Positions 1-35,709 of a stretch of DNA of 35,709 nucleotides are shown one piece after another. This DNA comes from a virus. The number at the start of each line of letters is the position of its first letter. Position 1 is the stretch's first letter. The stretch spans positions 1 through 35,709 of the IMG/VR virus record IMGVR_UViG_3300020438_000122, one strand, 5' to 3'. A model generated the notes under the pieces. The model searched no databases and was not told the origin of the DNA. It was given only the letters and a program-made list of their open reading frames with translations. Both the position numbers and the translations under genes were made by a program.

Positions 1-41
1 AGGAAATTATTTCCTCGGTAAAGTCTGCTCACAAAAAGAAT

Positions 42-464
42 ATGAAAGCAGTTTTTCGACTCAACCTCACAAGCGATTTAATGTGGGAAAATGAGATTAA
101 TGAGGATGGCGTTACTGTATTTGAGAAACATGGCTCAACTCAATTCTACGATTACACCAAGTCATTTCAACGCATGGCAAAGTTTATCAACCAAGCTGAA
201 GATTTTCCTTCCAACTACCACTTGACCTTTTCTCGCTCCGAGCATAACGATTCGCTTTGCGATATGGTTTTACAAATGGGCGGTAATGTTGCGGTTGTAT
301 TTCGCAATCAGCTACCGAAAACTTGGAAGGGCTTTGAAGTTGTCAATGGTGACGAAACCGATTTGCGTTTCCTCGATAAGAAGGGCGTTGTTGTCGGGCT
401 TATCGAAAAAGGTCGGGCAAAAAAGGATGAGACAGGATTTGTGCAGGAAGGGGTAAACTCATGA
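42..464 (+). CDS. Small phage protein of unknown function
   Basis: 140 residues, no membrane segment or signal peptide. The C-terminal part (about residues 98-135, around NGDETDLRFLDKKG and VVVGLIEKGRAKKD) resembles a motif I recall from small proteins of many tailed phages, whose function I do not know. Its stop overlaps the next start (ATGA at 461-464), so the two are translationally coupled. No promoter fits in the 41 bases upstream, and a frame ending in TAA at 19-21 is open from the window edge, so this is probably the continuation of an operon that began earlier. Confidence 0.75.
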   Translation: MKAVFRLNLTSDLMWENEINEDGVTVFEKHGSTQFYDYTKSFQRMAKFINQAEDFPSNYHLTFSRSEHNDSLCDMVLQMGGNVAVVFRNQLPKTWKGFEVVNGDETDLRFLDKKGVVVGLIEKGRAKKDETGFVQEGVNS

Positions 465-631
465 TTGACTATTACGAATCAGCCGAAGGAGTCACAATCT
501 CAAGAGAGAGAGCTTGCCAAGAGCTAAAGGATCACAACCAAGACGCAAAAGATGTTAACCAATTCTTTGAAGAACTTGGCTTTTTGCCTTACTATAAAGC
601 AACTGATGTTTTGGCTTGGTTAGGTTACTAA
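461..631 (+). CDS. Small conserved phage protein (MIDYYESAEG type)
   Basis: 56 residues, beginning MIDYYESAEGVTIS and ending YKATDVLAWLGY. I recognise this as a widespread small phage family without assigned function; similar proteins in other phages keep the same N- and C-terminal motifs. An SD-like AGGGG lies about 8 nt upstream of the ATG, inside the preceding gene. The stop codon TAA (629-631) forms the left edge of the first dispersed palindromic repeat. Confidence 0.8.
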   Translation: MIDYYESAEGVTISRERACQELKDHNQDAKDVNQFFEELGFLPYYKATDVLAWLGY

Positions 632-690
632 ACTGTTGAGGCCCAGGCACTTACGTGCGCAGGGGCCGCGCGCCTAACCTGTTGGCACAC
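627..690. repeat. Dispersed palindromic repeat, copy 1 (degenerate)
   Basis: Follows the design of the other copies (GTTGAGG, core GCAGGGGCC, then a TAAC..GTTGGC arm), but the arms are diverged. The core can fold as GCGC, a 7-nt loop, GCGC. It caps the 42-631 gene pair, whose stop lies at its edge. Confidence 0.5.
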
Positions 691-729
691 AAAGCTTTAC
701 AACTATCTTTAATTTTACGAAAAAAAAGC

Positions 730-758
730 TTGACTCTGAGGCGTTTTCTGTCATAATT
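730..758 (+). promoter_or_regulatory. Early-class promoter driving the noncoding unit
   Basis: -35 TTGACT 730-735 preceded by AAAAAAGC, 17-nt spacer, -10 ATAATT 753-758 (or CATAAT 752-757). Start expected near 762-765. Bases 709-735 are identical to 2869-2895, the upstream part of the promoter of the gene at 2925. No ORF follows. Confidence 0.75.
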
Positions 759-759
759 G

Positions 760-1137
760 TATTTAGTTCTTTTGATAGTTTAGATCGTTATGCCCTCTTA
801 GTTTACACTAGGTGAAAACAACGACTTACAGCAGTATACTAGTTAAGCCTGCGAGCGATTGATCATCGTTTTGAGTCGGAGAGGTGAGTTCGAATCTCAC
901 AGGGGGCATCATTTTCCTGTAGATGCATTGCGAAGAATGGCAGATGTAAGTCCGTATAAGGCATTCGTAAGACCATCCAATGCATCGAACAACGAGGCGT
1001 ATGAATCCACGCCTACAACCCGACGGGGAGAGAGGAAAAGGGACATAACACAATTTTGAGAGGCAGCACTACGCCTAGTAGGATGACCCTTGAAAGCTTT
1101 ACCAAGTGTGGCGACTTGGCTCTCAATTCACTTTTTT
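760..1137 (+). ncRNA. Structured noncoding RNA unit of about 375 nt
   Basis: This 550-base interval (632-1184) has its own promoter but no credible ORF. The RNA would contain a tRNA-like domain (792-908), then a perfect 9-bp stem GATGCATTG 922-930 with CAATGCATC 978-986, a 6-bp hairpin AGGCGT 995-1000 with ACGCCT 1009-1014, and a closed junction: TTGAGAG 1056-1062 pairs with CTCTCAA 1120-1126 and encloses CTAC/GTAG (1069-1072/1078-1081) and CCAAGT/ACTTGG (1102-1107/1114-1119). T6 at 1132-1137 could be the terminator tract. Large ornate phage RNAs such as GOLLD and ROOL are also found with tRNAs; I cannot assign this one to either, and it is shorter. Confidence 0.55.
792..908 (+). tRNA. tRNA-like element with enlarged anticodon region
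   Basis: Acceptor GCCCTCT 792-798 pairs with AGGGGGC 901-907 (one G-U), followed by A73. D-stem GTTT 801-804 pairs with AAAC 816-819 around a loop containing GG. The T-arm is perfect: GTGAG 884-888, TTCGAAT, CTCAC 896-900. Between the D- and T-arms are 64 nt instead of about 22. The only 5-bp/7-nt anticodon-like hairpin is AGCGA 854-858, TTGATCA, TCGTT 866-870, which would read GAT (Ile), but it leaves about 33 extra bases (821-853) and a 13-nt variable region. No CCA is encoded. It could be a decayed tRNA, a tRNA with an insertion, or a tRNA mimic. Confidence 0.4.
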
Positions 1138-1148
1138 AAAATTAACCC

Positions 1149-1177
1149 TTGACAAAACCTTAAAATTACTTTAGTAT
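1149..1177 (+). promoter_or_regulatory. Early leaderless-class promoter for gene 1185
   Basis: -35 TTGACA 1149-1154, 17-nt spacer, -10 TAGTAT 1172-1177, then 7 nt to ATG 1185. Confidence 0.85.
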
Positions 1178-1184
1178 TATATAC

Positions 1185-1409
1185 ATGATTAAGAAAAGAT
1201 ATGAAGTTATACAAAACGGAACGCTTTACCCTTACAACTCATTCGAGAAGAATCGAGATGGTTTGGCTCAAGCGTATGAACAAGCAGACCAAGTCCTTAC
1301 GGACAATCCTGAACTTGATTCTTTAGAGATTCAGTTCGCAACTTATGACGCAAGAGATGTTTTGATTGCTTGCGAGCTTGTGGACGATTTGATCAATTAC
1401 ACTAACTAA
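1185..1409 (+). CDS. Small protein of unknown function
   Basis: 74 residues, MIKKRYEVIQNG..., acidic in the second half, no recognisable domain. The ATG lies at the expected transcription start, so the mRNA is probably leaderless. It is followed after 12 nt by the next gene. Confidence 0.75.
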   Translation: MIKKRYEVIQNGTLYPYNSFEKNRDGLAQAYEQADQVLTDNPELDSLEIQFATYDARDVLIACELVDDLINYTN

Positions 1410-1421
1410 AAGGAAAAAACT

Positions 1422-1655
1422 ATGTACAGACTAGACGACACCAACGACAAGCAAACCCCTTCCGCTACACAAGCAATGGATTCTTCTATGGATTTTCTTT
1501 TTGAGAATTTTATCAATCCTGTGGAGGATGATCTTAGCGAAGATCAAGCGTATATCCTCGCACACATTGGCATTGCATTCAAGATCATTGCGGAAAAGGC
1601 TCAAGCCTATGAAGATATGGTTGAAGGTAATGGAGGAGACATTTACAAAAATTAA
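1422..1655 (+). CDS. Small acidic protein of unknown function
   Basis: 77 residues, acidic, probably helical in its second half; not recognised. It has no promoter of its own and an SD-like AAGGA about 7 nt before the ATG, so it should be the second gene of the 1185 transcript. The promoter of gene 1695 begins 3 nt beyond its stop. Confidence 0.75.
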   Translation: MYRLDDTNDKQTPSATQAMDSSMDFLFENFINPVEDDLSEDQAYILAHIGIAFKIIAEKAQAYEDMVEGNGGDIYKN

Positions 1656-1658
1656 CCC

Positions 1659-1687
1659 TTGACAAACTCTCTTAAATTTGCTACTAT
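1659..1687 (+). promoter_or_regulatory. Early leaderless-class promoter for gene 1695
   Basis: -35 TTGACA 1659-1664, 17-nt spacer, -10 TACTAT 1682-1687, 7 nt to ATG 1695. Confidence 0.85.
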
Positions 1688-1694
1688 ATATACA

Positions 1695-1859
1695 ATGAAA
1701 AGAATAAAAAACATCCTAAAAAAATTCAGCTTTAGCTTTAAGGCAAAAGGCTTCACCATCCATCGAGTGGTCAAAGCAGTTGACTATGTAAACGCAGTTT
1801 CGGCAATTCGTACAGAATACCCAAAGGTAGTCGTGCAGAAAATCAAGGAGGTTGCTTAG
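1695..1859 (+). CDS. Small basic protein of unknown function
   Basis: 54 residues, MKRIKNILKKFSF..., strongly basic N-terminus. An in-frame upstream start at 1659 lies within the promoter -35, so the ATG at 1695 is the better choice; it sits at the predicted +1. The last codons contain the AAGGAGGT that serves the next gene, whose GTG start overlaps this stop by one base. Confidence 0.75.
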   Translation: MKRIKNILKKFSFSFKAKGFTIHRVVKAVDYVNAVSAIRTEYPKVVVQKIKEVA

Positions 1860-2068
1860 TGGAGAATGAGTTCGATTCCCCTTTCGTTCTTACTTGCGTA
1901 GATCAACACGCATTGATAATGCGAAAAAACCACCCTCACTATAAAGAGAAGAAAAACGATATGTTTCTAAGTTTGGACTGCGTTTTAGCTAACGAAAAAA
2001 ACTTAATAGATGTCTCCGATCAATTCGGATATGGAGACAACCCCATTTGGATTTTACAAGAAAAATAA
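1859..2068 (+). CDS. Small protein of unknown function, GTG start
   Basis: 69 residues; not recognised. It starts at GTG 1859, one base overlapping the previous stop, with a perfect AAGGAGGT about 6 nt upstream. The nearby ATG is in another frame. This is the clearest canonical SD in the early region and shows that the host ribosome can use one. Confidence 0.75.
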   Translation: MENEFDSPFVLTCVDQHALIMRKNHPHYKEKKNDMFLSLDCVLANEKNLIDVSDQFGYGDNPIWILQEK

Positions 2069-2070
2069 TT

Positions 2071-2283
2071 ATGTCAACATCAAAAAACGCTCGTAGCTCT
2101 GAAATCATGCAAAAGATGACTCAAGGCAATTATGTTAAACAAGGAAAATTTGCTAACTATGGGTCTATTCCCGAAGATAGCATTTACTACCACTCAAAAC
2201 TTGCAGAAAAAGCAGATGCAGAAAGGGCAGAGAGAATTGCCCAAAGCAAGATAAGGCTACAGCGGAAAGGTTTGGCATGGTAG
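2071..2283 (+). CDS. Small charged protein of unknown function
   Basis: 70 residues, MSTSKNARSSEIMQ..., with an Ala/Glu/Arg-rich helical segment near residues 48-62. I start it at ATG 2071, two bases after the previous stop, with the AAATAATT context seen before several internal genes here; an in-frame upstream codon at 2047 would overlap the previous gene. Not recognised. Confidence 0.7.
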   Translation: MSTSKNARSSEIMQKMTQGNYVKQGKFANYGSIPEDSIYYHSKLAEKADAERAERIAQSKIRLQRKGLAW

Positions 2284-2453
2284 ACGAGGAGCATCATTAT
2301 CTCGTTATGCAAATACGAGATTTGCTAGAGAAAAAGCTTGATCTCACAATTAAAAATCATGGACTTTGGCGAATACAATGCCTAATCCATGACGAGCTAG
2401 AAGAAAGAGATTTACTTGAGGGGTCGGGCGAAGTTACCATAAGCTCTTCATAG
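2277..2453 (+). CDS. Small protein of unknown function
   Basis: 58 residues, MVDEEHHYLVMQIRDLLEKK..., probably helical, no known domain. It overlaps the preceding gene by 7 nt. Its stop TAG (2451-2453) lies at the start of repeat copy 2, and its last codons (AAGCTCTTCA) form the left half of that copy's first palindrome. Confidence 0.65.
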   Translation: MVDEEHHYLVMQIRDLLEKKLDLTIKNHGLWRIQCLIHDELEERDLLEGSGEVTISSS

Positions 2454-2518
2454 TCAAGGACTTGCGGAGGCGGGGGCTGCGAGCATAACTTGTTGATGTG
2501 CAGATACTTGCGAGACAA
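2441..2518. repeat. Dispersed palindromic repeat, copy 2
   Basis: AAGCTCTT, loop, AAGGACTT arm, then core GCGG, 9-nt G-rich loop, CTGC, then an AACTTGTTGATG arm. It caps the five-gene group ending at 2453. Confidence 0.7.
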
Positions 2519-2527
2519 TAAAAAGGC

Positions 2528-2556
2528 TTGACAATGGGCTCGCCATGGTGTAAGAT
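2528..2556 (+). promoter_or_regulatory. Early leaderless-class promoter for gene 2565
   Basis: -35 TTGACA 2528-2533, 17-nt spacer, -10 TAAGAT 2551-2556, 8 nt to ATG 2565. Confidence 0.75.
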
Positions 2557-2564
2557 AAGGTATT

Positions 2565-2681
2565 ATGAAAATTAAGGTAAGAAAGCCATTTGTCTTCACT
2601 AAGTCGAGACCGCACAAAGTTAAGAAGGGTGTTTTGGATAGAAAGCAAAAGCATAAGAAAAAGCTTGACAGTGATAGCTAA
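2565..2681 (+). CDS. Tiny basic protein, paralog of 8802-8912
   Basis: 38 residues, rich in Lys and Arg (MKIKVRKPFVFTKSRPHKV...). It aligns with the gene at 8802-8912 on the opposite arm: MK(I/V)KVRK, KSRP, and a basic KHK tail are shared. A nucleic-acid-binding role is possible from the charge alone. The promoter of the next gene (2665-2693) lies inside its 3' end. Confidence 0.7.
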   Translation: MKIKVRKPFVFTKSRPHKVKKGVLDRKQKHKKKLDSDS

Positions 2682-2693
2682 TTTTGCTATATT
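2665..2693 (+). promoter_or_regulatory. Early leaderless-class promoter for gene 2700
   Basis: AAAGC then -35 TTGACA 2665-2670, 17-nt spacer, -10 TATATT 2688-2693, 6 nt to ATG 2700. Overlaps the end of gene 2565. Confidence 0.85.
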
Positions 2694-2699
2694 ATAGTT

Positions 2700-2864
2700 A
2701 TGATTAAAAACATAGACCCTCTCTTGAATTACAATGTTGTGGCGATTCACCGCAAAACTGGCAAGGTTCAGCTCGTAAAGATGAGCGCCCCAAGCAAAAA
2801 GGATGCGGAAGATTTCGTTGCGCATGTTCAGCCCGATTGGATTATTGTTCGCTCGGGAAACTAA
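2700..2864 (+). CDS. Small protein of unknown function
   Basis: 54 residues, MIKNIDPLLNYNVVAIHRKTG..., ending DWIIVRSGN. The alternation suggests a compact alpha/beta fold (VVAIHRK, VQLVKM, an Ala-rich helix, WIIVR), but I recognise no family. Leaderless start at the expected +1. Confidence 0.7.
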   Translation: MIKNIDPLLNYNVVAIHRKTGKVQLVKMSAPSKKDAEDFVAHVQPDWIIVRSGN

Positions 2865-2889
2865 AAAGTTAATTTTACGAAAAAAAAGC

Positions 2890-2917
2890 TTGACTTTCAC
2901 TCAAAACCTGTCATACT
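2890..2917 (+). promoter_or_regulatory. Early leaderless-class promoter for gene 2925
   Basis: -35 TTGACT 2890-2895, 16-nt spacer, -10 CATACT 2912-2917, 7 nt to ATG 2925. The 27 bases 2869-2895 duplicate 709-735. Confidence 0.75.
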
Positions 2918-2924
2918 TGTATAC

Positions 2925-3317
2925 ATGATTAAGAATAAAACAACTCTAAAAAGCTTCGATGATTTGGTTTTTACCCAACACGGAGGATTCGCAGATGGCA
3001 AGGCTACTCAAGCAAGATTAACCTTCGGGCATCGAGACAAGGACAGTCAAGATCAATTCACGATCTCGGTTGTTCAAAACCAAGGAAATGGCACGGGCTT
3101 GTATGGTCATGCAGATGACAATACTTACGAAGTTGCAATGTGGTTTCAAGATCGAGACACCATGCTTCCTTTGACTAAGTATGACGATGTACTTGCTCAC
3201 CAAACTCCTTTGCAAGTCACTCAACTAATGCACCAAGCACAACTCAATGACTTTGCTTGGGTAAACTTACTTCACTCACTAAAAGACGAGCATAGAAAAG
3301 AATTGCTCCAAGACTAA
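2925..3317 (+). CDS. Phage protein of unknown function
   Basis: 130 residues starting MIKNKTTLKSFDDLVF; the body looks like a single soluble domain (TISVVQNQGNGTGLYG, YEVAMWFQD). Not recognised. Probably leaderless and first gene of a four-gene unit (2925-3842) that ends before repeat copy 3. Confidence 0.75.
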   Translation: MIKNKTTLKSFDDLVFTQHGGFADGKATQARLTFGHRDKDSQDQFTISVVQNQGNGTGLYGHADDNTYEVAMWFQDRDTMLPLTKYDDVLAHQTPLQVTQLMHQAQLNDFAWVNLLHSLKDEHRKELLQD

Positions 3318-3322
3318 AAATT

Positions 3323-3481
3323 ATGGACACACAACTAAACAACTACATAATCCTAAAAAACGGAAAACCAATGGACTTCAAGCCAAGACCACTTCAAGGC
3401 GCAGTCTTCTTGATCCAACAACTTGAATCGGGGCTTGATAGACTCAAGGAGCATTCGCCCTATACAATCGCAAGAACATGA
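3323..3481 (+). CDS. Small protein of unknown function
   Basis: 52 residues, MDTQLNNYIILKNGKPMDFK.... The start has the context TAAAAATT-ATG, with no SD, 5 nt after the previous stop. The stop overlaps the next start as ATGA. Not recognised. Confidence 0.65.
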   Translation: MDTQLNNYIILKNGKPMDFKPRPLQGAVFLIQQLESGLDRLKEHSPYTIART

Positions 3482-3603
3482 GCAACGAAACAGAACTAAC
3501 AGGAGCAACGCTTCTAATGTATTTAATGAGTCGCTTCAACATGACCAAGCAAGAAGCCTTGCACAGCATGAGAAAAGCAGGACACAACACAGACAACCTA
3601 TAA
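3478..3603 (+). CDS. Tiny protein of unknown function
   Basis: 41 residues, MSNETELTGATLLMYLMSRFNMT..., coupled to the gene before by ATGA and separated by 2 nt from the next. The middle and C-terminus (RFNMTKQEALHSMRKAG) could form a small helix-turn-helix-like unit; this is only a visual impression. Confidence 0.6.
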   Translation: MSNETELTGATLLMYLMSRFNMTKQEALHSMRKAGHNTDNL

Positions 3604-3605
3604 TT

Positions 3606-3842
3606 ATGACTGATACAACTTATAACGGATGGGCAAACCATGCCACTTGGAATGTCGCTCTTTGGATTCAAAACGACGAAGGTCTTTATAATTTCGCAAA
3701 GGATTGCGGTTCTTACTACGATTTTGCGTCTGACATGAGGACATATTTTGAGTCAATAGAAACGCCTGACAAGGTTGCGTGGAATGATTCCGCACTTGAT
3801 GTCGAAAGACTTGACGAACTGATTCAAGACTTAGGCAAATAG
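3606..3842 (+). CDS. DUF7249-like small phage protein
   Basis: 78 residues, with the diagnostic N-terminus YNGWANHATWNVALWIQNDEG and YNFAKD. I recognise this as the small phage family with the N(G/H)xATWNVALW(I/L)xNDE signature (DUF7249-type), function unknown. The frame is open from 3423, but ATG 3606 fits the family start and lies just after the previous stop with TATAATT in front. Confidence 0.8.
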   Translation: MTDTTYNGWANHATWNVALWIQNDEGLYNFAKDCGSYYDFASDMRTYFESIETPDKVAWNDSALDVERLDELIQDLGK

Positions 3843-3904
3843 TCGAAATAGGAAACCTACAAATAGGAAAGGGTATTAATTTTATCTTAACTTAATCATA
3901 CCAA

Positions 3905-3990
3905 TTCCGTAAGTCTCTGATGATCAGGGGCTTGCGGATGCGGGGGCCGCAGTTGTAACATGTTGACTGTTAGTTAGTTGCGCGCCAAGA
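3905..3990. repeat. Dispersed palindromic repeat, copy 3
   Basis: First arm AAGTCTCTGA 3911-3920, loop TGA, TCAGGGGCTT 3924-3933: ten pairs including two G-U. The CTGA/TCAG closing pairs replace TTGA/TCAA of other copies, a compensatory change. Core TGCGG 3933-3937, 9-nt G-rich loop, CCGCA 3947-3951. The second arm is diverged. Lies 60 nt after gene 3606-3842. Confidence 0.8.
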
Positions 3991-4006
3991 AAGATGAAAA
4001 AAAAGC

Positions 4007-4035
4007 TTGACAAGAGAGCTTTTTTGTGCTATATT
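4007..4035 (+). promoter_or_regulatory. Early leaderless-class promoter for gene 4042
   Basis: AAAAAAAAGC then -35 TTGACA 4007-4012, 17-nt spacer, -10 TATATT 4030-4035, 6 nt to ATG 4042. Confidence 0.85.
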
Positions 4036-4041
4036 ATATGT

Positions 4042-4299
4042 ATGATTAAGATAAAAAACAACATTCCCTTCATTCTCTTTCGTCAAGCTCGCATTGACAT
4101 GACGCTCGCCAATGGCGACAAGCTCGGCACGATTCAGACTTTGCCTTGGCAAAAGAACGCACCGACTAAAGGTCAATGGATGGCTCAAGTCTCTGATGTG
4201 TGGAATGTTCAAGACATTGCCTTTCGCGACTTTGGCGTTCAGTCTGCCCAAGCTCCAAAGGGTCACACCGCTTGGAATTTAGTTGGAAAAAGTGCTTGA
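4042..4299 (+). CDS. Small protein of unknown function
   Basis: 85 residues, MIKIKNNIPFILFRQARIDM.... An in-frame ATG at 3994 lies upstream of the -35, so 4042, at the predicted +1, is preferred. The stop TGA (4297-4299) lies within the TTGACT -35 box of the next promoter. The pattern of beta-like segments (DKLGTIQTLPW, GQWMAQVSDVW) suggests a small soluble domain; family unknown. Confidence 0.75.
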   Translation: MIKIKNNIPFILFRQARIDMTLANGDKLGTIQTLPWQKNAPTKGQWMAQVSDVWNVQDIAFRDFGVQSAQAPKGHTAWNLVGKSA

Positions 4300-4324
4300 C
4301 TTTTCGGAGTTTTTCCTTTAGTAT
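4296..4324 (+). promoter_or_regulatory. Early leaderless-class promoter for gene 4331
   Basis: -35 TTGACT 4296-4301, 17-nt spacer, -10 TAGTAT 4319-4324, 6 nt to ATG 4331; the -35 contains the stop of gene 4042. Confidence 0.85.
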
Positions 4325-4330
4325 ATATAC

Positions 4331-4831
4331 ATGATTAAGAACAAAACAAAAGCTTTCGTTTTCGATTTCGATGATACTCTTGCCTTTACTGATGCAAGGG
4401 TTCATGTATTAAGCCCATCGAAATTGGTTCGCAAGAGCTTGACCCCTCAAGAGTTTAACTCTCATAAATTGCGTGAGGGAGAGTCTTTTGACTTCTCGGA
4501 TTTCGATAGAGCGAGCTTGATTCTTAACGGCAAGCCAACCAAGTTGATTGACTTGGCAAAAGATGTTTTTTCAGAAGGTCATTCTGTTTTCATTCTTACG
4601 GCAAGAGCCGATTGTGCAAGCTCTCCCATATCTGAATTTCTTAATGGTTTCGGTGTGGTTGCCAAACAAATTCATTGCGTAGGCTCTTCCAATGGTGGAG
4701 ACATTGCCAAGGCAAAGCGTAAAGTTTTGCTTTCGATAATTGAGAACTTCGACAAGGTTTGGTTTTTCGATGACGATGCCCGAAACATTGAGCTTGCAAA
4801 AGATTTACCACTAAAGGCAAAAAAAGTTTGA
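4331..4831 (+). CDS. HAD-superfamily phosphatase
   Basis: 166 residues with the HAD order of motifs: motif I DFDDTL (residues 11-16, nucleophile Asp and second Asp), motif II ILTAR near residue 90, a Lys-rich segment AKAKRK near 120, and motif III WFFDDDARN near 144-152. The size and motif set resemble small phage 3'-phosphatases such as the phosphatase half of polynucleotide kinase, so a nucleotide or nucleic-acid end phosphatase is a reasonable inference; the substrate is not visible. Leaderless start. Confidence 0.85.
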   Translation: MIKNKTKAFVFDFDDTLAFTDARVHVLSPSKLVRKSLTPQEFNSHKLREGESFDFSDFDRASLILNGKPTKLIDLAKDVFSEGHSVFILTARADCASSPISEFLNGFGVVAKQIHCVGSSNGGDIAKAKRKVLLSIIENFDKVWFFDDDARNIELAKDLPLKAKKV

Positions 4832-4838
4832 TTTTCGC

Positions 4839-4867
4839 TTGACATTTAAGGAAAAATTTGCTATATT
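4839..4867 (+). promoter_or_regulatory. Early leaderless-class promoter for gene 4874
   Basis: -35 TTGACA 4839-4844, 17-nt spacer, -10 TATATT 4862-4867, 6 nt to ATG 4874. Confidence 0.85.
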
Positions 4868-4873
4868 GTATAT

Positions 4874-5056
4874 ATGATTAAGATAGAAAAGAATGAAAAC
4901 TTCAGAGGGTTTTTTAATGTCTTTGCATTCGGTAGGCTTATCGAGCAAGTGCAAGGTCGAGCTAGAGCGTTGTCTTTAGCTACTGAACTCGCAAAACAAA
5001 ACGAGCAAACTCACTTCGTGAGTCACGCTGATAAAATGGTAAAGGTTGGAAAATGA
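4874..5056 (+). CDS. Small protein of unknown function
   Basis: 60 residues, MIKIEKNENFRGFFNVFAFGR.... The segment FGRLIEQVQGRARALSLATELAK resembles a short regulatory-type helix pair, but no family is recognised. Coupled to the next gene by ATGA. Confidence 0.7.
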   Translation: MIKIEKNENFRGFFNVFAFGRLIEQVQGRARALSLATELAKQNEQTHFVSHADKMVKVGK

Positions 5057-5142
5057 ATTGGGATGTAATTTTATTATTGCCTTGGGTCGTTGTCTTTTGG
5101 GTCATGTTTCGTGATCTATTCAAGGCACAAAAACCTTGGTAA
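5053..5142 (+). CDS. 29-residue single-pass membrane peptide
   Basis: MNWDVILLLPWVVVFWVMF followed by a short charged tail RDLFKAQKPW: one hydrophobic segment spanning almost all of the N-terminal 19 residues. Starts at the ATGA overlap. Its stop TAA (5140-5142) is part of repeat copy 4. Function unknown. Confidence 0.6.
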   Translation: MNWDVILLLPWVVVFWVMFRDLFKAQKPW

Positions 5143-5218
5143 GTCTTTGGTGATCAACCGCTTGTGAGAGCGGGGGCCGATTGCGTAAGTCGTTGAGCCT
5201 TAAGGGTTTAGGTTAGTC
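5139..5218. repeat. Dispersed palindromic repeat, copy 4, between convergent arms
   Basis: First arm AAGTCTTTGG, TGA, TCAACCGCTT; core GAGCGGGGGCCG; second arm GTAAGTCGTTGAG... to TTTAGGTTAG. It lies exactly between the last rightward gene (stop 5142) and the last leftward gene (stop 5213), and both stops lie at its edges. A bidirectional transcription barrier would fit, though no T-tract is present. Confidence 0.8.
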
Positions 5219-5494
5219 AAAAAGACCATTGAGAAAGTCCTTGCGAACTCCTTCGAGACTCTTGACGAAAGCTCTTGCCTTTTCGGCTTTTGCTTTTTCT
5301 TGGGCAGATTTCAAGGCTACTCTAAGCACTGCGATTTGTGCCTTGGTTGCATTGACTTGCAACTCGCGAGAGTTACGCAAGGAAGGCTTGCGACTCTTGG
5401 CGAGCATGGTTTGCCACTCGGCAAGAATGGCAATTCTGCGAGTGATGGCGTTTTTAATGTCCTTTACGGAAGTTGGAATTTCTACGATTGTCAT
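5213..5494 (-). CDS. Small basic coiled-coil protein
   Basis: 93 residues from ATG at 5494 (MTIVEIPTSVKDIKN...). Long charged helix, Ala/Lys/Glu/Arg-rich, especially residues 50-85. The frame is open further upstream into gene 5515-5763, but 5494 lies 20 nt after that gene's stop with an A-rich ACAAAAATTT context. Last of a three-gene unit (6067 to 5213); function unknown. Confidence 0.7.
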   Translation of the reverse strand: MTIVEIPTSVKDIKNAITRRIAILAEWQTMLAKSRKPSLRNSRELQVNATKAQIAVLRVALKSAQEKAKAEKARAFVKSLEGVRKDFLNGLFD

Positions 5495-5514
5495 AAATTT
5501 TTGTGTTTCTTTGG

Positions 5515-5763
5515 TTAGGTTAAAACGGCAGGGTTTACTTCTCCGAAAGCTCCACACTTCGGGCAAGGCGATTCGTCATGCCACTCGATGAAAGCGATTT
5601 TGCCGTTTGCGTTTATATCCTCAAGCATATACTTGGCAGAGTCAAGGCAAAGGAATTTGTGAGCATAAGACCTTGACCCCCAAGAGTTTCCTGTCATGGT
5701 AATCACAAGGTAAGGTTTTTGAGGGACTTTAGTCTCGCCAATTAGTTTGATATTGTAGTACAT
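5515..5763 (-). CDS. Small protein with a CPKCG zinc knuckle
   Basis: 82 residues, MYYNIKLIGETKVPQKPY.... Contains a single CxxC (CPKCGAFGE) near residues 68-75, possibly half of a zinc site. Begins 7 nt after the preceding gene's stop, with TAAAAAAATT before the ATG. Not recognised. Confidence 0.7.
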   Translation of the reverse strand: MYYNIKLIGETKVPQKPYLVITMTGNSWGSRSYAHKFLCLDSAKYMLEDINANGKIAFIEWHDESPCPKCGAFGEVNPAVLT

Positions 5764-5770
5764 AATTTTT

Positions 5771-6067
5771 TTAGGATTCGATTGTGTCGAAAAGGTCAGC
5801 GAACGAACCGCTCACGCAATCCATATCAACCTGTTCCTCATCGTTTTCGTCAATGTCATCCTTGTCGGACTCAACTGCATCGAGAGAAACAAACTCCTCT
5901 TCAACTTCCTTCTCGGAAGCGTGTTGAATGCCATGCTCAAGGACTAAATCCTCGGCGAGCTTTTCGGCTTTGAGTTCTTCAAGGAGTCCTTGAAACTGAG
6001 GAGCGACCTTGTTAGCGGAAGCAACGGCGTTAGCGATTAAAGCGAATCTATCTTTCTCATTTAACAT
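5771..6067 (-). CDS. Acidic protein, paralog of 7458-7730
   Basis: 98 residues. Clearly related to the product of 7458-7730: both contain NAVAS, VAPQFQGLLEELKAE, LEHG(I/V)Q, SLDAVE and VDMD(C/S)VS. Very acidic second half. Function unknown; the recent duplication within one arm is itself informative. Leaderless start at the predicted +1. Confidence 0.8.
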   Translation of the reverse strand: MLNEKDRFALIANAVASANKVAPQFQGLLEELKAEKLAEDLVLEHGIQHASEKEVEEEFVSLDAVESDKDDIDENDEEQVDMDCVSGSFADLFDTIES

Positions 6068-6072
6068 AACTA

Positions 6073-6101
6073 CATAATGACAGAATATGAGAAAATCGCA
6101 A
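6073..6101 (-). promoter_or_regulatory. Early-class promoter for gene 6067
   Basis: Reading leftward: -35 TTGCGA 6101-6096, 17-nt spacer, -10 ATTATG 6078-6073 (or CATTAT with 16), 5 nt to ATG 6067. The stretch 6102-6280 further upstream has no convincing gene. Confidence 0.6.
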
Positions 6102-6282
6102 GCTAATTCGTATCAAGCTAACTTTTTATGCGGTAAGCTATTGATACTAAGATACTTATGAAAGAAACTTTTTTTACATCACAGCGGAGAAAAAACAGGC
6201 AAAAATGCAATCTCGACTTTTTTTGTGCCATAAAGCATTGATGCTCATCGGGTTATGACATAATTTTTCGTTAAATTTTTAT

Positions 6283-6358
6283 AAGATGTTGACTGTCAGA
6301 GGCTTGGGCATGCGGCCCCCGCCCTCGTAAGTTATTGAGGGAGAAGGGTTTAGGTTAC
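6283..6358. repeat. Dispersed palindromic repeat, copy 5 (core inverted)
   Basis: AAGATGTTGA, CTG, TCAGAGGCTT arm; core GCATGCGGCCCCCGCC (C-rich on the + strand, opposite to copies 1-4 and 7-11); second arm CGTAAGTTATTGAGG. Abuts the stop of gene 6355-6657. Confidence 0.75.
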
Positions 6359-6657
6359 TTATTGATTGTAAAAAGTGAATCCTTGCCGTCAGAGATCATG
6401 ACAAAGATTTTGTCTAATTCCTTGCGAGTTTTGTTCACTTCTTGCTCAAGTTCTACGCCAACCTTTTGAGCGTGCCCCTCAAGGATAAATGGCTCATTGT
6501 CATAGCTTTCTCCATTGAGGAATTTAAGTCTTCCCTCTATACGGGCAAGAGCAAGGGCGACATTGTCAAACAAGTCACTTCTTACTGCGTTCATGGTTTT
6601 AGAAGCGGAATCGATTGCGTCCCACTTTTGGTCTATTAGGTCTTTTGTTTTAATCAT
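6355..6657 (-). CDS. Small helical protein of unknown function
   Basis: 100 residues, MIKTKDLIDQKWDAIDSASKT..., mostly helical with heptad-like spacing. Not recognised. Stop TAA lies at the edge of repeat copy 5. Confidence 0.75.
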   Translation of the reverse strand: MIKTKDLIDQKWDAIDSASKTMNAVRSDLFDNVALALARIEGRLKFLNGESYDNEPFILEGHAQKVGVELEQEVNKTRKELDKIFVMISDGKDSLFTINK

Positions 6658-6663
6658 AAGTAT

Positions 6664-6692
6664 ACTCTAAAGTAAAAAGGGGGTTTTGTCAA
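6664..6692 (-). promoter_or_regulatory. Early leaderless-class promoter for gene 6657
   Basis: -35 TTGACA 6692-6687, 17-nt spacer, -10 TAGAGT 6669-6664, 6 nt to the ATG. The TGA stop of gene 6689-6916 lies inside the -35. Confidence 0.85.
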
Positions 6693-6916
6693 GCACCAAC
6701 TTGAACTAATTCAACTTTTTCAAAGGTAGCGGAATGCTCAATCGCTTCCTCTTGTGCAAGGATGCGAGCAAGATGAGGAGAACGACCTTGCTTATCAATT
6801 CCCGCAACACGAACTCGTGGAGCTTTTCCAATTATGGATGGACTTTCACTTGGGACTTCCCAAACTTTAACACTCCAAAAGGTGGAGAACTTTTTTACTT
6901 CTATTTTCTTAATCAT
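6689..6916 (-). CDS. Small protein of unknown function
   Basis: 75 residues, MIKKIEVKKFSTFWSVKVWE...; likely beta-rich N-terminal half and a helical C-terminus. Unlike most neighbours it has a leader of roughly 20 nt ending AAAAAAGATT before the ATG. Not recognised. Confidence 0.75.
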   Translation of the reverse strand: MIKKIEVKKFSTFWSVKVWEVPSESPSIIGKAPRVRVAGIDKQGRSPHLARILAQEEAIEHSATFEKVELVQVGA

Positions 6917-6941
6917 AATCTTTTTTAACTTTCTATACTAT

Positions 6942-6970
6942 AACTTAACACAGGTTGACCCAAAAGTCAA
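6942..6970 (-). promoter_or_regulatory. Early-class promoter with leader for gene 6916
   Basis: -35 TTGACT 6970-6965, 17-nt spacer, -10 TAAGTT 6947-6942; a further TATAGT lies just downstream. The ATG is 25 nt past the -10. Confidence 0.6.
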
Positions 6971-6971
6971 A

Positions 6972-7085
6972 TTATTTCTTTAGTTTTTTTTCTAAGGCTT
7001 TGCGGATAGTGGAGAGGACATTCTTCTTGCCCTTGGCTTTCATAATGAGAGCGAGCTTCTGTAAATTCTTTTTGTTCTTAATCAT
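6972..7085 (-). CDS. 37-residue basic peptide
   Basis: Highly Lys-rich: starts MIKNKKNLQKLALIMKAKGK and ends EKKLKK. Could bind nucleic acid by charge; nothing more can be said. The stop TAA is immediately followed by the next promoter's TTGACT. Confidence 0.65.
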   Translation of the reverse strand: MIKNKKNLQKLALIMKAKGKKNVLSTIRKALEKKLKK

Positions 7086-7091
7086 ATGTAT

Positions 7092-7120
7092 AACATACCA
7101 CAAAAAACCGCATTTGTCAA
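7092..7120 (-). promoter_or_regulatory. Early leaderless-class promoter for gene 7085
   Basis: -35 TTGACA 7120-7115, 17-nt spacer ending TGTGG, -10 TATGTT 7097-7092, 6 nt to ATG. Confidence 0.85.
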
Positions 7121-7148
7121 GGATTATTTTCATTTATTTTGAAAATTG

Positions 7149-7225
7149 CCTAAAGCGTTGACTATTAAGGGTTTATGCCGCCTGCCCCCGCGCCCGTAAG
7201 GCGTTGCTTATTAAGGCTTTACGCT
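7149..7225. repeat. Dispersed palindromic repeat, copy 6 (core inverted)
   Basis: First arm AAAGCGTTGA, CTA, TTAAGGGTTT; core GCCTGCCCCCGCGCC, C-rich on the + strand; second arm GTAAGGCGTTGCTTATTAAGGCTTTAC. The TTA at 7219-7221 is the stop of the next gene read leftward. Confidence 0.8.
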
Positions 7226-7395
7226 AACGCTACCGCTAAGAACTTGGAGCGGTTAAAGTGAGGATTAAAAGCCTCGAATTCGTCCGCAAGATTACAGGCA
7301 AGCGTTGTAAGGATATTTTCCGCTTGCTCGCTTGGAGCATTGCGAAAAGAGAGGTTGAGCTTTTCAGCTACTGCGGTGAAGTGTATTCTAGTCAT
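7219..7395 (-). CDS. Small conserved phage protein (MTRxHF family)
   Basis: 58 residues: MTRIHFTAVAEKLNLS at the N-terminus and LADEFEAFNPHFNRSKFL at the C-terminus. This is the widespread small phage family that starts MTR(K/I)HF.A(I/V)A and ends ADEF...NP.F.R.(R/K)FL; function unknown. Too short for the usual ORF cut-off. The stop codon is inside repeat copy 6. No clear promoter lies in the 62 nt before it, so it probably shares the 7730 transcript. Confidence 0.8.
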   Translation of the reverse strand: MTRIHFTAVAEKLNLSFRNAPSEQAENILTTLACNLADEFEAFNPHFNRSKFLAVALA

Positions 7396-7457
7396 ATTTT
7401 TTTAGGTTGTAGTGTAAACGAAAATTGAGGTACAGATTAAGATAGTAATTAAAAACA

Positions 7458-7730
7458 TTATTCTCCGAAGATTTCACGCATGGACTCAGAAACGGAATCC
7501 ATATCGACAAGGTTTTCGTCAGAGTCAAAGTCTTCGACTTCTTCCCTTTCGACTGCGTCAAGAGAAAGAAACTCGTCTTTCACTTCGTCATCTGAAGCGT
7601 TTTGTACTCCATGCTCAAGGACAAATTCTTCTGCCTTGAGTTCTTCAAGCAAGCCTTGAAACTGCGGGGCAACTTCTGTATTGCTCGCAACTGCGTTTTT
7701 AATTAGTTCTAGTCTTTTTGATTCTGTCAT
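7458..7730 (-). CDS. Acidic protein, paralog of 5771-6067
   Basis: 90 residues, shares VAPQFQGLLEELKAE, LEHG, FLSLDAVE and LVDMDSVSES with the 5771-6067 product. Very acidic from residue 45 onward. Leaderless start. Function unknown. Confidence 0.8.
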   Translation of the reverse strand: MTESKRLELIKNAVASNTEVAPQFQGLLEELKAEEFVLEHGVQNASDDEVKDEFLSLDAVEREEVEDFDSDENLVDMDSVSESMREIFGE

Positions 7731-7736
7731 AAGTAT

Positions 7737-7765
7737 AATCTAAAGGATTTTCAGTTAAAAGTCAA
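7737..7765 (-). promoter_or_regulatory. Early leaderless-class promoter for gene 7730
   Basis: -35 TTGACT 7765-7760, preceded by AAAGC, 17-nt spacer, -10 TAGATT 7742-7737, 6 nt to ATG. Confidence 0.85.
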
Positions 7766-7784
7766 GCTTTATTTTCAACTATTT

Positions 7785-7988
7785 TTAGCGTTCGTCCCAA
7801 ACGCCTGCGTTTTGTTCCATGGACTTGAAGCCAACTCGATCTTCAAACTCTTGCATTTGGACATCGTGAAGGATGTTTTTCCATTGCTGAAGGTCGTTCT
7901 TCAGTTGGTCGATTTCTTGCGAATCGGAAGCCTTTTCAAGCTTGGCGTTTACTTCTTGGATGCGGAATTTTATTTGGAATGAGGACAT
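7785..7988 (-). CDS. Small coiled-coil protein
   Basis: 67 residues, MSSFQIKFRIQEVNAKLEKA..., almost entirely helical with heptads through residue 50. It has a leader of about 37 nt, A-rich, ending AAAAATT before the ATG. The first leader bases (ATAAGATTAAGAAAG) look like the conserved ATGATTAAGAA gene start with its ATG lost. Confidence 0.7.
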   Translation of the reverse strand: MSSFQIKFRIQEVNAKLEKASDSQEIDQLKNDLQQWKNILHDVQMQEFEDRVGFKSMEQNAGVWDER

Positions 7989-8031
7989 AATTTTTATTTT
8001 AGTAGTTTATCTTTCTTAATCTTATATATAC

Positions 8032-8060
8032 AATGTAACACAGTTTGAGCGAAAAAGCAA
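8032..8060 (-). promoter_or_regulatory. Early-class promoter with leader for gene 7988
   Basis: -35 TTGCTT 8060-8055, 17-nt spacer ending CTGTGT, -10 TACATT 8037-8032; start codon 44 nt past the -10. Confidence 0.7.
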
Positions 8061-8061
8061 A

Positions 8062-8136
8062 TTATTTCTTCACTTTTTTTTGTTTAGCTATTACAAATTT
8101 GCAAAGGATTTTTTCTCTTTCTGTTAAGTTAATCAT
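8062..8136 (-). CDS. 24-residue leaderless peptide
   Basis: MINLTEREKILCKFVIAKQK followed by a basic KVKK tail. Only 24 codons, but it has its own full-strength promoter with the start codon at +1 exactly like its longer neighbours, and ends next to the following promoter. I infer that it is translated. Confidence 0.5.
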   Translation of the reverse strand: MINLTEREKILCKFVIAKQKKVKK

Positions 8137-8142
8137 ACCTAT

Positions 8143-8171
8143 ACAGTACCACATAAACCCCCAAAAGTCAA
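8143..8171 (-). promoter_or_regulatory. Early leaderless-class promoter for gene 8136
   Basis: AAAGC, -35 TTGACT 8171-8166, 17-nt spacer ending TGTGG, -10 TACTGT 8148-8143, 6 nt to ATG. Confidence 0.8.
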
Positions 8172-8202
8172 GCTTTATTTTCACTTATTTTACTTTTTTC
8201 AC

Positions 8203-8276
8203 AAGGCGTTGAATATCAAGGGCTTAGGCGCACGGGGGCGGGCCCCGTAAGGCGTTGATTATTAAGGCTTTACGCT
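8203..8276. repeat. Dispersed palindromic repeat, copy 7
   Basis: AAGGCGTTGA, ATA, TCAAGGGCTT arm; core CGGGG, GCGGG, CCCCG hairpin; second arm GTAAGGCGTTGATTATTAAGGCTTTAC, containing the stop of gene 8270-8419. Confidence 0.85.
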
Positions 8277-8419
8277 GAGAAAAGCCCGTAACGACGAGAG
8301 CCGTCATTCGCTTTGGCTCTGCGACGAAGAAGCCTTTCGGCGTCTTTCTTTCGCATTGCGATGGATTCGACTTGCCAAACAGCACCTGCTTGGTTGAGGA
8401 TGGATTTGAGGATGAACAT
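8270..8419 (-). CDS. Small basic protein of unknown function
   Basis: 49 residues, MFILKSILNQAGAVWQVESI... then an Arg-rich segment RKKDAERLLRRRAKAND. It has a leader of about 35 nt with AAAGGAA about 6 nt before ATG, a plausible ribosome site. The stop is provided by repeat copy 7. Confidence 0.65.
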   Translation of the reverse strand: MFILKSILNQAGAVWQVESIAMRKKDAERLLRRRAKANDGSRRYGLFSA

Positions 8420-8456
8420 AATTTTTCCTTTTGTTAATGGTTTATCTTAAATGTAT

Positions 8457-8485
8457 ATAGTAGCAAGGTTTTCGGCTTTTGTCAA
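8457..8485 (-). promoter_or_regulatory. Early-class promoter with leader for gene 8419
   Basis: -35 TTGACA 8485-8480, 17-nt spacer, -10 TACTAT 8462-8457. The first transcribed bases are TTAAGATAAA, the conserved gene-start element without its ATGA. Confidence 0.8.
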
Positions 8486-8754
8486 GCTTTATTTTCGGCA
8501 ATCATCTCGTCTCTGATTTCGTGCATGATGCGAGTAAGCTCGTTTGCCTTGTCGATCTTTGACTTCTCAGTCTTGAGGTCGAAAAGCTGACCTTTCAACT
8601 CTTTAACAGTACCACCAAACACATCGTTTGCAACGGCTATAGTTAAGGCTGTTTCGGGCGTAGCCCTTGCGTTCATCCGCTCAATGGCGGTTTCCATTTC
8701 GGCAATCTCAACTTCCTTGAGTCGGATTCTTTCTTCGATCTTAATCATTTTCAT
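8482..8754 (-). CDS. Coiled-coil protein of unknown function
   Basis: 90 residues, MKMIKIEERIRLKEVEIAEME..., two helical stretches (5-30 and 48-85) separated by a loop with ATPETALTIAVANDVFGG. Starts at the first of two close in-frame ATGs, which is at the predicted +1. Its stop lies inside the next promoter. Not recognised. Confidence 0.75.
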   Translation of the reverse strand: MKMIKIEERIRLKEVEIAEMETAIERMNARATPETALTIAVANDVFGGTVKELKGQLFDLKTEKSKIDKANELTRIMHEIRDEMIAENKA

Positions 8755-8760
8755 ATATAT

Positions 8761-8789
8761 AATGTAACAGAGTTATCGGGTAATTGCAA
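8761..8789 (-). promoter_or_regulatory. Early leaderless-class promoter for gene 8754
   Basis: -35 TTGCAA 8789-8784, 17-nt spacer ending CTGT, -10 TACATT 8766-8761, 6 nt to ATG. Confidence 0.75.
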
Positions 8790-8801
8790 GCAAAATCGTA
8801 T

Positions 8802-8912
8802 TTAGTTATTCACATTGCCCTTATGCTTTGCCTTGCGTGGCAAGATCTTATTACGCCGTTTCATGGGGCGGGATTTGGGCATGATTATTGTCTTTCTTAC
8901 CTTAACTTTCAT
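8802..8912 (-). CDS. Tiny basic protein, paralog of 2565-2681
   Basis: 36 residues, MKVKVRKTIIMPKSRPMKRR..., strongly basic. Shares the MK-x-KVRK start, the KSRP motif and a KHK tail with the gene at 2565 on the opposite arm. The frame extends upstream to 8990, but that part overlaps the promoter; 8912 is at +1. Confidence 0.7.
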   Translation of the reverse strand: MKVKVRKTIIMPKSRPMKRRNKILPRKAKHKGNVNN

Positions 8913-8918
8913 ATGTAT

Positions 8919-8947
8919 AACATACCATACAATGGGGCGTTTGTCAA
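8919..8947 (-). promoter_or_regulatory. Early leaderless-class promoter for gene 8912
   Basis: -35 TTGACA 8947-8942, 17-nt spacer ending TATGG, -10 TATGTT 8924-8919, 6 nt to ATG. Confidence 0.85.
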
Positions 8948-8968
8948 GGATTATTTCATTTATTTTGC

Positions 8969-9045
8969 GTTGTAAACCCTTGGCTATCAAGGGGTTGCCC
9001 GCGCGGGGGGCGTGCAGCTAAAGCATTGTCGCTTAAGGACTTAGA
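8969..9045. repeat. Dispersed palindromic repeat, copy 8
   Basis: AACCCTTGG, CTA, TCAAGGGGTT arm (one bulge); core CCCGCGCGGGGGG; second arm AAAGCATTGTCGCTTAAGGACTTAG, which carries the stop of gene 9041-9229. Confidence 0.75.
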
Positions 9046-9229
9046 AGTCCGTCTGGTCGTGCCAGCCGAAGTCAATGTCTTCAACCTCGTGAAAGTCGAG
9101 CAGTGCAAGCTGGTCTTGCAAGCTACCAATCTCATTGCGGATCGCAACTCGATCAGCATCAGAAAGAGCGGGGCTCTTAAGGGTTTCGTGAAGGGCGGAA
9201 ATTTCTTGTTGTATTTGTTTCTTAATCAT
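9041..9229 (-). CDS. Small helical protein of unknown function
   Basis: 62 residues, MIKKQIQQEISALHETLKSP..., probable helical hairpin ending in an acidic tail. An in-frame start at 9277 lies upstream of the promoter; 9229 is at +1. Only gene between repeat copies 8 and 9. Confidence 0.75.
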   Translation of the reverse strand: MIKKQIQQEISALHETLKSPALSDADRVAIRNEIGSLQDQLALLDFHEVEDIDFGWHDQTDF

Positions 9230-9235
9230 ACATAC

Positions 9236-9264
9236 AACATACCAAAGAAACGCCGAAAAGTCAA
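9236..9264 (-). promoter_or_regulatory. Early leaderless-class promoter for gene 9229
   Basis: -35 TTGACT 9264-9259, 17-nt spacer ending TTTGG, -10 TATGTT 9241-9236, 6 nt to ATG. Confidence 0.85.
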
Positions 9265-9290
9265 GAACTTTTTTCACTTATTTTGTGTCG

Positions 9291-9364
9291 CAAAGCCTTG
9301 ACTATCAAGGGCTTAGGCGCGCGGGGGCAGCCTTCGTAAGTCGTTGACTACCAAGGGGCTCTGT
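9291..9364. repeat. Dispersed palindromic repeat, copy 9
   Basis: AAGCCTTGA, CTA, TCAAGGGCTT arm (nine pairs, one bulge); core AGGCG, 9-nt G-rich loop, AGCCT; second arm AAGTCGTTGACTACCAAGGGG, which includes the TAG stop of gene 9348-9764. Confidence 0.85.
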
Positions 9365-9764
9365 CTTGAGCTGTACCACAGAGTAGCCTATCAGCTTGGC
9401 AGGTGCGAGCATTAGCACAGCTGTATACAGCTATCACCTTGGTGCATTGCCTTACCCATTGACCACTGCCATCTATGCCCTTGTAGTAACGCCTAACAGC
9501 TTGCCAGACATTCCTGCCGTGAGACTGTACCCTCATGGTGTGGTCATAGGTGCGTGCCTGTACATAAAGCACATAGGCGTTGCCAGTAGTGTGGGCTTGC
9601 CAACGGGCTTGACCTCTACGGGCAGAGCCAGCTTGATCCTTAGTCAATGGCGTAGCTGTGCGTGGAGCAGTATCCTTTGCGTGTATCCTTGCAAGGTTGC
9701 TTGGAGTAGTGCAGTCCAGTATCATCTTCAGCACATCTAAGTTTATTATCTTATTGTCATTCAT
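9348..9764 (-). CDS. Protein of unknown function, paralog of 10684-10971
   Basis: 138 residues, MNDNKIINLDVLKMILDCTT.... The central part (residues about 48-110) matches the 10684-10971 product: RW-A-H-TGN-Y-L-VQ, then GRNVWQAVRRYYKG and WVRQCTKV. A translated frame reaches 9818, but 9764 is at the promoter +1. The family is not recognised; aromatic and basic residues dominate. The C-terminal 30 residues have no counterpart and may be a translated extension into repeat copy 9. Confidence 0.75.
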   Translation of the reverse strand: MNDNKIINLDVLKMILDCTTPSNLARIHAKDTAPRTATPLTKDQAGSARRGQARWQAHTTGNAYVLYVQARTYDHTMRVQSHGRNVWQAVRRYYKGIDGSGQWVRQCTKVIAVYSCANARTCQADRLLCGTAQDRAPW

Positions 9765-9770
9765 ACCTAT

Positions 9771-9799
9771 ACAGTACAGCATAAAGGGGTATTTGTCAA
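9771..9799 (-). promoter_or_regulatory. Early leaderless-class promoter for gene 9764
   Basis: -35 TTGACA 9799-9794, 17-nt spacer, -10 TACTGT 9776-9771, 6 nt to ATG. Confidence 0.8.
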
Positions 9800-9852
9800 G
9801 CGATATTACAAGAAACATTCAACTATTTTTATGCACAATCTTCTGCTATGTT

Positions 9853-9926
9853 GCAAGTCCTTGGCTACCAAGGGCTTAGGCGCGCGGGGGCCGCCTTCGT
9901 AAGGCGTTGAGTATCAGCAACTTAGT
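9853..9926. repeat. Dispersed palindromic repeat, copy 10 (best formed)
   Basis: AAGTCCTTGG 9855-9864, CTA, CCAAGGGCTT 9868-9877: ten pairs with one G-U. Core GGCG, 9-nt loop, CGCC. Second arm AAGGCGTTGA, GTA, TCAGCAACTT, eight of ten paired. The second arm contains the stop of gene 9922-10092. Compared with copy 9, TTGA/TCAA has become TTGG/CCAA on both sides. Confidence 0.9.
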
Positions 9927-10092
9927 GCGTGATCAACTGCTTTTCTAGCTCGTGGATCTTGGCATCAATGTCAACCTGCACAGATTGAATCTGATTGGCT
10001 TCGGATGCGTTACCCGAACGCAATGCGTTAATGCGTTGAAGCGTGAGAGCTTGGAGAGTTGCAACTAGGCGATTTATTTGTTCTTGAATCAT
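9922..10092 (-). CDS. Small helical protein of unknown function
   Basis: 56 residues, MIQEQINRLVATLQALTLQR..., two amphipathic helices. Too short for the usual ORF cut-off but has a complete promoter and leaderless start; the TAA stop lies in repeat copy 10. Confidence 0.7.
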   Translation of the reverse strand: MIQEQINRLVATLQALTLQRINALRSGNASEANQIQSVQVDIDAKIHELEKQLITH

Positions 10093-10098
10093 AGCTTT

Positions 10099-10127
10099 TA
10101 TTATGTCAGTTTTTAGAGTTTTGTCAA
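10099..10127 (-). promoter_or_regulatory. Early leaderless-class promoter for gene 10092
   Basis: -35 TTGACA 10127-10122, 17-nt spacer, -10 ATAATA 10104-10099, 6 nt to ATG. Confidence 0.8.
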
Positions 10128-10134
10128 GCCTTTT

Positions 10135-10326
10135 TTAGTTAAAAAGAGGATGAAGCTTTACATCGCTGAAGCGAATGCCAACCTTGCGATTGGTGCGGTA
10201 TGGGCGAACCATTGCGATAGTGCCAAGCGTGTCGTGCTTAGTGGCTTGAATGAATTGGAAGACTTTATTGTCTCGTGAGATAAGGACATCGCCCTTACTG
10301 AATGTATTAGTTTTATTCTTAATCAT
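10135..10326 (-). CDS. Small, probably beta-rich protein
   Basis: 63 residues, MIKNKTNTFSKGDVLISRDN..., with short beta-like segments (GDVLISRDNKVFQFI, GTIAMVRPY, KVGIRFSDV) that resemble an SH3-like barrel by pattern only. Leaderless start. Confidence 0.75.
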   Translation of the reverse strand: MIKNKTNTFSKGDVLISRDNKVFQFIQATKHDTLGTIAMVRPYRTNRKVGIRFSDVKLHPLFN

Positions 10327-10332
10327 ATGTAT

Positions 10333-10361
10333 AATGTAACAGAGTTTTAGGTAAAAGTCAA
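10333..10361 (-). promoter_or_regulatory. Early leaderless-class promoter for gene 10326
   Basis: AAAGC, -35 TTGACT 10361-10356, 17-nt spacer ending CTGT, -10 TACATT 10338-10333, 6 nt to ATG. Confidence 0.85.
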
Positions 10362-10370
10362 GCTTTTTCT

Positions 10371-10568
10371 TTACTTATTTTCGGGATGGTCGGAAAGTAT
10401 TTGCCTATCGTGGCGGATTACTCGCTCGACAATTTCTTGAGCCTCGACAAGCAATTTGTCGAGGATAGCGTTAAGTATGTCAATCTCTTCTCCTTTTGCT
10501 TTCGCTACTATGGAGGCAATGCGTACTTGCTCGTTTTGAATTTCGTTTAGTCTTTTAATCAATTTCAT
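10371..10568 (-). CDS. Small helical protein of unknown function
   Basis: 65 residues, MKLIKRLNEIQNEQVRIASI..., one long amphipathic helix followed by a basic/acidic tail. A frame open to 10607 would include the promoter, so ATG 10568 is chosen. Confidence 0.75.
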   Translation of the reverse strand: MKLIKRLNEIQNEQVRIASIVAKAKGEEIDILNAILDKLLVEAQEIVERVIRHDRQILSDHPENK

Positions 10569-10574
10569 ACATAC

Positions 10575-10603
10575 AATGTAACACACAAACAAGGAAAATG
10601 CAA
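10575..10603 (-). promoter_or_regulatory. Early leaderless-class promoter for gene 10568
   Basis: -35 TTGCAT 10603-10598, 17-nt spacer ending TGTGT, -10 TACATT 10580-10575, 6 nt to ATG. Confidence 0.75.
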
Positions 10604-10631
10604 GCAAAATCGTAAAAAGTTATTCACAATT

Positions 10632-10709
10632 ACATAAGTTGTTGAGTAGCATAGGCTTACGAGCGCAGGGGCGGCCTCCGTAACTAGTTGGCCTTCAGCA
10701 GCTTAGCGC
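10632..10709. repeat. Dispersed palindromic repeat, copy 11
   Basis: AAGTTGTTGAGTAGCATAGGCTTACG arm (partly paired), core GAGCGCAGGGGCGGCCTC, second arm AACTAGTTGGCCTTCAGCAGCTTAG. The TAG stop of gene 10684-10971 lies in the second arm. Confidence 0.7.
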
Positions 10710-10971
10710 TTACTATCTTGGTGCATTGCCATACCCAATTATCGCGCTTCTTGCTTGGGTAATTAGTGAAACCCTTGTAATAGCGAAGACCCGCTTGAAA
10801 AACATTCTTTCCGTATTGGTGAACAGTAAAGGCGTGATTCATTGACTTATTCTGTACAGTCAAGGCATAGAGGTTGCCCGTGCAATGAGCCTTCCACCTG
10901 CGTTGATTACCATGCCATTTGGGGTCAAACGGAACATTCTTCCTGCCACTCCAATCGTATGTATCTGCCAT
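10684..10971 (-). CDS. Protein of unknown function, paralog of 9348-9764
   Basis: 95 residues, MADTYDWSGRKNVPFDPKWH.... Most of its length aligns to the 9348-9764 product (RRWKAHCTGNLYALTVQ, YGKNVFQAGLRYYKG, WVWQCTKIV). Start at ATG 10971, with GAGGA about 7 nt upstream and the previous stop 5 nt upstream; longer frames overlap the membrane gene. The shared block YYKG...W(V)xQCTK looks like a small structural domain of unknown role. Confidence 0.8.
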   Translation of the reverse strand: MADTYDWSGRKNVPFDPKWHGNQRRWKAHCTGNLYALTVQNKSMNHAFTVHQYGKNVFQAGLRYYKGFTNYPSKKRDNWVWQCTKIVSAKLLKAN

Positions 10972-10975
10972 TATT

Positions 10976-11167
10976 TTATCCTCTTGAGTTGAGCCAAGCT
11001 CCCGCCATGCAGAAGAAGCAGACGAAAGGAAAAGCAAACAGGCAAGACCAATTACTTTGGTAAGTGAAGAAAGGCACAAAGAAAAAGAATGCCGAGATGT
11101 AGCCAAGGCATACAAAGGTAAGGCAGGCGATTGAATCGTGAAGAGTGTTGAGTATTGTTTTAATCAT
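10976..11167 (-). CDS. Small two-span membrane protein
   Basis: 63 residues with two hydrophobic segments (about residues 10-33 and 40-58, Phe- and Cys-rich) separated by TYQSNWS, and a short N-terminal MIKTILNTLHDS. Candidate membrane-acting early protein; function unknown. Leaderless; followed directly by the 10684 gene. Confidence 0.7.
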   Translation of the reverse strand: MIKTILNTLHDSIACLTFVCLGYISAFFFFVPFFTYQSNWSCLFAFPFVCFFCMAGAWLNSRG

Positions 11168-11173
11168 ATTATT

Positions 11174-11202
11174 ATAGTAGTATATTAGAGAGAGAAAGTC
11201 AA
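11174..11202 (-). promoter_or_regulatory. Early leaderless-class promoter for gene 11167
   Basis: AAAGC, -35 TTGACT 11202-11197, 17-nt spacer, -10 TACTAT 11179-11174, 6 nt to ATG. Confidence 0.85.
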
Positions 11203-11209
11203 GCTTTTT

Positions 11210-11389
11210 TTACTTGTCTGACATTAATTCTGTTTGCCGATTAACGAAAGCAACGAATTGCTCTTGTGAATCACGATTAGGCTTTTTTGATAAGCCTCCG
11301 AAAGTGTTTTGCTCGAAGCCACCTAAGAGCATGACCCAAAATCTTTGGGTATAGTTGAAGCGAATTGTGAGATCTTTTTTTGTGAACAT
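11210..11389 (-). CDS. Small protein of unknown function
   Basis: 59 residues, MFTKKDLTIRFNYTQRFWVM.... It resembles small phage proteins with an RFW..LGG core, but I cannot name a family. Leader of about 34 nt, purine-rich (AAAGAAAG), ending AAAATT before ATG. First gene of the leftward arm. Confidence 0.7.
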   Translation of the reverse strand: MFTKKDLTIRFNYTQRFWVMLLGGFEQNTFGGLSKKPNRDSQEQFVAFVNRQTELMSDK

Positions 11390-11423
11390 AATTTTCTTTC
11401 TTTTTTAATTTAACTTATACTAT

Positions 11424-11452
11424 AAGATACCACAGAAAAGGGCTTTTGTCAA
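11424..11452 (-). promoter_or_regulatory. Early-class promoter with leader for gene 11389
   Basis: -35 TTGACA 11452-11447, 17-nt spacer ending TGTGG, -10 TATCTT 11429-11424; ATG 34 nt further. Confidence 0.8.
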
Positions 11453-11475
11453 GCGATTTGCAAAGTTTTTTACAT

Positions 11476-11516
11476 TCGTAAGGTGCTTATTATTAACTGG
11501 TTATAGAAGCGGGCGA
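11476..11516. repeat. Degenerate dispersed repeat, copy 12
   Basis: CGTAAGGTGCTTATTATTAAC followed by GGTTATAGAAGCGGGCG resembles one arm plus a reduced core of the dispersed repeat. Unlike the others it lies upstream of a transcription unit. Confidence 0.4.
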
Positions 11517-11680
11517 AAAAAAAGTAATGTTTTTTACTAAGACCCCCCCCTTTTTTCAAATTCATTTAAAAAAGCGTTTCTGAGATTTGGGTGGGGGGTG
11601 GTGTTCTTAAATATCCCAAATTATTTTAAAAACAATAAATTGTCGTTTCGGGGGCCTGGAGTGTAATTAACAATAGCGAA
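11517..11680. other. Noncoding junction with C8 and G-rich runs
   Basis: Between the leftward early arm and the first rightward gene. Contains AGTAA/TTACT inverted bases around 11522-11540, a C8 run at 11543-11550 next to T6, and GGGTGGGGGGTGG near 11589-11601. No gene, clear promoter or terminator is visible. Confidence 0.4.
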
Positions 11681-11845
11681 ATGAAAGAAGTCCAAGTAAA
11701 ACACATTATCACACCAGAACTTATTAAATCATTATACGAAAAAGCAAGAACACTACCACCAGCAGAAGCTAAGAAATTAATAGATCAATGTAAGCTCTTC
11801 TCTGCTCATATAGGAGAGTACCTTGTAAAAAAGATTGACGAATAG
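11681..11845 (+). CDS. Small helical protein of unknown function
   Basis: 54 residues, MKEVQVKHIITPELIKSLYE.... Amphipathic helices, no known domain. No SD; the ATG follows AATAGCGAA. No early-class promoter is visible, so it probably belongs to a different transcript class from the genes to its left. Confidence 0.6.
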   Translation: MKEVQVKHIITPELIKSLYEKARTLPPAEAKKLIDQCKLFSAHIGEYLVKKIDE

Positions 11846-11910
11846 GATGCTTAAAGCACAACGCCCCGAAATATTATTCTGTAGTTGGTTTTTCCCGTGT
11901 ACTAGTTTGC

Positions 11911-12147
11911 ATGGAGTATAATGAATTCGTACTATTGGGGATTGGTACAGCTATTTCAGTATTAGGCTTCTTTCTGAAAAAAGAAAGCGTTAGATTAAAG
12001 GACCTGGAGGCAAAAGTATCTGAGTTGGAAATCACCTTAGCTAAAAATGGAGTCAGAGACTCCGAAAGGTGGACTCAAACATGCAAGAGGCTCGAAGATA
12101 GAAGAATGGATGTTAGGAAGCTGTACGATTTGGTGCAGAAGAAATAA
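11911..12147 (+). CDS. Membrane-anchored coiled-coil protein
   Basis: 78 residues: an N-terminal transmembrane segment (about 6-22, FVLLGIGTAISVLGFFL) followed by a charged helical region to the end. The layout resembles small phage membrane proteins sometimes found near lysis genes, but no lysis partner is adjacent. Ends 8 nt before the stop of the convergent PhoH-like gene. Confidence 0.65.
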   Translation: MEYNEFVLLGIGTAISVLGFFLKKESVRLKDLEAKVSELEITLAKNGVRDSERWTQTCKRLEDRRMDVRKLYDLVQKK

Positions 12148-12155
12148 GTTTTATA

Positions 12156-12875
12156 TTATTTCTTTTGTATTTTCTCTATAATGAATTTTAGGATTTTACT
12201 CCTAAAGATATCGTCTGTCGTAAAGTTAAATACATGAATTCCGTTTTCCTTGCAATCTTCTCCCGAGAAAACATTTACCATATCTTCGAATCCGCTTTTT
12301 CCGTTAATATCGCTTTGCATATAGTCCCCGCATATAAATAGCTTGGTTCCCTCTCCTATTCTTGTTACTAAGGTAGTTAGCTCTTTAAATGTAAAATTCT
12401 GGGCCTCATCCGCAATAACTACTTTATTTCTCCATGAGGCTCCTCTTAGGTAGTTTATCGGCACAGCCGTTATTCTTTGGGCTTTCATAAGATCATGGAT
12501 CTCGGAATGCGGCACCATTTCCTCTAATTTATCTAAAAGTGGACTCATGTAGGGATTAAACTTTTCATCTATGTCCCCAGGAAGAGCCCCTAATCCTTTA
12601 TCGGCGCTTTCGATGACGGTTCGCACATACAGAAGATCGAGGTCTTTATTTTTAGCTAGAAGAGACATTGCGGAGTAGACGGATAGGTAGGTTTTCGCGC
12701 TACCTGCTGGGCCTCCAACAAATACAATAGTATTTTTTGGCGAAGTGTTTAATTTGAACAGTTCCCTTTGTTTTGCAGAAAATCTTTTGCCTTTTAGGTT
12801 TATCTTAGTTGACTCTGCCCAAGCTTCTTCGATTTCTTTTGTGGATATTTCTGTTGGTTTCTTTTTTCTTGGCAT
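12156..12875 (-). CDS. phoH: PhoH-like ATPase
   Basis: 239 residues. Walker A GPAGSAKT at residues 55-62, Walker B VVIADEAQN at 152-160 and the PhoH-typical segment after it (TLVTRIGEGTKLFICGD). PhoH-family P-loop ATPases are frequent in marine phages; their role is unsettled, with RNA-related or phosphate-stress roles proposed. It is the only leftward gene within the right part. Its start region (12876-12931) is shared with the divergent gene 12932. Confidence 0.9.
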   Translation of the reverse strand: MPRKKKPTEISTKEIEEAWAESTKINLKGKRFSAKQRELFKLNTSPKNTIVFVGGPAGSAKTYLSVYSAMSLLAKNKDLDLLYVRTVIESADKGLGALPGDIDEKFNPYMSPLLDKLEEMVPHSEIHDLMKAQRITAVPINYLRGASWRNKVVIADEAQNFTFKELTTLVTRIGEGTKLFICGDYMQSDINGKSGFEDMVNVFSGEDCKENGIHVFNFTTDDIFRSKILKFIIEKIQKK

Positions 12876-12913
12876 TGTATAATATATTATTATTTACACT
12901 AGAGAGCTTAAAA

Positions 12914-12926
12914 GTGTATATATAAT
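12914..12926 (+). promoter_or_regulatory. Putative late promoter motif
   Basis: GTGTATATATAAT, 5 nt before ATG 12932, with no TTGACA at -35. One of five occurrences of GTGTATAWA-like sequence in the right part. Confidence 0.5.
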
Positions 12927-12931
12927 TGCAT

Positions 12932-13309
12932 ATGAACCTTGAAAATATAATTTATGCGGCGATTGCTGCAATCATAGGGGCGGGGGCAACCATCGTTACC
13001 ACCTTAATTAAGCAAAAAAAATCCGAAGGTAGGGTTAATGAAGAAAAGATAAAATTAAACATAGAAAAAATTGTTAATGAGTTAAATGTTGATAATGTTC
13101 ACTTTTATATACTAAATGAAAACAAGAATTTCTCAACAGAAAAAGATATGAAATTTAAATTTAAGTCCAAGGGGGCTGGTATGGGCTCCCATATCTTAAA
13201 CTCAGTTTATAAGATTACGGGTAAATCGGGGGCTATTGGTGTTTTAATTATCGCTGGAAGGAGGGATTGTCCGAGCGAGTATATAGAAAGCCTTTCGACA
13301 CATTTTTGA
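12932..13309 (+). CDS. Membrane-anchored protein of unknown function
   Basis: 125 residues, MNLENIIYAAIAAIIGAGAT... with one N-terminal transmembrane segment (about 5-25) and a soluble region beginning with charged helices. A TTG codon at 12926 would add two residues but lies in the -10-like element, so ATG 12932 is preferred. Not recognised. Confidence 0.7.
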   Translation: MNLENIIYAAIAAIIGAGATIVTTLIKQKKSEGRVNEEKIKLNIEKIVNELNVDNVHFYILNENKNFSTEKDMKFKFKSKGAGMGSHILNSVYKITGKSGAIGVLIIAGRRDCPSEYIESLSTHF

Positions 13310-13341
13310 TTTTTTTTTAATTTTAAGTAAAATAAATTATT

Positions 13342-13677
13342 ATGGCAGTTATGTATTGTAGCGAGTGTGGGGCGAAGCTTTCTTATCAGGTTTCAAAGCC
13401 TAAGTTTTGTTCTGAATGTGGTGTAACCATATCTGGAGTCAAGTCTACCTTAGTCGAGGCTAAAGCGGAAGATATTTCGGAGGATGACGTTCCGATTATC
13501 AAGGGTCTTGATTACGAGATTTCTGCAAGCCAGTCGGGCCAAATTAAGCTTGGGTCGGTTATAGGCACAAATGAAGGGGGGGGAATTGAGAGGCGGGGGC
13601 CTTCTGGTAAAAAAAGCGAAGATCCACTTGGAGACTCTATAGCTGATTGCGCCCCCAGGAGGGACAGGGGTAAATGA
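13342..13677 (+). CDS. Zinc-ribbon protein
   Basis: 111 residues. N-terminal zinc ribbon with two knuckles: C6-S-E-C9 and C22-S-E-C25 (MYCSECGAKL, KFCSECGVTI). The remainder is acidic then Gly/Arg-rich and probably disordered. A second in-frame ATG at 13351 directly precedes YCSEC. A G8 run at 13576-13583 lies in the coding sequence. Overlaps the sigma-factor start by 4 nt, suggesting coupled expression. Possible adaptor for a nucleic-acid or transcription complex; not shown. Confidence 0.75.
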   Translation: MAVMYCSECGAKLSYQVSKPKFCSECGVTISGVKSTLVEAKAEDISEDDVPIIKGLDYEISASQSGQIKLGSVIGTNEGGGIERRGPSGKKSEDPLGDSIADCAPRRDRGK

Positions 13678-14369
13678 GCAAAAAGCTTACTTATGAAGAT
13701 AAGCAAGATGTAATTGATTCCCTAATTAAAAAAAGAAAAAATCGATGGAACCTCGGTGCGTTAAGTTGGTTTGACTTTGATGATGTAGAACAAATTATTC
13801 GCGCGCATATTTTTAAAAAATGGAGTCAATGGGACCAAAAAAGACCCATTGAGCCTTGGGTAAACAGGATAATAACGAATCAAATAAAAAACATTCTTCG
13901 GAACAATTACTCCAACTTCCTTAAACCCTGTCACGGCTGCCCTTTTAACCAAGAGGACTATGGGGTAGAAGAGGGGTGTTCTTTTACTAAGAGCGGGGAT
14001 CAGTCCTGCGAGTGCCCCTTATTCAGTAAGTGGACGAAAACCAAAAAAAATGCGTATAATATAAAAATGGCTTCAAGCTTAGAGGGCTACGAGTACTCTC
14101 AGGCGTCCTCTGAATCTGCCTTTATGGATTGGGGGAAAGCCCAGGAGAATTTAAATATTGAACTCAAGAAGGTTTTAAGCGAAAAGCAGTGGAAGATATA
14201 TAAAATGCTATTTATCGAAAATAAAAGCGAAGAGCATGTTGCTCTCGAAATGGGATACAAAACTTCCGAGAAAAATAGAACGGCTGGATACAGGCAAATA
14301 AAAAATTTAAAAAAAATATACAAGAAGAAGGCAGAAGAAATATTAAAAAATAAAGATATTTTTATATGA
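13674..14369 (+). CDS. ECF-like RNA polymerase sigma factor
   Basis: 231 residues. The N-terminal part (about 30-80, DFDDVEQIIRAHIFKKW and WVNRIITNQIKNILRNNY) matches sigma region 2 (helices binding the polymerase and -10 DNA). A C-terminal helix-turn-helix (about 170-215, SEEHVALEMGYKTSEKNRTAGYRQIKNLKK) fits region 4. Between them lies a Cys-rich insert (C86, C89, C102, C112, C114) that may bind metal, unusual for the family. First of a tightly overlapping late operon. It probably directs host RNA polymerase to late promoters; the GTGTATAWA motif is the obvious target. Confidence 0.8.
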   Translation: MSKKLTYEDKQDVIDSLIKKRKNRWNLGALSWFDFDDVEQIIRAHIFKKWSQWDQKRPIEPWVNRIITNQIKNILRNNYSNFLKPCHGCPFNQEDYGVEEGCSFTKSGDQSCECPLFSKWTKTKKNAYNIKMASSLEGYEYSQASSESAFMDWGKAQENLNIELKKVLSEKQWKIYKMLFIENKSEEHVALEMGYKTSEKNRTAGYRQIKNLKKIYKKKAEEILKNKDIFI

Positions 14370-15418
14370 AACTTACAAAAGAGCAGGAGAACTTCATAAG
14401 GGAAAATTATTCAAGCACGCAGGATCTAATCGAGCTAACTAGGGCTACATTTGGCGAGGAATCTTTAGATGGAAGAAGTAAGGAGGGTAGGGCGGTTAGG
14501 AACTTCCTGATAGAAAATGGCCTAGAGTACAATACCACTAAAAGAGATAAGGTGCCAGACGTTAAGCTTTCCAAGGATCAAGAAAGTTTCATAAAGCAGT
14601 ATTCTTCCGAGGGAATGAACTCGCTTGAAATTGCCAAGCTTATTTTTCCTCCAGAGGTAGAAATTAAAAAACTAGGGAAAGAGCAGCGGGCAGTAATCGA
14701 TTTCCTGGAAGAGAATGCGCCTGAACTGGTGAATGCGTCAGAGGACGCCCTATCTTTATCATGGGCTCCACCCAGAATCATAGATAAAATTGTAGACAAG
14801 GTAAATCGATATTGCGCAGAAAAGATAGACTTAAAAAAGGCCGCAAAAGCAGAAGTTGAGTGCCTGGAGAAATTAATAACATATCTTGCGTCCCCCAGGC
14901 TTATATGGACAATCAATAACTACACAAGCCAGGCAGACAGAGATTTATTTGAGGCAGAATTCATAAGGGCAACATGGGACAAGCCAGACTTAACTACGGA
15001 TGAGATAAATTTGTATATCAATGTTTGTATCGATTACATAAACTTAAAAAACATAAATAAGCATATCGAAAAGCTAAATAAAATGTTTGACGATCTTGAG
15101 GAAGAAAATGAAATGACCGTGCGGCTCGCAGAGGTCCTTAAGGCAAAAAGCACCGAGTACGATCAGTGCGAGAAAAGGCAGCAACAGCTAATTTCTAGTC
15201 TAAATGGAGATCGAGTTAAAAGAATCGCCACCAAGATAGACAAGAACGCATCGATACTTGCCCTCGTTCAGGCCTTTCAGAACGAGGAGGAGCGGCGCTT
15301 TATGGTGCAAATGGCAGAAAAGCAAAAAATGGATGTTGAGGCCGAAGCAAACAGAATAGAGGGAATGGAGTCGTGGAAGGCTAGGGTGCTTGGAATAGAC
15401 AAAAGCGATGTTGTATGA
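14366..15418 (+). CDS. Protein with duplicated HTH-like N-terminal domain
   Basis: 350 residues. Residues about 3-57 and 68-122 are an internal duplication (L(T/S)K(E/D)QE-FI ... RAV--FL-EN), each resembling a small helix-turn-helix. The rest is helical, with a coiled-coil region near 230-300. Its place between the sigma factor and packaging genes would allow a small-terminase or transcription role, but there is no direct evidence. ATGA overlaps at both ends. Confidence 0.7.
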   Translation: MKLTKEQENFIRENYSSTQDLIELTRATFGEESLDGRSKEGRAVRNFLIENGLEYNTTKRDKVPDVKLSKDQESFIKQYSSEGMNSLEIAKLIFPPEVEIKKLGKEQRAVIDFLEENAPELVNASEDALSLSWAPPRIIDKIVDKVNRYCAEKIDLKKAAKAEVECLEKLITYLASPRLIWTINNYTSQADRDLFEAEFIRATWDKPDLTTDEINLYINVCIDYINLKNINKHIEKLNKMFDDLEEENEMTVRLAEVLKAKSTEYDQCEKRQQQLISSLNGDRVKRIATKIDKNASILALVQAFQNEEERRFMVQMAEKQKMDVEAEANRIEGMESWKARVLGIDKSDVV

Positions 15419-16209
15419 TTTCTAGTGAAAAAAAATTTTTATTTGTTAGGATTCCGAAAACCGCAGGAACAACTATACAAACGGCAATTTCGAGAGGCCA
15501 GTTTATTGACTTAGATTCTTTTGGGGCGCAAATTCAATTTTGTAAAGAGGGGGATGCTTCATGGGCCAGAGACGCAAAGACGGTAAAAAACAAAAGTAAA
15601 TATATTAATTTTTTCGATTTTGCTGTTAGGCCAGATTCTTTCATTCATGCTTGCTACCAAGACTGGGAGGAGGCGTATGATCTAAATGGATATTTTTCAT
15701 TTTCTTTTGTCAGGAATCCATGGGAGTGGGTCGTTTCACAATATTTGTTTTTAAGGAGGGTGTATTTACGAAGATTAAATAACGAAAGAAGGGGGAGGCC
15801 GTCAAGGAAGAGGTATTTTGCGAATCGAAGGGAGGATTTTTCGAAAAAATTAAGCAATTTCGGATTGTCATACGAAGAGTTTAGGTTAAATCAGGAGTTA
15901 TTGAGCTTCGAGAGTTATGTGGAGGCATATTTTTCGGAAGATTCGTTCAATAAAACACAGAGCTCTTTTCTGAAAAACAAGGAAGGGGAGATTGCGGTAG
16001 ATTTTATTGGTAAATTTGAAAATCTTCAATCGGATTGGGAGTTTATCGCTAAAAAAATAAATTCCGAGCAAATACCCCTCAAGGACACAAACTCTTCTGG
16101 GGACAGATCGTCATACGACTCTTACTATGAGTCTGCGGAAATAAAAAAAATTGTAACAAATGGTCTTGCGGAAGACATTGAGCGCTTTGGGTATGAATTT
16201 GGAGACTAA
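15415..16209 (+). CDS. Sulfotransferase
   Basis: 264 residues. The 5'-phosphosulfate loop PKTAGTT at residues 14-20 and the 3'-phosphate motif FVRNPWEWVVSQY (Arg100, Ser108) are those of PAPS-dependent sulfotransferases of the Sulfotransfer_2 type. It should move a sulfate group from PAPS to a sugar hydroxyl. The neighbouring sugar-nucleotide and glycosyltransferase genes suggest a glycan acceptor; whether it lies on the virion or the host surface is not visible. Confidence 0.85.
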   Translation: MISSEKKFLFVRIPKTAGTTIQTAISRGQFIDLDSFGAQIQFCKEGDASWARDAKTVKNKSKYINFFDFAVRPDSFIHACYQDWEEAYDLNGYFSFSFVRNPWEWVVSQYLFLRRVYLRRLNNERRGRPSRKRYFANRREDFSKKLSNFGLSYEEFRLNQELLSFESYVEAYFSEDSFNKTQSSFLKNKEGEIAVDFIGKFENLQSDWEFIAKKINSEQIPLKDTNSSGDRSSYDSYYESAEIKKIVTNGLAEDIERFGYEFGD

Positions 16210-17128
16210 GAAATGTAAGGTCTGCGATGCGGATTTTGATTCGCAGCGTGCTCTGCACGCACACATAAAGAGCCATAATTTATTCTTAGCGGAATATTAC
16301 TGTAAATACTATCCAAGGTACAACCTTTTGACTGGAGAGCAATTACCCTTCAAGAAAAGAGAGGATTATTTTGTCAAAAGCTTTTCTACGATAAAAGAGC
16401 TAAATCAGTGGGCTGGCACGGCAAATGAAAAGGATGTGGCGGACTACATCCTCTTGCAGCTTAAAAATAGGATAGAGGGTAAAAAGCTTACTCGCGGGCC
16501 GAGCCATTTAGAGCTAGAGCTTTATAGCCTGCCTTCTATTGAGCTCTATAAAAGGTTTTTCGGAAGTTATTCGAAAGCATGCCTAACTGCAGGCGTAAAG
16601 CCTTTATTTTACAAAAATATAACTGAAGGTTTTTTTCAGGACGACCCAAGCATTTCTCAGGTTGAGGTTGTAGTCGATACCCGAGAGCAAAAGCCCCTAG
16701 ATTTTGTTAACCCCAAGGTTATGAAGCTAGATTTTGGAGATTATACTACAACTGGAGAAAATTATACAAAAACTTTTGTTGACAGAAAAAGCGAGTCTGA
16801 CTTTAAGTCTACAATGTCTACGGGGTTTGATCGATTCACGAAGGAATTAGAAAGAGCAAAGCAATTTAACTCCTATTTATACATTGTTACCGAAAGTAGT
16901 ATAGAAAAAATTAAAAGAAACAATAACTATAGCACGCACAAATCTAAGCTAGACTATATTTGGCACAATATGAGGGTTTTGAGTCACGAATTTGCAGATA
17001 CTTGTCAGTTTATATTTGCTGGAGATAGAACCGCCTCAAAGAAAATTATTTTAAAACTTTTAACAAGTGGGGATAATCTATGGAATACTGATGTGCAATA
17101 TTTTATAGACAAACAAAATGAACTCTAA
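16193..17128 (+). CDS. ERCC4-family nuclease with zinc finger
   Basis: 311 residues from ATG 16193, which overlaps the sulfotransferase by 17 nt; an earlier in-frame start at 16160 would overlap more. A C2H2 finger (C8, C11, H24, H28) is followed by a homing-endonuclease-associated-repeat-like segment near 113-136 (YKRFFGSYSKACLTAGVKP). An ERCC4/XPF nuclease core follows: DTREQKP 162-168, GDY 182-184 and DRKS 197-200, with the metal-binding D-ER-K pattern intact. Probably cuts branched or flap DNA during replication, recombination or packaging. Confidence 0.85.
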   Translation: MNLETKKCKVCDADFDSQRALHAHIKSHNLFLAEYYCKYYPRYNLLTGEQLPFKKREDYFVKSFSTIKELNQWAGTANEKDVADYILLQLKNRIEGKKLTRGPSHLELELYSLPSIELYKRFFGSYSKACLTAGVKPLFYKNITEGFFQDDPSISQVEVVVDTREQKPLDFVNPKVMKLDFGDYTTTGENYTKTFVDRKSESDFKSTMSTGFDRFTKELERAKQFNSYLYIVTESSIEKIKRNNNYSTHKSKLDYIWHNMRVLSHEFADTCQFIFAGDRTASKKIILKLLTSGDNLWNTDVQYFIDKQNEL

Positions 17129-17609
17129 TAAAAAAGGCAAATCCTGGGAGCTGGAGGCTTCCCACCTATTACAGGAATATTTCGGGGGCACTTTCAATAG
17201 AGTGCCTAGATCTGGAGCAATGTTTGGCGGGAAGAATATTAAATATGCAAAGGGGCAAAGAAAAGACGTAAAGGAAATAATGTCTGGAGATATAATTTGT
17301 CCAGAAGATTTCCCTTTTTCGGTAGAAGCAAAAAGTTATGGTTCTTTTAATTTTTCTAAACTGTATGACGGAAAGTCTAAGGTTCTGGATGAATGGATTG
17401 AGCAGGCTGACTCAGATGCCGTTCTTTCGGACAGGGAGCCCTTGATTTTGATGAAATTCAACTACAAGGGGGCATACGCAGTCTTTAGGAGATATGGGTA
17501 TAAAAACGAAGGAGATAGAATTATTTTATTTGACGACTATACTCTATATAAGAATGAATATATCATTACATCAATCAAAAACTTCCTCAACGAAGTAAGG
17601 TCTTTATGA
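17118..17609 (+). CDS. Holliday-junction-resolvase-like PD-(D/E)XK nuclease
   Basis: 163 residues. KGKSWELEASHLLQ with a conserved acidic residue near 11-13, SGDI with Asp58, and SVEAK (Glu70, Lys72) give the E-D-ExK pattern of small resolvases of the Hjc/RecU type. Overlaps the ERCC4-like gene by 11 nt, and both would act on branched DNA, for example to clear it before terminase packaging. Confidence 0.75.
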   Translation: MNSNKKGKSWELEASHLLQEYFGGTFNRVPRSGAMFGGKNIKYAKGQRKDVKEIMSGDIICPEDFPFSVEAKSYGSFNFSKLYDGKSKVLDEWIEQADSDAVLSDREPLILMKFNYKGAYAVFRRYGYKNEGDRIILFDDYTLYKNEYIITSIKNFLNEVRSL

Positions 17610-18178
17610 ATGCTAAGCAAAAAAAGATCCATCCGAGGGGTTTTTGGCAGGCCGAAACAATAAATCACCACTATGATGATTCTTTTTGTTTAAAATTAAA
17701 AGATATATGTCGTGATTTCAGGTCTGTAGTTGATTTTGGTTGCGGTAACGCTGGTTACGCTAAAAGCATCAAGAAAGAAAATCCAGATATTGTTGTGGAC
17801 GCTTTTGATGGAAACCCAAATGTTGGAAAAATAACCAATGGCTTTGGTGAAAATTTAGATCTTTCCAGGGAGTTTAATCTTCATAGAAAATATGACGTCG
17901 TTATTTCTCTTGAGGTTGCGGAACATATACCAAAGGAGCATGAGGCCACATATATAAACAATATAAGCTCTCATTGCAATAGGCTGTTGGTATTTAGTTG
18001 GGCTAAAGTTGGGCAAGGGGGAAAGGGGCATATTAACGAACAGAATAAGGATTATGTTTTGAAAATTTTGAGAGAAAAAGGGTTTGTCTTGAATCGCGCC
18101 CTTTCGGAAGAGCTTCAATCCTCTGCAACTGTTTGTTATTGGTTCAAGGAAACGTCTTTAGTTTTTGATAGAAAATGA
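17606..18178 (+). CDS. SAM-dependent methyltransferase
   Basis: 190 residues. Class I motif I VVDFGCGNAGY at residues 41-51, an acidic end of strand 2 (DAFDGNPNV) and VVISLEVAEHIPKE near 94-107, typical of small-molecule or sugar methyltransferases. Lies within the glycan-modification group. Substrate unknown. Confidence 0.85.
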   Translation: MNAKQKKIHPRGFWQAETINHHYDDSFCLKLKDICRDFRSVVDFGCGNAGYAKSIKKENPDIVVDAFDGNPNVGKITNGFGENLDLSREFNLHRKYDVVISLEVAEHIPKEHEATYINNISSHCNRLLVFSWAKVGQGGKGHINEQNKDYVLKILREKGFVLNRALSEELQSSATVCYWFKETSLVFDRK

Positions 18179-18717
18179 AATGCACAAGATATCATTATAT
18201 GAAAGAGGTTATTAGCTTCCTTTCTGACCAGAAATATTCGAGCGAATCTGTTTTGGAAATTAGCGGCAAAACAAAAGAGTGGCTGTCTTTTTTTAAGAGG
18301 CATACTTTTGCTGCTTTCCCCGAAGTGGACGCACATAATTTGCCGTATAGTGATGATAGTTTTGATGCGGTTTTTTGCAATCAGGTATTAGAGCACGTAA
18401 GTAAGCCCTGGGTGTGTGTTGATGAGTTTCATAGGGTTCTTAAAAGCGGGGGGATTTTAATACTTTCTTCCCCTTTTATCTATCAAGAACATAATCATCC
18501 TGTTGACAATTGGAGGTTTACTCCATCTGGGCTAGGGGTTTTGTGCGAGAATTTTTCCGAAATTTTATTGTCCCATAAAGGGGGCAACTCTAAGATGGTT
18601 GAGCATATGATAAAAAATCCGAGCGACAGGCACAGTAGGAGGTTTAGATCCCTATTAGCTCACGAGGATGAAAATAAAATTTATTATACTATAAGCACTA
18701 TTATCGCAAAGAAATGA
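18175..18717 (+). CDS. Methyltransferase-like protein lacking motif I
   Basis: 180 residues. Has LPYSDDSFDAVFCNQVLEHV (near 55-74) and the FHRVLKSGGILILSSPF strand of type-11 methyltransferases. Where the Gly-rich SAM loop should be there is only VLEISGKTKEW, without GxGxG. It may be a catalytically weak or inactive homolog, or a partner of the intact methyltransferase directly upstream, with which it overlaps (ATGA). Confidence 0.75.
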   Translation: MKCTRYHYMKEVISFLSDQKYSSESVLEISGKTKEWLSFFKRHTFAAFPEVDAHNLPYSDDSFDAVFCNQVLEHVSKPWVCVDEFHRVLKSGGILILSSPFIYQEHNHPVDNWRFTPSGLGVLCENFSEILLSHKGGNSKMVEHMIKNPSDRHSRRFRSLLAHEDENKIYYTISTIIAKK

Positions 18718-19649
18718 AAAAATATATAGTAACGGGAGGCGCTGGATTTATTGGAAGTAATTTGACTGATTATTTAATTGATCGGGGAGACAAGGTAGTT
18801 GTTCTTGATTCTTTGTTTTGCGGAAAGAGAGAAAACGTTAATCCTAAGGCTAAATTTATTAACGCAGATTTGTGTGGTTGCAAGCAGGGTTCTGCGTCCA
18901 TGTCCTCTTACTTGAAGTTGGTTCAACAAGAAATAGACGGGGCAAGCGGTATTTTTCATATGGCTGCAATGGCGAGAGTTCAGCCATCTATAAAAGACCC
19001 ATGCAAATCTAACGATATTAACGTGGGGGGAACTTTGAATGTTTTAAATATCGCAAGAAATTTAGGAATAAAGAGGGTTGTCTATAGCGCCTCTTCTTCC
19101 GCTTATGGAAACGCTTCGGTATATCCTACGCCAGAGGACGCTCCTACTGACCCACTCAGTCCATATGGACTACAAAAGCAAATTGGAGAACAGTACTGTA
19201 GAGTATTCTATCACTGCTATGGCCTGGAATCAGTTTCTCTTAGGTACTTTAATGTTTTTGGGGAAAGGCAGTCTCTAGATGGGGCGTATCAATTAGTTAT
19301 GGGTATTTTCGCAAAACAATTACTGGAAGGCAAGCCAATGACTATAACTGGGGACGGAGAGCAAAGAAGAGATTTTACATATGTTGGAGACGTGGTTAAA
19401 GCTAATGTTTTAGCTATGGAGTCTCCTAATGTTGGAAAAGGAGAGGTAATTAATATAGGTAATGGAGAAAGCAGATCAGTTAATCAATTGGCAGATCTTA
19501 TGGGCGGCCCTAGGGTTTATATAGATCCAGTGATCGAGCCAAGGGAGACGCTTGCGGACAATACTAAGGCGAAGAAGCTTTTGGGCTGGGAGCCAGAAAC
19601 AACAATAGAGGATTGGATTCCTAAATATAAAAAAGCTTTGGGGCTTTAA
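18714..19649 (+). CDS. NAD-dependent sugar-nucleotide epimerase/dehydratase
   Basis: 311 residues, extended SDR. NAD-binding TGGAGFIGSN at residues 6-15, catalytic Tyr-x3-Lys in SPYGLQK (about 147-153), and the sugar-binding segment RYFNVFGERQ with RRDFTYVGDV. Closest in pattern to UDP-glucose/UDP-GlcNAc 4-epimerases and related dehydratases. Probably supplies an activated sugar to the glycosyltransferase at 22608. Confidence 0.85.
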   Translation: MKKYIVTGGAGFIGSNLTDYLIDRGDKVVVLDSLFCGKRENVNPKAKFINADLCGCKQGSASMSSYLKLVQQEIDGASGIFHMAAMARVQPSIKDPCKSNDINVGGTLNVLNIARNLGIKRVVYSASSSAYGNASVYPTPEDAPTDPLSPYGLQKQIGEQYCRVFYHCYGLESVSLRYFNVFGERQSLDGAYQLVMGIFAKQLLEGKPMTITGDGEQRRDFTYVGDVVKANVLAMESPNVGKGEVINIGNGESRSVNQLADLMGGPRVYIDPVIEPRETLADNTKAKKLLGWEPETTIEDWIPKYKKALGL

Positions 19650-19655
19650 ATAATT

Positions 19656-21527
19656 ATGACATGGGAACAAGGTAAGCAAATCTCAACCAAACAAGATAAG
19701 GATATAAATCAACAAATCCTCGATCTCGAAGGAAGTTTAGAAGAGAATGATGCAAAGTATTATCTTTATAAGTTTCTAAAGGAAAACACTACATTCGGAA
19801 CTCAGTTATTAACTGGTGTCGAATTATTTCCTTTTCAACATCTAGCTATTAAAACAATGTTTGAAACCGATTACTTCTTGGGAGTATGGGGTAGAGGAAT
19901 GAGTAAATCTTTCACTACTGGTTTATATGCTTTAATGGACGCTATCTTTAATCAGGGGGTTGAGATAGGTATTTTATCTAAATCTTTTAGACAGGCAAAA
20001 ATGATTTTTAGAAAAATGGAAGACATTGCCTCTAAACCTGATGCCAAATACCTTAATCAATGCATTACTAAAATTACTAAAAGTAATGATGAGTGGTTGA
20101 TGCAAATCGGGGATAGCAATATTCGGGCGCTACCATTAGGAGACGGAAGTAAGCTTCGGGGCTTTAGGTTTCATAGAATTATCATTGATGAGTTCTTGCT
20201 TATGCCAGAAAGAATATATAATGAGGTTATTGTTCCATTCCTGTCTGTTGTCGAGAATCCGCAGCAGCGTCAAAAGATATTCGACCTAGAAAGCAGATTG
20301 ATAGACCAAGGAAAAATGACAGAAGAAGATAGGTACATATGGCCAAACAATAAGTTAATCATGCTGAGTTCTGCCTCGTATAAGTTTGAGTATCTGTATA
20401 AATTATACGAAACCTTTCAGGATTTGATTCTTGATGAAAGAATGAAGCGCAGCCCATTTGATGCAAAAAGAGCTATTATGCATTTTAGTTTTGATCAGGC
20501 CCCAGAAAAACTATATGATCAAAATCTAGTTGCTCAAGCAAAGGCCACGATGAGTCATAGCCAATTCGCTAGAGAGTTTGAGAGTGTTTTTACAGATGAT
20601 AGCAGTGGATACTTTAAGACTTCTAAGATGGCAGAATGCACTGTTCCAGATGGAGACGCTCCAACGGTGGAAGTTGCTGGGGAGAAGGGGGCCAAGTACA
20701 TTCTCTCTTTTGACCCTAGTTGGTCGGAGAGTGAAGGTAGTGATGACTTTGCGATGCAAATATTGAAAATCAACGAAGAAACCAATAAGAATACACTTGT
20801 TCATAGCTATGCAATGGCAGGAACAAGACTAAAAGACCATATAAATTATTTTCATTATTTAATTAAGTCCTTTAACATAGTCCTAATTGTTGGAGATTAC
20901 AATGGAGGGGTGCAGTTCATTAATGCCGCAAATGAAAGCAAAATATTCAAAGATAAAAAAATCAAAATAAAACTTCTTGAACAGTCTTTTGACAAGGCGG
21001 AGGACTACCAGAAGGACTTAATCCAAACAAAGAGAATATATGACCCTAAAGATTACAGTTACTGCATCTTAAGGAAGCCTACTTCCGACTGGATAAGAAA
21101 AGCTAACGAGTTGCTTCAGTCCAGTATTGACCATAAGAAAATTTGGTTTGCTGCAAGGGCTGTGGATGATGCATATCTTGAACAGAAATCTAAGAAAATA
21201 CCGATTAAGGAGTTGAAGTTTATTAGAGGGCTCGACCAGGAGGAGAGAAATCCTGGGGCAAAAATGATTGACCTTGTTGAGCATTTATCTGATAATGTAA
21301 ACTCCACAAAGGGCCAATGCGCTCTCATTCAGGTGTATACCTCCCCTCAGGGGCACCAAACCTTCGACCTTCCTCCAGAGCTAAGAAAATCCACAGGACC
21401 AAATAAAGCAAGGAAGGATAGTTATTCTGCTATAGTATTGGGGAACTGGGGCTGTAAGATATATAAGGATATGATGTCCGCAGAATCCGTGGGCAAAGCA
21501 ACTTTTACCCCAATGTTTATAAGATAA
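19656..21527 (+). CDS. terL: Terminase large subunit
   Basis: 623 residues. ATPase with a Walker-A-like WGRGMSKSF (78-86), Walker B IIIDE (175-179) and coupling motif LSSAS near 237-241. A C-terminal RNase-H-fold nuclease follows, with SFDPSW (Asp353) and VGDYNGG (Asp414) and later acidic residues. Cuts and pumps the phage DNA into proheads through the portal. Starts 7 nt after the epimerase stop. The small terminase is not identified; 14366-15418 is only a positional candidate. Confidence 0.92.
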   Translation: MTWEQGKQISTKQDKDINQQILDLEGSLEENDAKYYLYKFLKENTTFGTQLLTGVELFPFQHLAIKTMFETDYFLGVWGRGMSKSFTTGLYALMDAIFNQGVEIGILSKSFRQAKMIFRKMEDIASKPDAKYLNQCITKITKSNDEWLMQIGDSNIRALPLGDGSKLRGFRFHRIIIDEFLLMPERIYNEVIVPFLSVVENPQQRQKIFDLESRLIDQGKMTEEDRYIWPNNKLIMLSSASYKFEYLYKLYETFQDLILDERMKRSPFDAKRAIMHFSFDQAPEKLYDQNLVAQAKATMSHSQFAREFESVFTDDSSGYFKTSKMAECTVPDGDAPTVEVAGEKGAKYILSFDPSWSESEGSDDFAMQILKINEETNKNTLVHSYAMAGTRLKDHINYFHYLIKSFNIVLIVGDYNGGVQFINAANESKIFKDKKIKIKLLEQSFDKAEDYQKDLIQTKRIYDPKDYSYCILRKPTSDWIRKANELLQSSIDHKKIWFAARAVDDAYLEQKSKKIPIKELKFIRGLDQEERNPGAKMIDLVEHLSDNVNSTKGQCALIQVYTSPQGHQTFDLPPELRKSTGPNKARKDSYSAIVLGNWGCKIYKDMMSAESVGKATFTPMFIR

Positions 21528-21545
21528 TTGAATTAGCTCCTTTGA

Positions 21546-21560
21546 GCGTATAATATATAC
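21546..21560 (+). promoter_or_regulatory. Putative late promoter motif
   Basis: GCGTATAATATATAC, 2 nt before ATG 21563, in the only 35-nt gap after terL; no TTGACA upstream. Confidence 0.5.
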
Positions 21561-21562
21561 AT

Positions 21563-22621
21563 ATGTCTAATAAAAAATTAAATATACTTGTGTGTGGCGC
21601 AGGGGGGTTTATTGCTGGTTATTTAGTGAAAGATCTTCTAAGTAAGGGCCATAGGGTAATCGCTGCAGATATTAAGCCAGTAGGTGGGTGGTACCAGGTA
21701 TGGAGTGGCGCAAAAAACCACTATAGCTGCGATTTAAGAACAAAAGAGAAATGTGAAATTCTATCCGAAGGAGTGGATAGGGTTTATAATCTGGCATGCA
21801 ACATGGGAGGAATGGGGTTTATTCAGAACAATCATGCTTTATGTATGGAGAGCGTCCTCATACAAACCCACCTGCTAATGGCTTGTAGAAAAAACAACGT
21901 AAAAGATATTTTGTATAGTTCCTCTGCTTGTATATATCCATTGGAAGCCCAAACTGAAATTAAAGATGCTGAGGCACAAGGACTAAAAGAGTCTGACGCA
22001 TATCCAGCAAACCCCGAAGATGGATATGGATGGGAGAAACTTTTTAGCGAAATCATTACAGATTACTTTGGAAAAGACTTTGGAATAAATCCAAGGGTAT
22101 GCAGATTTCACAATGTCTACGGCCCGAATGGAACTTGGGACGGAGGAAGAGAGAAAGCTCCTGCTGCGATATGCAGAAAGGTAATTAACGCAAAGTTAAA
22201 CGGAGAAAAAGAAATAGAAATTTGGGGGGATGGAGAGCAAACTAGATCCTTTATGTACGTTGATGATTGTATTACTGGTATGGACTTACTCTGGAATAGC
22301 AACTTTATTAAGCCAATTAATTTAGGTAGTGATGAAATGGTCAGCATTAACCAACTTGTTGATATTGTTGAAGAAATAGCTGGAATAAAACTTAAGCGGA
22401 AATATTTACTCGATAAGCCTCAAGGCGTAAGGGGGAGAAACAGCGACAACACTTTAATTAAAAAGGTTTTGGATTGGTCTCCATCTGTAAAACTCAGAGA
22501 CGGAATGGAAAAAACCTATAGGTGGATATTGGAGCAGATAAATAGTGGAGGTAAGGTAGGTAGCGGCAAAGAACATCAAGATGCGAATAGAGGGGGATGG
22601 ACGATAAATGGGGGCCTTTAA
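21563..22621 (+). CDS. GDP-mannose 3,5-epimerase, plant-like
   Basis: 352 residues, extended SDR. NAD loop GAGGFIAG near residues 12-19. Hallmarks match the plant GDP-mannose 3',5'-epimerase: NLACNMGGMGFIQNNH, SSACIYP, ESDAYPA-PEDGYGWEKL (Tyr-x3-Lys), RFHNVYGPNGTWDGGREKAPAA, GDGEQTRSF, GSDEMVSINQ and GVRGRNSDN. This enzyme converts GDP-D-mannose to GDP-L-galactose or GDP-L-gulose. It lies between terL and a glycosyltransferase, so a rare L-sugar may be added to a phage or host glycan. Confidence 0.9.
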   Translation: MSNKKLNILVCGAGGFIAGYLVKDLLSKGHRVIAADIKPVGGWYQVWSGAKNHYSCDLRTKEKCEILSEGVDRVYNLACNMGGMGFIQNNHALCMESVLIQTHLLMACRKNNVKDILYSSSACIYPLEAQTEIKDAEAQGLKESDAYPANPEDGYGWEKLFSEIITDYFGKDFGINPRVCRFHNVYGPNGTWDGGREKAPAAICRKVINAKLNGEKEIEIWGDGEQTRSFMYVDDCITGMDLLWNSNFIKPINLGSDEMVSINQLVDIVEEIAGIKLKRKYLLDKPQGVRGRNSDNTLIKKVLDWSPSVKLRDGMEKTYRWILEQINSGGKVGSGKEHQDANRGGWTINGGL

Positions 22622-23393
22622 TTCTGACATAACTATAGTTCTTTCTACGAGCCCGATGCCTAGCCACCCCTCTACTGCGTTTGTGGACGAGGTAGTCGAC
22701 TCGATCTACAGGTTTTTATTCCGATATGAAAAGACCAAGATAATTATTACTTGTGATGGAACTAATGAGTGCAACGAAGACTACGAGTCATTCATTGTTA
22801 ATCTTGAGGATAAATATAAAGGTAATGAGGATATTACAATTATCAAAAAGCCAGAGTTTGGGCACCTCACTGGCAATTTAAGGTTTGCCATAGAGTATGT
22901 TGAGACGGAATTTGTTTTTCTTGTTCAGCATGATATTTCTTTCTTGAGGTATGTTGATATAGCTAAGGTTTTAGAGGATATGCGCAATAACCCAGAACTT
23001 AAGCATGTTAGGTTTAATAAAAGATTAAATACCAGAAAGCGAGGGGATTACAATTTAGGAAGGAAGCGTGTGGACGCGAATTACAAATACATATCTACCC
23101 CGCAGTGGTCAGACCAAAATCATATTTGTACCGTAGACTATTTTAAAAATGAAATCTTGACTAGAGTCAATAAAGGGTTTATGGAGCACACAATGAGAAA
23201 AAAGGCTCGTCGGAAGCACGACGTCTTTGGAACTTTTCTTTTTGGAGATCACAAGGATCCTGTAGCGACTTGCCACTTGCAGGGTAGGCACGAAAAAGAA
23301 TTAATCATTCCAGAGTTTTGCTGTGTTGGACATATAAACCTTGAGGGCATAGAAAATTTCGACGACTACTACAAAGACAAAGTTAACTTTTAA
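22608..23393 (+). CDS. GT-A type glycosyltransferase-like protein
   Basis: 261 residues. N-terminal ITIVLSTSPMPSHPST, a nucleotide-fold strand IIITCDGTNE and the EFVFLVQHDISFLR segment (about 103-115), in which QHD replaces the usual DxD of GT-A enzymes. Overlaps the GDP-mannose epimerase by 14 nt, so the two are probably co-translated and that enzyme's product may be the donor. No membrane segment. Family assignment is moderate. Confidence 0.7.
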   Translation: MGAFNSDITIVLSTSPMPSHPSTAFVDEVVDSIYRFLFRYEKTKIIITCDGTNECNEDYESFIVNLEDKYKGNEDITIIKKPEFGHLTGNLRFAIEYVETEFVFLVQHDISFLRYVDIAKVLEDMRNNPELKHVRFNKRLNTRKRGDYNLGRKRVDANYKYISTPQWSDQNHICTVDYFKNEILTRVNKGFMEHTMRKKARRKHDVFGTFLFGDHKDPVATCHLQGRHEKELIIPEFCCVGHINLEGIENFDDYYKDKVNF

Positions 23394-23430
23394 CTTTTTT
23401 AACTTTTGATTAGACTTTTGATAGACTTTG

Positions 23431-23441
23431 GTGTATAATAT
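23431..23441 (+). promoter_or_regulatory. Putative late promoter motif
   Basis: GTGTATAATAT, 5 nt before ATG 23447; the upstream sequence repeats GA(C/T)TTTTGAT but has no -35 at the right spacing. Confidence 0.5.
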
Positions 23442-23446
23442 GCCAA

Positions 23447-25480
23447 ATGGCCAAAAGAAAATATACAAAGAAGTCTGAATACTGGAGCAAGTTCGATAAA
23501 GCCGACAAATCCAAGCCTCTGTCAGAAATGCCAAGTCATTATTCCCAAGGGGAACCTGGATGGCAGCCAATGGGCTGTGGAGAAAATTATTATGTCTCAA
23601 CTAGTGATGCTGCAGATTGTAGATACAGCTCTTCCACGACAGACTTGTCTTCCCATGAAAGAGACAGGTATATAACTAAAGGCGCAAAGCCTGGAAGGTT
23701 CTCTAATATAAGCCAAGGTCTTTTGCCGTTTGAGCATTCTAAGGACGGAATAAGTGTCAAAAACTCAATAGAACTATGCCAGAAGGCTTACGCTAATGTA
23801 GCTATATTTAGAAACTCAATAGATATAATGTCTGAGTTTGCGAATTCTGATTTGTACCTAGAGGGAGGTACCGCCTCCTCCAGGTCTTTTGTGGAAAAGT
23901 GGTTTGAGAAAATTAATATGTGGAACTTAAAAGACCAGTACTTCAGGGAATACTACAGGTCTGGAAATATATTCCTATATCGAGTTGACGGAAAGTTTAA
24001 AAGTTCTGACTTTAAGCAGCTTAAGACAGTATATGGAAGCGATGCCTTGAAGCCTGGAGATATGCCTGTAAAATACATTTTACTTAATCCTTACGATATA
24101 GTGCATGAGCGAAGCGCAACCTTTGATCAAGGCAAATATAGAAAAATTCTTTCCGATTATGATTTGGAAAGATTGAAAAACCCAAAGACAGATAGGGACA
24201 AAGAGATATTCAAGGCTTTAGACCCAGAGGTAAAAAACAAAATTAAAGAAGGGAGATACCTTCCTGACGGGCTTTCTGTAAAACTTAATTCCAGTAAGTT
24301 GTGCTATTCTTTTTATAAGAAACAGGACTACGAGGCATTTGCTGTTCCTTTTGGTTACTCCGTGCTTGAGGACATAAATTGGAAGCTAGAGCTTAAAAAA
24401 ATTGATCAGGCGATAAGTAGAACAATAGAAAATGTTATCTTGCTTATCACTATGGGAGCGAAGGAAGAGGATGGCGGAGTTAACCCTCAGAACATTAATG
24501 CAATGCAACAGCTGTTTGCTAATGAAAGCGTTGGGCGGGTGCTGGTCGCAGATTACACCACGAAAGCTGATTTTGTTATTCCAGACTTAAAGAAGGTTAT
24601 TGGGCCTGAAAAATATGAAGTCGTTAATCGGGACATTAAGGAGGGCTTGCAAAACATTATTGTCGGAGACGAAAGATATAGCAACACTCAAGTAAAAACC
24701 GAAATGTTCCTAGAAAGACTGAAGGAAGCTAGAAACGCATTTCTAAATGATTTCCTGCAGCCGCAAATAAAAATGGTTTGTAAAAATTTAGGGTTCAGGA
24801 AGTTTCCTACTGCCAAGTTTCAAGAGATCGATATTAAGGACGAGGTGCAACTACAGAGGGTTGCCACTAGACTGCTTGAGCTGGGCATACTTACCCCAGA
24901 GCAGGGAATAAATGCAATTAAAACTGGAGTCTATCCGAATCCAGAAGAGCTTGCTCCAGATCAAGAAGGATATTCCGAGGAAAGAGAGAAGGGTTTCTGG
25001 AATCCCTTGGTTGGTGGAGTTCCCTCAATTGAGGCTCCTGGCGCAGAGAAAGATCGAGCGCTAGAGAAGAAAAAGGAAAACCAGCAACAAAAAGACGTTC
25101 CAAAAGAAGTTGGCAGGCCTAGCGGGACAAGCGACATTCCTCAGGAAAACCAGCGTCAAGCAGCCTCCTACAGCAAGGCGGATATCAAGGAGACAGTTTA
25201 TAGTTCTGAGAAATTAAGGACTTTCGTTGTTAAGGAGGTTAAGGCGAAAAATAATATCAAGAGACTGAACAAGCAACATAATAAGTTAATTGATGCTTTA
25301 TGCGAAAATGTAATTCTTTCTTGCGATAAGGATAAGTGGGAGGATTGCGCGAGGTCCTGCATAGGCGATTTTGATAAAATCGAAAAGCTTTCTGTATTGC
25401 CAGAGGTTCATGATATTTCCGTCTCACACGATCTAGCTTTATACCCTTCTGCGATACTATATCACAGCGAAAAAAAATAA
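23447..25480 (+). CDS. Portal protein
   Basis: 677 residues. Position after the terminase, size, and the central pattern (YREYYRSGNIFLYR, LNPYDIVHER, a helical IDQAISRTIENVILLITMGA stem, EKYEVVNRDIKEGLQNIIVGDERYSN) fit a tailed-phage portal, the dodecameric ring through which DNA enters. The C-terminal 130 residues are charged, with a Gln/Lys-rich linker near 530-565. No catalytic motif is expected. Confidence 0.85.
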   Translation: MAKRKYTKKSEYWSKFDKADKSKPLSEMPSHYSQGEPGWQPMGCGENYYVSTSDAADCRYSSSTTDLSSHERDRYITKGAKPGRFSNISQGLLPFEHSKDGISVKNSIELCQKAYANVAIFRNSIDIMSEFANSDLYLEGGTASSRSFVEKWFEKINMWNLKDQYFREYYRSGNIFLYRVDGKFKSSDFKQLKTVYGSDALKPGDMPVKYILLNPYDIVHERSATFDQGKYRKILSDYDLERLKNPKTDRDKEIFKALDPEVKNKIKEGRYLPDGLSVKLNSSKLCYSFYKKQDYEAFAVPFGYSVLEDINWKLELKKIDQAISRTIENVILLITMGAKEEDGGVNPQNINAMQQLFANESVGRVLVADYTTKADFVIPDLKKVIGPEKYEVVNRDIKEGLQNIIVGDERYSNTQVKTEMFLERLKEARNAFLNDFLQPQIKMVCKNLGFRKFPTAKFQEIDIKDEVQLQRVATRLLELGILTPEQGINAIKTGVYPNPEELAPDQEGYSEEREKGFWNPLVGGVPSIEAPGAEKDRALEKKKENQQQKDVPKEVGRPSGTSDIPQENQRQAASYSKADIKETVYSSEKLRTFVVKEVKAKNNIKRLNKQHNKLIDALCENVILSCDKDKWEDCARSCIGDFDKIEKLSVLPEVHDISVSHDLALYPSAILYHSEKK

Positions 25481-25546
25481 TTTTATTTTCTACTTCTTGC
25501 GCGAAATACGTGTAAGTTGTGTTTGAACCCTTAAAATATATTTATT

Positions 25547-25720
25547 ATGAATTTAAATGAAGAAATTAAAAAGGAATTTGCCCAGTACGAAGAAGACATT
25601 TCTCTTTTCAATGAAAAAGGAAACAAGTCTGCAGGGACAAGAGCGCGAAAAGCCTTAATGACAATCTCTAAGCTCTGCAAGGAGATAAGAAAAGAGATTC
25701 AAGATAAAAAGAACTCGTAA
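25547..25720 (+). CDS. Hc1/histone H1-like small basic protein
   Basis: 57 residues, MNLNEEIKKEFAQYEEDISL... with the hallmark block EKGNKSAGTRARKALMTISK followed by CKEIRKEIQ. This matches the Hc1-type histone H1-like domain of Chlamydiae, Verrucomicrobia and Bacteroidetes (GNKxAGxRxRK). In those bacteria such proteins bind DNA. Its stop overlaps the protease start (TAATG). Between portal and protease, it may be a capsid-internal or DNA-condensing protein. Confidence 0.75.
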   Translation: MNLNEEIKKEFAQYEEDISLFNEKGNKSAGTRARKALMTISKLCKEIRKEIQDKKNS

Positions 25721-27360
25721 TGGACTTTAAGTATACTACGGGATTTAATTCTCAGATCTCCGCCTCAACCGTTGGTGGGGAAGGTAGTGTATCTAAGGCA
25801 AGCTTGAAGAAACTCGCCCCTTTAGTTCCTACGGAGGTAGACCTAGAGCAAAACGTTGACCTGCTTGGTGTTGCATTTAATGCAGCTGTCGCAAACACCT
25901 TCAATAAAAACGGAGATGGAATTGACTCTATTACCGCAGTTGCTATAAAAGATAATTTTATCCACAAGCCAACTAATATTGAGCACAATAAAACTAGAGT
26001 GGTTGGGCATATACTTAAAGCTGGATTAACCTCTAGGCTTGATAATTCTTTTGTTTCGCCCGAAGAGGCTATAGAGAGTATTAATCCGATCAATATATCG
26101 CTAGGCGCGGTTGTTTATAGAACTGTTGATCCTAACTTTGCAAACATGATAGAAGAGAGCGTAGATCCTCAAAGCGATCTATTTGAAGTTGTTTCTGCGA
26201 GTTGGGAAATAGGTTTTAATGATTACTATATCGCCCTTGGCAGCAAAAACCTAAAGGAAGCCGAAATAGTTTCTGACCCTCAACAGATAAAAGAGCTAAG
26301 TAAATACTTGAAAGCTAATGATGGCCAAGGGGAGATGGACGACGGAACTCTTGTTCATCGACTTGTCGTAGGGAATATATTTCCTTTGGGCATTGGCTTC
26401 ACTGCTAATCCAGCCGCAGATGTTAAAGGGGTGTATCTAGGCGAAGATAAAAAAAAAGAAGTGATGGCAGAGACTAGCGAACAGCCAATTCAAGACAGTA
26501 AAATAGAGATAGACAACACAAGCTTTTTAAGAAAAAATAAAAAAATACAAAAAAACATTTCACAAACCGAACAAACCGCTGTAACTTTCAACAACGAACA
26601 AAATATCATTATGGAACAAAACCAAAATTTATTCGAAGACATCAAGGAGCTTCTTGCGAACAAGCTTCCTGAAAAGAATTATTCCGAAGAATCCGTAGCA
26701 AACATTGCCAAAGTTGTTGGCGAAGCTATCAAGGAAAAAAGCGAACAATTCGAGCAGGAGAAGCAAGAGATTCTTGAGAAGCAAGCAGAGGCAGCGCAAA
26801 ACGCCGAGACTAAAGAAGCGGAAATGGAAGAACTCAAGAAAGAATTGAGCGAAACCAGCGAAAAGCTTAAAGAGGTCGAAGCAGCCCAAAAGGCGCAAGC
26901 TGACGAAGCTAGATTTAACTTGAGAATGGAAAATATCGATAGCGAATACGATCTCGCTGAAGATGACCGCAAGGCTCTCGCCTCTGAGGTTTCCGATCTT
27001 GACGAAACCGATGAGTCCTTTGAGGGATACAAGGAAAAGCTTTCCGTAATGTGGGCGCACAAGAATAAAGAAAAGATTGCTGAGAACGAAGCAGCTTTTC
27101 AGGCAAGACTTGAAGAGGAGCTTCAAAAGAAGCTTGAAGGTCTTGATGTCTCACAAGCTTCAGAAACAACCGAAGCCGAAGAAACGGCAAAGGTTGAAGA
27201 AACCGAAGAAGCCAAGACAGAAGAAGAAGTTCTTGAAACTGTCGAGGCCGAACAGGTTGACATCACTAACAATAACGGCGAAACGGCTACTGAAGAAGAA
27301 AGCCTTCGCGATCAATTCAAAAAAACTTTCTCTAAAGAAAACGTAACAATTAACTACTAA
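25720..27360 (+). CDS. Prohead protease fused to scaffold
   Basis: 546 residues. Residues 1-230 resemble phage prohead serine proteases: NIEHNKTRVVGHI with candidate catalytic His89, and FEVVSASWEI with Ser159/161. After a Lys/Asn/Gln-rich linker (265-297), residues 298-546 are an almost wholly helical, Glu/Lys/Ala-rich scaffold-like domain with long coiled coils. Scaffold and protease are co-assembled and the protease later destroys the scaffold. An internal start (26611) probably also makes the scaffold alone. Confidence 0.8.
   Translation: MDFKYTTGFNSQISASTVGGEGSVSKASLKKLAPLVPTEVDLEQNVDLLGVAFNAAVANTFNKNGDGIDSITAVAIKDNFIHKPTNIEHNKTRVVGHILKAGLTSRLDNSFVSPEEAIESINPINISLGAVVYRTVDPNFANMIEESVDPQSDLFEVVSASWEIGFNDYYIALGSKNLKEAEIVSDPQQIKELSKYLKANDGQGEMDDGTLVHRLVVGNIFPLGIGFTANPAADVKGVYLGEDKKKEVMAETSEQPIQDSKIEIDNTSFLRKNKKIQKNISQTEQTAVTFNNEQNIIMEQNQNLFEDIKELLANKLPEKNYSEESVANIAKVVGEAIKEKSEQFEQEKQEILEKQAEAAQNAETKEAEMEELKKELSETSEKLKEVEAAQKAQADEARFNLRMENIDSEYDLAEDDRKALASEVSDLDETDESFEGYKEKLSVMWAHKNKEKIAENEAAFQARLEEELQKKLEGLDVSQASETTEAEETAKVEETEEAKTEEEVLETVEAEQVDITNNNGETATEEESLRDQFKKTFSKENVTINY
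26611..27360 (+). CDS. Internal in-frame scaffold protein (inferred)
   Basis: In-frame ATG 26611 (MEQNQNLFEDIKELLANKLP...), residue 298 of the fusion. It follows a 70-base A-rich stretch that looks like a noncoding leader of this phage and shares AAAAAACATTTCAC with the gap before gene 32824. Codon choice shifts toward ATC, CTT and GCC after this point, as in the capsid genes. The product would be a 249-residue coiled-coil scaffold. Nested scaffold genes are known in lambda (Nu3 within C). Confidence 0.55.
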   Translation: MEQNQNLFEDIKELLANKLPEKNYSEESVANIAKVVGEAIKEKSEQFEQEKQEILEKQAEAAQNAETKEAEMEELKKELSETSEKLKEVEAAQKAQADEARFNLRMENIDSEYDLAEDDRKALASEVSDLDETDESFEGYKEKLSVMWAHKNKEKIAENEAAFQARLEEELQKKLEGLDVSQASETTEAEETAKVEETEEAKTEEEVLETVEAEQVDITNNNGETATEEESLRDQFKKTFSKENVTINY

Positions 27361-27365
27361 TTACC

Positions 27366-28094
27366 ATGGCTTCTACATTAAAACCTTTTAGACAATACAG
27401 CGAACATGAAGTTCTCAACATGTTCTCGCTTAAACCAGATACCAACGACGCTCACGGCGACAATTGTGTGAAGATGATCGCCGATGGAGGCGAACATACA
27501 TGGGACGCAGGCCGACTTCTCGTTTCCAACGAAGTTGCAATGAAAGCAAGTGGCGGAGACTGGGATCCCGTTACAATGAACGACGGCGGCTTGAAAGGCG
27601 ATACTGCCGCTACCGCTTGGTCAACCGCGCTCAAGGGTTACCTTGGAGCCAATTACAATGCAGGAAGGTCTGGCTACGCAAACGTTAGCCCAGATGGTTC
27701 GCACGTTGGCCTTTTCGGTAACACGAACGCTACGCTTACGGCTACAGCAGACAGCTTAGCTGCCGCAACTGATGCTGCAGTCGGAATTGCCCTTCGTTCA
27801 ACTCTAGGATACGACGAGAACAACGAAAAGCTTCTTTATTACACCAACAAGCAGGACGAGCTTCAGGCCGTTCTTCCTGGCGACGCTGTTCCTTGTTTGA
27901 GGCGCGGATTGATCGCAATGGTCGTTGATGGGTCAATTGCTGCGGCTTCCGCTGGATTACCCGTTCACGGTCTCGACGCAGCCACGACAAAGGGAGGCCT
28001 AGTCTCCATCACCGTCAACGAAACCGCAATCGGTGAGATTGTTGCCGTGATGGACGTAGATCAAAAAATCTGCCTCGTACAAATCGACGTTTAA
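27366..28094 (+). CDS. Probable head decoration protein
   Basis: 242 residues, between scaffold and major capsid, the usual place for a capsid-stabilising or decoration protein. Gly/Ala/Asp/Asn-rich with many small beta segments (VKMIADGGEHTWDAGRLLVS, GGLVSITVNETAIGEIVAVM). Codon use matches the highly expressed capsid gene. Start ACC-ATG-GCT, no SD. The family is not recognised from the sequence itself. Confidence 0.6.
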   Translation: MASTLKPFRQYSEHEVLNMFSLKPDTNDAHGDNCVKMIADGGEHTWDAGRLLVSNEVAMKASGGDWDPVTMNDGGLKGDTAATAWSTALKGYLGANYNAGRSGYANVSPDGSHVGLFGNTNATLTATADSLAAATDAAVGIALRSTLGYDENNEKLLYYTNKQDELQAVLPGDAVPCLRRGLIAMVVDGSIAAASAGLPVHGLDAATTKGGLVSITVNETAIGEIVAVMDVDQKICLVQIDV

Positions 28095-28133
28095 TTTTTC
28101 AATAACATTTAACATAGTAAACTAATACGCACC

Positions 28134-29312
28134 ATGAATATTACTCTAAAAAGAACTGACGAGCAAGTAGCCTTAGTTAAGGCCATGGCTTCCAAGAATC
28201 GCGAAACCGCATACGAAGCGCAAGCTGCCGTTGCCGAATTCATGGGACCAATCTTAGCTGAAGTTGTAAACAACGCGCCTGGCTTATCAGGCCTGTTCAC
28301 ATCCTTGAGCTTCGATCACGAAGACAATCCTTCGATCCCCTTGGATCTCTATTACGATGTTACCGACGAGGATTACATCACAATCTGGAGTCAAAATGTT
28401 CCTGGCGGCCTTCCAACCAACACGGTTCAGCCCACGCAAAGCGAGCTGAAGTTCACAACTTACAGGCTTGACAGTGCTGTTGAGTTCGACAAGAAGTACG
28501 CTCAGCGTTCGAGGCTCGATGTTGTTTCCAAGAGCATGACTCGTTTGGCTCAAGAGGTTCTCCTTAAACAGGAGCGCACCTCCGCCAACTTGATCATGGG
28601 ATCTCTTGCCAAGGCTAAGACCAACAGCAAGTCGCACATCTTGTCTAGCGCCGCTGATGGTGAGCTTGGTCTCGCTGACTTCAATAACCTTCTTGCTCAT
28701 GCAAAGCGCATTCACGCTTCGTGGGCTGGCGGAACACCTACTAGCCGCAGCAGAGGCGTAACAGATATTATCTGTTCTCCTGAGGTTGTTGCTGGCCTTC
28801 GCGCTCTTGCGTTTAATCCTGTTTATAAAAACAATAAAACTGGAGAAGCGACAGCCTATCCCGCTACCGACGAAATGCGTAGCGAGTTCTATAACGCCGC
28901 TGGTGTTCCTGACATCTACGGAATTTCGATTACGGAGCTTAATGAGATGGGCGTAGGCCAACGTTACAACAACGTGTTTGGGGCAATCCAAGGTCGGAAC
29001 TCTCGCTTCGACGAAGCTAAGGACGAAATCGTTCTTGGTATTGATCGTGGCTCCGAGTCTTTGATTCGCGGAGTTGCCGTTGACGCAGATTACGGTTCCG
29101 AGTTCCAACTTCTTGTTGACGATCAGTATAGCGTTCGTCAGTCCAAGATCGGATACTATGGAGCAATCGAAGAGGGCCGTATGGTTCTTGATGATCGCGC
29201 TCTTACAGGATTCGTTCTTTGTGGCGGAGCAACAGGCGTCACCGAATGGGACGGAAGCTGCGCGACTACCGTGGGCGAAAGTGGAAGTGCCGTGCCCACT
29301 CCGACGTATTGA
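28134..29312 (+). CDS. Major capsid protein
   Basis: 392 residues. Position, size, strongly biased codons and an adjacent strong terminator support it. The order of segments fits an HK97-fold capsid protein: N-arm helix (AYEAQAAVAEFMGPILAEVV), P-domain spine helix (LDVVSKSMTRLAQEVLLKQERTS), a DIICSPEVVAGLRAL strand-helix, and a C-terminal strand. Start ACC-ATG without SD, after a 39-nt AT-rich leader. Confidence 0.85.
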   Translation: MNITLKRTDEQVALVKAMASKNRETAYEAQAAVAEFMGPILAEVVNNAPGLSGLFTSLSFDHEDNPSIPLDLYYDVTDEDYITIWSQNVPGGLPTNTVQPTQSELKFTTYRLDSAVEFDKKYAQRSRLDVVSKSMTRLAQEVLLKQERTSANLIMGSLAKAKTNSKSHILSSAADGELGLADFNNLLAHAKRIHASWAGGTPTSRSRGVTDIICSPEVVAGLRALAFNPVYKNNKTGEATAYPATDEMRSEFYNAAGVPDIYGISITELNEMGVGQRYNNVFGAIQGRNSRFDEAKDEIVLGIDRGSESLIRGVAVDADYGSEFQLLVDDQYSVRQSKIGYYGAIEEGRMVLDDRALTGFVLCGGATGVTEWDGSCATTVGESGSAVPTPTY

Positions 29313-29334
29313 TTTTAATTTTCAACCTTCAACC

Positions 29335-29368
29335 AAAAAAATCCACTCATTCGAGTGGATTTTTTTTG
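29335..29368 (+). terminator. Strong intrinsic terminator after capsid gene
   Basis: ATCCACTC 29341-29348, loop ATTC, GAGTGGAT 29353-29360, flanked by A6 and T7, so the stem can extend to 14 bp; it could also work leftward. Confidence 0.95.
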
Positions 29369-29386
29369 TCACATATGTATTATATG

Positions 29387-29396
29387 GTGTATAAAG
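29387..29396 (+). promoter_or_regulatory. Putative late promoter motif
   Basis: GTGTATAAAG after the capsid terminator and before gene 29420, the place where a new transcript must begin. Confidence 0.5.
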
Positions 29397-29419
29397 TGTT
29401 AACTTAAACTATATTTATC

Positions 29420-29794
29420 ATGAGCAAAAAAGACCTTTCATTTAAACATGTAATCGACGGTAAGGCAGATTATGCTGATGGATTAGACAAAGACAAGCAG
29501 GACGCGAGGGATCTCGAGCAAATTCTGGGAGTAAGGGAGTTGAATCCATTTAAAACCGCAAACGCAGAGGATTTCGACAGAGAACTATCGGAGATGGGAC
29601 TTAACGATTTAAGAACTCTAGCGGTAAAGAGCGGGGTCTTCCCTTCTGGAAACAAGGCTACCCTTAAAAACAAGCTTCGCAGGGAGTTTAAGATAAGGGC
29701 TATGGGCGGAGTCAATAGGGCTCCGTATGATAGGGAAGATGTTTTCGGAGAAGACGCAAGGCAGAGATTAGAAGACTTAAATAAGGGCAAGTAA
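29420..29794 (+). CDS. Head-tail connector region protein with SAP-like motif
   Basis: 124 residues. Residues about 56-92 (SEMGLNDLRTLAVKSGVFPSGNKATLKNKL) have the helix-extended-helix pattern of SAP domains, which bind DNA. The rest is charged. Lies between the capsid and connector genes; its role in the virion is unknown. Overlaps the next gene by one base. Confidence 0.7.
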   Translation: MSKKDLSFKHVIDGKADYADGLDKDKQDARDLEQILGVRELNPFKTANAEDFDRELSEMGLNDLRTLAVKSGVFPSGNKATLKNKLRREFKIRAMGGVNRAPYDREDVFGEDARQRLEDLNKGK

Positions 29795-30360
29795 TGTATC
29801 TCGGCCAGATAGCCGATTATATTTGGGATAATGAAGTTAGCGAGGGCGCAATTTCTACTCCAGAGCTTATCGCAACAGAAAAGCAAAAAATTGCAGACTA
29901 TCTAGAGTTGAACGTCGGTACGCTTAATATGCTGATTAACTCTGAGTTTTGCGTGGCAACCGAAGAAACTACCATATCCCCTGGCGCAGGAGGCTGGAAA
30001 AACGGAGGAAAAACCAAATTAGTTTCTCCTGCATTAGATAAAGAAGAGAGCTCTATATTAATACAACTTTACCTTAGGGACTATTACAAGAAAAAAGCCA
30101 GAACCGTTCTTCAGGATTCGTCTTCCTCTGCTGAAAGTGAGGGAGCCCCTGGGCAAGTGTCCGATTGGACCGAATTGAGAGAGGGGGACTCTGTTATTAA
30201 AAGGGTTGCAACAGTTGCCTCTCCTGCGCAAAAAACAACTCAATCAAAATCCTTCCAAAGTCTTTCGGTGGACGCGGGAAATGAGCTAGCTTCTCTTGTT
30301 CAAAGATATAATTTATACCTTTCCAAACCAAGACAAATAATCTCCAAAGACGGAGGCTAG
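29794..30360 (+). CDS. Probable head-tail adaptor protein
   Basis: 188 residues, largely helical N-terminus (IADYLELNVGTLNMLINSEF) then a linker and helix-rich C-terminus. Position directly after the capsid fits a head-completion/adaptor protein; no motif settles it. Confidence 0.5.
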   Translation: MYLGQIADYIWDNEVSEGAISTPELIATEKQKIADYLELNVGTLNMLINSEFCVATEETTISPGAGGWKNGGKTKLVSPALDKEESSILIQLYLRDYYKKKARTVLQDSSSSAESEGAPGQVSDWTELREGDSVIKRVATVASPAQKTTQSKSFQSLSVDAGNELASLVQRYNLYLSKPRQIISKDGG

Positions 30361-30364
30361 TATT

Positions 30365-30835
30365 ATGGCAGACTTAATTCCAGCCGCAGATAAAGCAAAA
30401 TATGATGCGGTTTTTGATGATATCCACGACACTTTCGCTCGAACGATCTTCGTGTACAAGATATTTAATTCTAGGTTTATCGGAATAAATATGAATCAAA
30501 ATTACAACGGGCTTTATGATCAAGCGCTAGACAAGAATGAACTTGGCACTGCAAGCAGCATAAACGAGCAAGTTAGAAGGATAGAGACTAAAGCTAGAGT
30601 TCACTATATATCAAAACAAGGTGATTTCGAGGAAACAGCGACAGGACAACAAACCGCATTAAAGTTTCCAGTAGGCTCAATAAGGCTAAAGCTCAAGGCA
30701 GACGCCTTTCAATTAATTAAAGACGCCAAGGAGGTGGAGGTTGATGGAGAACTTTTTAACTTGGATACAGACTCGTCTAAGTCTGGATTGTTTGTAGTTA
30801 AGCATCATATTGTTTACTTAAAGAAGATCCAATGA
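30365..30835 (+). CDS. Probable head-closure/connector protein
   Basis: 156 residues, beta-rich C-terminal half (KFPVGSIRLKLKADAFQLI, KEVEVDGELFNLDTDSS, GLFVVKHHIVYLKKI), as in small head-closure or stopper proteins. Position supports the call; sequence alone does not prove it. Overlaps the next gene by 4 nt. Confidence 0.5.
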   Translation: MADLIPAADKAKYDAVFDDIHDTFARTIFVYKIFNSRFIGINMNQNYNGLYDQALDKNELGTASSINEQVRRIETKARVHYISKQGDFEETATGQQTALKFPVGSIRLKLKADAFQLIKDAKEVEVDGELFNLDTDSSKSGLFVVKHHIVYLKKIQ

Positions 30836-31428
30836 AAATAAATAAAAAAGGATTGGACGCTGAGCTTGGAGTGCAGTTTGCTCCCATTCTAAGAAGGAGA
30901 GTGCAGGCAAAGTTGATCAGGGCGGCAAGAGAGGTTGAGTCGATATTAATGAAGGAATTCGACGCACATCCAGTAACCAGGGAAATTAAAGAAGGTGCTG
31001 GCGCAAGTAATATAAGCGGAACTTTAGGCGGGTACGGCAATCTTTTTACATATATAGGCTTCAGCGATTCCGATAACCCAATAGAAATCGTTAGGGCCCT
31101 ACTGTCTAATTCCCTTAATGTGAAAATGCTTCCTCCGAGGGGCAAGCAAATGATTCAAGAGGCGATTATATCTCTTCCTACAAAAGCTGAAATAGAGGCT
31201 TCTACGCCCCTTCCTTGGGCTGCAGGAAGAAGCTGGGCTAAAGGTATAGAGGAGGGCATTTCTGGGTTGGGGCAATATTTAAACAAGCAGTCTGGAGATC
31301 ACGGAAGATCTGGCGGTGGAGTTCAATCTGATGAAAAGATTAGGTCATCTGGGTTTAGAAGTGTAGATTATTTATCTGGAATACTTGGAAACCTATCAAA
31401 AAACATACAAACTTCTTTTAAAAAATGA
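30832..31428 (+). CDS. Probable neck or tail-completion protein
   Basis: 198 residues, with MLPPRGKQMIQEAIISLPTK and the segment PLPWAAGRSWAKGIEEGISGLGQYL, which resembles a block I associate with neck/tail-completion proteins of marine phages. Basic N-terminus. Overlaps the protease gene by 4 nt. Confidence 0.5.
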   Translation: MKINKKGLDAELGVQFAPILRRRVQAKLIRAAREVESILMKEFDAHPVTREIKEGAGASNISGTLGGYGNLFTYIGFSDSDNPIEIVRALLSNSLNVKMLPPRGKQMIQEAIISLPTKAEIEASTPLPWAAGRSWAKGIEEGISGLGQYLNKQSGDHGRSGGGVQSDEKIRSSGFRSVDYLSGILGNLSKNIQTSFKK

Positions 31429-32750
31429 ATCAAGACCAAGAGAAAGAAATCATTGAGAGGTCTGGCATTAAGGATGGCATATTCGATCTAAAGAATGTGC
31501 AAAGCTTTTATCCTGGAACAAAAATAAAGAATGGGGTAGATACTGGGGAGCCCTGCATGGTTATAGGCGTAACAAAAAAAGAAAATATAGAAAATTTAGA
31601 AGGCAAAGATTTAATTCCAGGTGTTCTGGGTGGCAGCGTCAAGACAGACATCGTAGAGGAAAGTGAAATTTCAAGATATGGAGGGTGCGCGGGGAGCGAG
31701 ACTATCGGGACAAATTCCGTTCCATCTGGGCCGTGCGATGGGCATAATTATAAAAAATCTGGAGATCCCTTTATTAACGCACACGGAGGAATATCAATTG
31801 GCCCTAGCGACTCCCTTAGGTTATGGAGTGGAACGCTGGGCTTTATAGCTAGAGACAAGATAGACAAAAAACTAGTTGGAGTTTCAAATAATCATGTTCT
31901 TGGAGATTATGTTGATACTTTCTATTCTCCTCTTGGTTGCTATTTAGACGGAGAAGATGTTCTAGAGGCATTTAAGGTGGACAAAAACTTTAAGCCAATT
32001 ATTGAAAACATAATTCAAACTCCCAGCATTCCTGATGCGACTGGGGGCTCAGTGGTCTTGGGAAAAGTAAAAAGATCTATTCCTACGAAATGGGGAAGCG
32101 GCTGGCTTCCAGATAATACCGTTGATGCTGGAATAGTAGAGTTGAACGAATCAATACAACCAATGGTTGATTTAGCGGGACTCTCTGAGGACGCTCTTAC
32201 TATAGGGGAGGCGAAAATAGGGGCAAGAGTGAGTAAGAGCGGGAGAACTACTGGAGTGACGGGAGTGTCCGACGAGGTTTCCAATCCTACGACAATCGTG
32301 AGCACAAATTATACTGTTGCAATTGGCTCAGGCTGCGGTGACGGGTTGAAAACTAAGTTTTCGAATTGTATAAAATTCAATTGGAACGCGGAAATGGGCA
32401 ATAATTGGGAGTTTTTCTCGTACGCTGGAGATTCTGGCTCGGCAATAATGATGGATGATTCTGGGCAAAAAAAATTAATTGGGCTGCTTTTTGCGGGAAC
32501 GCACTTCTCTAACTCCAACAATATGCCGAATCCGCCTTACGGAACTGGAGTTGCCTGCAAGATAGACAGCGTCTTCAATGCTCTCAATATAGAGCCTTGG
32601 AACGGAAGGGTTGTTTGTGCAAATGATTCTAATTTCATAAAGATTAATGGATCATGTTACAAGAGCTCTAGGGCCGAAAAGCCAATCCAGCAAGTGACCC
32701 ATACGGAGCACGCTGGCCACGCCACCGAGGAGCAATGCCTAAATAATTAA
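31425..32750 (+). CDS. Trypsin-like serine protease in the connector cluster
   Basis: 441 residues. Complete chymotrypsin-type triad: His157 in VGVSNNHVLG, Asp234 in NTVDAGIVEL, Ser337 in YAGDSGSAIM. A KSGRTTGVTG motif (271-280) is typical of bacterial trypsin-like peptidases of the Nal1-like group. The first 110 residues are a separate N-terminal region with Cys-containing loops. No signal peptide. It lies between neck and tail-tube genes, where a virion- or maturation-associated role is likely; the usual prohead protease is already supplied by 25720. Confidence 0.9.
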   Translation: MNQDQEKEIIERSGIKDGIFDLKNVQSFYPGTKIKNGVDTGEPCMVIGVTKKENIENLEGKDLIPGVLGGSVKTDIVEESEISRYGGCAGSETIGTNSVPSGPCDGHNYKKSGDPFINAHGGISIGPSDSLRLWSGTLGFIARDKIDKKLVGVSNNHVLGDYVDTFYSPLGCYLDGEDVLEAFKVDKNFKPIIENIIQTPSIPDATGGSVVLGKVKRSIPTKWGSGWLPDNTVDAGIVELNESIQPMVDLAGLSEDALTIGEAKIGARVSKSGRTTGVTGVSDEVSNPTTIVSTNYTVAIGSGCGDGLKTKFSNCIKFNWNAEMGNNWEFFSYAGDSGSAIMMDDSGQKKLIGLLFAGTHFSNSNNMPNPPYGTGVACKIDSVFNALNIEPWNGRVVCANDSNFIKINGSCYKSSRAEKPIQQVTHTEHAGHATEEQCLNN

Positions 32751-32823
32751 AAAACATTTCACATTTTTTGATTTGTGCTGTATTAACTATTAACCTTGAC
32801 TATAAACCTAAATTTAAAATACC

Positions 32824-34155
32824 ATGGCTAGAAACAGAATTATATATCAATCACAGGCACTTTACGTTGGAGACCTCACCACTACTTCCACGGCGACAAA
32901 CAACGACGAGCTTCACAGAGTGCAGGACATCAGTTTTAACGTTGACATTCCTCGCGTAGACATTACTGAGTTCGGTCAGTTGTCTTCTATTGGTCGAGAA
33001 ATCACCGAGCCGCCTACAGTGTCTCTTGATTTCAGTTATTATTTACATAATGGCTTGAACGAAAGCAACCTTGGTTTTAAGATTAACGGAACCAAGTCTA
33101 ACGCAAGACAAGCCGCTGCCGAGACGACGCTCGAATCAGCAATCAAAGATATTATCGATACGAGCCAAAACAAGGATGAGTTTAATTACTATATTCTTAC
33201 CAAGCCAGAAGGCCAGGACGCTCACGAAGATACTAATGCCAATGACGACGGGCTTGTCGCTATTGGCAACGGCTTTATCACCTCTTTAAGTATCGAAGGC
33301 GCAGTTGGAGATTATCCTACCGCTTCCGTTTCTGTAGAAGCGGCTAACATCACGTTTGGTGACGCGGTTTCTGGGGGTACTGGAACTCAAGTAAAGAATC
33401 CTGCTATTGTTCCTAGCACAGGCCTCAAGGTAAACGCTAACGCTATCGCCCTTCCGAAATCCACTAGCGGACTTGGAACAGGTGCCGATTCCACCGAAGA
33501 TCTTATTGGAATCACCGCTCTTCGCGCTGGCGACGTTTCGGTTCAATTCTTCTCGCCCGATGAGCTCACGGACGTTCTACAAACTGCTGGAGAGCACAGT
33601 GCCGACAAGAAGCTCAAGATGGGTGGAGCAGCCCTTCCTTCGAATGAAACCGATGGCAGCGGAGAGTTGACATCCATGCACATTCAGAATTTCTCTGTTG
33701 AGCTTCCGTTGTCGAGAACACCCCTCAACAGGGTGGGAAGCTTCTTCCCGTTCTCTCGTGAAATCGACTTTCCGATTACTGGATCGTTTTCTATCAGCGC
33801 TAATGTAGCAGATTTCCAAGCTGGAGATCTTTACGACATTGTTTGTGGAGACGACAAGAAGTACGCCGTTATCACCATGAAGAACAAGTGTTCTACCAAT
33901 CTTGGCGATGGCGCAGTTGAATATCAAATTGTAATCAAAGGCGCAACTCTTGATAGTCAAAACTTTAGTCACGGAATTGGAGATCAACAAAGCGTTGATT
34001 TGACGTTCTCGGTTCCTTTGGGAGCAAACCAATCGAGCGGAGACGGAATTTTCCTTCTTGGATCCACCAGCGGCGACGTTTCTAGTGTCGATACAGGAGC
34101 TGTTGCTGATCCTGTTCCAACCTCGACTGGTACTACCGCTAACCAAGAGTGGTAA
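32824..34155 (+). CDS. Probable tail-tube (major tail) protein
   Basis: 443 residues, long for the family. N-terminal strands (IIYQSQALYVGDLTTTSTA, VQDISFNVDIPRVDITEFGQ), repeated TVSLDFSYYLHNG-like and SFSISANVADFQAGDL segments and a C-terminal QIVIKGATLDSQNFSH strand fit a beta-barrel tube protein with an inserted domain. Highly biased codons and its own terminator point to abundant product. Start ACC-ATG-GCT, no SD. The virion morphology is not proven here; no tail sheath is visible in the window. Confidence 0.65.
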   Translation: MARNRIIYQSQALYVGDLTTTSTATNNDELHRVQDISFNVDIPRVDITEFGQLSSIGREITEPPTVSLDFSYYLHNGLNESNLGFKINGTKSNARQAAAETTLESAIKDIIDTSQNKDEFNYYILTKPEGQDAHEDTNANDDGLVAIGNGFITSLSIEGAVGDYPTASVSVEAANITFGDAVSGGTGTQVKNPAIVPSTGLKVNANAIALPKSTSGLGTGADSTEDLIGITALRAGDVSVQFFSPDELTDVLQTAGEHSADKKLKMGGAALPSNETDGSGELTSMHIQNFSVELPLSRTPLNRVGSFFPFSREIDFPITGSFSISANVADFQAGDLYDIVCGDDKKYAVITMKNKCSTNLGDGAVEYQIVIKGATLDSQNFSHGIGDQQSVDLTFSVPLGANQSSGDGIFLLGSTSGDVSSVDTGAVADPVPTSTGTTANQEW

Positions 34156-34190
34156 TTTAAACCTTTCACCCCGAGCAAAACCCCGCAAGA

Positions 34191-34220
34191 CCCTCCGATG
34201 TTTCACATCGGGGGGTTTTT
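34191..34220 (+). terminator. Strong intrinsic terminator after tail-tube gene
   Basis: 11-bp stem CCCTCCGATGT / ACATCGGGGGG with loop TTC and one U-G pair, followed by T5. Confidence 0.95.
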
Positions 34221-34237
34221 GTGTATATACATATAAG
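34221..34237 (+). promoter_or_regulatory. Putative late promoter motif
   Basis: GTGTATATACATATAAG immediately after the tail-tube terminator and before gene 34255. Confidence 0.5.
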
Positions 34238-34254
34238 GTACAAGGTAAAAAATT

Positions 34255-34563
34255 ATGTCTAAAGGTTTAAATGCAAATGATTTATTGCGCTTTCAAGTGC
34301 GCAGAAACGTAACTGGTTTATACAAGTCTTTCTTGATATTAATAGAAGACTTAGAAAGAGACCAAGAGCTACAATTCTCTAAACTCAAGGAGTCCATGCC
34401 CGAATACAAGGCTTTGTTGGATCAGGCCGAATTTCTAGATTCTGGCAAAAGCAATTACATTAGAAAAAAAATTCTTGATGCTGGAAATGGGGCGATACGC
34501 GAGATTATTTCAGAATTAGAAAATTATGATGTAAATTTTTCGGAAAATGGATATAATCAGTAA
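34255..34563 (+). CDS. Small helical tail-region protein
   Basis: 102 residues, MSKGLNANDLLRFQVRRNVT..., helical throughout. Sits between the tail-tube and a 332-residue charged protein, where tail-assembly chaperones are common. Its upstream sequence ACAAGGTAAAA is also repeated before the next gene. Confidence 0.6.
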   Translation: MSKGLNANDLLRFQVRRNVTGLYKSFLILIEDLERDQELQFSKLKESMPEYKALLDQAEFLDSGKSNYIRKKILDAGNGAIREIISELENYDVNFSENGYNQ

Positions 34564-34583
34564 CAAGGTACAAGGTAAAAGCT

Positions 34584-35582
34584 ATGAGTAAAAAAACAAA
34601 AGATACTGAAGTTGACGCTTCAACAAAAACTAATACAAATAAAGAGAAGGTAGAGAAGAAGATGCTTTATTGCTTCGATGCTACAGTAGCTTCCACTTCT
34701 GAAAAAGAGGTTGAGGTAGAGAAGGAGGTTGAGGTAGAAAAAGACGTAGAGGTTAAGCGGCGAAGAAAGAACAAGGAAACTGGCAAAATGGAAAACGTTG
34801 CGGTAATTGAGAAGCGCAAGGTTAAACAAAAGAAGCTAACAAAAGAGACGAGAGAGGTTACGGAGGAAAAACCTTACAGAATTTTAATTAAAAAACCCAC
34901 CCGAACTCAACTGGAAGACGGGGACATGTTTTACAGTATTCAGCTGAATAGGTTTATAAAGCAGGGTTTAATGACCAAGGCTATGCTGTCCAAGCAATAT
35001 AGTGACCTGGGCGGAACATTTACGAAAGAACAGCAAGAGTATTACGGAGAAATATACGCAAAGTATTACCAGAAGCTTACGCAAGTCCAAAGATTCTCTG
35101 TAAAAACTGAAGATGAGCTCACCGACTCTCAAAAGTCAAGACTTGAGGAGTCTATGGGGGAGCTAGCTATACTAAGAAAACAGATTACGGAATACGAGTC
35201 TTCTCAAAGCATGCTTTTTGAGCATACGGCAGACGTTAAAGCGAGAAATAAAACCATAATGTGGTATATCGTCAATCTTTGTCATTTTATTGAAGGGGAG
35301 GACGATGATTTCGAAGTCGAGCCTTTCTTTGATGGAGCCAACTATGATCAAAAATATGATTCTTATAGGATCATGGAAGAAGACGAAGATCCTCTTTACA
35401 TTAAGGCGATAGATAAGATAAGTTCTATTGTAACTATATGGTATATGAGCGGGGTTCAAAACGCAAAAGATATTGATGAATATCTTGACGACATTGACCA
35501 GCACATAGAGGAAGAGCTTGATGAAGAGGAAGAACTTGGAGAGGATGAAGATTCCTCGACAGAGCTTCTGGAAGAGGTTTAA
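34584..35582 (+). CDS. Charged tail-assembly-like protein
   Basis: 332 residues. N-terminal region has tandem EVEVEKEVEVEKDVEV repeats (about 40-57, encoded by a short DNA repeat), a conserved-looking middle (FYSIQLNRFIKQGLMTKAML) and a very acidic tail. Position suggests a tail-assembly chaperone or tail scaffold. The -1 frame is open only from 35549 and leads into the next ORF, but no convincing slippery site is visible. Confidence 0.6.
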   Translation: MSKKTKDTEVDASTKTNTNKEKVEKKMLYCFDATVASTSEKEVEVEKEVEVEKDVEVKRRRKNKETGKMENVAVIEKRKVKQKKLTKETREVTEEKPYRILIKKPTRTQLEDGDMFYSIQLNRFIKQGLMTKAMLSKQYSDLGGTFTKEQQEYYGEIYAKYYQKLTQVQRFSVKTEDELTDSQKSRLEESMGELAILRKQITEYESSQSMLFEHTADVKARNKTIMWYIVNLCHFIEGEDDDFEVEPFFDGANYDQKYDSYRIMEEDEDPLYIKAIDKISSIVTIWYMSGVQNAKDIDEYLDDIDQHIEEELDEEEELGEDEDSSTELLEEV

Positions 35583-35590
35583 GGCAAGCC

Positions 35591-35709
35591 ATGAATAATG
35601 GGGAGGATAAGGAATTATCCAGAGCCTATTTAGATATACTTAATGGATACTCGAAAATTAAATACGAGGGCCAATTTATATATATTAAGCATGCTGGAAT
35701 TTTAGATGA
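35591..35709 (+). CDS. Partial gene, continues past window end
   Basis: MNNGEDKELSRAYLDILNGY... open to the end of the window. Not recognised; starts 8 nt after the previous stop, with AAGG before it. Confidence 0.55.
   Translation, partial: MNNGEDKELSRAYLDILNGYSKIKYEGQFIYIKHAGILD

Follow-up and report, generated by a model that had tools for sequence, protein, structure and literature searches.

A Widespread Family of Phage RNAs in Which a tRNA-Like Domain Is Fused to a Conserved Junction Module

Introduction

The RNA described here combines a tRNA domain, which has lost the anticodon loop and the encoded CCA, with a junction module joined to it by a few nucleotides, and this arrangement is strongly supported by comparison with related sequences. 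It lies in the small-gene region near the left end of the window, that is, the whole stretch of DNA analysed, one virus record of 35,709 bases whose genes (terminase, PhoH, ERCC4-type nuclease and a GP88 fragment) are of the tailed phage type. Judging from these comparisons, the RNA is a member of a family that is widespread in phages and absent from Rfam 15. On balance we lean towards reading it as an untranslated RNA of about 370 nt, in which a non-decoding tRNA is fused to the junction and which associates with itself by kissing loops to form a stable particle or scaffold. Stable phage RNAs of unknown purpose, such as the T4 stable RNAs, GOLLD and ROOL, exist, and the new family is compact and very widespread. 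It also accounts for some phage tRNAs that have been annotated with unknown type or missed altogether.

A preliminary description of the same DNA had proposed a structured phage RNA that is preceded by a promoter, has no ORF and includes a tRNA-like domain, and this proposal holds, with the stems kept in homologs. It gave the junction module only piecemeal and missed the stems P1, P4 and P0, the palindromic loops and the boxA-like element. The features of the locus are collected in Table 1.

Table 1. Features of the RNA locus, with positions in the window
Feature	Position	Strand	Details or basis
Sigma-70-type promoter	730-757	+	TTGACT 730-735, 16-nt spacer, CATAAT 752-757 with TG; repeated block, kept in relatives L082 and L086
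boxA-like antitermination element AGTTCTTT, predicted RNA 5' end	765-772	+	GTTCTTT enrichment in relatives
P0, 5' strand GUUAU, abuts acceptor stem	787-791	+	Pairs with 1045-1049
tRNA-like domain	792-908	+	Rfam tRNA 38 bits; covarying stems, elbow nucleotides kept in 44 relatives
Parts of the tRNA-like domain	Acceptor 792-798/901-907; D-stem 801-804/816-819; T-arm 884-900; N73 = A908	+	
Remnant anticodon stem	822-825/875-878	+	Within tRNA-like domain
Insert hairpin H1, loop 835-848, palindrome ACUAGU 838-843	831-852	+	Palindrome varies, stays self-complementary
Insert hairpin H2, 7-nt loop UUGAUCA 859-865, palindrome UGAUCA 860-865	854-870	+	Palindromic loops in relatives
Junction module	912-1039	+	Covariance model R1 54.3 bits; covarying pairs
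Module stems	P1 912-918/1033-1039; P2 922-930/978-986; P3 995-1000/1009-1014; P4 1019-1021/1025-1027	+	
Module linkers GUA, GAACAACG, ACAA, GAGAG	Within 912-1039	+	Near-invariant
Insertion in place of usual P2 tetraloop	931-977	+	Near-identical in L109, L122, L137
P0, 3' strand AUAAC, after P1	1045-1049	+	Pairs with 787-791
3' structured element	1058-1124	+	Outer stem GAGAG 1058-1062/CUCUC 1120-1124; inner hairpin 1102-1107/1114-1119
T6 run, possible 3' end	1132-1137	+	Sequence

Promoter, boxA-Like Element and Coding Potential

The early-class promoter that had been proposed is present: it matches the consensus at 10 of 12 positions and is kept in relatives, and the 27-nt block at 709-735, which ends in the -35, is repeated exactly at 2869-2895 ahead of another gene. 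Promoter-like matches are frequent in the window (45 found against 22 expected). In addition, three similar GC-rich elements lie upstream of promoters in the window; those at 2461-2510 and 3931-3975 have the form CTTGCG..GCGGGGGC..TAAC.TGTTG, that at 640-690 is a looser version, and versions occur in relatives too.

Directly after the -10 comes a boxA-like element. GTTCTTT is the core of rRNA-type boxA antitermination sites, and among 56 distinct contexts this heptamer precedes the tRNA in 27, mostly 135-170 nt before P1, against about 3 expected. The boxA-like site is moderately supported; it would suit an untranslated transcript. The locus is presumably transcribed, and its own promoter together with the 5' boxA-like site would give a phage RNA of about 370 nt that is not translated. 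A credible ORF is indeed absent, the only candidate being a 66-aa ORF that starts with TTG; moreover, the junction module of L082 has a length difference of 52 nt, which is not divisible by 3 and so argues against an ORF, and in the homologs the stems are kept and any ORF is lost. As for the proposed T6 terminus, the run itself was located, but the terminator scan makes no call there.

The tRNA-Like Domain

The acceptor, D-arm and T-arm, which had been described as intact, are all present at 792-907 and correspond to those of the tRNA cloverleaf (RF00005). A targeted cmscan gave 38.0 bits over 792-908 (cut-off 29) and left 47 nt unmodelled in the anticodon region, while a default Rfam scan of the whole window and ARAGORN did not call a tRNA at 792-908. 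The stretch from D-arm to T-arm is 64 nt long and does not contain a 7-nt anticodon loop with U33.

Among 44 distinct relatives, the acceptor and T stems covary, and the elbow nucleotides are kept, namely U8 in 38, A14 in 36, the D-loop GG in 40 and the T-loop TTC in 42, although the tRNA finder awarded a bonus for U8, A9 and GG in placing the acceptor, so those counts are slightly favoured. Encoded CCA is absent in 43 of the 44 and could still be added after transcription; N73 is mostly followed by GC, whose C opens P1. The distance from the tRNA fold to P1 is 2 nt in 41/44 relatives and 3 nt in the window. The tRNA part is 97-160 nt long in 42 of the 44 because a longer insert replaces the anticodon arm. 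One exception is the L136/L138/L170 group, which has a tRNA-Phe (GAA)-like loop and a tRNA that looks intact; the other normal-length tRNA in the 44 is L104, the boundaries of which were placed differently by two scripts. In L254, too, the tRNA (Cys GCA) looks intact, so the loss of the anticodon is not universal.

The Junction Module and Its Surroundings

When the relatives were compared, the stretch behind the tRNA proved to be the most conserved part, rather than the tRNA itself. About 75 viral contigs have this part in common, with P1 around the hairpins P2, P3 and P4. A terminase search yielded relatives, five of which carry the RNA, and when two conserved strings were combined into a search pattern, it was located in about 70 viral contigs. 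A MAFFT sequence alignment misplaced the stems, and the matches were therefore collected by iterated covariance searches that started from a small seed: model R1, seeded from four sequences with the window excluded, gave 84 matches overall including the window (54.3 bits, E 8e-11). The window RNA has the architecture of the junction-module family (R1, R2), in which P1 encloses P2-P4 and the linkers are GUA, GAACAACGA, ACAA and GAGAG.

In the R1 alignment, which was fitted to the model and leans toward the structure, 96.6% of cells are paired and 16 of the 21 pairs are changed on both sides, including covariation at all eight P1 pairs. The number of double-changed cells (200) was reached by none of 500 shuffles, and the signal was lost when the partner strand was slid. 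Fitting alone is excluded by the varied pair types, for example CG, UA, AU and GC at P1 pair 4-172. Covariation in homologs, which the preliminary description had named as a check, is therefore present, and the perfect 9-bp stem and the 6-bp hairpin that it had listed (922-930/978-986 and 995-1000/1009-1014) are both exact. Support for P3, which is nearly invariant, and for P4, which shows little variation, comes from conservation and not from covariation. Stems P1-P3 are strongly supported by this comparison and P4 moderately. A single sequence would not settle the matter, because its folding energy (-100.2 kcal/mol, z -1.05) is no better than that of shuffles, 14 of 100 being as good, which is not significant.

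The pairing P0 between leader and trailer is moderately supported: a UUAU leader goes with an AUAA trailer in 8 of 9 cases, and a UUGU leader with ACAA in 19/23 and with AUAA in 3/23. With the tRNA acceptor and P1 only 2-3 nt apart, P0 would produce a compact P0/acceptor/P1 three-way junction.

The closed junction that had been noted just before T6 exists at 1058-1124. The inner hairpin of this 3' element covaries when compared by eye (CCAAGU/ACUUGG, CCACGG/CCGUGG and UUGCG/CGCAA in relatives), the alignment being too poor for pair counts. In some relatives, P0 is followed by additional structured elements, namely the window-type 3' junction, a second type (GUUAGCGGAAGUA...) and a third type (CAGUCUCGUGUCAGAC...), and these downstream modules occur in varying order, often linked by ACAAUUUU. 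Three types of conserved structured modules were also observed near the RNA in L107, L183, L124, L130, L151 and L082. The 47-nt P2 insertion is near-identical in L109, L122 and L137 despite their differing tRNA inserts, and its being common to RNAs with different tRNA parts suggests module exchange. The locus thus looks modular and recombining.

Palindromic Loops in the Insert

In 42 of the 44 relatives a longer insert stands in place of the anticodon arm, and in the window this insert contains the hairpins H1 and H2. In relatives, the H1 palindrome is UCUAGA, CCUAGG or ACAUGU, with self-complementarity retained, and the H2 stems vary with pairing kept. A loop of 6-7 nt with a 6-nt palindrome on a stem of at least 4 pairs was found in 22 of 44 relatives, so half of them do not have one by this strict test; shuffles gave 2.0 +/- 1.3 such loops, with a maximum of 6 in 1000 trials, and preserve composition but not relatedness, UGAUCA being common to 13 of the 22 loops. 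Eight palindromes occur in these loops, namely UGAUCA, UAGCUA, UGUACA, UCGCGA, GACGUC, UCUAGA, UGGCCA and AACGUU. Counted over all hairpin loops, 65 palindromes were found against 28.5 expected. In the core-hairpin subfamilies there was no clear palindrome excess (18/70 against 8.9), and several of those loops are T-loops.

The palindromic loops are strongly supported by this comparison. Since self-complementarity persists while the letters change, as a homotypic kissing loop predicts, copies of the RNA may well associate with each other through kissing loops. In GOLLD and ROOL, the molecules are joined by intermolecular kissing loops, which in GOLLD are self-interacting (PMC12286853).

Distribution in Phages and Prophages

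With a stricter core, ACGAGGCGUC-NNN-ACACGCCUA, at least 120 stretches were found in the viral scan, and they fall into several subfamilies. In some, a tRNA stands 2 nt before a P1 of different sequence, as judged by reading (P1 strands CACAGUAG/CUACUGUG in Pseudomonas phage D6, CUUAUCGG/CCGAUAAG in L270 and CUUGUAAG/CUUACAAG in L284); in others there is a long 5' domain instead. The core is present in Pseudomonas phages D6 and Psa21, Erwinia phages ChrisDB and SNUABM_9, Stenotrophomonas phage Jojan60 and Tetrasphaera phage TJE1, and also in 26 Arthrobacter records and in phages of Rhodococcus, Microbacterium, Aeromonas, Hafnia, Acinetobacter and Vibrio and lambdoid phages of E. coli. R1 scores for TJE1, Arthrobacter phage Kumotta and SNUABM_9 are only 17-18 bits. 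Most occurrences in named phages are unannotated and some coincide with annotated hypothetical proteins that are probably spurious ORFs; in phage D6 the tRNA domain is annotated as tRNA-OTHER.

A related RNA lies between the antiterminator Q and the holin in E. coli prophages. In two E. coli sequences (L249:97-905 and L353:2218-3026) an 809-nt unannotated gap from antiterminator Q to a lambda-type holin holds a structured RNA, and DNA similar to the IME10-type sequence was found in 674 of 5426 complete E. coli genomes, in 115 of them over at least 80% of the query; in the example read, it occupies such a gap. Members are therefore accessible to experiment in laboratory strains, since cultured phages carry them without annotation, as do E. 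coli prophages, where they lie between Q and the lysis genes.

Several matches were set aside. The one in Arthrobacter phage Waltz is inside an HTH gene and probably due to chance, and core-pattern matches in coding genes and in Thaumarchaeota 23S rRNA were judged to be chance because a 20-base pattern with this range of gaps should match at random about 12 times; the motif GAACAACGAGG...CGCCUACAACC in thaumarchaeal 23S rRNA (L173, L175, L176 and others) was judged likewise. A distant blastn search of window 700-1200 against phages gave only chance matches.

Two further observations concern neighbouring RNAs. In Stenotrophomonas virus Jojan60, an 83-nt tmRNA match (L251:680-762, 61.8 bits) directly adjoins the core hairpin and has no room for a tag reading frame; a similar case is the tmRNA without a CDS that was reported for phage DS6A (PMC11915505). 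On L258:10694-13660, GOLLD (180 bits), a tRNA array and a window-type RNA are adjacent on one contig.

The distant subfamilies may share one function with the window RNA. It seems to us an evenly balanced question whether all of these constitute one superfamily of phage RNAs that had not been recorded before, with members in marine, jumbo, actinobacterial and lambdoid phages and the core hairpin in common, and in many of which the tRNA anticodon arm has become a kissing-loop dimerisation arm, that is, the assembly joint of an RNA particle.

Possible Functions

In the reading favoured here, RNA polymerase would transcribe the non-decoding tRNA fold and then the conserved four-stem junction. The loops of the replaced anticodon arm would expose 6-nt self-complementary sequences, by which two or more copies could join through kissing loops into a dimer or larger assembly displaying several tRNA elbows and the near-invariant P3 hairpin. 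Such a stable RNA particle or scaffold might engage host tRNA- or ribosome-binding factors. An unlikely alternative that still carries some weight is that the RNA is a decoy or sponge, in which the tRNA elbow, lacking an anticodon loop that could be used, would sequester host tRNA-acting factors. RNase P or Z, anticodon-cutting defence nucleases, modification enzymes and ribosome sites are proposed targets, and self-pairing, if real, would merely stabilise the RNA. The elbow nucleotides are retained while the anticodon arm and CCA are lost, and the RNA lies among tRNA genes in several phages, both of which agree with a decoy; yet the near-invariant P3 hairpin and the linkers are left unexplained by it and are found also in subfamilies without recognisable tRNA, e.g., the E. 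coli Q-holin form. Less likely again is a processing device, in which cleavage at the tRNA by RNase P and RNase Z frees the junction module as the functional RNA; the tRNA would then serve solely as a signal for cleavage, with an anticodon arm that drifted once it no longer had to decode. A 5' end just before P1 would be defined, in distant families, by the fixed 2-nt spacing, and the intact tRNA in L136 and L254 points the same way, but P0 joins leader to trailer across the tRNA and the module, which argues for an intact product, and the inserts retain structure and palindromes instead of drifting.

The remaining explanations have very little in their favour. A tRNA gene with a removable anticodon-loop insert, maturing to a tRNA that can decode and followed by an unrelated RNA, would agree with the canonical remainder of the tRNA but is highly improbable: the ends of the insert give no consistent loop, U33 is missing in many relatives, CCA is absent in 43/44, and the inserts fall short of group I intron size and have no intron match in Rfam. 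To about the same small degree we credit a control of the following gene (1185-1409) by the RNA as its 5' leader or riboswitch; the RNA does lie upstream of that gene, but a separate promoter-like site at 1149-1177 precedes it, the downstream sequence differs among relatives and some members are within tRNA clusters. The idea of an attP remnant or a decayed, functionless tRNA, which draws on the resemblance of T-arm and acceptor to the 3' part of a tRNA gene, can practically be dismissed, as the 5' strand of the acceptor and the D-arm are present, covariation of the stems extends over dozens of phages and no other viral contig contains the exact 28-nt 3' tRNA sequence. What purpose tRNA-associated phage RNAs serve, and whether the tRNA fold has taken on a new use as a joint in RNA assembly, can now be tested.

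Comparison with Known RNAs

When Rfam 15 was searched at gathering and relaxed thresholds, tRNA alone reached the cut-off in the RNA region; up to E 10 over 600-1250, a sub-threshold FMN match was the only other one, and there was no GOLLD, ROOL or tmRNA match. Among the relatives, Rfam gave only tRNA, tmRNA, GOLLD and sub-threshold matches. Rfam 15 and the open-access papers searched contain no description of the family.

The window RNA shares the acceptor, D- and T-arms and elbow nucleotides with tRNA (RF00005), but it has neither a 7-nt anticodon loop nor an encoded CCA and is fused to P1 and P0. tmRNA (RF00023) is likewise a larger RNA that includes a tRNA-like domain with no anticodon; in contrast to it, the window RNA has a full D-stem and an acceptor that closes only 116 nt (792-907), and neither a tag ORF nor tmRNA pseudoknots were identified in it. 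A permuted group I intron or permuted tmRNA was rejected, as acceptor, D-arm and T-arm are colinear. The T4 RNAs rnaC and rnaD are stable phage RNAs in a tRNA cluster, and rnaC ends with a T-arm-like segment, but no relation to them was found, that region having no core hairpin and no model match.

The preliminary description had pointed to RNAs such as GOLLD and ROOL. This comparison stands as to kind, but not as to identity, since Rfam gives no GOLLD or ROOL match and the window RNA is far smaller. To our knowledge, no tRNA domain is known in ROOL. Its architecture differs from that of the window RNA. ROOL is a multimer with kissing loops, a phage or prophage RNA found near tRNA islands (PMC12286853). 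GOLLD (RF02032) is a homo-oligomer with intermolecular, partly self-interacting kissing loops and sometimes has tRNAs in its linker (PMC12286853). It is often longer than 800 nt, against about 370 nt here, and its tRNA is in a linker, whereas that of the window RNA lacks the anticodon loop and is fused 2-3 nt before the junction; the homo-oligomer is known for GOLLD, and palindromic loops alone for the window RNA. Both, however, are encoded by phages, untranslated and located beside tRNA genes.
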